Position numbers and translations under genes: made by a program. Shown piece after piece: positions 1 to 45,663 of a DNA stretch of 45,663 bases. Numbering within the stretch: position 1 is the first letter of the stretch; each line of letters opens with the position of its first letter. The DNA lies in the NCBI GenBank assembly GCA_016290315.1, contig JAEETK010000007.1, positions 1 to 45,663 on the forward strand, in the 5' to 3' direction. Under the pieces are notes generated by a model, which was not told the origin of the DNA, did not search any database, and worked only from the letters and a program-made list of their open reading frames with translations. The DNA is from Candidatus Saccharimonadota bacterium. Lineage in GTDB: Bacteria > Patescibacteriota > Saccharimonadia > Saccharimonadales > Saccharimonadaceae.

Positions 1-1
1 G

Positions 2-103
2 CTCAATATGCGCGTCTTTAATTATCTTGACTACTACAACAACAAGCGTATACATTTAGGACTGAAGTATATGACGCCTGCGCAAATGTTGCAAAGGTGC
101 TGA
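2..103 (+). CDS. Transposase C-terminus (integrase core), partial
   Basis: The first 33 codons of the window are the end of an open frame that enters from the left. The peptide contains YYNNKRIHLGLKYMTPAQML, the typical C-terminal end of the DDE integrase core (rve/rve_3) of IS3- and IS481-like transposases, where Y-N-x-x-R-x-H-x-x-L-x-x-x-T-P is conserved. The catalytic DDE residues lie outside the window, so family and intactness cannot be settled. The frame ends in TGA 103. A 7-bp inverted repeat follows four bases later. It marks the left edge of the window as a mobile-element boundary. Confidence 0.75.
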   Translation, partial: LNMRVFNYLDYYNNKRIHLGLKYMTPAQMLQRC

Positions 104-106
104 GTT

Positions 107-128
107 AATACGTACCCATTGACGTATT
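107..128. repeat. 7-bp inverted repeat after the transposase
   Basis: AATACGT at 107-113 and ACGTATT at 122-128 are a perfect inverted repeat around an 8-nt loop, beginning four bases after the transposase stop. No U-tract follows on either strand, so it is a weak candidate for a terminator. It could be part of the insertion-sequence end. Confidence 0.35.
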
Positions 129-160
129 TACGTTTATGTGGTATAATTAATATATCTAAC

Positions 161-730
161 TTATTTTTTCTTATCCGCCAAGCAAGTATATGAAATGCCA
201 GATATGGAAGCAGTCAGCCCAATAAGCAGAGCCATATCGACAAATATCATAATAAACATCGGAATAATACCTCGTTCGATGTATTTAGTAGTAGCCATAT
301 GTATCATCATTAATTTAAAAGTCGGAACTGGCCATGGCAAAAATAATAATGCGCCAGCAATAATAGACATAATCATTATAGCCAAGTTAAATCTATATAC
401 TCCGCGAATTAAACGCGTATTTTGCTCTCCGGCGCGAATTACATGAAGCCCAAGCAAGAAATATAATAATGCAGACACGAAACCGCTCATAATCATACTA
501 GTTACACCTAAGTTATCCACATATCTGCCGGTGCGAGCAGAAATATAACGGTATATTCCCGAATACATCATCGGTAGTAGCGCCATTAAGACGCTGGCAA
601 GAGCCATTAATGCGCCCATCATACGAAGACGTGCGCAAGTTTTTTCATCATTGCGCGATAGGCTTTTTGGGCTTTGCTTATGAGATGTTTTTTCGTTTTT
701 TGTTTTAGTAGTTTTACTAGAGTTTGGCAT
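161..730 (-). CDS. Hypothetical four-TM membrane protein
   Basis: No family recognised. A polar, Lys/Ser/Thr-rich N-terminus of about 35 residues is followed by four hydrophobic segments: one beginning MGALMALASVLMALLP, one around MIMSGFVSALLYFLLG, one around LAIMIMSIIAGALLFLPW, and one near FIMIFVDMALLIGLTAS. A short charged tail ends in KKK. The frame stays open up to an ATG at 763, but that ATG overlaps the extended -10 (TGC TATAAT, 762-767 on the complement), which would put the transcript start near 755. I therefore prefer the in-frame ATG at 730 (189 aa); the longer 200-aa form is possible if another promoter exists. It is divergent from the next gene. Confidence 0.6.
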   Translation of the reverse strand: MPNSSKTTKTKNEKTSHKQSPKSLSRNDEKTCARLRMMGALMALASVLMALLPMMYSGIYRYISARTGRYVDNLGVTSMIMSGFVSALLYFLLGLHVIRAGEQNTRLIRGVYRFNLAIMIMSIIAGALLFLPWPVPTFKLMMIHMATTKYIERGIIPMFIMIFVDMALLIGLTASISGISYTCLADKKK

Positions 731-761
731 AAATAATTTGGATCCATTAATGCTTTCTTGC

Positions 762-788
762 ATTATAGCATAATTCTTATGCTAAAAT
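762..788. promoter_or_regulatory. Back-to-back extended -10 promoters
   Basis: The palindrome TAGCATAATTCTTATGCTA (766-784) carries two outward-facing extended -10 elements: TGC-TATAAT on the minus strand (hexamer 762-767) and TGC-TAAAAT on the plus strand (hexamer 783-788). Only 15 bp separate the hexamers, so two polymerases are unlikely to bind at once. Confidence 0.6.
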
Positions 789-821
789 GTAACTAACATA
801 TCCTATAAAAGGTGGGCAAAA

Positions 822-1334
822 ATGCAAGATTTCACAAACAACAATCAATCACAACCGGACAACGCAAACAACTATTACCAAGATCCATTGGAGGCCGACG
901 CTCCCGCAAGCCCCGATTCGACTAACGAACAAAATGGACAATCCCCTAGCCCGGAGCCGGAAAGGAATGAGCCACCAATGCTTAATCAGAATCCAGACGC
1001 AGACGATGAGCCAGCAATCCGCCGCGACCAAGCACCGCTTCGGCCAAATACTCATACCGCCCACAGCGCAGAACGCGAATTAAGCCCCGAGTTAGTAGAT
1101 TATCTTTCTTCCACCGAAAAATTACTCAAACAGAGCCGCAAAGAGCGCAATAATCTCATCTTGCGCATAGACGAGGAAGAAGACAAAGTTACCGAATGTC
1201 TTAAGTCTGAAAAGAATGATTTCGGGCACCGTAGCGAAGATATATATGGTCAGCTGAGCGAAGCAAAAGAAGAACTGCGTCGCAAAAATGACTTAATCAA
1301 CGCGCTTATAAAAATGGTGCGATCGCTAGAATAG
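822..1334 (+). CDS. Hypothetical disordered/coiled-coil cytoplasmic protein
   Basis: 170 aa, no recognised family. Residues 1-85 are Asn/Gln/Pro/Asp-rich and look disordered. Residues about 85-170 are strongly charged with heptad-like Leu/Ile spacing (from SPELVDYLSSTEKLLKQ to INALIKMVRSLE), indicating a coiled coil. No signal peptide or TM segment. The start is supported by AAAGGTGG about 7 nt upstream and by the extended -10 TGC-TAAAAT at 783-788, giving a leader of roughly 27 nt. A scaffold or structural role is plausible but unproven. A GC-rich hairpin follows the stop. Confidence 0.65.
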   Translation: MQDFTNNNQSQPDNANNYYQDPLEADAPASPDSTNEQNGQSPSPEPERNEPPMLNQNPDADDEPAIRRDQAPLRPNTHTAHSAERELSPELVDYLSSTEKLLKQSRKERNNLILRIDEEEDKVTECLKSEKNDFGHRSEDIYGQLSEAKEELRRKNDLINALIKMVRSLE

Positions 1335-1356
1335 CGCATCGAATACATCAACGTAA

Positions 1357-1386
1357 GAGCAGCTTCGCCTCCTGACGGAGCTGTTC
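1357..1386 (+). terminator. 11-bp hairpin after the coiled-coil gene
   Basis: GAGCAGCTTCG (1357-1367) pairs with CGGAGCTGTTC (1376-1386) with two G-U wobbles and an 8-nt loop CCTCCTGA. There is no U-tract, so it may be an RNA-stability hairpin rather than an intrinsic terminator. Confidence 0.4.
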
Positions 1387-1498
1387 TTGATTAGTCGCTA
1401 TTTTCATGTTATTATAACTTAGTTCAAAAGCATTTCGCTCAGAACAGCAGCACCTTAAATAATTGCTAGACTCTTTTCAAAAAAAGGAGGGGAATAAT

Positions 1499-1630
1499 AT
1501 GAAGAAGAGATATATAGTTGTCGGAGCAGTAGCCGCCGTCGCCGCATTTATCGCTGCGTCGCTGTATGCGATTGGATTCATCCTCGCGGACGAGGACTTC
1601 TACGACGAAGATTATTCCGAATACGAATAA
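1499..1630 (+). CDS. 43-aa single-TM peptide with acidic tail
   Basis: Short ORF with a very strong Shine-Dalgarno (AAAAAAAGGAGGGG, about 7 nt before ATG 1499). The peptide starts MKKRYIVVGAVAAVAAFIAA, one hydrophobic helix after a Lys/Arg start, and ends in the acidic DEDFYDEDYSEYE tail. Predicted topology is N-in with an acidic outside tail, or a cleaved export signal. A TG-T-TATTAT extended -10 lies at 1407-1415, and a hairpin/U-tract terminator follows at 1679, so it is a complete transcription unit. No homologue recognised. The architecture resembles the 44-aa ORF at 25735. The longer frame on the opposite strand lacks these signals. Confidence 0.6.
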   Translation: MKKRYIVVGAVAAVAAFIAASLYAIGFILADEDFYDEDYSEYE

Positions 1631-1678
1631 GCAGCCAAACAGATAGCATACGTACAATCAGCGGTCTAGCAATTTCAC

Positions 1679-1727
1679 GCCCCAAAACCAGTTCTTCCAT
1701 CATAAACTGCGCTTTGGGGCATTTTTT
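1679..1727 (+). terminator. Intrinsic terminator
   Basis: GCCCCAAA (1679-1686) pairs with TTTGGGGC (1713-1720). An inner CAGTT/AACTG stem shortens the loop. ATTTTTTA follows. It ends the 43-aa peptide transcript. Confidence 0.75.
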
Positions 1728-1749
1728 AGTACGCATACCCAACTAGCAA

Positions 1750-1775
1750 GCCACTAGAAATAGTGGCCTTTTCTT
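1750..1775 (+). terminator. Second tandem hairpin terminator
   Basis: Perfect stem GCCACTA-GAAA-TAGTGGC (1750-1767) with a stable GNRA tetraloop, followed by CTTTTCTT. It insulates the ABC operon, whose -10 (TATACT 1778-1783) follows at once. Confidence 0.7.
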
Positions 1776-1817
1776 GTTATACTTTAAATTGCTTATTTCA
1801 AAAACTTAAAGGAATAC

Positions 1818-3575
1818 ATGTTTAGACTTTTTAAAAATTTCCATAAGAAAGACTTCTTGTTCATTGTTTTAGCGATCCTATTTATTGCGGGCCAAGTTGG
1901 CCTAGAACTTAAAATGCCGGAATATATGTCCGCAATTACGCGCCTAGTGCAGACTGAGGGTAGTGAGATGGGCGACATCCTCGCGAACGGTGGCATGATG
2001 TTATTATGCGCATTCGGTAGTCTTATTTCCACCATTATTGCAGGCTGGTTCGTCTCAAATGTAGGCGCCGATTTTACCTATATTGTGCGCAAGAAGATCT
2101 TCGACAAGGTTGAATCTTTGGGCGTAAATGAAATCAAAAAATTCTCTACCGCTTCCCTGATTACGCGCACGACTAACGATGTGACACAGGTGCGACTGGT
2201 GATTTCAATGGGTGCAAATATGCTGATACGCGCACCAATGAGTGCAATCTGGGCCATTGCTAAGATATCCGGCAAAAGCTGGCAATGGAGCACGGCGACC
2301 AGTGTAGCAGTCATAATAATGCTCGCCACTGTAATTACCATAATGATGGTAGTAATTCCGCGCTTCAAGATTATACAAAAGTTAACCGACCGATTAAACG
2401 GCGTTACTCGTGAGAATCTGACTGGTATCCGCGTTGTGCGCGCCTTTAATGCCGAAAAATATCAAGAAAACAAGTTCGACATTGCCAATACAAAAGTATC
2501 GGATACCACCCGTTTTGTGGATCGTGTTTTAAGCGTCATGTCGCCAATGATGTACATGATTATGAACGGCATCACTTTAACGATTTATCTTATTGGGGCA
2601 ACGCTCATTAGTCGATCGATTATGGCCGACAAATTAACGGTCTTTAGTGATATGGTCGTCTTTTCGACTTACGCCATGCACGTAATTATGAGCTTCTTGA
2701 TGGTCGCGATGATATTCATGATGATTCCGCGCGCACAAGTTTCTGCCGAACGTATTAATGAGGTGCTCGACGAGGAGATTACAATAAAGGACGGCAGCTT
2801 CGATGATGATACCGCCGAGACCGGCACGGTCGAATTTCGAAATGTCTCTTTCAAATATCCGGACGCTGAGGAATACCTATTGAAAGATATCTCTTTTCGG
2901 GCCGAGAAAGGCCAAACCGTAGCATTCATTGGCTCGACTGGCTCTGGAAAATCTACACTAATTAACCTCGTGCCGCGTTTTTACGACGCGACAGACGGCG
3001 CGGTTTTCGTTGATGGTGTAAACGTAAAAGATTATAAACAAAAAGCCTTACATCAAAAGCTCGGCTACGTACCACAGAAGGCCGTAATCTTTAGTGGTAC
3101 CGTCACTAGCAATATTGCATATGGCGATAGCAAAAACGGTAAGCCAAATGAGCGCAAAATTCAAGCCGCCGCCAAAGTGGCGCAAGCAAAAAAGTTCGTC
3201 GAAAAACTGGACAAGAAGTACAATGCCCACATCGCACAATCTGGTACAAATATTTCTGGCGGGCAAAAACAGAGACTTGCAATCGCACGCGCTATCGCAC
3301 GTGACCCAGAAATATATATTTTTGACGACAGCTTCTCCGCCTTGGATTACAAAACCGATGCAACATTGCGCCAGGCACTAAAAGATTATACGAAGGATGC
3401 TACTTCGCTAATTGTCGCCCAACGTATCGGCACAATTATGCACGCAGACCAAATTATCGTACTCGACAAAGGGAAATGCGTTGGTCATGGTACTCACAAA
3501 GAGTTGCTAAAGAATTGCGAGATTTACAAAGAAATTGCCCTCTCGCAGCTAACGAAGGAGGAGCTCAATGTTTAA
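1818..3575 (+). CDS. Heterodimeric ABC exporter, degenerate-site subunit
   Basis: 585-aa type-IV ABC half-transporter: six-TM domain (about 1-300) then an ATPase domain (about 345-580). Walker A is GSTGSGKST, the signature ISGGQKQR, and Walker B IYIFDDSFSALD with Asp where the catalytic Glu should be. The H-loop reads IVAQRIGTI with Gln for His. The Glu-to-Asp and His-to-Gln changes are the hallmark of the non-catalytic partner in BmrC/LmrC/TM287-type heterodimers. It should act only with the next gene, whose start overlaps this stop by 8 nt. The start at 1818 has AAAGGA upstream and -10 TATACT at 1778-1783. The substrate (drug, lipid or peptide) cannot be read from sequence. Confidence 0.92.
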   Translation: MFRLFKNFHKKDFLFIVLAILFIAGQVGLELKMPEYMSAITRLVQTEGSEMGDILANGGMMLLCAFGSLISTIIAGWFVSNVGADFTYIVRKKIFDKVESLGVNEIKKFSTASLITRTTNDVTQVRLVISMGANMLIRAPMSAIWAIAKISGKSWQWSTATSVAVIIMLATVITIMMVVIPRFKIIQKLTDRLNGVTRENLTGIRVVRAFNAEKYQENKFDIANTKVSDTTRFVDRVLSVMSPMMYMIMNGITLTIYLIGATLISRSIMADKLTVFSDMVVFSTYAMHVIMSFLMVAMIFMMIPRAQVSAERINEVLDEEITIKDGSFDDDTAETGTVEFRNVSFKYPDAEEYLLKDISFRAEKGQTVAFIGSTGSGKSTLINLVPRFYDATDGAVFVDGVNVKDYKQKALHQKLGYVPQKAVIFSGTVTSNIAYGDSKNGKPNERKIQAAAKVAQAKKFVEKLDKKYNAHIAQSGTNISGGQKQRLAIARAIARDPEIYIFDDSFSALDYKTDATLRQALKDYTKDATSLIVAQRIGTIMHADQIIVLDKGKCVGHGTHKELLKNCEIYKEIALSQLTKEELNV

Positions 3576-5589
3576 CGGTAGCGGTCGTCGCGGTGGCCAA
3601 GATGTAAAAGTAAAGAATTTCGGCAAAGCTATAAAACGTATGCTTACCGAGATGCGACCTTTCTATTTCTTGATTACGATTGCAATGATAATGTCAATTG
3701 CAGGATCGGTCCTTAGTGTAATTGCACCACGCAAATTAGCAGAAATTACAGACGGGATTAGCGCCGGGTTAATGCTTGATCGCCAGAAGGTGTCCGACGT
3801 AGCTACGGAACTAATGCAAAAACCAACTGACGGCAGCAAGATTGACGGCATAACTATCACAAAAGAAGATAAGCTTGCTTTTATGCAGTCAATACAAAAA
3901 ATACAATCAGAGCTAGGCGACGTAACAAACTTTACGCAAGACGATGCAGTCAAAATCTACAAAGCTATAGACGAGATGCCGGCTTCTATCCAAGAGGTAA
4001 TTAAGCCTAAAATGGATTTTGAAGCAATCAGAAATGCTGCAATATTTATGATTTGCCTATATATCTCCTCGGCGGTTCTAGAATTCCTGGAAGGCTTCAT
4101 AATGGCGCGCGTCACAACCGGCTTCGCTCGAGATTTGCGCAATCGAATATCGCATAAGATAAATAAATTGCCACTAAAATATTTCGACCGCAACCAGATT
4201 GGCGATACACTTTCACGCGTAACTAATGACGTAGATTCCGTATCTAGCAGTATGGATAATTCGTTCGGCGCAATTATTGGCGAAGGGTCGTTATTGCTGG
4301 GCTCGCTCGTAATGATGATTATTACAAACTGGACGATGGCCTTAGTAGCGGTCGTAACTAGCTTATTCGGGTTCGTTTTTATGTCAATGATTCTAAAGCG
4401 ATCGCAGAAATACTTTACAATGCGACAAGTCGAACTTGGCAATATGAATGCGCATATCGAAGAGATCTATTCTGGCATATCGGTCGTAAAAGCCTACGAC
4501 GGCAAGACCACGGCCGATAAAAAATTCGATAAGCTTAACAAAAAGATTCGTTTTGCAAATCAGCATAGTCAATTTCTATCTGGCATGATGCATCCTATTA
4601 TGGCTTTTACTGGCAACTTGGGCTACGTGGCAGTATGCGTGACGGGGGCACTCCTGACGATGAATGGAGTAATTAGCTTTGGCGTTATTGTTGCCTTTAT
4701 GACTTACGTACGACTCTTCTCATCACCATTGTCGCGTATCGCACAGGCCGTAGGTGGGCTGCAACCTGCGGCGGCCGCCAGTGAGCGCGTTTTTGAGTTT
4801 ATCGACGAGGACGAAATGCCAGACGAGCATAATATCAAGAATCGAATCAATAAAGATAATATTGAAGGCAATATTATATTCGATCACGTTAGGTTTGGCT
4901 ACGATGATGACAAAGTAATTATTAAAGACTTTTCCGCCGAGGCTAAAGCTGGGCAAAAAATAGCCATCGTTGGGCCGACCGGCGCCGGCAAGACTACTAT
5001 GGTTAATCTACTAATGAAGTTCTACGACATCAAGGACGGCGACATCCGTATTGATGGCATATCGACGAAAGAAATGACCCGTGCTGATGTTCATTCCCTG
5101 TTCACGATGGTCCTGCAGGATACGTGGATGTTTAGTGGGACTATTCGTGAGAATATTGCCTACAACCACAAGGACGTCAGCGATTCGACGATCATGAAGA
5201 TTTGCGACACGGTCGGCCTTAGTCACTTTATTAAAACACTGCCCAAAGGCCTAAAAACCGATATTTCAGAGAATGAATCAGTCTCAGCCGGCCAAAAACA
5301 GCTAATTACGATTGCGCGCGGTATGGTTGAAGATGCGCCGTTCTTAATTTTAGATGAGGCCACTTCGAACGTCGATACTCGCACAGAGGAATTGGTTCAA
5401 AAGGCAATGGATAAGCTGATGGAGGGGCGCACTTCCTTCATTATCGCCCATCGCTTATCAACGATTAAAAATGCCGATTTAATCCTTGTCATGAACGAAG
5501 GCAATATCATTGAGGCTGGCAATCATAAACAGCTAATGGCAAAAGGCGGTTTTTATGCCGACCTCTATAATTCACAGTTTGTTTTATAG
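3568..5589 (+). CDS. Heterodimeric ABC exporter, catalytic subunit
   Basis: 673-aa half-transporter with canonical catalytic residues: Walker A GPTGAGKTT, Walker B FLILDEATSNVD with catalytic Glu, H-loop IIAHRLSTI. Its signature is degenerate (VSAGQKQ rather than LSGGQ). This matches the TM288/BmrD/LmrD partner, whose signature faces the degenerate site of the other subunit. About 90 residues are inserted after TM1 (about residues 60-150), helical and charged, as in the BmrD extracellular domain. ATG overlaps the upstream stop (ATGTTTAA) and has AAGGAGGAG in front, so the two are translationally coupled. Probable export of a lipid, peptide or toxic compound. Confidence 0.92.
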   Translation: MFNGSGRRGGQDVKVKNFGKAIKRMLTEMRPFYFLITIAMIMSIAGSVLSVIAPRKLAEITDGISAGLMLDRQKVSDVATELMQKPTDGSKIDGITITKEDKLAFMQSIQKIQSELGDVTNFTQDDAVKIYKAIDEMPASIQEVIKPKMDFEAIRNAAIFMICLYISSAVLEFLEGFIMARVTTGFARDLRNRISHKINKLPLKYFDRNQIGDTLSRVTNDVDSVSSSMDNSFGAIIGEGSLLLGSLVMMIITNWTMALVAVVTSLFGFVFMSMILKRSQKYFTMRQVELGNMNAHIEEIYSGISVVKAYDGKTTADKKFDKLNKKIRFANQHSQFLSGMMHPIMAFTGNLGYVAVCVTGALLTMNGVISFGVIVAFMTYVRLFSSPLSRIAQAVGGLQPAAAASERVFEFIDEDEMPDEHNIKNRINKDNIEGNIIFDHVRFGYDDDKVIIKDFSAEAKAGQKIAIVGPTGAGKTTMVNLLMKFYDIKDGDIRIDGISTKEMTRADVHSLFTMVLQDTWMFSGTIRENIAYNHKDVSDSTIMKICDTVGLSHFIKTLPKGLKTDISENESVSAGQKQLITIARGMVEDAPFLILDEATSNVDTRTEELVQKAMDKLMEGRTSFIIAHRLSTIKNADLILVMNEGNIIEAGNHKQLMAKGGFYADLYNSQFVL

Positions 5590-5594
5590 TCTGT

Positions 5595-5626
5595 TATAAT
5601 ATAGGTAATATACATTCGTGGAGGAG
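5595..5626 (+). promoter_or_regulatory. Promoter -10 and SD for the 5635 gene
   Basis: TATAAT at 5595-5600, starting 6 nt after the exporter stop, then GGAGGAG at 5620-5626, 8 nt before ATG 5635. It suggests independent expression of the anchored protein downstream of the ABC pair. Confidence 0.5.
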
Positions 5627-5634
5627 TGTTAGAT

Positions 5635-6360
5635 ATGACAAAACAGCAAGACCAGACGCGCGGTCGTTCAAACAAGGTAATGATTTTTAGTTGCGCCTTA
5701 GGAATAGTGGCAGCAATGGTAATTGGCGTGATGATCAACAATGCTACCGCACAATCTCGTTTTGAGAAGGAAATAGTTGCAGTAAACGAGGCTTTTTCAG
5801 CAGGCGACAACCAGAAGATAAGCGAGGTCCTAGATCGCACCGTTAGTTCCGGCGACTACGCTAAGGTCGAGAAGAGTATCAAGAAGTATGTCGGCGATAT
5901 CATGAAGAATATTAACGATATTGAAGAAATTGCAGAGTCTGAGGCCGTCTATAATTCGCTCGAAGGCAAATATCTGGAAAAAAATCGAGACAAACTTGAG
6001 GCTACTATTTCAGAGCTCGACAAGGCATCCAAAAAGATTGAAGCACTAACATCCGACTACAAAAAGCTTTACAGCGAAGAAAGCGTTAAGGGATACATAG
6101 AAGGCCAGGACCTGAGCGATAGCTATTCGGCCCTGTTTTCCGAAAATGCTAAGCTTTTTTACGACGACAAAGACCTACACAACGATTATGATTCTATGCT
6201 AAAGGTCGTAGCCGACACAATCCGTGTCGAGGCCAAGGCGATTGATTATCTGAATAAAAACAAGTCGGCTTGGAAAATCGTAGACGGCTCAATTAGCTTT
6301 ACAAGTAGTGACGCCGCAGCCAAGTATAACGAGATACTGCAAAGCGTTGCAAATAGCTAG
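5635..6360 (+). CDS. Membrane-anchored helical extracytoplasmic protein
   Basis: 241 aa counted from ATG 5635, chosen over an in-frame GTG at 5626 because the GGAGGAG SD is correctly spaced only for the ATG. A short polar N-terminus precedes one TM/signal segment (VMIFSCALGIVAAMVIGVMI). The rest is about 200 residues of charged amphipathic helix, rich in Lys/Glu/Asp/Ser, with no Cys. This resembles uncleaved-signal helical-bundle proteins; I recognise no family. It follows the ABC exporter and is closed by its own terminator at 6386, so it may be an accessory factor to the exporter, but that is only positional inference. Confidence 0.65.
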   Translation: MTKQQDQTRGRSNKVMIFSCALGIVAAMVIGVMINNATAQSRFEKEIVAVNEAFSAGDNQKISEVLDRTVSSGDYAKVEKSIKKYVGDIMKNINDIEEIAESEAVYNSLEGKYLEKNRDKLEATISELDKASKKIEALTSDYKKLYSEESVKGYIEGQDLSDSYSALFSENAKLFYDDKDLHNDYDSMLKVVADTIRVEAKAIDYLNKNKSAWKIVDGSISFTSSDAAAKYNEILQSVANS

Positions 6361-6385
6361 AAAGATTACGTAATTTGGACAAATG

Positions 6386-6411
6386 ACCGCCTTTACAGAG
6401 GCGGTTTTTTC
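6386..6411 (+). terminator. Intrinsic terminator
   Basis: ACCGCCT (6386-6392) pairs with AGGCGGT (6399-6405), followed by TTTTTT. It ends the exporter/anchored-protein transcript. Confidence 0.85.
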
Positions 6412-6528
6412 TATTTGACTTTTGTATTTTTGATTTTCATCTTTAACATTTTTTCACACGATTGCAAATTACCTCTGTTATTTTATGCAAAAAATAATAA
6501 GCGTTTTGCTTGCGAATCGAAGCATAAG

Positions 6529-6545
6529 TGCTATACTAGATATAG
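6529..6545 (+). promoter_or_regulatory. Extended -10 for a near-leaderless GT4 transcript
   Basis: TGC-TATACT with the hexamer at 6532-6537. Only 8 nt separate it from ATG 6546 and no SD is present. The transcript should begin within about 2 nt of the start codon. A possible -35 TTGCGA lies 16 bp upstream. Confidence 0.6.
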
Positions 6546-7769
6546 ATGAAAATTTTAATGCTAGGATGGGAGCTTCCCCCACACAATAGTGGCGGCCTAG
6601 GAGTAGCTTGCCTACACCTATCGAAATCACTCGCCAAACTTGGCGCAGATATAGATTTCGTGGTACCGTACGAAGCTGAGCATAATTTTGATTACATGAA
6701 CGTTCTTTCTGCCGGTCATGTTGATCCAGAAATGATTTATAAAGGCTCTGCATATATATCCGCAGATATTGAAGAAAAACGTTTTAAGCAAGGCGCAGCA
6801 AAAGAGATGTTCTCAATGCGCGATATTCAGAAGAATTACTGCAATTTTGTTGAGAAGTATTTGATGGAGTTTAAACCAGATTTAGTTCATGCACATGATT
6901 GGTTGACGTACGAAGCTGGCATCTTAGCGAAGAAGAATTTCGGAATACCTTTAGTGGCCCACGTACATGCTACTGAGTTCGATCGCGGTGGTCCGAATGG
7001 CGGCAATCCTTTAATTCATCAAATTGAGTATGAAGGCTTGGTTTGGGCAGATAAAATTATTGCCGTTAGTCAAGCGACGAAGAATATCATCGTAGAGAAG
7101 TACGGCATTCCGCCAGAGAAAATTGATGTGGCATATAATGGCTTTGACTTGCCAAAAGATGACGATTACCATTACGATGGTTCAAGCTATCAATATCTAG
7201 AGGGATTAAAGGCGAAGGGCTATACTGTAGTGTCGACAGTTGGACGCTTCACCTTGCAAAAAGGTCTCTTCCACTTGATGCGCGCAGCGGCTCGAGCGAT
7301 TCAGATTCATCCAAAGATGGTTTTCTTATTTGCGGGCGATGGCGAACAAAAAGATCAACTCATGCGCATGTCGGCAGATCTTGGCATTTCGCAGAACGTC
7401 ATCTTCACTGGCTTCATTCGTGGCAAACAACTTCGCGACATCTATAGTATCTCCGATATCTTTGTAATGAGTTCGGTATCTGAGCCATTTGGCTTGACGG
7501 CGTTAGAAGCGGCCCATCACGGAAATGCACTGGTCATCACAAAACAATCTGGCGTAGGCGAAGTGTTACAGTCGATTGTGCGCTACGACTTCTGGGACGA
7601 AGACAAGTTAGCTGGAGCATTAGTGAACATCGCCGAAAGCCCAGCGCTAACACATACTCTTCAAGACGGCATTCGCCATGAATATACTCGCATTTCTTGG
7701 GATGACGTTGCGGCAAAATGTATCCAGGTGTATGATGAAGTTAGCAAACATAAAAGAAATCGTTTCTAA
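6546..7769 (+). CDS. GT4/GT5-like glycosyltransferase (glycogen synthase-like)
   Basis: 407 aa with a GT-B fold. The N-terminal domain opens MKILMLGWELPPHNSGGLG, the nucleotide-sugar glycine loop of starch/glycogen synthase-like enzymes. The C-terminal domain carries VGRFTLQKGL and the E-x7-E donor motif EPFGLTALEAA with HHGNALVITKQSGVGEVL. HAHDWLT and HVHATEFDR are typical of the archaeal/bacterial GT4 clade found beside GH57 enzymes (as in the MJ1606-MJ1611 cluster). It probably extends an alpha-1,4-glucan from ADP- or UDP-glucose in the cytoplasm. The GH57 gene follows in the same direction after 31 nt, so a storage-glucan operon is likely. Donor specificity is not readable. Confidence 0.88.
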   Translation: MKILMLGWELPPHNSGGLGVACLHLSKSLAKLGADIDFVVPYEAEHNFDYMNVLSAGHVDPEMIYKGSAYISADIEEKRFKQGAAKEMFSMRDIQKNYCNFVEKYLMEFKPDLVHAHDWLTYEAGILAKKNFGIPLVAHVHATEFDRGGPNGGNPLIHQIEYEGLVWADKIIAVSQATKNIIVEKYGIPPEKIDVAYNGFDLPKDDDYHYDGSSYQYLEGLKAKGYTVVSTVGRFTLQKGLFHLMRAAARAIQIHPKMVFLFAGDGEQKDQLMRMSADLGISQNVIFTGFIRGKQLRDIYSISDIFVMSSVSEPFGLTALEAAHHGNALVITKQSGVGEVLQSIVRYDFWDEDKLAGALVNIAESPALTHTLQDGIRHEYTRISWDDVAAKCIQVYDEVSKHKRNRF

Positions 7770-7800
7770 AAATAAAGATTAAGTGGAGGTGATCAAGGAA

Positions 7801-9042
7801 ATGAAGTCAATCGTACTATATTTGCATATGCACCAGCCTTATCGCGTCAAGCATTATAGTATTTTTTCGGTTGATCACGATCACGATTATTGGACAGATA
7901 AAGACTGGTATTCCGGCTCAAACAATGAGCGCATCTTTAAAAAGGTTGCCGAGAAATCATACCGACCTATGCTGAAACAACTCGGCAAGCTAATTGAGAC
8001 TACAGATAAATTCAAATTCTCACTCTCTATGACTGGCACCTTTTTGGAGCAGGCCGAAGAGTGGGCGCCCGATATCATCGATTCCATTCGTAAGCTAGTA
8101 AAAACCGGTCGCGTAGAAATCGTAAATGAAACTTATAACCATTCCCTATCATTCTTCGTTGACCGCGATGAGTTCGAGGCGGAAGTACGCTTGCATCAAG
8201 ACCGCGTTCGTGAGCTTTTTGGTGTAGAAACGAAAGTATTCCGCAACACAGAGTTGGCTTATAATAACGATTTGGCACAATGGGCTGAAAGCTTTGGTTT
8301 TAAAGGCATTATCGCTGAAGGATGGGACAAGATTCTAGAAACGCGCACCCCCAATAAGGTGTATAGGCCAGACGGTTGCAATAGTATTAAATTACTGACG
8401 AAGAATTATCGCTTATCTGACGATATTGCTTTCCGTTTCTCAAACAAAACCTGGAATGAGTGGCCGCTTACAGTCGATAAGTATATGCGCTGGCTAGAAA
8501 CAGCGGGCAACCAAGGTCCAGTCATTAATTTATTCATGGATTTTGAAACATTTGGCGAGAATGTCTGGAAAGATACTGGTATTTTTGAGTTCTTTAACGA
8601 TTTAGTTCTTCGTTGGAGTAATGACGGCAACCATAATTTCATGACCGTATCCGAGGCTTGCGATAGCTCAACCTCCGAAGAGACGATTTCTATGCCGTGG
8701 ACGGTTACTTGGGCAGACACCGAGCGCGATTTAAGTGCATGGCTCGGCAACTCTATGCAACACGAAGCGCTTAAGGCGATATATGATCTCAAAGAAAGCG
8801 TTTTAGCTAGTAAGGACGAGGACCTTATTGCCGACTGGCGACGCCTACTAACTTCCGACCATCTTTATTACATGAGTACAAAGCACTTAAATGACGGCGG
8901 CGTACACCAATACTTTTCGCCCTATGACTCCCCGTTCGATGCATTCTTGTACTTTATGAATGCAGTGCGCGACGTGCGCGGACGTGCCGAGGAATATAAA
9001 AATCCAAAAACTAAGAAGAAAGTTAAAGAAATTACAGAGTAA
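7801..9042 (+). CDS. GH57 family alpha-amylase/glucanotransferase-like
   Basis: 413 aa from ATG 7801. The upstream in-frame GTG at 7783 is rejected because GGAGGTGAT (7785-7793) is an ideal SD exactly 7 nt before the ATG. The family motifs are visible: region 1 LHMHQPYR near residue 10; a conserved NETYNHSLSFF segment; region 3 VFRNTELAYNN, with the Glu corresponding to the nucleophile; and region 4 LFMDFETFGEN, with the Asp corresponding to the acid/base. Length and motifs match the M. jannaschii alpha-amylase (MJ1611) type rather than branching enzymes. It would hydrolyse or transfer alpha-1,4-glucan made by the upstream GT4. No signal peptide, so it is cytoplasmic. A bidirectional terminator overlaps the stop. 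Confidence 0.9.
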   Translation: MKSIVLYLHMHQPYRVKHYSIFSVDHDHDYWTDKDWYSGSNNERIFKKVAEKSYRPMLKQLGKLIETTDKFKFSLSMTGTFLEQAEEWAPDIIDSIRKLVKTGRVEIVNETYNHSLSFFVDRDEFEAEVRLHQDRVRELFGVETKVFRNTELAYNNDLAQWAESFGFKGIIAEGWDKILETRTPNKVYRPDGCNSIKLLTKNYRLSDDIAFRFSNKTWNEWPLTVDKYMRWLETAGNQGPVINLFMDFETFGENVWKDTGIFEFFNDLVLRWSNDGNHNFMTVSEACDSSTSEETISMPWTVTWADTERDLSAWLGNSMQHEALKAIYDLKESVLASKDEDLIADWRRLLTSDHLYYMSTKHLNDGGVHQYFSPYDSPFDAFLYFMNAVRDVRGRAEEYKNPKTKKKVKEITE

Positions 9043-9072
9043 AAAATATCTCCCAATCGGGAGATATTTTTT
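9041..9072. terminator. Bidirectional intrinsic terminator
   Basis: AAAAAATATCTCCC-aatc-GGGAGATATTTTTT is a perfect stem with T-tracts on both strands, between convergent genes (GH57 and the 138-aa membrane protein). Confidence 0.9.
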
Positions 9073-9080
9073 AATGGTTA

Positions 9081-9497
9081 TTATTTGATTTTATTGTGGT
9101 TCCAATAAATAATGGCAGCGAAAATACTGGAGATTGAGAAGAAGCTACCGACCATGACCATAACTTGTGCCGAGAAATAAGCATTCATATCTTGCGCCAT
9201 GGCAATTTCGCCATCGAGAAAGAGTGCTAGAGTATTTGGGTCGTCAGCTCTTTTTTCGGTCCCCGGATTGCAGATGCCCTCATTATAAGTCATTCTATCG
9301 CCATCCCCATCTTCTTTCTCATCGAAGCAGACGCTTGCTTGATGCGTGGGATGGTGCGCGCTTGTTAATGAATTATTATATTCGACCATCCGATAAGCGC
9401 TGAAAGTGGAGATAGCCGCGAATACGACACCCAATACGACTAATAAGGTCGTATTAACGACAACGCGAATGGATGTTTTAGACTTTTTAGTGCTCAT
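9081..9497 (-). CDS. Hypothetical two-TM membrane protein
   Basis: 138 aa, no recognised family. A basic N-terminus (MSTKKSKTSIR) leads into TM1 (VVVNTTLLVVLGVVFAAIS). An outside loop of about 60 residues with His and two Cys (HHPTHQ, VCFDEKEDGDGDR, GICNPG) follows; the two Cys could form a disulfide. TM2 is near SAQVMVMVGSFFSISSIFAA, and the tail is basic. ATG 9497 lies 6 nt from TGC-TATACT (9504-9509 on the complement) with no SD, so translation is probably leaderless. Terminates at the shared hairpin at 9041. Confidence 0.6.
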   Translation of the reverse strand: MSTKKSKTSIRVVVNTTLLVVLGVVFAAISTFSAYRMVEYNNSLTSAHHPTHQASVCFDEKEDGDGDRMTYNEGICNPGTEKRADDPNTLALFLDGEIAMAQDMNAYFSAQVMVMVGSFFSISSIFAAIIYWNHNKIK

Positions 9498-9503
9498 ACC
9501 CTA

Positions 9504-9512
9504 AGTATAGCA
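9504..9512 (-). promoter_or_regulatory. Extended -10, 6 nt from ATG
   Basis: TGC-TATACT on the minus strand (hexamer 9504-9509), with exactly 6 nt to ATG 9497. A leaderless start is predicted. Confidence 0.6.
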
Positions 9513-9518
9513 TAAGCA

Positions 9519-10304
9519 TTAAATAAGTTTGACGAGACACTCGGTTGTAAAAATGATATCTTCCGCCGTGGAGCCACGCGAGAGATCGGAGACTGGTTTC
9601 TTAAAGCCAAGCAAGATTGGTCCGGCCAACTTAGCACCCGCAAACTGCTCTAGAGACTTATAGAGAATATTGCCAGAATTAATGTCGGGGGTGATTAATA
9701 CATTGGCGCGACCGGCCACTTTCGAACCGTGCGGAGCTTTCTTCTTACCAATACGCTCATTAACCGCTGCATCAAGTTGCATTTCCCCGTCAATCAAAAT
9801 ATCCGGATTGCATTCACGGACGAGCTTAATGGTCTCAGCAATTTTATCCATGGAAGGATCTTTACCACCAGAGCCAAAAGTCGAGAAAGAAAGCATTGCA
9901 ATACGTGGAGTTTCATCAAGAATTTTAACAGCAGCTTCGTAAACAAGAATAACTATATCCGCAAGCTGCTCAGCAGTTGGATTTTTGCAGGTTGCGCCAT
10001 CGGAAATAATATAGCGGCGACCATCTGGAAAGTCGGCCACAAAAAGGCTAGAAAAAGTCTTCTTTTCGGATGGATCGGTTTGACCAGCGACACCAACCTG
10101 ATCACGACAGGCTAAGATTACGTCGCGTGAAGAGAAGTCGATTCCAGCAACCATCCCGTCCGCTAATCCTTCGGATAACTTCTTACCGGCGATAGACATA
10201 TCACTCTCTTCAAGGATAGGATCACAAACGCCCTGCCCCTTCAGTAGAGTAGCAGCAGCTTTAATAAAATCGTTATTAGATTCAGGAAAAAGAATTTTAT
10301 ACAT
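9519..10304 (-). CDS. pta: Phosphate acetyltransferase, short form
   Basis: 261 aa of the PTA_PTB family: converts acetyl-CoA plus phosphate to acetyl phosphate plus CoA, normally coupled to acetate kinase for ATP. Visible landmarks: IAMLSFSTFGSGG, DILIDGEMQLDAAV, KVAGRANVLITPDINSGNI, GPILLGFKKPVSDLSRGST. Bacterial Pta catalytic domains are about 325-330 aa, so roughly 60 residues are missing, mainly from the N-terminal part. The CoA/phosphate-site motifs are present, so I expect it to be active. No ackA lies in the window. The promoter sits inside the end of the upstream gene. Confidence 0.88.
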   Translation of the reverse strand: MYKILFPESNNDFIKAAATLLKGQGVCDPILEESDMSIAGKKLSEGLADGMVAGIDFSSRDVILACRDQVGVAGQTDPSEKKTFSSLFVADFPDGRRYIISDGATCKNPTAEQLADIVILVYEAAVKILDETPRIAMLSFSTFGSGGKDPSMDKIAETIKLVRECNPDILIDGEMQLDAAVNERIGKKKAPHGSKVAGRANVLITPDINSGNILYKSLEQFAGAKLAGPILLGFKKPVSDLSRGSTAEDIIFTTECLVKLI

Positions 10305-10308
10305 ACAT

Positions 10309-11097
10309 TTATTGTAGCATCTTCAGGGACTCGACTAGTCTAGCTGGGCTATAATAATCCGATAACGACGCGTCAAGTTCGGCCAACTTTTTGCCATATT
10401 TTCTGGATATTTCTTTTAACTCGCCGCTGCGCGTTTTAAATGTACTCTCCGTGCACGTACCTACACAGACGGAGATCTTGTCCACTACTGCAATTAGCTC
10501 TTCGCTATAGTTAGATAGTTGCGCTTTTATCTCGTCAAACTGGCTGCCGTCAAGATAATCCAGACTATCTCGAAAATCTTGAAAATGCTCTTTGAGTTCA
10601 ACCATACTCTTGGAGCTGATTTTCTTGGAGTCGACATTCCGTAACTCCTCCTGAAACATCATAATAGCAGTATGCAACTTGGTTAGTTGAGTTTTTTCCT
10701 CTTCGACACTCAATAACTCGTCATATTTGTTCAAATCATCCAGTAATTCCAATTGGTCGCGTTTCATGTAGCTATTTGCATTAAGCTCCGCAAGTGTCAC
10801 ACGATACTTCTGATGAGAATCTTTTAAAAGCGCATGGTCGCCAGACATTAGACCGGCATTAACCATGCTTAATTCAATAGTTGCCTCATCGGCGAGATTA
10901 CGAACCAAATTACGATCATGCACACGTTTCGCCCAGACGATGCCAAAACATTCAGCTACGACAAAAGTTATCAATAATACAATTAAAGCCACCGTAACGA
11001 GCATCCGTTGCGAATGGCGGCTGTCTACGCGTGCAATACGATTAACTTTACGAATCTCGCGACGCGTACGGCGACGTTCTATTATCCCTTGTTTCAT
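10309..11097 (-). CDS. Single-TM protein with helical extracytoplasmic domain
   Basis: 262 aa, unrecognised. A very basic cytoplasmic N-terminus (MKQGIIERRRTRREIRKVNR) is followed by one TM (MLVTVALIVLLITFVVAECFG) and about 200 residues of charged helices, probably a four-helix bundle. A CVGTC pair near residue 210 could form a local disulfide. The start overlaps the acyltransferase stop by 4 nt (ATGA), so the two are translationally coupled and probably work together on the cell surface. Sensor-like or structural roles are both possible. Confidence 0.6.
   Translation of the reverse strand: MKQGIIERRRTRREIRKVNRIARVDSRHSQRMLVTVALIVLLITFVVAECFGIVWAKRVHDRNLVRNLADEATIELSMVNAGLMSGDHALLKDSHQKYRVTLAELNANSYMKRDQLELLDDLNKYDELLSVEEEKTQLTKLHTAIMMFQEELRNVDSKKISSKSMVELKEHFQDFRDSLDYLDGSQFDEIKAQLSNYSEELIAVVDKISVCVGTCTESTFKTRSGELKEISRKYGKKLAELDASLSDYYSPARLVESLKMLQ
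10311..10319 (-). promoter_or_regulatory. Extended -10 inside the previous gene's 3' end
   Basis: TGC-TACAAT (hexamer 10311-10316 on the complement), 6 nt before pta ATG 10304. The hexamer overlaps the last sense codons of the 262-aa gene that ends at 10309. Confidence 0.6.
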
Positions 11098-12926
11098 CTC
11101 TGTGCATCCTTTATAACATTATGCACCAAATTCGCATAAGTGATTCGCCCTTCTGGGTTTAGATGAATATGGTCAGCATACATTAATGACCAATCGCTAT
11201 GCGCAATCTCCCACCAATCAGCTATATAAACATTGTCGTGTTTGTCAGCAAATGACTTTAGCGAAGCGTTCTGTTTTTCGCGCGGTTGTTGCGGTCCGGC
11301 ATAAGCCGTCACGAGCACGAAGGTTTTACTTCTTCCGGCCGTATTTATAATATCCTGCAAAAGTGAATCTGTAATATTATATTCATTTGTAGCTAAACTA
11401 ATCACGATAGTGTTTGGCAACTTTCCTTTCGCGGAGTATCCGGCAATTATCCCCGTGGCGGTGATGATCGAACGCGATTCTTTTGCGTCAACATAAGCGC
11501 CAGGAATAATTGATTCCAGCGCCTCCTTTGCGCCGAGCGTAACCGAATCACCCAAAACTAGCACGTTGGCCGTATTGACACTTTTTGCACCAGCCCCACT
11601 ACTGACTTTTGGTAGGTTGGTGGATTTTGCGGCCAGCCCAAGCTGATTGTCTAACGTACTATCAATCATATTCGTTAGGCTACTTATGCCGAGATATTCG
11701 ACTGATTCTTCCTCTAGACGCTCTTCGCGAGCGGACATATCGTTGAGTTGGTCAACAATTCCAGAAGTGGTAGGTATGCGTAGGTAACTAAAAATTGACG
11801 GAACTAAAAGAATGACACCGATAGCAGCATACGCAAAACGACGCCGTTTGTAATATTTAAGCATCTTTAACCTTCGCTCCACATGTAGCGCCCTATTCAT
11901 TATGGCCGACGCGGCAACGCTAAGAATAATATCAATCACCGCATAAGACCAAAACGGCACGCCGGCGGGTAGGAGATTCGGCAGGAGAATATAGAGCGGA
12001 TAATGAAATAGATAAATACCATACGACAACGCACCTAATCGTTCCAAAACTCGAATAAAGTTTGCCGGTTTGCGGCGCGTGTGGATGTTTGGTTGTAGTT
12101 TAATAATGCAAAATATTATAACTACCGTCAGGAAGCCTGTGAAAGGTAGGCCAAAGAAATAGGTCATAGGATTTACGTAGTCTAGCTTGAAAGATAAGAT
12201 TAAGATCGTAACTAAGCTAATTAAAATTCCGAGAGTTGGTACAAGTTTTGGCGTTCTTGGAGTGCGTGGCACAAGGTAATTGAAAGCCGCAAAGGCCGCA
12301 CCGAGACAAAAAGCGCCCATATGCGAATCGATTGTAAAATACGCTCGATCCTGCAAGCCAAACACGCCACCATAGATTGCGAGCAATAAGTCCGAAATAA
12401 TCGCAAGGCTAAGAAATATAATAGCAAGTTTCTTTACGGCACTTTTATGCTTTTTTGATACCGAAAGTACGGCAATTACTAACAATGGCACAAGAAGATA
12501 GAATTGCATCTCGAGCGCCAAAAACCAAGTATGCTGAAATAAATTTGGCGAAATAGTATTTTCGTACGACCCGCCAGTCAGTAGCTGCACGATGTTTGTC
12601 GTAAAAGACAATGCCGCAATCGTATTTAGTTTCATGCCAGCCAATACGTCAGGGTGTACAAATAGAGCCACAATCAAAGTCACTAAAACGCATACCAACA
12701 AGGCCGGAAAAATCCGCAATAAGCGCCCGCCAATGAAGCGTCCATAATGTATATGGCCGCGCGATGATTCACGAATAAGCTTACCTACTATCAGAAAGCC
12801 AGATATTACAAAAAAGATATCGACTGCAATAAAGCCGCCCGGCAAAAAATTGCGAAAAAAGTGATAGACGACAATCAAAAAAATTGCAAAAAACCGTAAT
12901 GAATTGATGCCCGTCAACCACTGCAT
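11094..12926 (-). CDS. OatA/OafA-like acyltransferase with SGNH domain
   Basis: 610 aa. The N-terminal Acyl_transf_3 domain (about 1-370, ten TM helices) starts MQWLTGINSLRFFAIFLIVVYH, with the catalytic His in VVYHF and the FFVISGFL motif. The C-terminal SGNH/GDSL domain (about 450-610) has VLVLGDSVTLGAKE (block I Ser) and DHIHLNPEG (Asp-x-x-His). This two-domain layout is that of OatA, which moves acetyl groups across the membrane onto peptidoglycan (MurNAc O-acetylation, lysozyme resistance), and of related sugar O-acetyltransferases. ATG 12926 lies 6 nt from TATAAT (12933-12938 on the complement): leaderless start. The next gene overlaps by 4 nt. Confidence 0.9.
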   Translation of the reverse strand: MQWLTGINSLRFFAIFLIVVYHFFRNFLPGGFIAVDIFFVISGFLIVGKLIRESSRGHIHYGRFIGGRLLRIFPALLVCVLVTLIVALFVHPDVLAGMKLNTIAALSFTTNIVQLLTGGSYENTISPNLFQHTWFLALEMQFYLLVPLLVIAVLSVSKKHKSAVKKLAIIFLSLAIISDLLLAIYGGVFGLQDRAYFTIDSHMGAFCLGAAFAAFNYLVPRTPRTPKLVPTLGILISLVTILILSFKLDYVNPMTYFFGLPFTGFLTVVIIFCIIKLQPNIHTRRKPANFIRVLERLGALSYGIYLFHYPLYILLPNLLPAGVPFWSYAVIDIILSVAASAIMNRALHVERRLKMLKYYKRRRFAYAAIGVILLVPSIFSYLRIPTTSGIVDQLNDMSAREERLEEESVEYLGISSLTNMIDSTLDNQLGLAAKSTNLPKVSSGAGAKSVNTANVLVLGDSVTLGAKEALESIIPGAYVDAKESRSIITATGIIAGYSAKGKLPNTIVISLATNEYNITDSLLQDIINTAGRSKTFVLVTAYAGPQQPREKQNASLKSFADKHDNVYIADWWEIAHSDWSLMYADHIHLNPEGRITYANLVHNVIKDAQR

Positions 12927-12932
12927 GCTTAA

Positions 12933-12938
12933 ATTATA
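12933..12938 (-). promoter_or_regulatory. -10 TATAAT, 6 nt from ATG
   Basis: A perfect TATAAT on the minus strand; the six bases TTAAGC separate it from ATG 12926. No SD. Confidence 0.65.
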
Positions 12939-12974
12939 ATGACTTTTTCAGATATTCGCGAGCATGAGCGCGAC

Positions 12975-14336
12975 TTAATATGGCAGTAGAGACTGATACC
13001 ATAATTGCAGTTCTTCCAAAATATACGGGTCCGCATTCGGAGAAGCAGCGATTTCTTGGATAGCCTTAATATATGAGTTCTGGCGAGCCTTTATTCTACT
13101 CATGCGATACTCTTCCCACTTCTGGTGTTCTGCCTCGGAAAGCGTTTGCTCGAAGTTGCGTGCCTTATAATGCAATAGCAAATCCGGTAAGCGCGGATCA
13201 TGAAAATCGGGATGAAAATCCGTCAATTCATTAATGGTGGCGCGGCGTACCGCATCGCAACGAGTCTTATCGGAATTATCCAGGAAGCCGTCATACAACG
13301 CCGACTCCGGATCGGTGGCCGGAGGAAACTCTTCGCGATTCTCGTTTTCGGTGCGCATTTTTTCAATAAAGTCTGGATGCGCCAATAATGCTTGAAGATT
13401 TTTCTCAATCTGGGCTTTTTCTAGTTTGATTTTTCGCCACCCATCCCCCTGTTCCAATACGCCGATTGGCGCTACGGCTGGGCAATGATTATATTTCAGC
13501 TCTTTCACGGTCGGAAAGATTTTTGGTTCTTCTTGCGCAAGTAAGTCATCAAGATTTTGACGCAAATCGAACACTAATACATTGCCATTCTTGGCAGGTG
13601 CGATAGGATATGCAATGGTAGTTTTTTCAAATTCGGAAGAGTAACGACCAGAGCTATAAACGAAAGGCGTCGGCCTATCGAGATTAATTAGTTTTTGGAC
13701 AGATTTTTTGTCACGCATCTTGAAAAGCCATCCGTAAAGTTGTGGCTGTTTTTCTTTGATTAAACGCGTAACCGAAATCAGCGCCTCAACATCAGACAAG
13801 GCATCGTGTGCATGTTCGTGCGAAATACCGTTTTCTTTAGTAATTAGCTCAAGGCGGTTTGTTGCTTTGCCTTCTGTCGTAATAGGCCAGTTAATTCCCT
13901 CTGGACGCAATGCGCGCGTCATTCTAACCACATCAAGTAAATCCCATTTGCTGCGATCATCTTTCCATTGCCATTCATATGGGTCGTAAAAGTTTCGCCA
14001 AAAAGTATGGCGCATAAATTCATCGTCAAAACGTACAGAATTATAGCCCATAGCAATAGTACCAGGCGTAAATATTTCATCCATGACATACTTGCAAAAC
14101 TCCGCTTCCGAAAAACCGTCCGTCAACGTTGATTGTGGAGTAATCTTAGTCACCATAATGGCCTGCGGGCTCGGCAAAGTATCCTCCCCGAGCTTTACTA
14201 GCACATTGACCGGCTCGCCGATCTGCTGCAAGCTCATATCCGTACGAATACCTGCAAATTGCATTAAACGGTCTTCGCGCGGGTTAAGCCCGGAAGTTTC
14301 CAAATCATAAAAGAAGAAAGTCTGCTCTGAGTCCAT
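12975..14336 (-). CDS. sbcB: Exodeoxyribonuclease I (SbcB-like)
   Basis: 453 aa, collinear with E. coli exonuclease I (475 aa), a 3'-5' ssDNA exonuclease used in recombination and mismatch repair. DEDDh catalytic residues: FFYDLETSGLNP (motif I), GYNSVRFDDEF (motif II), HDALSDVEA (motif III). Diagnostic ExoI stretches are FWRNFYDPYEWQW, SKWDLLDVVRMTRALRPEG and the ExoI SH3-like/C-terminal region. The match to the gammaproteobacterial type is strikingly close. ATG 14336 follows TGC-TAAGAT (14343-14348) by 6 nt, a leaderless arrangement. It is flanked by unrelated genes. Confidence 0.9.
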   Translation of the reverse strand: MDSEQTFFFYDLETSGLNPREDRLMQFAGIRTDMSLQQIGEPVNVLVKLGEDTLPSPQAIMVTKITPQSTLTDGFSEAEFCKYVMDEIFTPGTIAMGYNSVRFDDEFMRHTFWRNFYDPYEWQWKDDRSKWDLLDVVRMTRALRPEGINWPITTEGKATNRLELITKENGISHEHAHDALSDVEALISVTRLIKEKQPQLYGWLFKMRDKKSVQKLINLDRPTPFVYSSGRYSSEFEKTTIAYPIAPAKNGNVLVFDLRQNLDDLLAQEEPKIFPTVKELKYNHCPAVAPIGVLEQGDGWRKIKLEKAQIEKNLQALLAHPDFIEKMRTENENREEFPPATDPESALYDGFLDNSDKTRCDAVRRATINELTDFHPDFHDPRLPDLLLHYKARNFEQTLSEAEHQKWEEYRMSRIKARQNSYIKAIQEIAASPNADPYILEELQLWYQSLLPY

Positions 14337-14342
14337 ACCTTC

Positions 14343-14351
14343 ATCTTAGCA
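14343..14351 (-). promoter_or_regulatory. Extended -10 for leaderless sbcB
   Basis: TGC-TAAGAT on the minus strand (hexamer 14343-14348), 6 nt from ATG 14336. Confidence 0.6.
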
Positions 14352-14452
14352 TAATTATTCAGCCGACAGCCCCGTTTACAATAAAGAGATTCTATTGTAT
14401 ATATTTTATGTTGCATACACATCTACACCATAAGAAAGGTAGGTTAATTATC

Positions 14453-14722
14453 ATGCACCTTATCTCGCTCAATAATATGCTCACCGTAGCTGAACATTGT
14501 CTCGTGGAGGCAAAAACGACAGCAACGCATGCAGGTTCCGCAACACTGAGCTCCACTGAGATTGGAGTACTCATATATCTCATATTTATATATGGCGGTT
14601 ATTGGTTTCTTTGGTGGGTATCGGACGGCACTCCGGACAGCGTTATCTGGCTAAGGAAGAAGTGGAGAAAGCTGCGCCGACGCATGCGCGGAGAAGAGCC
14701 GGAAGATGAGCAGGAAGACTAG
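14453..14722 (+). CDS. Small single-TM protein with basic/acidic tail
   Basis: 89 aa, unrecognised. The frame is open back to an ATG at 14408, but AAGAAAGGTAGG precedes ATG 14453, so the shorter form is preferred. One TM segment (IGVLIYLIFIYGGYWFLWWV) is followed by a strongly basic patch (LRKKWRKLRRRMRG) and an acidic end (EEPEDEQED). Its leader and terminator closely resemble those of the next gene, so the two look like parallel cassettes. The Trp/Tyr-rich membrane segment followed by an Arg/Lys patch suggests an interfacial membrane peptide; no function can be named. Confidence 0.55.
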   Translation: MHLISLNNMLTVAEHCLVEAKTTATHAGSATLSSTEIGVLIYLIFIYGGYWFLWWVSDGTPDSVIWLRKKWRKLRRRMRGEEPEDEQED

Positions 14723-14747
14723 CGAATGCTAGATCTCAAAAGCAGAT

Positions 14748-14773
14748 AGACCGCCCATATAGGCGGTCTTTTT
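14748..14773 (+). terminator. Intrinsic terminator
   Basis: AGACCGCC (14748-14755) pairs with GGCGGTCT (14762-14769), then TTTTT. Loop CATATA. Nearly identical to the terminator at 15458. Confidence 0.85.
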
Positions 14774-14853
14774 ACGGCTACGAGAAAATACCATATAATC
14801 ATAGCTTGCCTAGCTTGGGGTTAATGTTATTATATTTACTTTTTCTGTTTTTG

Positions 14854-14862
14854 TGATATAAT
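14854..14862 (+). promoter_or_regulatory. Extended -10 promoter
   Basis: TG-A-TATAAT (hexamer 14857-14862), about 45 nt upstream of ATG 14908. Confidence 0.55.
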
Positions 14863-14907
14863 TCATGCGTTGTACACATATCCGAACCACGAAGAAAGGG
14901 GTGTATT

Positions 14908-15426
14908 ATGTTCTTTATTATGTGCTTCTGCTTATTCGGAGGAGTCATTCTGGCGGGCTATATACTTTGGTGTATTGGCGCTTTGTCCTATAACAAAGAG
15001 CCTATTAAAACGTATTTTAACGCCGGAGGCAGCTACATCTTCAACAAAAAAGACGGATATCATTTCCTGGTGACCACAAAGCCACTGGAAGCGCGGGGGG
15101 TGATTGATAAAATCTGGTTAGCCGACGCGCGGTACGTCTTTCACGCGGGGGGCGACAAGATACGCGTCAGTTACGGCAGGCGTTGCTGGGGCGATTTTCT
15201 CGTCAAGGGAGTCTATATCCTGCCGGCCGAGCCGGGAGAAAAACGCGGATTCTACTATCAGAAGTCAGGTATCAGTCTATCGCTCGGTCCCATCAAGGTA
15301 AATCCAAGTAGACCCATTCTCTTCCTACCTTCCATAGCCTGCCACGATGCAGACGAGGTGGCAATAATTGAGGGGATTGTGAAAAAGTCCATCAAGGAGT
15401 TACCTGAGTTAATGTTGAAAGAGTGA
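14908..15426 (+). CDS. Hypothetical membrane-anchored protein
   Basis: 172 aa, no family recognised. An N-terminal TM (MFFIMCFCLFGGVILAGYIL, three Cys-rich turns) anchors a mostly beta-like soluble domain with a basic surface (GGDKIRVSYGRRCWGDFLV, YILPAEPGEKRG). The ATG is supported by AAAGGGG 6-7 nt upstream. It has its own -10 (14857-14862) and a terminator at 15458, so it is monocistronic. The 5' leader (TTGTACACAT ... ACCACGAAGAAAGG) resembles that of the 14453 gene. Confidence 0.55.
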   Translation: MFFIMCFCLFGGVILAGYILWCIGALSYNKEPIKTYFNAGGSYIFNKKDGYHFLVTTKPLEARGVIDKIWLADARYVFHAGGDKIRVSYGRRCWGDFLVKGVYILPAEPGEKRGFYYQKSGISLSLGPIKVNPSRPILFLPSIACHDADEVAIIEGIVKKSIKELPELMLKE

Positions 15427-15457
15427 TAGTTTAGTTGTTGTTCCAAAAAGCAGACAA

Positions 15458-15482
15458 ACCGCCCATATGGGCGGTCTTTTTA
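15458..15482 (+). terminator. Intrinsic terminator (twin of 14748)
   Basis: ACCGCCC-atat-GGGCGGT stem (15458-15475) followed by CTTTTTAT. It shares the sequence GCAGA-A-ACCGCCCATAT with the terminator at 14748. Confidence 0.85.
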
Positions 15483-15489
15483 TAATCAT

Positions 15490-15522
15490 GAAAAAGGCCG
15501 GACAATTATGTTCGTCCGGCCT
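15490..15522 (-). terminator. Intrinsic terminator of the 205-aa gene
   Basis: AGGCCGGAC (15495-15503) pairs with GTCCGGCCT (15514-15522). The adjacent AAAAA at 15491-15495 gives a U-tract on the minus strand. Confidence 0.8.
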
Positions 15523-15571
15523 GAAGTTAGCTAGTTGCAACATGGGCGGGATAAGACGAGGTGAGGTAGGA

Positions 15572-16189
15572 TCAGTCTGCGATGTCTGCAGAAGCCGCAT
15601 CCTCGGCTTTCTCACGTCTTCCATTGGCGCCAGTAAACCATCTGGCTACCCCTGCGCCAGCCCGTTCGATCGTTTCCACGATTCCACAGTCGCAGTCGAA
15701 GCGAGCCGTGCGCCCTTTCTGGATGCGCCTGTCGGCGATTGCTCTCGCGCTGCTCATAGCTATACGTGCCGTTACGGTCTTAGCGATTGCATACGCGACC
15801 AGTGCGATAATGGCTGCAAGGATCGGCTCCACATATGCGAACTCGAAAGGATCGCGAGCTGTGTTGCGCAGCCAGACGAGCATGTCCTTGACATATTTCC
15901 CTACGAGAGCTTCCGCTGCGATTGCAGAGAATACGCCGGTCATAGAGAAGAAAGTCTCGGACGGAAGCATAATCATGCTTTCCGTTTCGATCATTTCCGG
16001 CTGTTTGTTGGCGCGACGATACTCTTTCGCAAGTTTGCGCCTGCGCCAGACGTATTTATCCTTGCGAATAATCACGTCGTCCGTTCGATCGTGCAGCCTT
16101 ACGCGAGCGAGCGAGACCACGCAGAAGAACGCGATTATCGCCACATACAGCATAGCGTCAATAACTACCATTGCTCCAATAGTTCCCAT
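15572..16189 (-). CDS. Hypothetical membrane protein with own promoter
   Basis: 205 aa, unrecognised. Two or three hydrophobic stretches: N-terminal VVIDAMLYVAIIAFFCVVSLA, a weaker central one around TFFSMTGVFSAIAAEALVG, and YVEPILAAIIALVAYAIAKTV. They are separated by highly basic loops (KDKYVWRRRKLAKEYRR), and a basic Gly/Ala-rich tail follows. AAGGAGGAAAAAT gives a perfect SD for ATG 16189. The transcript has a full-consensus promoter (16333-16361), a leader of about 137 nt with a hairpin, and its own terminator. Two long open frames on the opposite strand lack these signals and are discarded. Codons are richer in GCG/CGC than in most neighbours, which may indicate acquisition. Confidence 0.6.
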   Translation of the reverse strand: MGTIGAMVVIDAMLYVAIIAFFCVVSLARVRLHDRTDDVIIRKDKYVWRRRKLAKEYRRANKQPEMIETESMIMLPSETFFSMTGVFSAIAAEALVGKYVKDMLVWLRNTARDPFEFAYVEPILAAIIALVAYAIAKTVTARIAMSSARAIADRRIQKGRTARFDCDCGIVETIERAGAGVARWFTGANGRREKAEDAASADIAD

Positions 16190-16224
16190 ATTTTTCCTCC
16201 TTATAATAGAAAAATTGTATACAT

Positions 16225-16267
16225 TCCCGCATTTTTGCCTGCTATATAAGTAGACAAAAATGCAGGA
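16225..16267 (-). promoter_or_regulatory. Hairpin in a long 5' leader
   Basis: TCCCGCATTTTTG (16225-16237) and CAAAAATGCAGGA (16255-16267) form a 12-of-13 bp stem around a 17-nt loop in the untranslated leader, about 36 nt before the 205-aa gene's ATG. No U-tract follows in the mRNA direction, so it is more likely an RNA-stability or regulatory element than a terminator. Confidence 0.5.
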
Positions 16268-16332
16268 ACGTATCCGAGAACATTTTGTGCAACTAGTTTA
16301 TTTATGTGCCTAGTCCATAAGACTACTTTTTC

Positions 16333-16361
16333 ATTATATCACACATTCACATTTTTGTCAA
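16333..16361 (-). promoter_or_regulatory. Full-consensus sigma-70-type promoter
   Basis: On the minus strand TTGACA (16356-16361), a 17-bp spacer and TATAAT (16333-16338). Both hexamers are perfect. The predicted start near 16326 leaves a leader of about 137 nt. Confidence 0.85.
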
Positions 16362-16381
16362 CCATGCTTATGTTTACACAC

Positions 16382-16408
16382 AAAAAACGGGCCGTCGATT
16401 CGGCCCGC
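16382..16408 (-). terminator. Intrinsic terminator of the pheST-FKBP operon
   Basis: CGGGCCG (16388-16394) pairs with CGGCCCG (16401-16407); AAAAAA at 16382-16387 becomes the U-tract on the minus strand. Confidence 0.85.
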
Positions 16409-16424
16409 TTCTAGTAGCTATTCT

Positions 16425-17192
16425 TTATTGCTCTGCGTTTTCGGCTTCCGCGGCTTCGTCGCTAGCGCCGGCATCTTCGGACGAAGAGCCCATATCACTA
16501 AGGTTGACGCCCATAGATTTGTAGTAGAGATTCGTTAATTCACTATTCATTTCAACATCTTCTACCTTATCGATAAGCATAATGACGAATTTCAATGGAC
16601 TATTTGCCGGAATGTTGCCTTGGTCGGTATCGCCATAGCCAAGCGCCGACGGAATGCTAAGAATACGTACACCACCAATCTTCATACCATCAATGCCCTT
16701 CTTCCATCCTTCAATCAGGCCCGTGGTGCCACCTAGTGGCGATTTTAGCTTGGTGGGGTTTTCTATATTATCGAAGCTCGAGTCAAACACGGTCTCGTCG
16801 CTCAACCAGCCAATGTAGTAGGCGGAGTAGTCGACATCTTCTGTGCCAGAAATGGTTCGACCGGTGCCAATTTTTAGATCTTCTGTTTTGAGATTATCGA
16901 CACTAGCTGCGTTAAAAGCTTTGACTTGACTCTTGTAGCTCTTGAAAGAGTCAAAATATTTTGCAGACAATTCATCGGCCTGCTTTTCAACATTGGCATT
17001 ATACTCAGCCAACAACTCATCGTAGCGCGCCTGCTCTTCGCTAGTTAAGTTGTTTGACGCATTATTTTTGCTGCCATAATTGAGAACAATGCCGGCATAA
17101 AGCGCAAAAGTTGAGGCGAGCATAAAGACCGCGACCGCAGCGATAACGAGACGCTGTTTTGGAGACGTCTTCAAATCATCATTTTTAATCAT
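16425..17192 (-). CDS. Membrane-anchored FKBP-type prolyl isomerase
   Basis: 255 aa. The short cytoplasmic N-terminus is followed by a TM segment (LVIAAVAVFMLASTFALYAG), a helical linker of about 60 residues and an FKBP_C domain (about 105-215). Visible motifs: DETVFDSSF, GLIEGWKKGIDGMKIGG, LGYGD...NIPANSPLKFVIMLIDKVE. A Ser/Glu/Ala-rich tail follows. It should catalyse cis-trans prolyl isomerisation of exported proteins on the outer face of the membrane. GGAGGT precedes ATG 17192 closely, 22 nt after pheT ends, so it is the last gene of pheS-pheT-fkbp. Close cooperation with SecA/HtrA is inference. Confidence 0.9.
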   Translation of the reverse strand: MIKNDDLKTSPKQRLVIAAVAVFMLASTFALYAGIVLNYGSKNNASNNLTSEEQARYDELLAEYNANVEKQADELSAKYFDSFKSYKSQVKAFNAASVDNLKTEDLKIGTGRTISGTEDVDYSAYYIGWLSDETVFDSSFDNIENPTKLKSPLGGTTGLIEGWKKGIDGMKIGGVRILSIPSALGYGDTDQGNIPANSPLKFVIMLIDKVEDVEMNSELTNLYYKSMGVNLSDMGSSSEDAGASDEAAEAENAEQ

Positions 17193-17214
17193 ATTACCTC
17201 CGTATTTCCACCCG

Positions 17215-19650
17215 TTATTTAATTTTTTCCAATGTTTTCATTATAGCTTGAATCTCGGCTTTTTCTAGTGTTTTATCTGTACGAGCAAAGTCTAAATGAA
17301 AGCTTACATTCTTTGTATCAGCGCCTTTGGCTTGATATATAGACGTGCAAACAACGCGATTAATCAGACGACGTTGCGTGAGTGTATTGCGAATTTTGGC
17401 CTCAATTTCACCCGCCTTGCAACTCAGTGGCAGAGTAAGCGTTAAGTCGCGCGCGACGGATGGGAATTGGCTGAAGCTAAAGTCTTTTGCGCTGGCGCCT
17501 TTGAGCTCTAGCAAGACCGACAAATCAACTTCGAACGCCGCCGTTGGAGTCGGGAGTTTAAGTTCGCGCAATACGCGTTGTTTAATTTCGCCAACATAAC
17601 CAATCAGCCGTCCGTCTTTGGTCTCGACATGCGCACTGCGCTTCGGCTCACAGTAGGCATTGGTTTTATCTTTCGCTTCAACAAATGGCGATATTTTATA
17701 ATCTACGCCATAACTATCTAGAATCGATAGAAGATATTTTTTGGCGAGATAATAATCGGATTTTCCGGACTGGTCAACAATAACAAAACCAAGTTTGTGA
17801 CTATTTTGAGGCACACCATCTTCGTCCGCGCCATTCGTGCGTGGATAGACCTGGTTCATTTCGAATAGTGCAAATTTTTCGTGACCGGCACGAAGGTTGG
17901 CATATGATTTGTCCAACAAACTTGGCACAATACTTTGACGAATATATTGCAAATCAGGCGAAATTGAGTTGACGATTTTATAAGAGTTTTCTGGAATTTC
18001 GCCAACTTTTTTAATTAAATCACCGTGAATGAACGAATAAGTCAACACTTCGTTAGCGCCACGCGCAGATAGATACTCGCGTAGTGCGGTTTTTAATGCG
18101 AGCATCTCATTCGGGTCGGACGTAGCATGTAGTGGCAGGACTGGAGCGATATTATCGTAGCCGGTAAGTCGCCCAAGTTCCTCGATAACATCTTCCGAAA
18201 TATGAATATCGGTACGCCAAAATGGCACTTTTGTAACAACTTTGTCGCCTTTTATCTCAACTTCAAATTCGACATTTTGAAGAATTTTCTGAACCGACTT
18301 TGCATCAAAATTTGTGCCAAGCAGATTATTAAGCTGCGATAAGCTTAGCTCAACTTTCTCGACGACGGAAGCAGTTTTTTGACTGTCAAAAACTGCGAGT
18401 GGCTCATAACCAAAAGCCTTAGCTTGCTCCGCAAAGCGCAATGCAACCGGCAAAGTCTGGCCAGCCGGCTGACCTTTCGTGAAACGCGTGATTGCTTCAG
18501 AAAATATACCATGCGCCATTTGAGTTTTGCGCAAGTTATATAAGCTAAATGTAGCGGATTCGAGAATAACGCGCTTAGTATTCGCATCGATCTCAGTGTT
18601 TGCGCCGCCCATTGCGCCAGCGAGCGCTACCGGCACGTTATTGCTCGTAATAACAATATCATCAACATTTAATTCGGCTTCTTTGCCATCCAGCAGGGTG
18701 AGTTTTTCGCCTTTTTTGGCTGCACGAACGATAATTTTCGGATTCTTAGACTTGCCGACTTTAACGAACTTGTCATAGTCAAATGCATGCAAAGGTTGTC
18801 CAGAAATAAGCATTAATATATTCGTCAAATCCACAACTGGATCAATAGGGCGCATACCGGAACGCGCCAACAAAGTATCCTGCAAAGTAAGATATTTTGG
18901 AGCATTATTAGCCTTCAACGATAGTACGACGGCCGTATAGCGTGGGCAGAGCTTTTCGTCTATTTCGATATTAAGCTTAATATTTGAATCGTTAACAAAA
19001 TCAGCCGCATCGCGAAGATACCAATCGTCTGTTTTGAATGGTTGGCCTAAAATTCCAGCCACTTCGCGCGCAAAACCTAGAATACCAAAAGTATCAGGAC
19101 GATGCGTAAGTGATTTGTTTTCGATATCAAGAATAACGTCATCGAGCTCGAAAAGCTTTGCGAAATCATCACCAGGCGTAGTGGTAGCCGGATCGAGCTC
19201 CACAATTCCAGAATGATCGTCACCAATCGCAAGCTCATCAGCGCCAGCCAACATGCCATATGAATCGTATTTTTTAAGCATTTTACGCATGCCAATTTCG
19301 AACGGCTCTTTGTCATGATATGTCGATGGAACGATTGCTCCTGGAGCAATCCAAGCCGCGAGCATTCCTTCATGCACATTCGGCGCACCGCACATAACTT
19401 GGATGTAGCCTTTCTCGTCGCGCTCAACTTTTTCAGCCTTTCCACCATCGTCTATTTTGCAAAGCGTTAAATGTGTGTCTGGTATTTTTTCGGCGCTAAT
19501 AACTTTTACAGCAAAAATGCCGTCATATTTATGCGTCTCATCGATTGCCTCTTCAACTTCTACAAGACGTGCGCCAATCAATTTGATGAGCTCTTCATTA
19601 GAGACATTAATGTCAACATATTTTTTGATCCAATTTAATGAAATTAACAT
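17215..19650 (-). CDS. pheT: Phenylalanyl-tRNA synthetase beta subunit
   Basis: 811 aa, full length. Domain order: N-terminal EMAP-like tRNA-binding domain (about 40-155), B3/B4 editing domain (about 205-380; LEIENKSL-type equivalent ILDIENKSLTHRPD, RPIDPVVDLTNILML, HAFDYDK), B5 (about 410-480), the class-II-like core, and a C-terminal ferredoxin-fold anticodon-binding domain (FSQFPSVARDLTLTLP). It forms an alpha2-beta2 enzyme with PheS and charges tRNA-Phe. Its ATG overlaps the pheS stop by 7 nt, indicating translational coupling. Confidence 0.97.
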   Translation of the reverse strand: MLISLNWIKKYVDINVSNEELIKLIGARLVEVEEAIDETHKYDGIFAVKVISAEKIPDTHLTLCKIDDGGKAEKVERDEKGYIQVMCGAPNVHEGMLAAWIAPGAIVPSTYHDKEPFEIGMRKMLKKYDSYGMLAGADELAIGDDHSGIVELDPATTTPGDDFAKLFELDDVILDIENKSLTHRPDTFGILGFAREVAGILGQPFKTDDWYLRDAADFVNDSNIKLNIEIDEKLCPRYTAVVLSLKANNAPKYLTLQDTLLARSGMRPIDPVVDLTNILMLISGQPLHAFDYDKFVKVGKSKNPKIIVRAAKKGEKLTLLDGKEAELNVDDIVITSNNVPVALAGAMGGANTEIDANTKRVILESATFSLYNLRKTQMAHGIFSEAITRFTKGQPAGQTLPVALRFAEQAKAFGYEPLAVFDSQKTASVVEKVELSLSQLNNLLGTNFDAKSVQKILQNVEFEVEIKGDKVVTKVPFWRTDIHISEDVIEELGRLTGYDNIAPVLPLHATSDPNEMLALKTALREYLSARGANEVLTYSFIHGDLIKKVGEIPENSYKIVNSISPDLQYIRQSIVPSLLDKSYANLRAGHEKFALFEMNQVYPRTNGADEDGVPQNSHKLGFVIVDQSGKSDYYLAKKYLLSILDSYGVDYKISPFVEAKDKTNAYCEPKRSAHVETKDGRLIGYVGEIKQRVLRELKLPTPTAAFEVDLSVLLELKGASAKDFSFSQFPSVARDLTLTLPLSCKAGEIEAKIRNTLTQRRLINRVVCTSIYQAKGADTKNVSFHLDFARTDKTLEKAEIQAIMKTLEKIK

Positions 19651-20612
19651 GTGAACTCCTTCAAGAAATCAAGTTTGGCTGCCTCGAAATTGCGAACATC
19701 GCCAAGCCCATAACGCAACATGACAAGACGATCAATGCCGCCTCCCCACGCAAAACCCTGATATTTAGCTGGGTCGATGCCGGCCATTTTAAGAACATTC
19801 GGATGAATCATGCCGCAACCAAGCATTTCAAGCCAGTCGCCGCCTTTACCCTTGCCGCCTAATGCAGCTGGTTTTTCAATTAAGAATTCAAGGCTAGGCT
19901 CCGTGAATGGAAAGTAGCCCGGCTGGGTTTTAATATTAAGTTTTTGGCCATAGTATTTTTCAAAGAATTCACGCAGAATGCCGAGCATGTTGCCGAGCGT
20001 ACAAGTTTCAGAAACATAGACACCTTCACATTGGTAGAATGTATGTTCGTGCGTGGCGTCAACGTCTTCATTGCGATAGACACGCCCAGGAACCGCTACG
20101 GCAATCGCATTGCCCTCGTCTAATTTGTGTTTGTAAGTTTTTAATACACGATTCTGCATCGTACTAGTATGTGCTGGCGGAATAAAACCTTCTTCTGTGC
20201 GGAAAGTATCGTAGCCATCACGTGCTGGATGACCTTTAGCAAAGTTGAGACTATCAAACATATGAAATTCATCGTCGAGTTGGACGGATTCCATAATATC
20301 GAAACCCATGCTTTGATAAATTCCAATCACACGATCAAGTTCGGTCATGAGTGGATGTTTGCTACCAAAATCTGCAGTCAGAAATTCTGGCGCTTCGGCA
20401 TTAATATCACGCGAGGCTGTAATATCGAGCGGAGTAACGACTGCGTCTTGCGCTGCGTTCTCAGCATCAGCAATTTGTTGCATGATTTTTTGTTTTTTAA
20501 TATTTAGTTCTTTGCCAAAATCAGCCCGCTTTTCAGCCGGCATGTCTTTGATTTTGGCGTATTCTGCGTTGAGCTGTTTTAGCTCTACTTTTAAATCCGA
20601 AATACTAGGCAT
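19644..20612 (-). CDS. pheS: Phenylalanyl-tRNA synthetase alpha subunit
   Basis: 322 aa, slightly shorter than usual (about 340). N-terminal coiled-coil arm (about 1-50), then class-II catalytic core: HPLMTELDRVIGIYQSMGFDI (motif 1 region), YRNEDVDATHEHTFYQCEG (motif 2), GFAWGGGIDRLVMLRYGLGDVR (motif 3 with the ATP-binding Arg). The -10 TG-A-TAAAAT (20623-20628 on the complement) is 10 nt from ATG 20612 and no SD is seen, so the leader is very short. First gene of the operon pheS-pheT-FKBP. Confidence 0.97.
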   Translation of the reverse strand: MPSISDLKVELKQLNAEYAKIKDMPAEKRADFGKELNIKKQKIMQQIADAENAAQDAVVTPLDITASRDINAEAPEFLTADFGSKHPLMTELDRVIGIYQSMGFDIMESVQLDDEFHMFDSLNFAKGHPARDGYDTFRTEEGFIPPAHTSTMQNRVLKTYKHKLDEGNAIAVAVPGRVYRNEDVDATHEHTFYQCEGVYVSETCTLGNMLGILREFFEKYYGQKLNIKTQPGYFPFTEPSLEFLIEKPAALGGKGKGGDWLEMLGCGMIHPNVLKMAGIDPAKYQGFAWGGGIDRLVMLRYGLGDVRNFEAAKLDFLKEFTC

Positions 20613-20648
20613 GATAACTAGTATTTTATCATATCTCTTATCTGTTGA

Positions 20649-20876
20649 CTATTTAATAACAAAGATAATAATAAGCGCCACCGCAGCTAGCGAAACTAGT
20701 ATAAACCAAAACCAACTAAAACGACCGGTTTTTTGAGTGCCGCGCAGATATTCAGAATCTTCCACTAAGTCTACGTCTTCATCGCGCGAATTACGGCGAG
20801 AACGTTCGCGCAAATCAGCAGAGATACGCTCTTGCAATTTTGATTGTTCTTCATTTCCTTCTACCATTATTCCCAC
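20649..20876 (-). CDS. Small tail-anchored membrane protein
   Basis: 75 aa, unrecognised. The charged N-terminal 50 residues (KLQERISADLRERSRRNSRDEDVDLVED) precede a single C-terminal TM (FSWFWFILVSLAAVALIIIFVI). The start is GTG 20876: AAGGAG lies 7 nt upstream of it, whereas the in-frame ATG at 20867 would be 16 nt away. Divergent to the aquaporin-like gene and upstream of pheS in the same direction, with a separate pheS promoter between. Confidence 0.6.
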   Translation of the reverse strand: MGIMVEGNEEQSKLQERISADLRERSRRNSRDEDVDLVEDSEYLRGTQKTGRFSWFWFILVSLAAVALIIIFVIK

Positions 20877-21009
20877 GACGTATCTCCTTTTTTTATTGAA
20901 CTTTTTTATTTTAGCATAAAAAGCTTATATCTAAAAAAATACAGAAAATAGATAACTTATCTAGAAATATGATATGATGTTTTATATATAACACTTAAGG
21001 AGAGGTAAA

Positions 21010-22038
21010 ATGGCAACAACCAAAGCCAAAACGGCCAAGAAATCTGGCGCCAAAAAGACTTCCGCGAAGTCTAAAGCTGCGTCTTCGAAGCCAAAAACTG
21101 TCAAAGCAGTTGAAGCCAAAACTACCAAAAAAGCCAAAGTTACCACGGTGGATAAGGTTCAAGATGAGGCAGAAAAGGTAGCAGAGGAAAAAGTCAAAAT
21201 AGTATCCGCAAAGTCACACCCAATCAAAGAGTTCTTTGCGCGCAAGTTTGATGCTTCCGAAAATATTTTGACAATATTTAAGGACACAAAAATCATTGGA
21301 GCAATCATTGGCGAGATTATTGGTACTGGCGTTATCGCAGCTATCGCATTAACGCTCGGCCTGTTTAATCCACTATATTTGATTTTTGGCTATCTCGGCG
21401 TAACGTTAGCCGTCTTCACGCTTTCTGGCGCACATCTTAATCCGGTCATTACGGTCGGCATGATGGCTAGTCGCCGCGTTTCAGCCATTCGTGGTGTTCT
21501 TTATTTAATTGCACAAGTCATCGGCGCATGGGCAGGCTTTGCAATCGTCAACGGCTTTTATAATGCCGGCATCGCATCTGGTAATATTGCCGCCGACAAT
21601 ACTACACTACCGGCGCTCACTGCAACTAGTGATTTGGCCGCCACAACCGAAGGCTTTAGCTTCTTCTGGACAATCACAATATTGGAGTTCGTAGGTGCGA
21701 TCATTATCGCGTTCTTCTACGCTCGTGCGCTCGCCTACAAGCGTAGTGCTTTTACGTTTGCAGCAACCGTATCTACTGGCGTCTTTTTAGCATTACTATT
21801 CGCAGTCGTCACCACTGGTACCTACTTGGGTATTCAAGAAAATTCATTCGTATTGAACCCAGCAGTCGCATTTATGTATGGCGTATTGCCAGGTAGCGCG
21901 GAAGGTTTTGATGCCTTAATGAACGCATTAATGCCGATGCTTGTTACCTATGTATTGTTCCCAGTACTAGGTGGCGTAGTTGGCTTCTATTTGTCCGATT
22001 TCGCTTCAAAGCTAAGTGGCAAAGAGTTAGCGAATTAA
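21010..22038 (+). CDS. Atypical MIP/aquaporin-family channel, Lys-rich N-terminus
   Basis: 342 aa. Residues 1-75 are a histone-H1-like Lys/Ala/Ser/Thr extension (AKKSGAKKTSAKSKAASSK). Residues about 90-340 are a six-TM MIP domain: GEIIGTGVIAAIA, SGAHLNPVITVGMMASRR (first NPA box as NPV), FVLNPAVAFMYG (second NPA box). The Arg that normally follows the second NPA (NPAR), part of the ar/R selectivity filter, is Val here. The loops keep the SGxHxNP signature. It may conduct water, glycerol or other small solutes. SD AAGGAGAGG before ATG; own terminator at 22054. Confidence 0.85.
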   Translation: MATTKAKTAKKSGAKKTSAKSKAASSKPKTVKAVEAKTTKKAKVTTVDKVQDEAEKVAEEKVKIVSAKSHPIKEFFARKFDASENILTIFKDTKIIGAIIGEIIGTGVIAAIALTLGLFNPLYLIFGYLGVTLAVFTLSGAHLNPVITVGMMASRRVSAIRGVLYLIAQVIGAWAGFAIVNGFYNAGIASGNIAADNTTLPALTATSDLAATTEGFSFFWTITILEFVGAIIIAFFYARALAYKRSAFTFAATVSTGVFLALLFAVVTTGTYLGIQENSFVLNPAVAFMYGVLPGSAEGFDALMNALMPMLVTYVLFPVLGGVVGFYLSDFASKLSGKELAN

Positions 22039-22053
22039 TCCTTAAATACACAG

Positions 22054-22085
22054 AAACACACTCCATGTGGAGTGTGTTTTTTTGT
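22054..22085 (+). terminator. Intrinsic terminator
   Basis: AAACACACTCC-atgt-GGAGTGTGTTT perfect stem (22054-22079) continued by TTTTT. Confidence 0.9.
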
Positions 22086-22158
22086 GCGCACATCTCGATA
22101 TAATGCTTATACTTATCGCTACACATGAATTAAAAATGATATAATAATTATTAGAAAT

Positions 22159-22737
22159 ATGTATCAAGATTTTAATAATACACCAACCCCTACGTCGACA
22201 ATTCAACCTCAGATGACGGATAAACCAGTCACCGAAGAAAAGGCAAAGCGAAAAAAGATTATTAAAATTGCCTCTGTGTTTTTCTTTATTTTTGCCGTAA
22301 TTATAGTCGTCTGCGTATTGTTAAGCTTAGATCCGACAATAATCTATAGAGGCGGCGACGATTTTGGCAGCATGGAGGCTGAACCGGTTACGTCTTATAA
22401 ACCTAAGCATGTAACGCCGGGTTTTACTGCTAATGATCTTCTCGGGAGTTGGAGTTGCAGCAACGACAAATCTTTTATATTCACTAATGATTCCTTTACT
22501 TCTTTAAATAAGCTCGATGATGACGAGGTTGGCTATTCTGGTAGCTATTCATATGATCCAGATACTAATCTGATTACTTTCGATATCGACTCGACTGTCC
22601 AAAATGGCGAAAAGAAGCCTATAACGGAGAACGATACGTGGCAAAATGAATATTCGGTTTCAAAGGAAGAAGATAAACTCTTACTTTACCCAGACGACGA
22701 CAACGCGTATGTTTGCGAAAGGAAACTAGATGACTAA
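22159..22737 (+). CDS. Hypothetical single-TM extracytoplasmic protein
   Basis: 192 aa, no family recognised. Cytoplasmic Pro/Thr-rich tail, Lys stretch (KAKRKKIIKI), TM about 38-57 (VFFFIFAVIIVVCVLLSL), then an outer domain of about 130 aa with beta character around GSWSCSNDKSFIFTNDSF and VCERKLDD; the two Cys could pair. It looks like a lipocalin-like/META-type small beta domain, but I cannot confirm this. TG-A-TATAAT (22140-22145) lies 13 nt from the ATG, so the leader is very short. The stop overlaps the next start by 8 nt (ATGACTAA), so the two are a coupled pair. Confidence 0.6.
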   Translation: MYQDFNNTPTPTSTIQPQMTDKPVTEEKAKRKKIIKIASVFFFIFAVIIVVCVLLSLDPTIIYRGGDDFGSMEAEPVTSYKPKHVTPGFTANDLLGSWSCSNDKSFIFTNDSFTSLNKLDDDEVGYSGSYSYDPDTNLITFDIDSTVQNGEKKPITENDTWQNEYSVSKEEDKLLLYPDDDNAYVCERKLDD

Positions 22738-24112
22738 GAAGATTAAGATTATATCATTAATAATTATTGCAGTCTCCTGTTTCTTATTTGCGAAACCAGT
22801 GTCAGCAACAAAGCGCTTGAACTGGCACGACGAATATAAAAGTAAATGGAAAATTATCGACATCAAAAAGGACCAGCTTATTAAACTGATTAACTTCAAG
22901 AATAGCGGCGGTCTAGAAATTGGCGGAACCACAACTAAAGATGATCGCTGGTGCCAAGGCTCTACGATTACACCGAGACATATAGTTTGGGCTAGCTGGA
23001 AAAATAATCATACTGAAGTGCAAATTGTTTTTGCGGACAGGAATCCACCATACCATATCCAGGGTTACGTATCTGGCTATTTCGAGCACGCGCCACTAAC
23101 TTACAACTGGAAGCGCGACGAGGTAGTTGTTGGCGGAGATGGAAACTGGACATATATTAGCGACAAGACCATGAAGAAAACAAGAACCGTCAAACGGAAT
23201 AAGAGAGATTTTGCCTACAATAATAAGCATGACGCCTATAATGTTGGGGATAAATTCTATACCGACGATTGGCATACAGTTTCTGGAATAAAAAGTAACT
23301 CGTTTAAACATGGGCTAATCCCACAGCAGCAGGCCACGTATAATGATTATGTTTATAGAATAGCCAACGATTGGGGGTGTGGCGATTGGCCTAAGCATGG
23401 CAATATGCACTGGGAAGATCAAGATATTTGCTGGCCAGGTCACGGCGGTACCGCTATAATATTCGCCATCAATATTAAAACTGGCGAACTCGAAAAAACC
23501 TTCGTCATAAATACCGATGTCTTGGCCGAGGAGCTCGAAAGTATCTCATTTGACGAAAAGGGTGACATGTATTTGGCCTACAATAAGAGCGGTGCGACTT
23601 TCTATAAAATATCTCATGACGTATTAAATACTTCTCCGTCCGAAGGTGGCAGTATGCCATCGGGCGGCAATAACCCCGATACTGGCGATAACGGCAATTC
23701 TGGTGATTCCGGCAATGACGCATTGAGACGCTCCAAAGAAGCAATGGAGAATCCGCCAGATATTAATATAGCCCCGGACAATGAAATAAGATGCACTTCC
23801 ATCCTCGATCCTTCACTTTGCGAAAGCGATGACGGTTCTGCGATTCAACAAATTCTTATCTTCATAATTGAAACGATGTCAATTGGCGTCGGCACAATCG
23901 GCGCAATCGGCTTTATGCGTTGCGGATACATCATAATGACCGCGCGCGATAATGTCTCAAGCGTCGAAAAGGCGAAAACTCGAATCCTCGAAATAGTTAT
24001 CGGTATTGTTGCATGGGCGCTTCTTGCATCAACAATTTACTTGGTTACGCCGCGCACCGAAGTTGTCGATACGGTTCTGGAAACTGTTGAAGTAATTGAT
24101 TTTTCAAAATAA
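22730..24112 (+). CDS. Secreted protein fused to VirB2/TrbC-like two-TM module
   Basis: 460 aa. Signal peptide 1-26 ending AKPVSA. Residues 27-300 are a Trp/Tyr/Asp/His-rich beta-like domain (possible propeller: FAINIKTGELEKTFVIN, LESISFDEKGDMYLAYN). A Gly/Asn/Asp/Ser linker spans about 303-325. The C-terminus (about 355-460) has two Cys, then two TM helices split by the basic loop TARDNVSSVEKAKTRILE. That layout (TM, AxxN/D, EKAK-R turn, TM, P-x-x) is the one seen in CPR VirB2/TrbC pilin-like proteins. The fusion is unusual. It overlaps the previous gene by 8 nt and ends at the shared hairpin at 24125. Confidence 0.7.
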   Translation: MTKKIKIISLIIIAVSCFLFAKPVSATKRLNWHDEYKSKWKIIDIKKDQLIKLINFKNSGGLEIGGTTTKDDRWCQGSTITPRHIVWASWKNNHTEVQIVFADRNPPYHIQGYVSGYFEHAPLTYNWKRDEVVVGGDGNWTYISDKTMKKTRTVKRNKRDFAYNNKHDAYNVGDKFYTDDWHTVSGIKSNSFKHGLIPQQQATYNDYVYRIANDWGCGDWPKHGNMHWEDQDICWPGHGGTAIIFAINIKTGELEKTFVINTDVLAEELESISFDEKGDMYLAYNKSGATFYKISHDVLNTSPSEGGSMPSGGNNPDTGDNGNSGDSGNDALRRSKEAMENPPDINIAPDNEIRCTSILDPSLCESDDGSAIQQILIFIIETMSIGVGTIGAIGFMRCGYIIMTARDNVSSVEKAKTRILEIVIGIVAWALLASTIYLVTPRTEVVDTVLETVEVIDFSK

Positions 24113-24124
24113 TCGCAATTTACC

Positions 24125-24166
24125 GAGTATAAAAAATACCCCCTTGCGGAGGTATTTTTTATACTC
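24125..24166. terminator. Long bidirectional terminator
   Basis: GAGTATAAAAAATACCCCC (24125-24143) against GGAGGTATTTTTTATACTC (24148-24166), one mismatch in 19 bp, loop TTGC, T-tracts on both strands. It lies between convergent genes (secreted fusion and tsf). Confidence 0.95.
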
Positions 24167-24173
24167 GTGACAA

Positions 24174-24815
24174 TTACTCTGTTACGCCGAGCTCAATGCG
24201 CTTAAATTGTTTAACATTGATATTCTCGCCAGTCTTTGCGATGGTTTCCTTGATTAAATCAGCAACCGTTTTCTTGTCGTCGAAGATATATGGTTGATTC
24301 ATTAGTACGCGATCCGCAAAAGCCTTTGAAACTTTAGAGGCGACAATTTGCTCTTTTTTGTCAGCAGGTTCTTTGCCGGTAAGAGTAGCCTCAGCCTCTT
24401 TCTTAGCTTCTTTCATTTTGTCTGCAGGGATGTCTTCCTCGCTGACCCATTGTGGGTTCATGCTGGCAACCTGCATAGCAAGCTTATGTGCGAGATCTTT
24501 GAACTCATCGGTTTTTGCAACGAAAGAAGTTTCGCAGTTAACCTCGACGATAGCGCCAATGCGACCACCATGCACATAAGACTCAATGATGCCTTCACGA
24601 GTTTCGCGATCGCCGCGCTTCTCTGCTTTAGTAAGGCCTTTTTTGCGCATTTCGGCAAGAGCTTTATCGAAATCGCCTTTAGCTTCTACGAGAGCTTTCT
24701 TTGCATCGGTCAAACCAACGCCAGACAACTCTTTCAACTTCTTGATGAGCTCAATGCTAATGGCTTTTGCTTCACCAGCAACTTCTTTTACGCTTTTTTC
24801 TTTTTTCGTAGCCAT
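24174..24815 (-). CDS. tsf: Elongation factor Ts
   Basis: 213 aa. N-terminal UBA-like domain (LIKKLKELSGVGLTDAKKALVEA) and the EF-Tu-binding core (VNCETSFVAKTDEF, HKLAMQVASMNP). It promotes GDP release from EF-Tu. Shorter than E. coli EF-Ts (283 aa), with a reduced dimerisation module like the Thermus type. A Lys-rich extension of 16 residues precedes the UBA domain. AAAGGAG lies 8-9 nt from ATG 24815. Second gene of rpsB-tsf, a conserved pair. Confidence 0.96.
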   Translation of the reverse strand: MATKKEKSVKEVAGEAKAISIELIKKLKELSGVGLTDAKKALVEAKGDFDKALAEMRKKGLTKAEKRGDRETREGIIESYVHGGRIGAIVEVNCETSFVAKTDEFKDLAHKLAMQVASMNPQWVSEEDIPADKMKEAKKEAEATLTGKEPADKKEQIVASKVSKAFADRVLMNQPYIFDDKKTVADLIKETIAKTGENINVKQFKRIELGVTE

Positions 24816-24835
24816 TTTATTACTCCTTTTAGTTT

Positions 24836-25534
24836 TTACTTAGTAGCTTTAGCTTTGCCTTCTTTGATGGCGGTAGCAAAGTATTCGAGGATAAGCTTGA
24901 CGGACTTGATGGCGTCATCGTTGGCTGGAATCGGATAGTCAATACCGGTAGGATCACTGTTCGTATCAACTATTGCAAATACTGGAATATTAAGGCTTTG
25001 AGCTTCCTTGATTGCATTCTTGTCTTGAATCGTATCGGACACGATAACCGCAACTGGCTGTTCGGTCATATCCTTAATGCCACCGTAACGCTCATTAAGA
25101 TCATCAATTTCTTCTTGAAAACGTTGAACTTCGAGCTTGTTGTAGCGTTTTTCTAGTTCGCCAGAAGCCATACGGCGTTCAAGATCTTTAAGCTTGCGAA
25201 TCTGTTTATTGATAGTCTCAACGTTAGTAAGCATACCACCAACCCAACGAACAGTAACGTATGGCATGTCGACTGATTCAGCAACTTCCTTAACGGTGTC
25301 CTTCATTTGCTTTTTGGTGCCAACGAAAAGAACTTTTTTGCCACCAGCGACGCGACGGCTAATTTCCGGAAGAGCGCTATCGAGAGCGTCTACGGTCTTT
25401 TCGAGGTTAATAATATGAGCGCCTTGGCGCTTGCTATGAATGTATGGAGCCATCTTTGGATGCCAGCGGCTAGTCTTGTGACCAAAATGCGCACCAGCGG
25501 CAAGAAGCTCCTTGATATCTGCTTGTACAGGCAT
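24836..25534 (-). CDS. rpsB: Ribosomal protein uS2
   Basis: 232 aa from ATG 25534. The frame is open to a GTG at 25552, but that GTG lies next to the SD itself (GAAGGAGAAAGG), so the ATG is right. Characteristic uS2 sequence: LLAAGAHFGHKTSRWHPKM, IHSKRQGAHIINLEKTVDAL, VLFVGTKKQMKD, YVTVRWVGGMLTN, VFAIVDTNSDPTGIDYPIPANDDA. Operon with tsf (20-nt gap). Confidence 0.97.
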   Translation of the reverse strand: MPVQADIKELLAAGAHFGHKTSRWHPKMAPYIHSKRQGAHIINLEKTVDALDSALPEISRRVAGGKKVLFVGTKKQMKDTVKEVAESVDMPYVTVRWVGGMLTNVETINKQIRKLKDLERRMASGELEKRYNKLEVQRFQEEIDDLNERYGGIKDMTEQPVAVIVSDTIQDKNAIKEAQSLNIPVFAIVDTNSDPTGIDYPIPANDDAIKSVKLILEYFATAIKEGKAKATK

Positions 25535-25605
25535 TGTACCTTTCTCCTTCACTCGTAACTCACACGAGCTGATTCATTAATATTTATTACTTGCTTATTT
25601 TAACA
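25535..25605 (-). promoter_or_regulatory. rpsB promoter and leader
   Basis: TG-T-TAAAAT extended -10 on the minus strand (hexamer 25597-25602) with a leader of about 56 nt. The leader has a CTCGT/ACGAG hairpin (25552-25568) just before the SD, which could influence translation, as is known for uS2 operon leaders elsewhere. Confidence 0.45.
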
Positions 25606-25650
25606 TATCTTTTAGCTTTTGCATAGACCGGATTGCTATAATAACTCCTT

Positions 25651-25692
25651 ATGGCGCTTATGTATTTACTATTTAGTGCTTTTATGTTATAA
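25651..25692 (+). CDS. Possible 13-aa leaderless mini-ORF
   Basis: MALMYLLFSAFML with stop TAA. TGC-TATAAT (25634-25642) lies 8 nt before the ATG, the spacing of other leaderless genes here. The stop overlaps the -10 of the next small gene. It could be a leader peptide or chance; evidence is weak. Confidence 0.2.
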   Translation: MALMYLLFSAFML

Positions 25693-25734
25693 TTATATAA
25701 TGCTTTGCTTGACCAGCGGAAGGAGGTGGAAAAC

Positions 25735-25869
25735 GTGGGAGGCAAATTAAAAGTCGTAGCGGGCGTGGTCGGCGTAGTTGTACTGGCGGCGCTTAGCTAT
25801 CTCTGCGCCGCAGTGCTTGCCGTCGCATTGCTCTTCGACAACTACGATGGGCACGATTGGCGCCCATAG
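25735..25869 (+). CDS. 44-aa single-TM peptide
   Basis: GTG start after a strong SD (AAGGAGGTGG, 7 nt). The peptide opens MGGKLKVVAGVVGVVVLAAL, one long Val/Ala/Leu TM, and ends DNYDGHDWRP, a short acidic tail. TG-T-TATAAT extended -10 at 25685-25693 and a strong terminator at 25890 make a complete unit. Organisation and topology resemble the 43-aa ORF at 1499. I know no homologue. Confidence 0.55.
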   Translation: MGGKLKVVAGVVGVVVLAALSYLCAAVLAVALLFDNYDGHDWRP

Positions 25870-25889
25870 CAATTCGCACTTTTGACCCA

Positions 25890-25930
25890 AAAGCCGCCTC
25901 GCCCAAGTTGGGAGGAGACGGCTTATTTTT
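25890..25930 (+). terminator. Intrinsic terminator
   Basis: AAGCCGCCTC pairs with GAGGAGACGGCTT across the loop GCCCAAGTTGG, followed by ATTTTTTA (25890-25930). Confidence 0.8.
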
Positions 25931-25937
25931 TATCACT

Positions 25938-27215
25938 TTATTCCTGATAGGCTTCTAGCGTGACATTGACGACTTGTTCTTTACCGTCACGCAAGATGGT
26001 GACTTGGATAGTGTCGCCTACCTTATATTCGCCAACTAGCGTCGACACCGAACCGGCATGACCAACCTCAATATTGCCAATTTTCGTAATAATATCTTTA
26101 TCTTTAATTCCCGCCTTGTCAGCTGGACCTTTCGGAAGAACCGACGAGCCATTCTTTGAGGAGTTGTATACATACGCACCCTGCTTGACTGAGAGATCGT
26201 ATTCTTTAGCAACGTCTGGCGTGATAACCAAATAGCTTAGCCCCATATATGCACGCTCTGCCTTTCCATCGTCCATGATGCGCCTAAGCATACCCTTCAC
26301 AGCAGATATTGGGATCGCAAAACCGAGCCCTTCGGCAGTAGTTGAAGTGGCCGTATTAATACCGATTACATCGCCAGCAGCATTAACTAAAGGCCCACCA
26401 GAATTACCAGGATTAATCGCCGCGTCGGTCTGAAGCATATCTGACAAATATTCAACATTACTACCATTCGAGTCGCCAGCCTCGATAGAACGCCCCATAC
26501 CACCAATTATGCCCTGAGTGACAGAGTTTTGATATGCGCCGAGCGCGTTACCGATGGCCAGAACCGGTTGACCAACCGCTATCGTCTTAGAGTCGCCCAG
26601 TTTCACAACTGGAAGGTCTTTGGCGTTATTGATCTTGAGATAGGCGACATCATTAAGTGGGTCGAGGCCCAGTAATTCGACATCGCTATAAGTATCACCA
26701 TCGTCAGTGATGACTTTGATATTTCTTGCACCCTTTACGACATGCTTATTTGTAATAACGTAGCCGTCAGAGCTTACAATCATGCCCGTACCAGCCGACT
26801 GCGATGCGCCGCCGAATCCATAGTAGCTCGAGGCACTATAACTCTCGCTAACAATCGAGACTACAGCAGGAGTCACTTTGCCGACGATGTTAGCAATGGA
26901 CGTTTCTTCGAACTCTACCGAATTACCCGTATAGTACCCGTCCGTATTAGAAACTGTAGTAGTAGCGGCCGGTGTTGTTAGTACTTTATAGAAAGCAAAG
27001 CCGCCCAGTCCGCAGCCCACCATCGCGATGAGTACGGCAAAAATTGCTAACCCCAGCGCCGCACCGCCGCCACGTTGGCGCGGTGGCCTATCAATAACTG
27101 GCGTTTCCGGATTTTTATTTAAACTAGGTGAATTGGGGCGATAATTGCGCCAATCATCTTGCTTTCGTTCCGTAGTCTCGGTGTTTTTAAGGCTTTCTGA
27201 ATTCCCACTGTCCAT
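25938..27215 (-). CDS. HtrA/DegP-family serine protease with PDZ
   Basis: 425 aa. Disordered Pro/Asn cytoplasmic tail (1-50), TM about 52-76, trypsin-like domain about 110-305 and one C-terminal PDZ (about 320-420). Catalytic triad: His in VITNKHVV, Asp in LDPLNDVAYLKI, Ser in NPGNSGGPLV. It degrades or chaperones misfolded envelope proteins outside the membrane. GGAAAGGAG precedes the ATG. It ends 8 nt after the terminator of the opposite small gene. The upstream membrane protein (27229) runs in the same direction with a 13-nt gap, so they are probably one transcript. Confidence 0.95.
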   Translation of the reverse strand: MDSGNSESLKNTETTERKQDDWRNYRPNSPSLNKNPETPVIDRPPRQRGGGAALGLAIFAVLIAMVGCGLGGFAFYKVLTTPAATTTVSNTDGYYTGNSVEFEETSIANIVGKVTPAVVSIVSESYSASSYYGFGGASQSAGTGMIVSSDGYVITNKHVVKGARNIKVITDDGDTYSDVELLGLDPLNDVAYLKINNAKDLPVVKLGDSKTIAVGQPVLAIGNALGAYQNSVTQGIIGGMGRSIEAGDSNGSNVEYLSDMLQTDAAINPGNSGGPLVNAAGDVIGINTATSTTAEGLGFAIPISAVKGMLRRIMDDGKAERAYMGLSYLVITPDVAKEYDLSVKQGAYVYNSSKNGSSVLPKGPADKAGIKDKDIITKIGNIEVGHAGSVSTLVGEYKVGDTIQVTILRDGKEQVVNVTLEAYQE

Positions 27216-27228
27216 AATTCTCCTTTCC

Positions 27229-28041
27229 TTAAATATTAAAATTGGGCACTGAATAGAAAAATACCATCAGAATCATAATTAAAGCTGAAAAAATTGCCGG
27301 TGCCAATATGTCATCGGCGCGAATTTTGCCATCATGACGGATTGCAGACTTGTAGCCATGCGCAAATACAAAGAGCATAATGCCAGATACGATTGGGAAT
27401 TGCGGAATAGCAAAGCTTGAAAGAAATCCTGTCGTAGCGGTGCGACCGAGCTGATAGGCAATCGTCCAATGATAGAAAATCCAATACAATTCCGACATCA
27501 TCATACCGAAAATAAAAGTAATTAGAACGAAATCATGATCGTCGCTCTGAATAAGAACATGTCGCGTAGCGCCATAGCCGATAATGAAGCTGACTATAAC
27601 ACCAACAAGAGGATCTATCTGCGCAGTAACCAGGGATAATGCAAAAGCACCAAAGAAGGTTGCGAACAGTGCTTGAATTTCCGTAGCGAAGCTGGAGCTT
27701 AGCGGTTTGATAGCTACTAGCCACGTCGCATAAATGATAGTAAGAATTATTTGCCAAAAGTTAACAGAACCGCCTGCTGGATTAGCCAAATAAACCAACA
27801 GTGCAAGACTAATGCCGACCGTAAAATCAACAAGATTCGCTTTTAGATTTAGCCACCAGTAGCGAGGGCGCACGGCCACCACGCGCCATTTAGACAACAG
27901 AACCAGGATAATTGCAAAAACCCAATTTGCACTCACCACGGTTAATGTCGTTGAAGCGACTGCGAGGCCAATACTGAGCATAACGTGTGTCGCCGTACTA
28001 AGTGCGTTGCGACCGCGTCTTAACATGACGTAATCTGCCAT
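27229..28041 (-). CDS. Polytopic membrane protein, unknown
   Basis: 270 aa with seven or eight TM segments (VMLSIGLAVASTTLTVVSANW, FAIILVLLSKW, LVDFTVGISLALLVYLA, ATFFGAFALSLVT, GVIVSFIIGYGA, FVLITFIFGMMMSELYWIFYHW, IVSGIMLFVFAHGY, IFSALIMILMVFFYSV). No family recognised; no catalytic signature. ATG 28041 is 10 nt from TGC-TAAAAT (28052-28057 on the complement) without an SD. Co-directional with HtrA. Confidence 0.65.
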   Translation of the reverse strand: MADYVMLRRGRNALSTATHVMLSIGLAVASTTLTVVSANWVFAIILVLLSKWRVVAVRPRYWWLNLKANLVDFTVGISLALLVYLANPAGGSVNFWQIILTIIYATWLVAIKPLSSSFATEIQALFATFFGAFALSLVTAQIDPLVGVIVSFIIGYGATRHVLIQSDDHDFVLITFIFGMMMSELYWIFYHWTIAYQLGRTATTGFLSSFAIPQFPIVSGIMLFVFAHGYKSAIRHDGKIRADDILAPAIFSALIMILMVFFYSVPNFNI

Positions 28042-28051
28042 AACTCTAATA

Positions 28052-28093
28052 ATTTTAGCACGTGTCGGCGTTTTCCGCCACTTATGCTAAAAT
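28052..28093. promoter_or_regulatory. Divergent extended -10 promoters
   Basis: Minus-strand TGC-TAAAAT (hexamer 28052-28057) and plus-strand TGC-TAAAAT (hexamer 28088-28093) face away from each other, 30 bp apart. They drive the membrane protein (-) and lepB (+). The distance to each ATG is 10 and 7 nt. Confidence 0.6.
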
Positions 28094-28100
28094 AATCTTT

Positions 28101-28742
28101 ATGGAACAAAAACCCTCATTTGGACAAAAATACCCCGCATTAAAAGATATTCTGAGTTTTCTACTATTTGTAGGCGCGGTAGCTTTGGGTACTTTTATCT
28201 TGAACAGTTTCATTTTTCGCAGTTATAACGTGATTGGTGGCAGCATGGAAAATACATTGCAGTCTGGCGATCGCGTAATTGTAAACCGAATTCCAGTTAG
28301 TCTAGCTCACCTCAATGAGCAAGAATATATACCAGAACGTGGGCAAATAATCGTATTTGCCAACGGCGGCAATTCTTCCATTACAAATTGCGAGCCCCTA
28401 GACGGCGTAGTGGATCAATATATCATCAAGCGTGTCATTGCCTTCCCGGGCGAGCGTGTTACGCTTCAAAATAGCGTCTTAACCGTCTACAACGACGAAC
28501 ATCCAGAAGGCTTTAATCCAGACGAAGATACGCGCAAATCCGACACGGATGGTCCTAAAAAAAATATATCTGGCTCGGTTAATATAATCGTACCCGAAGG
28601 CGAGTTGTTCGTATCGGGGGATAATCGCGAAGGCTCAAATTCGTACGATTCACGCAACGGCCTAGGCACAATTCCGTTTTGCCGAGTGATTGGTCCAGTT
28701 TCTACCAGAATCTTCCCTTTTACGGGAGTTCGCTTCTTCTGA
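28101..28742 (+). CDS. lepB: Signal peptidase I
   Basis: 213 aa from ATG 28101 (an in-frame GTG at 28062 lies before the promoter and is rejected). One TM (ILSFLLFVGAVALGTFILNS), the catalytic Ser in GGSMENTLQSGD, the catalytic Lys in DQYIIKRVIAFPGERV, and box E GDNREGSNSYDSRN. It removes signal peptides from Sec-exported proteins at the outer membrane face. TAAAAT lies 7 nt from the ATG, so a leaderless start is expected. Convergent with rmuC, leaving 3 nt. Confidence 0.95.
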   Translation: MEQKPSFGQKYPALKDILSFLLFVGAVALGTFILNSFIFRSYNVIGGSMENTLQSGDRVIVNRIPVSLAHLNEQEYIPERGQIIVFANGGNSSITNCEPLDGVVDQYIIKRVIAFPGERVTLQNSVLTVYNDEHPEGFNPDEDTRKSDTDGPKKNISGSVNIIVPEGELFVSGDNREGSNSYDSRNGLGTIPFCRVIGPVSTRIFPFTGVRFF

Positions 28743-28745
28743 TTT

Positions 28746-29834
28746 TTACTCTTCAAGCAAAGGGCGCTCTACGATAACTGGGTCCACGCTGGCTTCGCCT
28801 GTTGTAATCTTTACAACATCTTTATCAATGAGCGAGAGTGATTTATATGCTGTATTGTAGTGGTTTACGGTCGTACCTAGCGATGAGCCAAGTTTGTTCA
28901 TGTAGGTATCGAAGGCCGTAATATGCTGCCCAAGTTTAGCTACACGCGCTTGGATTTCGGCAGTATCTTTTTCTATCTCGAGACTACGAAGCCCTTGTAA
29001 AATTGTCTGCAGATAGGCCATAAAGCTAGTCGGACTAACGATGATTACTTTTTTGTCGCGATATGCATACTCTATTAGATCACGCTCGGTTCCAGTAGTT
29101 CCAACTTTATTAATAAGTAAATCATAATAAAGACTTTCGGACGGGATAAACATGAAGGCGAATTCCATAGTTTTTTCGTGCGGACGGATATACTTTGAAG
29201 TCTCGTCGATGCGCCCTTTCAGATCATCGCGGACCTTTTTCGCGAAAGCCGCGCGCTCAGCTTTATCCTTTGCCGCCACCATGCGGTTGTAATTTTCGAG
29301 CGAAAACTTGGAATCAATTGGCAGAATTTTACCCTTGTCGAGAAACACAACCGCATCGACAATTTCACCATCTTTAAACTTATATTGAAGAGAGTATGAT
29401 CCGACTGGCAAAACATTACCGAGCACAGTATCGAGATAGTATTCGCCAAAAACACCACGTTGCTTAGGGTTCTGCAAAACGGATTGAAGAGTCTTAAGCT
29501 CGTCGGCAACCGATTCGACGTGCTTGTTTGTCTCATTAATCGTGGCAAGTCTGGCAGATATTTCCGCAATAGCACGCTTGCTGTCGCGCATCTGGCGTCC
29601 AGATTCAGTGAGCTGGCGCGTAATCGAATCCTGTACGCGAAGGTTGTTGTAATCGATTTTACGGTTGACCGCTTCGTTCATCTGGTCGATTTTATCTTGC
29701 GTGCGTTTGTTTTCTTTGTCGATTTTGTCATCAAGCACACGCGAAAGGGTGTTCAACTTACTTGTCAAAATTATAATTGTTGTCAAAAATACAACAATCA
29801 ATATTACAACCAAAACGATAGCCAAAATATCCAT
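28746..29834 (-). CDS. rmuC: RmuC-family DNA recombination protein
   Basis: 362 aa from ATG 29834; an in-frame TTG six bases upstream is rejected because it sits in the predicted TSS region. N-terminal TM (AIVLVVILIVVFLTTIIIL), a long coiled coil to about 120, then the RmuC nuclease-like domain (GVFGEYYLDTVLGNVLP, VDAVVFLDKGKILPIDSKFSLENY, EFAFMFIPSESLYYDLL, SPTSFMAYLQTIL). RmuC limits inversions at short inverted repeats in E. coli. TATAAT (29842-29847) is 7 nt from the ATG, so it is leaderless. Confidence 0.93.
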   Translation of the reverse strand: MDILAIVLVVILIVVFLTTIIILTSKLNTLSRVLDDKIDKENKRTQDKIDQMNEAVNRKIDYNNLRVQDSITRQLTESGRQMRDSKRAIAEISARLATINETNKHVESVADELKTLQSVLQNPKQRGVFGEYYLDTVLGNVLPVGSYSLQYKFKDGEIVDAVVFLDKGKILPIDSKFSLENYNRMVAAKDKAERAAFAKKVRDDLKGRIDETSKYIRPHEKTMEFAFMFIPSESLYYDLLINKVGTTGTERDLIEYAYRDKKVIIVSPTSFMAYLQTILQGLRSLEIEKDTAEIQARVAKLGQHITAFDTYMNKLGSSLGTTVNHYNTAYKSLSLIDKDVVKITTGEASVDPVIVERPLLEE

Positions 29835-29851
29835 AAGCAATATTATACAAT

Positions 29852-29884
29852 AAAAAATACCCCAACGCGAGCTGGGGTATTTTT
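29852..29884 (-). terminator. dnaK terminator (T-tracts on both strands)
   Basis: AAAAAATACCCCA (29852-29864) pairs with TGGGGTATTTT (29873-29883), 8-nt loop. The A-tract becomes a U-tract in the dnaK direction. Confidence 0.9.
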
Positions 29885-29899
29885 GGCTAGCTTAATTGA

Positions 29900-31780
29900 T
29901 TATTTATCTACAACTTCGCCCTCGACGGTGTCGCCATCTTTTTTATCACCGTCAGATTTCTTATCATCTTCGGAAGCCTGCTGATACATCTTTGCGCCAA
30001 TTGGCATGATGGCGTCATTGAGAGCTTTCGTAGCCTCTTCGAGTTTATCTTTGTCATCAGCATTCTTCTCGAGAGCTTCTTTAGCCTCAGATACAGCTTT
30101 CTTGATAGTCTCCTTATCTTCGTCGGAGATTTTGTCTTTATACTCGTCTGGCATCTTTTCGGCTTGATAAATAGTATTCTCGAGATGATTCCTAGCTTCA
30201 ATGGCCTCTTTCTTTTTCTTGTCGTCGGCGGCGTGAGCTTCGGCATCGCGCTGAGCTTTTTCGATATCTTCTTTGCTCATATTGCCAGAATTCTGAATAG
30301 TAATACTCTGCTCTTTGCCGGTGCCTTTATCTTTTGCGGTAACATTCAAGATACCATTCGCATCGAGATTGAAGGTTACTTCAATCTGCGGAATACCACG
30401 CGGGGCTGGAGCAATACCATCCAAGATGAAGCGACCAAGTGACTTGTTGTCGTTGGCGAATTCGCGTTCGCCCTGAAGGACGTTAATCTCCACCTGTGGC
30501 TGATTATCTGAAGCGGTGCTAAAGACCTGCGATGCACTGGTTGGAATGGTCGTGTTGCGATCAATCAATGGAGTACGGACGCCGCCCATAGTCTCAATAC
30601 CAAGAGTGAGCGGAGTAACGTCGAGCAATAGCACGTCTTTGACGTCGCCAGCAAGAACACCACCTTGAATAGCTGCACCAACCGCCACGACTTCGTCTGG
30701 GTTTACGCCCTGCATTGGGTCTTTGCCGAAGAGCTTTTTAGCACGCTCGACGACGGCTGGCATACGAGTCATACCGCCGACCATAACAACATCAGCAATG
30801 TCGCTAGTTTTTAGATTAGCATCATCAAGAGCTTTCTTGACTGGACCATCTAGACGATCGAGAAGTGGCGCAACGAGCTCTTCGAGCTTAGCGCGGGTTA
30901 ATGTCAATTCGAGATGTTTTGGACCATCCGCATCGGCTGTAATATATGGAAGGTTAATGTCGGTTTCAGTAGCGCTAGAAAGCTCTTTCTTAGCCTTCTC
31001 TGCCTCATCCTTAATGCGCTGCATGGCCGCCGCATCTTTGCGAAGATCAATACTATTCTCCTTCTCAAACTCAGAAAGAATATAGTCGACAATCTTGTTA
31101 TCAAAGTCTTCACCGCCGAGGTGAGTATCACCATTGGTAGCCTTTACTTCGAGAACACCATCGCCAAGTTCAAGAACGGAAACATCGAAAGTACCACCGC
31201 CAAGGTCGAAAACAACAATCTTTTCGTCCGCTTTTTTGTCGATACCATACGCTAAGGCGGCGGCGGTTGGCTCTGGAACGATGCGCTTTACTTCGAGGCC
31301 AGCAATTTTGCCAGCGTCTTTGGTTGCCTGACGCTGAGAATCATCAAAGTAGGCCGGAACGGTAATTACGGCTTCGGTGACCTTTTCGCCCAAGAAAGCC
31401 TCTGCATCGGCCTTAATCTTTGAAAGAATCATGGCGGAGATTTCTTCTGGAGTCATTTCCTTGTCGCCAAGCTTGACCGCCACGCCAGCACCCTTACTGA
31501 CAATCTTGTATGGAAGGATGCCAATATCATCTTTAACTTCTTTATCGCTGAACTTGCGGCCGATTAGACGCTTAATGCCATAAATGGTGTTTTCCGGGTT
31601 AGTCACGCGCTGACGTTGCGCGACCTTACCGACTAGGCGGTCGCCTTTCTTTGTGACGGCGACTACGGACGGCGTAGTGCGATCACCTTCGCTATTTGTA
31701 ATAACCTCCGGTTTGCCGGCTACCATATAGGCAAATGCCGAGTTGGTCGTACCGAGGTCGATGCCGATAATTTTACTCAT
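29900..31780 (-). CDS. dnaK: Hsp70 chaperone DnaK
   Basis: 626 aa, full length. ATPase domain with [32 protein letters not shown] and the [13 protein letters not shown] signature; linker [16 protein letters not shown]; substrate-binding domain; lid ending EGEVVDK, a variant of the EEVD-like tail. It refolds proteins with DnaJ and GrpE, but neither gene nor hrcA is adjacent. GGAGGAT precedes ATG. It has a perfect CIRCE operator and its own terminator, so it is a monocistronic heat-shock unit. Confidence 0.98.
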
Positions 31781-31820
31781 TTGGGTTTTATCCTCCTTGA
31801 ATTATAAACGATATTATGTT

Positions 31821-31847
31821 TTAGCACTCGCACCCAGTGAGTGCTAA
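31821..31847. promoter_or_regulatory. CIRCE operator (HrcA binding site)
   Basis: TTAGCACTC-N9-GAGTGCTAA (31821-31847), a perfect match to the consensus inverted repeat bound by the HrcA repressor. It lies 10-36 nt beyond the -10 of the dnaK promoter. HrcA should be encoded elsewhere in the genome. Confidence 0.97.
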
Positions 31848-31856
31848 TTTGTTATC

Positions 31857-31885
31857 ATTGTAGCGCGTTGGCACTCTAGTGTCAA
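31857..31885 (-). promoter_or_regulatory. dnaK: dnaK promoter
   Basis: TTGACA (31880-31885), a 17-bp spacer and TACAAT (31857-31862) on the minus strand, directly upstream of CIRCE. Vegetative type, so heat control comes from HrcA, not an alternative sigma factor. Confidence 0.85.
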
Positions 31886-31915
31886 GTCTGCTAAACAGAG
31901 GTGAAACATAAAAAA

Positions 31916-32503
31916 CTATAATTCTTCGAGATATTCTACGAAGTTTGGAATAGTGAGAAGATACCCACCTAGCCCAGCACCAATCGTGGCGCAAATCAAA
32001 TCAAACATCGTATCGTCAACGCCAACTGAAATTAGTTGTTGCATGCTCTGTCCCAAAAGCTTGTCGCAGCCAAACTCGAAGAATTCCCAAAGAACGGCGA
32101 TTGCTATCGAGAAGAACATGATAAACATTGCCTTGAAAAGCTTAGGGCTTTTATTTACCTTGAAGTAAACGAGAGCATAGTGTCCGACTAGGGCAGAAAA
32201 GACTCCCGAACAAAAATGTACTGTTTTGTCGAAATACGGGACGGTCTTATATAAATCCATACATATGCCCATGTCTAATGCTACAAAGATAAAAGCATAA
32301 TATAGAAGTTCTATTCGAAAGGCAAATTTACACTTGAACACTTTCTCGACTATATTGGGAATAAACGGCAAGACGAGGCCTGCCAAGAAGCCACCATATT
32401 TACTATAGCTAGGGTCAACAAGACAGCGGATGCCAGTAAGAATCGCATAGACAAGCAGACAAAGCTTAATGGCAATTAAAAAACCACGACGAAGTTTCTT
32501 CAT
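31916..32503 (-). CDS. Multi-TM protein (DUF2238/YjdF-like)
   Basis: 195 aa with five or six TM segments. The sequence DKTVHFCSGVFSALVGHYAL ... LWEFFEFGCDKLLG ... DDTMFDLICATIGAGLGGYL resembles the DUF2238 membrane family (HxxSG, WExxE, DTxxDL motifs). Function unknown. TGC-TAAAAT (hexamer near 32514-32519) lies about 10 nt before ATG 32503 with no SD. Divergent to the TraX-like gene. Confidence 0.65.
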   Translation of the reverse strand: MKKLRRGFLIAIKLCLLVYAILTGIRCLVDPSYSKYGGFLAGLVLPFIPNIVEKVFKCKFAFRIELLYYAFIFVALDMGICMDLYKTVPYFDKTVHFCSGVFSALVGHYALVYFKVNKSPKLFKAMFIMFFSIAIAVLWEFFEFGCDKLLGQSMQQLISVGVDDTMFDLICATIGAGLGGYLLTIPNFVEYLEEL

Positions 32504-32551
32504 TTATGCACATATTTTAGCATATTTACTGGCGTGTTAAGATAAGTATAT

Positions 32552-33283
32552 ATGCTTACTTCTGCTAGCCTGCAGCTGATCGCTATTGTTACTATGTTTA
32601 TTGACCACTTGGGCGTATATATTTTTCATAGCCCAATTTGGATGCGTGCGATTGGTCGCCTCGCAATGCCGTTGTATTGTTTTATGCTATCGGAAGGTTT
32701 TTTGCATACCAAAGGTAAACAACGAACTCGTTATTTTGGTAGATTGTTGGCTTTTGCTTTTATTTCACAATTACCTTTCGATTTGGCCCACTATGCCGCA
32801 TCGGGTGGGCAGCTATCGGGGCTACCACTTCATCTATCCGCCGGACTGATGGAATATAAGCTATATCTCAATGTGATTTTCACCCTACTCTTCGGTTTCA
32901 TAGCTATGTCGGCTATAGAATATGGCGGTTGGGCGGCGATTTATTTGTCAATCTTATTGCTCTTCGCCGAAATACTAGGCATGGATTATGGAGTATACGG
33001 AGTATTGCTAGTAATAAACTTTTACCTGTGTTCGAGATTCTTGAAGGGTGAAAAAATGAAGATTGGGCGGATGTTCGGCTATATGTTTAGCTTATTTGTG
33101 CCTATGACCCTCATGGTCATAATCGAGAATAAACCGATGCAATTATTCTCGTTGCTCGCAATTTTTCCAATCTTAATGTATGGCGGCAAGTTGGGACATC
33201 GTTTGCCGAAATGGTTTGGCTATATTTTCTATCCAGCGCATTTGATGGCGATCGCCATAATATGTTTTTTACTTCCGACGTAA
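32552..33283 (+). CDS. TraX-like membrane protein
   Basis: 243 aa, about eight TM segments. IDHLGVYIF, WMRAIGRLAMPLYCFMLSEGF, LGHRLPKWFGYIFYPAHL match the TraX family (Pfam TraX), membrane acyltransferase-like proteins; F-plasmid TraX acetylates pilin. Chromosomal copies in Gram-positives and CPR have unknown substrates. ATG 32552 follows TG-T-TAAGAT (32538-32543) by 8 nt without an SD. The 3' end overlaps the convergent methyltransferase by 15 nt. Confidence 0.85.
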   Translation: MLTSASLQLIAIVTMFIDHLGVYIFHSPIWMRAIGRLAMPLYCFMLSEGFLHTKGKQRTRYFGRLLAFAFISQLPFDLAHYAASGGQLSGLPLHLSAGLMEYKLYLNVIFTLLFGFIAMSAIEYGGWAAIYLSILLLFAEILGMDYGVYGVLLVINFYLCSRFLKGEKMKIGRMFGYMFSLFVPMTLMVIIENKPMQLFSLLAIFPILMYGGKLGHRLPKWFGYIFYPAHLMAIAIICFLLPT

Positions 33284-33850
33284 GACTGCTAAGCTTGCGC
33301 GCAAACTAAAGTCGTATTCTTCTGAATGATTATCGAGAAATTCACCTACGGCTTTGGTTACGCCTGGTAATTCCGCATTGCGATAATCATGGACAACAAT
33401 AACCCCACCGCTCACCATGCGCGGTGCAACCTTTTCAAAACTAGTTTTAATTGACCGATAGAAGTCACCGTCAAGTAATGCGAATGAAATTTGACTAGGT
33501 AAATCAGAATCGTCGAGCTGATCGAACCACTTTTTCACAATAACTGGGTCGGGAAGGCTCAACTTTTTAAATTTATGCGCAACAGTTTCTGGTGACACCT
33601 TTAATTCACCAGCTTTAAAACGCCAGCCTGCCGCCGATTGATCTTCGGGAGCTTTTTCGGGCAATCCCTCGAAGGAGTCGTAAAGGTAGAGCCATTTATC
33701 TGGTGTATTTTTTAAAGCCTCCGCTAGTAATACCGACGTATCGCCAGCATAGCAGCCGAATTCTACAACGTCGCCGGGGATGACCATAGTCTTATCTAGC
33801 TCCTGCAAAATAATGTCGGTTTCTCGGTTTGGAATTTGAAGATCTTTCAT
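33269..33850 (-). CDS. TylF/MycF-like O-methyltransferase
   Basis: 193 aa of the macrocin-O-methyltransferase (TylF) family: AdoMet motif VVEFGCYAGDTSVLLAEAL, IALL-type strand FALLDGDFYRSIK, VSGGVIVVHDYRNAELPGVTKAV with the Asp/His metal positions. It transfers methyl groups to sugar or other hydroxyls. It starts 1 nt after the UPF0200 stop (TAGCATG), so the two are coupled. The 15-nt tail-to-tail overlap with the TraX-like gene is real. Confidence 0.85.
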   Translation of the reverse strand: MKDLQIPNRETDIILQELDKTMVIPGDVVEFGCYAGDTSVLLAEALKNTPDKWLYLYDSFEGLPEKAPEDQSAAGWRFKAGELKVSPETVAHKFKKLSLPDPVIVKKWFDQLDDSDLPSQISFALLDGDFYRSIKTSFEKVAPRMVSGGVIVVHDYRNAELPGVTKAVGEFLDNHSEEYDFSLRASLAVLRRK

Positions 33851-33851
33851 G

Positions 33852-34436
33852 CTAGTTAATAAAGTGGATATCCTTCATAAGTTTGCCGAAAGCTTCCTGA
33901 AACTCTTCGACAGTACCAGAATTATCAATGTAATAGTCAGCGATAGCGATTGGCCCGCCTTTTTCGAGGTTTTCAATCTCGGCGCGGTCACGCTCGGCGA
34001 CAGCTTGCGCGTCGAATGGGCGATCTGGGCGCTCGGCAACGCGCTTGCGACGTAGAGCTTTTGGCGTAACAATAGCGACGACCGTCATTTCGGTTGGCCA
34101 TTCTTTGCGTAGAATCTTATATTCCGTCCAGCTATAAAGACCGTCAAGTACGATATGCTTTTGACCAGCCTCAATCAGTTTTTTAGCCTCCCGAATAGCA
34201 CGCAAGACTACGAAATCCTTGCCTTCTTTTTGGCGGATTTCCTCGCGGAATTTCTTCTCACTCTCGCCATCTTCCGTGCGTGGGATGCCCGCCTCCTCCA
34301 TGGCCTTATAGATAATTCCGCCAAAGTAGACTTTTGGAACGCCGCGTTCGGTTAGATACTCAATCGCCGTTGATTTACCGCTGCCGCACATCCCAACTAC
34401 GGCAACAATCTTAATGTCTTTGCTATCTTTGTCCAT
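33852..34436 (-). CDS. UPF0200/dephospho-CoA kinase-like P-loop protein
   Basis: 194 aa. Walker A VVGMCGSGKSTAIEYL at the N-terminus, then RAIREAKKLIEAGQKHIVLDGLYSW, TPKALRRKRVAERPDRPFD, ERDRAEIENLEKGGPIAIADYYI. The ERD..E...GGPIAxADY block is the mark of the archaeal UPF0200 family, relatives of dephospho-CoA kinase and adenylate kinase. CoaE is not assigned. TATAAT (34443-34448) lies exactly 6 nt from ATG 34436. Coupled to the downstream methyltransferase. Confidence 0.8.
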   Translation of the reverse strand: MDKDSKDIKIVAVVGMCGSGKSTAIEYLTERGVPKVYFGGIIYKAMEEAGIPRTEDGESEKKFREEIRQKEGKDFVVLRAIREAKKLIEAGQKHIVLDGLYSWTEYKILRKEWPTEMTVVAIVTPKALRRKRVAERPDRPFDAQAVAERDRAEIENLEKGGPIAIADYYIDNSGTVEEFQEAFGKLMKDIHFIN

Positions 34437-34448
34437 ATTAAAATTATA

Positions 34449-34625
34449 CTACATCGATATTTGCGCTCCCTGTTGAGCGGTTCTGCCGTATGCTTTTGCA
34501 AAGTTTAACGCAATGTCCGAATATTTAAGACTTAAAGCGACCGAAGACAATAGATTGGAGGTTACAAAAAAAGAAGCGCCACCCCTGATGATAAATCGTT
34601 TTTTGAGTCCGAATTTTCTGGACAT
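34449..34625 (-). CDS. Possible 58-aa ORF, unrecognised
   Basis: Between the M16 peptidase and UPF0200 genes. Peptide MSRKFGLKKRFIIRGGASFF... with a mildly hydrophobic middle and a basic N-terminus. AATAAT lies 6 nt before ATG 34625, the leaderless spacing used by many genes here; no SD. The stop abuts the -10 of the next gene. It could be an actual small protein or a remnant; weak support. Confidence 0.3.
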   Translation of the reverse strand: MSRKFGLKKRFIIRGGASFFVTSNLLSSVALSLKYSDIALNFAKAYGRTAQQGAQISM

Positions 34626-34664
34626 TATCGTATTATTCAAACAAGGCTCAATAATATAAAGAGG

Positions 34665-35942
34665 CTAAATAGCGCCGAGTACACGCGACCAGAGTTCATC
34701 AACAACGGATTTATTCATATTGCCAACGGCGGCGAGACCAGAAATGCCAGATTGCATGAACTCACGAGCGAGGCTAACGATGGTACCCTTGTCGATAGCG
34801 TCAATCATTTTTGGCGCCTCACTAAGCGGTTCGTAAGTATTAGTAGTAATATACTCGCGCATATAATAGCTGCTAATTTGGTCGGCAGTCTGAGCGAGCA
34901 TCTGATGGCGACCAAGAGCATAGGTCTTGGCGGCATTGATATCCTCTTCGCTAATGTCGCCATTAATAACTCGCGCTAGTTCTACAGCAATCAAGTCAAA
35001 CAGCTCCGCAGCATTCTCGTGATTTACTTCGCCGTCAAAGTCCCAAGTGCTACTCCACTTATCGCTTTCAGTATTCGAGCCGATGCCATAGACAATGCCA
35101 CGTTTGCGAGCGGCGCCAAATATCTTACTACTCATGGTGCCGTTTAGGATATGATTGAGACAACTCATAGCGTATTGCTCTTTTGGCTCGAGCGGACGCT
35201 GAATGATGAAAGAAAAGCCGAAACACACATTGGCGGCATCCTTGCGGCGAATTAATACTGGACTCGTTCCAACAAACGCGCTAATTGGCACTTCAAACTT
35301 TTCGCCAGGCTTCAAGTCCCAGGTTTCGAGCATATTAATAATCTTGCGTTTGCGGCCACGCAGGCTACCACAAATAATAAATTGCATATTTGAAGCAGTA
35401 TGTGTGCGGCGATGGTGTTCGCGCACATCCTTGAGCTCGATATTATTGATAGTCTTTAGGCGTTCGGAGTAAGTCAGCACTTGTTCACCAAGAGCCTGCT
35501 GCAATTTTGGCCAGATTAGACGAGCGTAGTCATTCTGATATCCTGTCAGCTCAGAGCGCACATTTCCTTTTTCGCTACTGAGCTCTTCTTCATTAAATTT
35601 AGGCTTAGCGATTGCTAGTTCTTGCAAACGTAAGATGCGATCCCATTCAAAATCTGCACATTCCGCCTCATAGGCGATGAAATTGTCCGAAGTCCAGGCA
35701 TTATGATATGCGCCGTTTTTTGTGAACTCGGATTCATAAGCCTGCTCGTCTTTAAATTCAGCATTGCGACCAAAAGCCATGTGCTCCATCAGGTGAGCCA
35801 CTTCGTAAATATCCTGTCTCTTTACGAATTTATTGCCGGCGCGAAAAACAACCTTCAGATTAATCACCTCTGAACTAGGGGCATCTATAAGTAGACCGCG
35901 TGCGCCATTTTTCAGACGCACTTCTTCAATGGAGTGTTTCAT
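34665..35942 (-). CDS. M16-family zinc metallopeptidase
   Basis: 425 aa from ATG 35942; the frame is open to a GTG at 35981 that would add 13 Lys-rich residues, and neither start has a clear SD. The zinc site HLMEH (HxxEH, near residue 50), and E in SSEKGNVRSELTG 70-80 residues later, give the inverted M16 active site. N-terminal peptidase half plus the inactive C-terminal half (RLEP-like gate region) in one chain, as in bacterial PqqL/YmxG-like peptidases. No signal peptide is visible, so it is probably cytoplasmic. Confidence 0.85.
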   Translation of the reverse strand: MKHSIEEVRLKNGARGLLIDAPSSEVINLKVVFRAGNKFVKRQDIYEVAHLMEHMAFGRNAEFKDEQAYESEFTKNGAYHNAWTSDNFIAYEAECADFEWDRILRLQELAIAKPKFNEEELSSEKGNVRSELTGYQNDYARLIWPKLQQALGEQVLTYSERLKTINNIELKDVREHHRRTHTASNMQFIICGSLRGRKRKIINMLETWDLKPGEKFEVPISAFVGTSPVLIRRKDAANVCFGFSFIIQRPLEPKEQYAMSCLNHILNGTMSSKIFGAARKRGIVYGIGSNTESDKWSSTWDFDGEVNHENAAELFDLIAVELARVINGDISEEDINAAKTYALGRHQMLAQTADQISSYYMREYITTNTYEPLSEAPKMIDAIDKGTIVSLAREFMQSGISGLAAVGNMNKSVVDELWSRVLGAI

Positions 35943-35970
35943 ACGTTTCTTTAGTAGTGACTGCTTATAC

Positions 35971-36046
35971 TTGACTTTCACGCAATAATATGATAATATA
36001 ATAGTATCGCTGAGAACGCGGCCTGATTTGGTCGCGTTCTTTTTTG
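35971..36046 (+). ncRNA. Orphan plus-strand promoter plus terminator
   Basis: TATAAT at 35997-36002 (possible -35 TTGACT at 35971-35976, spacer 20 bp), then GAACGCG (36014-36020) pairing with CGCGTTC (36033-36039), followed by TTTTTT. Both neighbours are on the minus strand and the hairpin has a U-tract only on the plus strand, so it cannot serve them as a normal terminator. A very short plus-strand RNA (about 35-40 nt) or antisense to the M16 5' end is possible. Confidence 0.3.
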
Positions 36047-36054
36047 CATTTTAG

Positions 36055-38967
36055 TTAACGACGGCCTTTTTTCTTATTCTGGCGAGATTTCTTCTTGCTC
36101 TTTCGTGCTTGATTACGCTTCGCATTGCGATTTGTATTCTTTCCAGTAGTGGCCGCACGACGTTCGGCGGGCTTGCTGACGCCATGTTCATCCTTCGTGA
36201 ATTCATCGTCAAGATTCTTTTCGCCGGCAGAGATCTCATTTACGCCCTTTTCCGTAGCGGAATCGGCCATCTTGGTGAGCTCGGTTTCATATTTATCGTC
36301 GGAAACTTCGGCGACATCTTGCGGCCTGATTGAGAGGAGAATATGCATTACCTCTTCACGCAAAGCGCGTTGGAGACCGTCAAAGAGCTTCTGGGATTCC
36401 GAGCGATATTCTACGAGCGGATCACGTTGACCAACGGAACGCCAGTGAATGCCCTCGCGGAGATGCTGCATGTTTTCAAGGTGTTGCATCCAGAGGGTAT
36501 CGAGGACATTAAGATAGACCTCGCGTTCAATCTTATGCATGGTTTCTTCGCCAAACTCAAGCTCTTTATCATGATACATTTCTTCAACTGCCGCTAGAGC
36601 TAGACGATTGCGATCTTTCTCTTTGCGCATGAGGCCAATTGTATCAATTAAATCGTCGTCTAAATCAAAGACGCGTTTGAAGTTTTCGGCAAACTTCTTG
36701 TTTACGCGAGAGCTAAATTGGACCAATTCGGCAATTTCTTCTTTATAGAGGCGCGTAATCTCTGGATGGATATTATCACCATCGAGAATCTTGCGGCGCA
36801 TCGTGTAGACCACTTTGCGGTGACGGTTAATGACGTTATCGTACTGAACAACGTTTTTGCGCGAGTCGAAGTTGAAACCCTCTACGCGCTTCTGAGCCTG
36901 TTCGAGCGTTTTACTAATAGTACGGTTGCGAATCGGCATGTCGTCATCAATACCAAGACGCTGCATAAGCATAGCGATGCGGTCGCCCTGGAAGATGCGC
37001 ATAAGGTCATCCTCGCAAGAAACGAAGAATTGCGTAGTGCCAGGATCGCCCTGACGACCACCACGGCCACGGAGCTGATTGTCAACGCGGCGAGAATCGT
37101 GACGAGCGGTGCCAATCACAACGAGGCCACCAAGATCGGCGACGCCTGGAGCGAGCTTAATATCCGTACCACGACCAGCCATGTTGGTTGCAAGAGTGAC
37201 GGCACCTTTTTCGCCAGCCTTAGCGATAATCGCCGCCTCGCGCTCATTATTCTTAGCGTTTAAAATCTCAAACGGAATGCCTTGTTGCTCAAGATATGAG
37301 GCGATCATTTCGTTGTTTTCGATAGAATCGGAGCCAATTAGTACTGGTTGGCCTTTTTCGTGGTACTTTTTAACCTCGTTCGCAATTGCCTTTAACTTGG
37401 CAGCCGTAGTGCGATAGATGAGGTCGTCTTTATCGACACGAACAATAGGCTTATTCGGTGGAATCTGAATAACATCAAGGGCGTAGATTTGCTGGAATTC
37501 TTCGGCCTCAGTGAAGGCAGTACCAGTCATACCGGAAAGTTTGCGATAGAGGCGGAAGAAGTTTTGGAAGGAGATTGTGGCAAGAGTGGTAGATTCTTGG
37601 CGAACAAGTACACCTTCTTTTGCCTCGATAGCCTGATGGAGACCTTCGTTGTAGCGACGACCCTGCATGAGACGGCCAGTATGTTCGTCAACGATGATAA
37701 CTTCGCCAGAGTTGGTTACGACATAATCCTTATCGCGATGGAAAAGAGTTTCGGCACGAAGAGCCTGCTCAAGATGATAAACGATGCGCGTATTATCGGT
37801 CGAATAGAGAGTATCAACACCGAGAATCTTCTGAACTTTTTCAACACCTTCATCGGTTAGAGCAACCGTACGGCGCTTTTCGTCCACGACATAATCTTCA
37901 TTAGCAAGCTGTGCGCAGACTTTAGCAAACTGATAGTAACTCTCTGGGTTATCTGCGGCTGGCGCGGAGATAATCAACGGCGTGCGGGCCTCATCAATCA
38001 AGATAGAGTCTACCTCATCAACGATAGCGAAGTTAAGCTCGCGCTGGCGAAGATAATTTGCATCCTTGACCATGTTGTCGCGAAGATAATCGAAGCCGAA
38101 TTCATTGTTCGTGCCGTAGGTAATATCACAATTATAAGCCTCTTTGCGTGTACATGGCTTAAGATGGCGCATGCGCTCGTCGTCATGTTCCTCATTAGTG
38201 TAATCTGGGTCATAGCAGAAGCTAGCTTCGTTAATAATTACACCGACGGAAAGGCCAAGCCAATTATAGAGCTCGCCCATCCAGCCAGCATCGCGCTGAG
38301 CGAGATAATCGTTTACGGTGACGACATGTACGCCGCGGCCAGTTAAAGCATTAAGATAAGCCGGAAGAGTTGCCACGAGAGTTTTGCCTTCACCAGTTTT
38401 CATCTCGGCAACATTGCCTTCGTGTAGAACAATACCACCAATGAGCTGCACGTCGAATGGGCGCAACTTTAGGACGCGATCACTAGCTTCGCGAACTAGA
38501 GCGAAAGCATCTGGCAAAATAGCATCAAGAGCTTTGGCGTCGTCCTGAACAGGTTTTGTTTTGGTCTTCTTCGCGCTTTTCTTGCTTCCCTTTTTGCCTT
38601 TTTCAGCCTTGAGTTTTTCTAGCGCAAGCTTGGCTTGCTCTTGCTTTGTGAGTTTTGCGAGGCGTTTTTTGAGCTTCTCGGTCTGCTCCTTAAGCTCGTC
38701 ATCGGACATTTCGGAGTATTTTGCGCCAAGTTTATTAATTTCCTCGACGCGACGGCCTAAACGACGGAGAGTGCGTTTTTGCGCATCGCCGAAAATGTGC
38801 TGCAAAAACTTAGTCATACCGGATTTATCGGCAAGTTTGTCGGTTGGCTTCTTTTCTTTTGGGGCTTTTTTGGCCTTTTTAGTCTTTTTGATTTTTTCGG
38901 TAATTACGGCCTCTTCGGCATCGATATCCACCCTTTTCTGCTTCTCTTCTGACCTCTTCTCTTTCAT
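36055..38967 (-). CDS. secA: Preprotein translocase ATPase SecA, Lys-rich insertions
   Basis: 970 aa, longer than usual (about 840-900). NBD1 Walker A AEMKTGEGKTLVATLPAY, DEAD-type FAIVDEVDSILIDEARTPLIIS, NBD2 MAGRGTDIKLAPGV and GRGGRQGDPG (SecA motif). It drives Sec-dependent export through SecYEG. Oddities: a 50-residue Lys/Ala extension before the normal start (MTKFLQHIFGD at about residue 51); an insertion KGKKGSKKSAKKTKTK near 125-140; and a strongly basic C-terminus (RNAKRNQARKSKKKSRQN) in place of the Cys-rich SEC-C zinc motif. TATACT is 6 nt before ATG 38967, so a leaderless start is likely. Confidence 0.97.
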   Translation of the reverse strand: MKEKRSEEKQKRVDIDAEEAVITEKIKKTKKAKKAPKEKKPTDKLADKSGMTKFLQHIFGDAQKRTLRRLGRRVEEINKLGAKYSEMSDDELKEQTEKLKKRLAKLTKQEQAKLALEKLKAEKGKKGSKKSAKKTKTKPVQDDAKALDAILPDAFALVREASDRVLKLRPFDVQLIGGIVLHEGNVAEMKTGEGKTLVATLPAYLNALTGRGVHVVTVNDYLAQRDAGWMGELYNWLGLSVGVIINEASFCYDPDYTNEEHDDERMRHLKPCTRKEAYNCDITYGTNNEFGFDYLRDNMVKDANYLRQRELNFAIVDEVDSILIDEARTPLIISAPAADNPESYYQFAKVCAQLANEDYVVDEKRRTVALTDEGVEKVQKILGVDTLYSTDNTRIVYHLEQALRAETLFHRDKDYVVTNSGEVIIVDEHTGRLMQGRRYNEGLHQAIEAKEGVLVRQESTTLATISFQNFFRLYRKLSGMTGTAFTEAEEFQQIYALDVIQIPPNKPIVRVDKDDLIYRTTAAKLKAIANEVKKYHEKGQPVLIGSDSIENNEMIASYLEQQGIPFEILNAKNNEREAAIIAKAGEKGAVTLATNMAGRGTDIKLAPGVADLGGLVVIGTARHDSRRVDNQLRGRGGRQGDPGTTQFFVSCEDDLMRIFQGDRIAMLMQRLGIDDDMPIRNRTISKTLEQAQKRVEGFNFDSRKNVVQYDNVINRHRKVVYTMRRKILDGDNIHPEITRLYKEEIAELVQFSSRVNKKFAENFKRVFDLDDDLIDTIGLMRKEKDRNRLALAAVEEMYHDKELEFGEETMHKIEREVYLNVLDTLWMQHLENMQHLREGIHWRSVGQRDPLVEYRSESQKLFDGLQRALREEVMHILLSIRPQDVAEVSDDKYETELTKMADSATEKGVNEISAGEKNLDDEFTKDEHGVSKPAERRAATTGKNTNRNAKRNQARKSKKKSRQNKKKGRR

Positions 38968-38973
38968 CGTTCC

Positions 38974-38982
38974 AGTATATCA
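38974..38982 (-). promoter_or_regulatory. secA: Extended -10 for leaderless secA
   Basis: TG-A-TATACT (hexamer 38974-38979 on the complement) within the 21-nt gap between hpf and secA, exactly 6 nt before ATG 38967. Confidence 0.65.
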
Positions 38983-38988
38983 CGCAGC

Positions 38989-39345
38989 TTACTTCTTCAA
39001 GAAGCGCTTGAGAAATCCTTTCTTATCGTAATTAGTTTTCTCGGTTTTAAAGCGACGAATCTGGCCAGTTAGCTTTGCTTCCAGAATGTCAACGCCGGCA
39101 AATACATTTGATGCTTCATCCTTAGCGTTGAGAACTTTGCCGCCAGGAATATCCAATGTAGCAGAAATCTCATACTTATTGCCATGGTCGCGATTAACTT
39201 GAGTGACCACAACTTTTGCAACCAAATCTTTGCGGTTTTGGCGCGGAAGATAACGATCGAGCTTACCAATACGTTTCTGAACGTATTTCTGCAGGCTCTC
39301 TTCGACGTCATAATTTGAGCCACTTATGTCAATATTTTCGATCAT
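38989..39345 (-). CDS. hpf: Ribosome hibernation promoting factor (short HPF/RaiA)
   Basis: 118 aa from ATG 39345. An in-frame ATG at 39366 would read through the SD AAAGGAGATC and is rejected. HPF/RaiA fold: MIENIDISGSNYDVEESLQKYV, KRIGKLDRYLP, VVVTQVNRDHGNKYEIS, LDIPGGKVLNAKDEASNVFAGVD. It binds the 30S A/P sites to silence ribosomes. Only the N-terminal domain is present (no dimerisation domain). It lies 1 nt after serS and just before secA; the hpf-secA order is also seen in Firmicutes. Confidence 0.93.
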   Translation of the reverse strand: MIENIDISGSNYDVEESLQKYVQKRIGKLDRYLPRQNRKDLVAKVVVTQVNRDHGNKYEISATLDIPGGKVLNAKDEASNVFAGVDILEAKLTGQIRRFKTEKTNYDKKGFLKRFLKK

Positions 39346-39346
39346 T

Positions 39347-40648
39347 TTATAAGATCTCCTTTCCATTCAAATATTTACGCAGAACTTCAGGAACACGAAT
39401 GGTCATGTCCTCGTTCTGGTTATTTTCGATGATAGCAATCATGATGCGGCCTAGCGCAAAGGCGGTAGCGTCATTGGTATGAACCAACTCTACTTCGCCA
39501 TCCTCACGACGAACGCGCGTATTGAGGCGGCGCGATTGATAATCAGTCATATAGTCCGCCGTATGCGTTTCGCGATACTTGTTTTGGCCTGGAAGCCATA
39601 CTTCCATATCGATACCACGAGCGTCGGGCTTACCAATATCGTAAGTACATTTGCGGATTACGCGATAAGGAAGCATCAGCTGTTCGAGCAACCAACGCTG
39701 AATAGCAACAAATAGTTCATGCTCCTTGCGACTAGTTTCCTTTGTCGAGAAGCTCTCCATCTCTAATTTATCGAATTGGTGCATGCGAATGATGCCTTCC
39801 ATGTCTTTACCATAGGTGCCAGCCTCTTGACGGAAAGAAGTTGCGTAACCCAAGTAGCGTGCCGGAAGCTCCGCTTCGCTAAAGATTTCGCCAGCATGCA
39901 TGCTTCCTAGGACATGTTCAGCGCTCCCCTGGAGCCATAGTTCTTCTCCCTCAATTTTGTAGCGATCTTCGCTCGGCTCAAGACGATCCATAGCATCATA
40001 CATCTCGGTGCGAAGCATAAGTGGTGGAAGCACGAGCGTAAATGGCTTAGTGGATATACCGTCGAGGCCGTTCTTTTCGATTATTTCTTTAATAACACGC
40101 TCGTCGGACAAGCTGTCCATAACAAAGTTGACAATCGCCATCTGTAGCCTGACCATTTCGCCTTTTATATAAGCAAAGCGAGCGCCAGTAACTTTAGAGG
40201 CGCGCTCTTTGTCAATCCAGTCGCGCTCTTGGCCAATCTCATAGTGGTTCTTTGGCGTGAAGTTAAAATCGCGCGGTTTGCCAACAACTTCAGCAACTTG
40301 GTTTTCATCTTCAGATAAACCAATCGGAACATCGTCCTCTGGGACATTTGGTACAGTCTTAAGTTTTGAAACGTATTCTTTCTCGACTTCAGAAAGCTTA
40401 GGTTCGAGCTCGGAAAGCTCCTTCTTTAGCTTTTTGCCCTGCTCAATTAGAGTCTTGTCGGGCTTACCGTTTTTCATCTTCGCAGAGACTTGATTGCGTT
40501 CTTGGCGCAAGTTGTCAATTTTCTGCGATAGACTCTTGCGCTCGTCATCGAGGTCGAGAATTTCAGCAAGATCAATTTCGTATCCCTTGTTCTTGATTGC
40601 ATCCTCTACCTTTTGGCGATTCGCACGGATGTAATTAATATCTAACAT
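39347..40648 (-). CDS. serS: Seryl-tRNA synthetase
   Basis: 433 aa. Long N-terminal coiled-coil arm (about 1-110), class-II core with TSFRQEAGTYGKDMEGIIRMHQF (motif 2), LYPLTE-like region, and motif 3 LGRIMIAIIENNQN. It charges tRNA-Ser (and, by the usual route, tRNA-Sec if present). TATGAT extended -10 (40657-40662 on the complement) lies 8 nt from ATG 40648. Operon serS-hpf-(secA). Confidence 0.97.
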   Translation of the reverse strand: MLDINYIRANRQKVEDAIKNKGYEIDLAEILDLDDERKSLSQKIDNLRQERNQVSAKMKNGKPDKTLIEQGKKLKKELSELEPKLSEVEKEYVSKLKTVPNVPEDDVPIGLSEDENQVAEVVGKPRDFNFTPKNHYEIGQERDWIDKERASKVTGARFAYIKGEMVRLQMAIVNFVMDSLSDERVIKEIIEKNGLDGISTKPFTLVLPPLMLRTEMYDAMDRLEPSEDRYKIEGEELWLQGSAEHVLGSMHAGEIFSEAELPARYLGYATSFRQEAGTYGKDMEGIIRMHQFDKLEMESFSTKETSRKEHELFVAIQRWLLEQLMLPYRVIRKCTYDIGKPDARGIDMEVWLPGQNKYRETHTADYMTDYQSRRLNTRVRREDGEVELVHTNDATAFALGRIMIAIIENNQNEDMTIRVPEVLRKYLNGKEIL

Positions 40649-40698
40649 ATAACTCTATCATAACATCTTATCCCTGTTGTGACTAGTAAAGAATGCGG

Positions 40699-40704
40699 TA
40701 AAAT
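40699..40704 (+). promoter_or_regulatory. -10 TAAAAT, 6 nt from ATG
   Basis: TAAAAT directly before AAAGGT-ATG 40711. Predicts a transcript starting at the A of the ATG. Confidence 0.55.
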
Positions 40705-40710
40705 AAAGGT

Positions 40711-41061
40711 ATGGATAAGAAACTTAGAGATTACATAAAAGAGATAGAAAAAGCAAGCAAGAATCCCAGTGCGGAACTGATTGAATACCACAAAACAATG
40801 ACGGCGCAGTTTCAGCATGAACGTTTTATCCATCTAATCGTGACGATGTTTTTTGCGTTGTATATGTTTTTATCTTTTGCGATGTTTTTATTTACGGCAA
40901 TATATCTAACTGGTAACTACGGCGCAATTATTTCGTCTTGCCTCGGCATTGTGACATTAATTCTAGTTATCGTTACCTTATTCTATATACGCCACTATTA
41001 CCAGTTAGAGAATGGCACCCAAAAATTAGAAGAAATTACAAAGAAGTTATATAAATTATAA
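40711..41061 (+). CDS. Hypothetical two-TM protein
   Basis: 116 aa, no recognised family. Charged N-terminus (LRDYIKEIEKASKN), two TM helices (LIVTMFFALYMFLSFAMFLFTAIYL and IISSCLGIVTLILVIVTLFYI) with a short loop, and a C-terminal coiled-coil piece (LENGTQKLEEITKKLYKL). Leaderless by spacing. It ends 3 nt before the convergent 740-aa protein, with no hairpin between. Confidence 0.6.
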   Translation: MDKKLRDYIKEIEKASKNPSAELIEYHKTMTAQFQHERFIHLIVTMFFALYMFLSFAMFLFTAIYLTGNYGAIISSCLGIVTLILVIVTLFYIRHYYQLENGTQKLEEITKKLYKL

Positions 41062-41064
41062 AAA

Positions 41065-43287
41065 CTATTTCTTGTTCGTATATAGTATCTTGCCATCTAG
41101 ACTAAACACATATACGATACGCTTATTGACGTCGTAGTTTTCGTTATAGGTGATCATAAAGCAAGTATCCGTAAGTACATCTGTAAAGCGTACGGGAGGG
41201 ATTTTAGCTATAGTCTTTTCTTTATACGTTATCAGTCGCTCTTTAAAATAGCCCACTATCCTATAATTCCCGTCTATTGCTTCGCCACCATCTTCGCTTC
41301 TAGGGTATGTAGATATTTCAATTGACGTTTTTGCCTTGTCTTTGAGTGCGGTTGCGGAGTAATAGTAGTAATTACCATTATCCTTTTTCGCCAGAAGCAT
41401 CGCATCGCCGGAATAGCCGTAGCGCCTAAAGCCCAAGGCGGCATAATAGCGCTCATTTCCTATCTCATTACACTCATCGTCTATTAGCGCCATACTATTT
41501 TCCTCCCCAGATTCACGAAGAGAATAGACATCAGCTGCACTAATTCCATTTCCATAAGTGACTAGGGAAAGATTACCTCCGCCGCCTAGATCTCCCGCCG
41601 ATAGCCACTCGATTTTGACTGTTCTACCTCCACTGGGATTAGAGCTAACCTTAGGAGTATTAGCACTATAGCCATCCTTAAGTGTGCATATTTTATTTCC
41701 ATTACGATCATAAAAAGACAAGTCTACGGACGCGCTATCGTCGCCGGCTGGCCCCAAAGTTAACCTCTGCACTGTATATCTGCCAGCAAAATTATTTAAG
41801 ACTACATATTTCACTACACCGTTTGCATCGTTGCGAGATTTAAAGCTAGTTTTCTTTTTGCCATCAACATAGAGCGCATAATTGCCGCCGTTCTCTTTCA
41901 CGACATAATCGACAGAAGTTAGAGGAAATATATTTGAACCGGTAGCTAGCGAATCTAGACTTATTAAGTAATCCGTTATTATTCCCTGACTATTAATAAA
42001 ATGTTGATATTGTTCAACGGACTTTACGTCGCCACTGCTATAAGGCGTAATGACTACATTCTCATATAAACATGCGAGATATCCACCATCGCCGCCACTA
42101 TAACTAGTCTCGTAAACTATATTAGTGCACCTACTATTGTCGTATTCATTCAAATTACCATTAACAATGGCAGCATTATGACGCTCGTCGTGCAAAACCT
42201 CATACTTAATCCCGTATTTCATATCGTTCCCTTCGGATCTATAAACTTTTCCAGGTTTTGTCGATAAGACTATCACTGATCTATCTTTGGATGAGTCGAT
42301 AATGAGGTATTTCTTTGCGACATTCCGTTCGATGTGTTGTACTTCCTTGCCCGCATCATCATAAATATAGATTCCGCCGCTATAAATGACCGCCGTAGTG
42401 CTTTCGGTATTAATTAAGTTTGTGCTAGATATCGTAGGCTTATCGTCGCTTTCAAATCCGACAAGCCTTTCTCCTCTAGGGCTATAGATGGAGTATTTTT
42501 TGTCGCCCTCTGGGAAAATTGTCAAAGCGGCACGCGTTGATACTTCAATCTCGCCATAATCTTTAAATTCATCTCCATATTCCCTAATGACGCGCCCTTG
42601 CCCATCAATTAATTGATTGCGATTATCTTTAGTAGCACCATACAGACCGCCATACTCGACAATGTTGTCATACTCACCAAAATCAACGATTATATTCCCC
42701 GCTTCGTCAATAATGCCGTACTCACCATTCTTTTTAACCAAAGCATATCCGTCGAGAAAAGCTGTGGCGTAGCTATATTCATAATCGCCCATTTTCCCAT
42801 CATAAACTAATGCGTATTTTGTCTTATTCGCATCGAAAGGCGCAAACACCGCTTTAGTATTAAAGAATGATCCACTTTTACCATTCGAGCCAGGCCCATA
42901 ATCCTTATAATTGGCGATCACACTAATAGCTATCGCTAAACAAGCAATCCCCGCCACGGCCACTGCACCGATAATGATAAACTTTTTGGGAATCTTGAGA
43001 TGTTTCTTGTCTTTTAGGCTCGCTTCAACTGACGAATCTTGCGCGTCTGATTCTTTTTTGTCTGTTTTTTCCGCCACGGGGATTTCTGACGATTGACTAT
43101 TTGATTCAATTGGCGCGGGCGGATTAGCTGAATTTGTGTCATTTTGAGAAATATCGTCAGCTACATCACCAAGCGTCCCACCCACGGGCGCATAAGGGGA
43201 TTTGATTGGGGACGGCTCTGGCAGCGGCACAGAGCTGAAATCTGGCTTAGTATTTAAGCCTGAGCTATTTGGATCATCTGGAGACAT
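41065..43287 (-). CDS. Large surface protein with WG-repeat-like domain
   Basis: 740 aa. Residues 1-100 are a disordered Pro/Ser/Asn/Glu cytoplasmic tail; TM about 103-125 (IIIGAVAVAGIACLAIAISVI); residues 140-740 are a beta-rich extracytoplasmic domain. The first part repeats GYALVKKNGEYGIIDEAGNIIVDF and similar units (GxYGxIDExGxII), as in WG/KWG repeats; propeller-like blades probably continue further. No enzyme motif is visible. Adhesion or surface recognition is a plausible inference, since such proteins are common on host-attached CPR cells. SD TAGGAAT near ATG 43287; leader about 20 nt with TATAAT. Confidence 0.7.
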   Translation of the reverse strand: MSPDDPNSSGLNTKPDFSSVPLPEPSPIKSPYAPVGGTLGDVADDISQNDTNSANPPAPIESNSQSSEIPVAEKTDKKESDAQDSSVEASLKDKKHLKIPKKFIIIGAVAVAGIACLAIAISVIANYKDYGPGSNGKSGSFFNTKAVFAPFDANKTKYALVYDGKMGDYEYSYATAFLDGYALVKKNGEYGIIDEAGNIIVDFGEYDNIVEYGGLYGATKDNRNQLIDGQGRVIREYGDEFKDYGEIEVSTRAALTIFPEGDKKYSIYSPRGERLVGFESDDKPTISSTNLINTESTTAVIYSGGIYIYDDAGKEVQHIERNVAKKYLIIDSSKDRSVIVLSTKPGKVYRSEGNDMKYGIKYEVLHDERHNAAIVNGNLNEYDNSRCTNIVYETSYSGGDGGYLACLYENVVITPYSSGDVKSVEQYQHFINSQGIITDYLISLDSLATGSNIFPLTSVDYVVKENGGNYALYVDGKKKTSFKSRNDANGVVKYVVLNNFAGRYTVQRLTLGPAGDDSASVDLSFYDRNGNKICTLKDGYSANTPKVSSNPSGGRTVKIEWLSAGDLGGGGNLSLVTYGNGISAADVYSLRESGEENSMALIDDECNEIGNERYYAALGFRRYGYSGDAMLLAKKDNGNYYYYSATALKDKAKTSIEISTYPRSEDGGEAIDGNYRIVGYFKERLITYKEKTIAKIPPVRFTDVLTDTCFMITYNENYDVNKRIVYVFSLDGKILYTNKK

Positions 43288-43407
43288 TCTAAATTCCTAA
43301 TTATGCTTACGTTTAATTATAGCAGATTGCTAGTTTTTGGGAATTAAGAGCATAGCTTCTTTGATACTTTACTTCTAGGGTTTTATCTGATATAATTGGC
43401 GGTAATT

Positions 43408-43737
43408 ATGAAAAAATCAATTCAACCTAAAGACTACCGTTTTGTGGTGTTCGCCGATGAGCAAGCAGGTTTTTCGTTTTTGACTCGCTCAACCGCAAAG
43501 TCGGAAGAAACCATCAAGTGGGAGGATGGCAACGAGTATCCGCTCGTGAAGATGCAAATTTCTAGCGCATCGCACCCATTCTTCACCGGCGAAGAGAAGA
43601 TTATCGATACCGAAGGTCGCGTTGATCGCTTCAAAGCTCGCGCTAAGAAAGCTGCCGCTATGAAGGCGCAACTTGGCAACAAGGTTGCAAAAGCCAAAAA
43701 GGAAGCCGAGAAAAAGGCTGCCAAGGCTGACAAATAA
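43408..43737 (+). CDS. rpmE: Ribosomal protein bL31, C-minus type, Lys-rich tail
   Basis: 109 aa from ATG 43408 (TATAAT 43391-43396, 11 nt away). [21 protein letters not shown] and [31 protein letters not shown] match L31. There are no CxxC zinc ligands, so it is the Zn-independent type. The final 25 residues ([28 protein letters not shown]) are a basic Ala/Lys tail beyond the usual length (about 70-85 aa). Followed after 21 nt by a 35-aa basic peptide. Confidence 0.93.
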
Positions 43738-43758
43738 TTCTGAAACTTGGAGGTTTAA

Positions 43759-43866
43759 ATGGCACGAAAAATAAAGCGCAAAGTTCCGACAGCTAAGCTT
43801 AATCGCAATAATAATCATAAGCATAGCGAAAAACGCAAACACTATAGCCTGAAAGACGGACGTTAA
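43759..43866 (+). CDS. 35-aa basic peptide downstream of rpmE
   Basis: MARKIKRKVPTAKLNRNNNH..., 35 residues with about 12 Lys/Arg and 4 His and no hydrophobic core. TTGGAGGTTTAAATG gives a strong SD, and the stop is the last codon before the rpmE terminator (TAA overlaps the hairpin's A-tract). The composition suggests a small ribosome- or RNA-binding protein. I know no homologue, and it is not one of the standard small ribosomal proteins. Confidence 0.6.
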   Translation: MARKIKRKVPTAKLNRNNNHKHSEKRKHYSLKDGR

Positions 43867-43895
43867 AAAATATCCCCAAAGAGGGGATATTTTTT
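43865..43895. terminator. Bidirectional terminator
   Basis: AAAAAATATCCCC-aaaga-GGGGATATTTTTT, perfect stem with T-tracts on both strands, between rpmE/35-aa ORF (+) and queH (-). Confidence 0.92.
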
Positions 43896-43896
43896 A

Positions 43897-44559
43897 TTAT
43901 TCTCCAAAAGTAACGCTCTTTAGTTGCTCTGGAATTACAATATTATTAACTTTGTTCTCTTCTATGACTTTACGAACATTCGCATTGGTTGGCGAGATGC
44001 CCGCTTTCTGCATCTTTCGAGCGATTTCGCGACCTAGGAAGGACTCCTCTTCAGAAAACACGCAACCGCAATACTTTTGCATATATAGGCCAATACGACG
44101 AGCCTCTTCCTGCCCTTCTTTCCAACCTTCACGAAAATCATGATAGTAAAAATCAATACCATATTCGGCAGAGAGATTGCTCATTAATTCTTTAATGAAA
44201 TCATGCTTCTGATAAATGCTATATAGCAAAGTGGTCGTAATTGTATCGAAGTCATTATCCTTCGCGTATTCAAAAGCTTGGCGGAGACGCTTTGGGTAGC
44301 AATAGTCTTGACAACGCGTAGATAACTTGTCGTAAGTATTGCAGACAAACTCGTCGAGGCCATAAGCATCGTCTTCTAGGAGGTTAACCTTAATAAGCTT
44401 AGCGTATTCGCGCAAACAATCGCGGCGCGCTTTATATTCTTGATATGGATGAATATTGGGATTATACCAATAAAGCGTCGGTTCTATATCGTTGGCGCGT
44501 AAAGTTTTAATACAATAAACGCTACAAGGCGCGCAACATGTATGGAGTAATAATTTCAT
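43897..44559 (-). CDS. queH: Epoxyqueuosine reductase QueH
   Basis: 220 aa of the DUF208/QueH family. Conserved motifs: LLLHTCCAPCSVYC, YWYNPNIHPYQEYKARRD, RCQDYCYPKRLRQAFEYA, ITTTLLYSIYQKHDFIKE, DFREGWKEGQEEAR. It reduces epoxyqueuosine in tRNA to queuosine using iron-sulfur ligands. No other queuosine gene (tgt, queA, queC-F) is in the window. TATAAT (44567-44572) lies 7 nt from ATG 44559, so it is leaderless. Confidence 0.93.
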   Translation of the reverse strand: MKLLLHTCCAPCSVYCIKTLRANDIEPTLYWYNPNIHPYQEYKARRDCLREYAKLIKVNLLEDDAYGLDEFVCNTYDKLSTRCQDYCYPKRLRQAFEYAKDNDFDTITTTLLYSIYQKHDFIKELMSNLSAEYGIDFYYHDFREGWKEGQEEARRIGLYMQKYCGCVFSEEESFLGREIARKMQKAGISPTNANVRKVIEENKVNNIVIPEQLKSVTFGE

Positions 44560-44591
44560 CGATGTAATTATACTATAAATGCATTTAGTAC

Positions 44592-44620
44592 TTGCATTTT
44601 TATTATCACTTGCGTATAAT
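44592..44620 (+). promoter_or_regulatory. Promoter of the 31-aa-ORF transcript
   Basis: TTGCAT (44592-44597), a 17-bp spacer and TATAAT (44615-44620). Predicted start near 44627. Confidence 0.75.
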
Positions 44621-44626
44621 CATTCT

Positions 44627-44822
44627 ATCACTCGTTTCACTTTAGGGGTGATGAACTTTATGATTTTTTCGAAAAGGAGGTGCGGTCCGATGTTTTAAGT
44701 AGCTGGACTCTTGTTTTTATGAGTCTGAAATCGATTTTTTAGTCTAGGATTTGTGTTACCCGCGGTAGATGCGGGCGCTCTGAAAAAAACTGAATATAGC
44801 CTTTGTAAGGAGGTAAAAGCCT
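44627..44822 (+). promoter_or_regulatory. About 196-nt leader with mini-ORF and hairpins
   Basis: Contains TCAC-TTTAGGG-GTGA (near 44637-44651), AAAAGGAGG then ATGTTTTAA at 44690 (SD followed by a two-codon ORF), a GACTC/GAGTC hairpin (44706-44725), and CCCGC/GCGGG (44759-44775). The region carries little coding potential. It could regulate the downstream 31-aa ORF or be a structured RNA. Confidence 0.4.
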
Positions 44823-44918
44823 ATGAGCAAGAATCGTGCAGCACCCACCACATTCGCAAGCGGAATGATGAAGATGAAAAAGACAAGGATCGCGGCAGAG
44901 GGGACAACCATCAAGTAA
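44823..44918 (+). CDS. 31-aa basic peptide with strong SD
   Basis: MSKNRAAPTTFASGMMKMKK... (31 aa). AAGGAGGTAAAAGCCT-ATG gives an ideal SD (8-9 nt). Basic, no TM segment, no homologue known. Between a clear promoter (44592) and a clear terminator (45019). The longer ORFs overlapping it in other frames lack an SD or cross the terminator. Confidence 0.5.
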   Translation: MSKNRAAPTTFASGMMKMKKTRIAAEGTTIK

Positions 44919-45018
44919 CGCTCAGAGATCAGGAGTGCCAGTATGGTATAAGCCCCAAAAAAGAAAAAATCAGATACGCCCAAGTGCCCCCGATAGGGCC
45001 AAGTGGCAACAAACCAGT

Positions 45019-45051
45019 GGTCCGGCAGTGCAACTGTGCCGGACCTTTTTT
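45019..45051 (+). terminator. Intrinsic terminator
   Basis: GGTCCGGCA (45019-45027) pairs with TGCCGGACC (45037-45045), followed by TTTTTT. Ends the 31-aa ORF transcript at about 425 nt. Confidence 0.9.
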
Positions 45052-45121
45052 ATTGTCAATATTTTTTTGAAACTGAATACATTTATTAATTAATCGTATA
45101 TATTATAATGAGTGAATAAAT

Positions 45122-45196
45122 CGGGGCTTAGCGCAGTGGTAGCGCGCACGCCTGGGGGGCGTGAGGTCGCCAGTTCGATCCTGGTAGCCCCGACCA
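45122..45196 (+). tRNA. tRNA-Pro (GGG anticodon)
   Basis: 75 nt cloverleaf: acceptor CGGGGCT/AGCCCCG, D arm GCGC-AGTGGTA-GCGC, anticodon stem CACGC/GCGTG with loop CTGGGGG (anticodon GGG at 45154-45156), T arm GCCAG-TTCGATC-CTGGT, discriminator A and encoded CCA. C1-G72 and A73 are tRNA-Pro identity features. It reads CCC and CCU. Confidence 0.97.
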
Positions 45197-45274
45197 TTTT
45201 TGTGCATAAAAATTATAGAAATTACGCAAAACGCTAATGCATGATAAGATATATATAAATTGAAGGTGGCAAAA

Positions 45275-45663
45275 ATGAACAATGATCACAACATTTCCGA
45301 CGAAGAGCTGAAAAAGAGCGAAGATATTCTAAAAAAAATTGAGAGTTATTACAAGAAGCGCATAGTAGGACAAAATAATCTGGGGCGCGCACTTTTAATA
45401 TCGCTGATGGCAAATGGGCACATTCTCTTAGAGTCGGTACCAGGCCTAGCTAAAACTACTTCGGCAAAAGTGTTAACCGAAGCAGTGGCTGGAAAGTTTT
45501 CGCGCATACAGTGTACTCCGGACCTTCTGCCAAGCGACATTGTTGGAACGCAGGTTTTTAATTACGCAGAAAACGCTTTTAAGACCAAAATTGGCCCAAT
45601 TCATGCGAACTTTGTACTACTTGATGAGATTAACCGCTCTAGCGCAAAGACACAATCTGCAAC
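45275..45663 (+). CDS. MoxR-family AAA+ ATPase, partial
   Basis: The N-terminal 129 codons before the window ends. Walker A LESVPGLAKTTSAK (GLAKT as in MoxR), Walker B FVLLDEINRSSAKTQSA, plus the characteristic IQCTPDLLPSDIVGTQVFN. MoxR ATPases act as chaperones with VWA-domain partners; those genes would lie downstream outside the window. TG-A-TAAGAT (45242-45250) and the SD GAAGGTGG support ATG 45275. Confidence 0.93.
   Translation, partial: MNNDHNISDEELKKSEDILKKIESYYKKRIVGQNNLGRALLISLMANGHILLESVPGLAKTTSAKVLTEAVAGKFSRIQCTPDLLPSDIVGTQVFNYAENAFKTKIGPIHANFVLLDEINRSSAKTQSA

Follow-up and report, generated by a model that had tools for sequence, protein, structure and literature searches.

What would an ultrasmall Saccharibacterium do with a beta-propeller fused to a tail that resembles the pilin of a T4SS, and does the product work with that system or simply borrow its membrane segment? 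The gene that raises this question lies in the window, a stretch of 45,663 nucleotides from a 1.2-Mb Saccharibacterium genome whose relatives among named genome collections include sheep- and yak-rumen genomes. The gene and the T4SS of the same genome are on different contigs (C32 and C10, respectively), and it is not co-encoded with virB4 or virB6.

Layout of the fusion gene and its partner

The order of parts proposed in a preliminary description (signal peptide, beta-rich domain, Gly/Asn linker and two-helix tail) was recovered from the sequence and from an AlphaFold2 model built on a 16-sequence alignment (Table 1), and the ORF coordinates bear out the 8-nt overlap with an anchored upstream gene. 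The signal peptide reads as Sec type, with a basic start, a hydrophobic core and VSA/T. A lipoprotein signal peptide (AVSC) was considered and rejected, the Cys not being conserved among aligned relatives. The model places the tail helices at residues 370-404 and 409-439 behind a disordered linker of residues 306-368, and the turn of the hairpin is RDNVSSVEKAKTR.

Table 1. Coordinates of the propeller-pilin fusion gene, its parts and its upstream partner in the window
Feature	Position	Strand	Basis and remarks
Partner gene, 192 aa: predicted cytoplasmic N-terminal stub, one TM helix, extracellular lipocalin-like beta-barrel	22159..22737	+	ORF list, AlphaFold2
Overlap of partner 3' end and fusion start, 8 nt	22730..22737	+	Coordinates; putative translational coupling
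Propeller-pilin fusion gene	22730..24112	+	460 aa, ATG start; ORF list, orthologues, AlphaFold2
Signal peptide, residues 1-26	22730..22807	+	Read from sequence; AlphaFold2 helix 3-19
Beta-propeller domain, residues 39-305	22844..23644	+	AlphaFold2; VIA-align Z 16.3 to glutaminyl cyclase 3mbr
Gly/Asn/Asp-rich disordered linker, residues 306-347	23645..23770	+	pLDDT <50; alignment
Invariant Cys pair C355-C364, N-terminal to hairpin	23792..23821	+	Alignments; common to free array-1 pilins
Pilin helix 1 (TM1), residues 370-404	23837..23941	+	AlphaFold2; profile alignment
Basic turn ARDNVSSVEKAKTR, residues 405-418	23942..23983	+	Predicted cytoplasmic (or pilus-lumen) loop; A405, A415, K416, R418 invariant
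Pilin helix 2 (TM2), residues 419-441	23984..24052	+	AlphaFold2; alignment, profile alignment

An aquaporin-like gene flanks the pair on one side, and the convergent neighbours of the fusion gene were read from their sequences as genes for elongation factor Ts and ribosomal protein S2. The aquaporin-like (MIP) protein itself (21010-22038) has a Lys/Ala-rich N-terminal extension of ~60 residues. Orthologues of the fusion were found at 88-96% identity in three genomes and at 52-53% in a fourth (G016); in G022, G039 and G003 the neighbours and the 8-nt overlap are identical to those of the window, and in G016 the pair is kept between different flanking genes. Given orthologues in four genomes and the low dN/dS reported below, this is no chance ORF. 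Searches of phages and plasmids returned no match, leaving a recent origin from either unsupported.

The domain initially described as beta-rich does have strands throughout (~19 over residues 42-294 of the model) and can now be described more closely as a propeller fold. Confidence (pLDDT) was mostly 80-95 over residues 41-150 and 241-300, with low-confidence stretches at 162-194 and 216-238. When the model was compared with solved structures using VIA-align, the closest folds were bacterial and plant glutaminyl cyclases (Z 14.7-16.3 over 200-210 residues, rmsd 3.3-3.9), the bacterial enzymes giving Z 14.8-16.3 over 200-204 residues at rmsd 3.3-3.4. Its classification as a five-bladed propeller comes from the match of this model, weak stretches included, to 3mbr (204 residues aligned, rmsd 3.3) and not from a blade count of its own. 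Next, at Z ~14, came NHL propellers and the propellers with which staphylococcal phages bind their receptors (5efv, 6v8i). The domain had no Pfam match, and sequence searches, among them one of solved structures with the propeller profile, led to no known family and nothing credible. Binding is a frequent role of such propellers; as the fold matches several classes and no known sequence family, any function assigned to this one is inferred. Within the bacterial family, 21 of 295 genomes and 2 of 61 genera have the domain. Five further loci (L075, L076, L077, L078 and L081) hold propeller-like ORFs of 306-703 aa in which a pilin tail was undetected, two of them cut by the end of the locus.

In the model of the partner protein, a TM helix (residues 26-56) precedes a beta-barrel domain, which matched 4gzv at Z 9.3 over 89 residues and many lipocalin-like structures at Z 7-9 (best Foldseek E 0.014). 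We regard a lipocalin-like fold of the barrel as moderately well supported. The proposal that the two genes form a two-component surface system stands in part: a relative of the partner lies directly upstream of 13 of the 23 propeller-pilin genes, overlapping in 12 (by 8-44 nt in relatives), whereas no recognisable partner accompanies the remaining 10. Other fusions have anchored neighbours of their own, with sequences unlike the partner. A stabilising, regulating or protecting role for the partner is plausible.

The pilin-like tail and its conservation

Taken singly, the window protein falls below the cut-off of the T4SS_pilin model (PF18895; 14.6 bits against 26.6) and reaches 9.6 bits with an NCBIfam pilin model. 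Its membership of the T4SS pilin superfamily comes instead from the family as a whole, in which T4SS_pilin matches 11 of 16 members (best 3.1e-6), TrbC/VirB2 (PF04956) matches nine, and no other family matches more than four. Aligned with hhalign, the tail profile matched the array pilins of the genome with probability 96.3 (E 1.7e-9, 75 columns), and a search of the genome with the tail recovered a free array pilin at E 3.4e-22. The nearest match in the genome is a free pilin of 170 aa with 46% identity and, in common with the tail, an IAPDN and Cys-pair start. Across the phylum, the tail profile found matches in 214 of 380 genomes. Sequence searches of solved structures with the tail and array-pilin profiles gave nothing credible and matched no VirB2 structure.

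In a tree of 105 pilin domains, supported by SH-aLRT only, the window tail belongs to a clade of 21 rows with SH-aLRT 99, made up of 15 C-terminal fusions and six free pilins, the latter of the first-pilin type of T4SS arrays; the alignment has 111 columns, and its finer branching order should not be relied on. The tail has the features of a VirB2/TrbC pilin, namely a signal peptide, two helices, a short basic turn and, by predicted topology, both ends outside. Such a pilin is a small protein of the hairpin alone, whereas this one is 460 aa long and carries a propeller, which makes it a pilin-fusion protein and not a canonical pilin. The VirB2/TrbC-like tail of the preliminary description is thus supported by family profile searches, tree, conservation and paralogous fusions (one of them inside the T4SS array), and the profile searches revealed a pilin relationship where a generic two-TM anchor had been the alternative. 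On these comparisons we are highly confident that the tail is homologous to VirB2-like pilins.

Among the three closest orthologues, dN/dS was 0.00-0.01 for the hairpin and 0.09-0.12 for the propeller. The partner TM is also unchanged among close orthologues, so that this comparison alone is not decisive for the hairpin. Against the distant G018 and G037, the fused hairpin kept 47-49% identity and the free pilin 63-65%, compared to 25-26% for the propeller and 15-23% for the partner TM, indicating that the fused hairpin has been held to its sequence, if somewhat less than the free pilin. Constraint on the hairpin thus appears, from these identities, to exceed what hydrophobicity demands.

The T4SS and other pilin fusions

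The genome encodes a genuine T4SS. Contig C10 carries a VirB4-type ATPase (PF19044) with a second large membrane protein nearby, PrgI (PF12666), a phage-lysozyme-type wall hydrolase and a pilin array, close to genes that were read from sequence as dnaA, dnaN and recF. The gene set of C10 agrees with published Patescibacterial systems (PMC12102498, PMC10633639), and S. epibionticum cannot grow as an epibiont without its T4SS and the pilin genes belonging to it (PMC10633639). The 170-aa free pilin is the first gene of the array. Divergently beside it lies a virB6-like gene of 935 aa, so called from its position and multiple hydrophobic segments (it had no Pfam match); the same divergent pairing was seen in ~20 loci. 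The virB6-like gene was present in 44 of the 45 genomes of the genus, which makes co-occurrence of fusion and T4SS within the genus uninformative. A second virB6-like gene (C45:5523-6620, open frame 1111 aa) lies off the T4SS locus, and most genomes of the genus have extra copies. Two multi-domain wall hydrolases with small anchored neighbours, one combining glucosaminidase, GDSL, amidase and C39 domains (L011:1576-4167) and one phage-lysozyme with further domains (L059:11402-13273), are likely VirB1-like in role.

The window fusion is one member of a widespread class. At least seven pilin fusions, the window gene included, are encoded in its own genome: a 554-aa protein with two Big_2 domains and an SGNH-like domain, which lies within the T4SS array here and likewise in relatives, two with Big_2 and a CHAP/NlpC-like domain, one with Big_2 and C39, one with VanY, and an 818-aa paralogue combining propeller, pilin hairpin, Big_2 and GH114. 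VanY, GH114, Big_2 and C39 passed Pfam cut-offs, and CHAP, NlpC and DUF4886 scored weakly; we take the DUF4886 of the array fusion to be SGNH-like. The added domains, in this genome enzyme or Ig-like ones, are found N-terminal to the hairpin, C-terminal to it or at both of its ends, as fits a hairpin whose termini are both outside. The genome is 8.4% contaminated, and a contamination artefact was rejected on finding the same paralogue set in G022 and G039 (1% contamination). The GH114 paralogue (L010:10694-13150, minus strand, contig C50) follows a partner-gene paralogue, which overlaps it by 11 nt. On the same contig (L010:4412-10494), the two CHAP/NlpC-like fusions adjoin small anchored proteins of 164-245 aa and unrelated sequence, which might inhibit the enzymes or act as their chaperones. 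Elsewhere in the genus (L026, L027, L030, L031, L033, L019 and L024), the same pilin tail carries a different, Cys-containing N-terminal domain of ~130-200 aa, with no Pfam match in L026, the one scanned.

Of 29 genomes sampled across the phylum, 26 had T4SS_pilin matches, and six besides the window's own had one in an open frame (stop to stop) of at least 400 aa. Fusions in distant Patescibacteria carried PKD repeats (1647 and 1097 aa), PG_binding_1 (411 aa) or unknown domains (682, 714 and 976 aa), and several were situated between or beside free pilin genes.

Candidate functions and known systems

We consider it slightly better than an even bet that the fusion works with the T4SS as a surface adhesin or receptor tethered by its pilin module. 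Display of the propeller at the cell surface, as first proposed, is very likely, as it follows from the predicted topology; a functional link to the T4SS and a host-binding role each seem about evenly balanced. Following Sec export and signal peptide cleavage, the hairpin would insert with its two ends facing outwards and its basic turn inwards, so that the propeller would stand on the surface. Being still held to a pilin-like sequence, the hairpin may keep pilin-type contacts and, instead of serving as a bare anchor, join the T4SS, either at the VirB6 platform or as a decorated minor pilin. The propeller might then bind glycans or proteins of the host wall, while sister fusions (CHAP-like, VanY, C39, SGNH-like, GH114) would cleave or alter that wall at the point of contact, and the lipocalin-like partner, probably translated from a shared mRNA, may bind the propeller or make it more stable.

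Against membership of the T4SS, a regular pilus may have no room for an N-terminal part of 336 residues, and the gene lies amid housekeeping genes at a distance from the T4SS locus. A T4SS pilus has yet to be observed in Saccharibacteria, and a thick filament observed by cryo-ET in N. lyticus was judged unlikely to be one (PMC12206443). The same points, along with the free variation in where domains are added around the hairpin, would suit an old pilin that now just anchors the displayed domain in the membrane and is not involved in T4SS or pilus. Against it stand the very low dN/dS of the hairpin among close orthologues, an identity to distant relatives well above that of the plain TM of the partner, and the fusions found within pilin arrays, and we hold this reading to be possible but rather doubtful. 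That the two-TM tail is an unrelated anchor merely resembling a pilin was suggested by the weak single-sequence scores; it is already contradicted by the strong match to the genome's own free pilin and by the agreement of family profile matches, tree and constraint, and is very improbable. The propeller could also be catalytic, a surface glutaminyl cyclase-like or other enzyme acting on host or own proteins, as the top solved folds, invariant polar residues (e.g. Q76, R104, H120, E270) and the enzyme domains of sister fusions might suggest. However, the domain matches no Pfam family, and phage receptor-binding and NHL propellers score nearly as well, so that fold does not decide function; we consider catalysis unlikely.

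More broadly, we tentatively propose that the T4SS pilin of Patescibacteria is an interchangeable scaffold, in which plain pilins of the array and fused pilins from scattered genes arm the T4SS, whether as pilus or stub. If true, the T4SS would carry tools for binding hosts and cutting walls (adhesin-like propellers, Ig/PKD repeats, peptidoglycan-active enzymes). To our knowledge, no such armed VirB2-type pilus has been reported. Although Saccharibacteria need their T4SS to live on a host, its role has been called completely unknown (PMC11665869), and another study states that no PrgB-like T4SS adhesins were found in the phylum (PMC12102498). Direct candidates for the missing host-contact factors are the pilins with fused binding and wall-degrading domains, which make the question testable in genetically tractable species.

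The pilin superfamily and its arrays were already known; in the open-licence PMC papers searched, we found no description of VirB2-type pilins fused to large extracellular domains. Diderm VirB2/T-pilin and F pilin share the signal peptide, two-helix hairpin and short basic turn, at ~70-120 aa mature or precursor, whereas the window protein has 460 aa, belongs to a monoderm cell and adds a propeller and Cys pair. Glutaminyl cyclases (3mbr, 3nol, 2iwa) and the receptor-binding proteins of phages 80alpha and phi11 (6v8i and 5efv) share the propeller fold over nearly the whole domain, but at 10-12% identity, with no sequence-family match and with the membrane hairpin outside the matched part. The VirB2-like arrays of Patescibacteria (Quinonero-Coronel et al. 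2025, PMC12102498; Wang et al. 2023, PMC10633639) have the same pilin superfamily (PF18895/PF04956) and kind of T4SS as the window's genome, the window tail belonging with the first pilin of the array; the portions of these papers available describe pilin arrays and mention no fusion to large extracellular domains. The nearest precedent for a propeller-bearing pilin is PilX2 of the T4P-2 pilus of N. lyticus TM7x (PMC12206443), likewise a candidate host adhesin of a Saccharibacterium with a beta-propeller on a pilus subunit. PilX2 is, however, a type IV pilin, a minor subunit of another kind of filament, and its RCC1 propeller has seven blades, whereas the window protein joins a propeller of another family to a VirB2-type hairpin.
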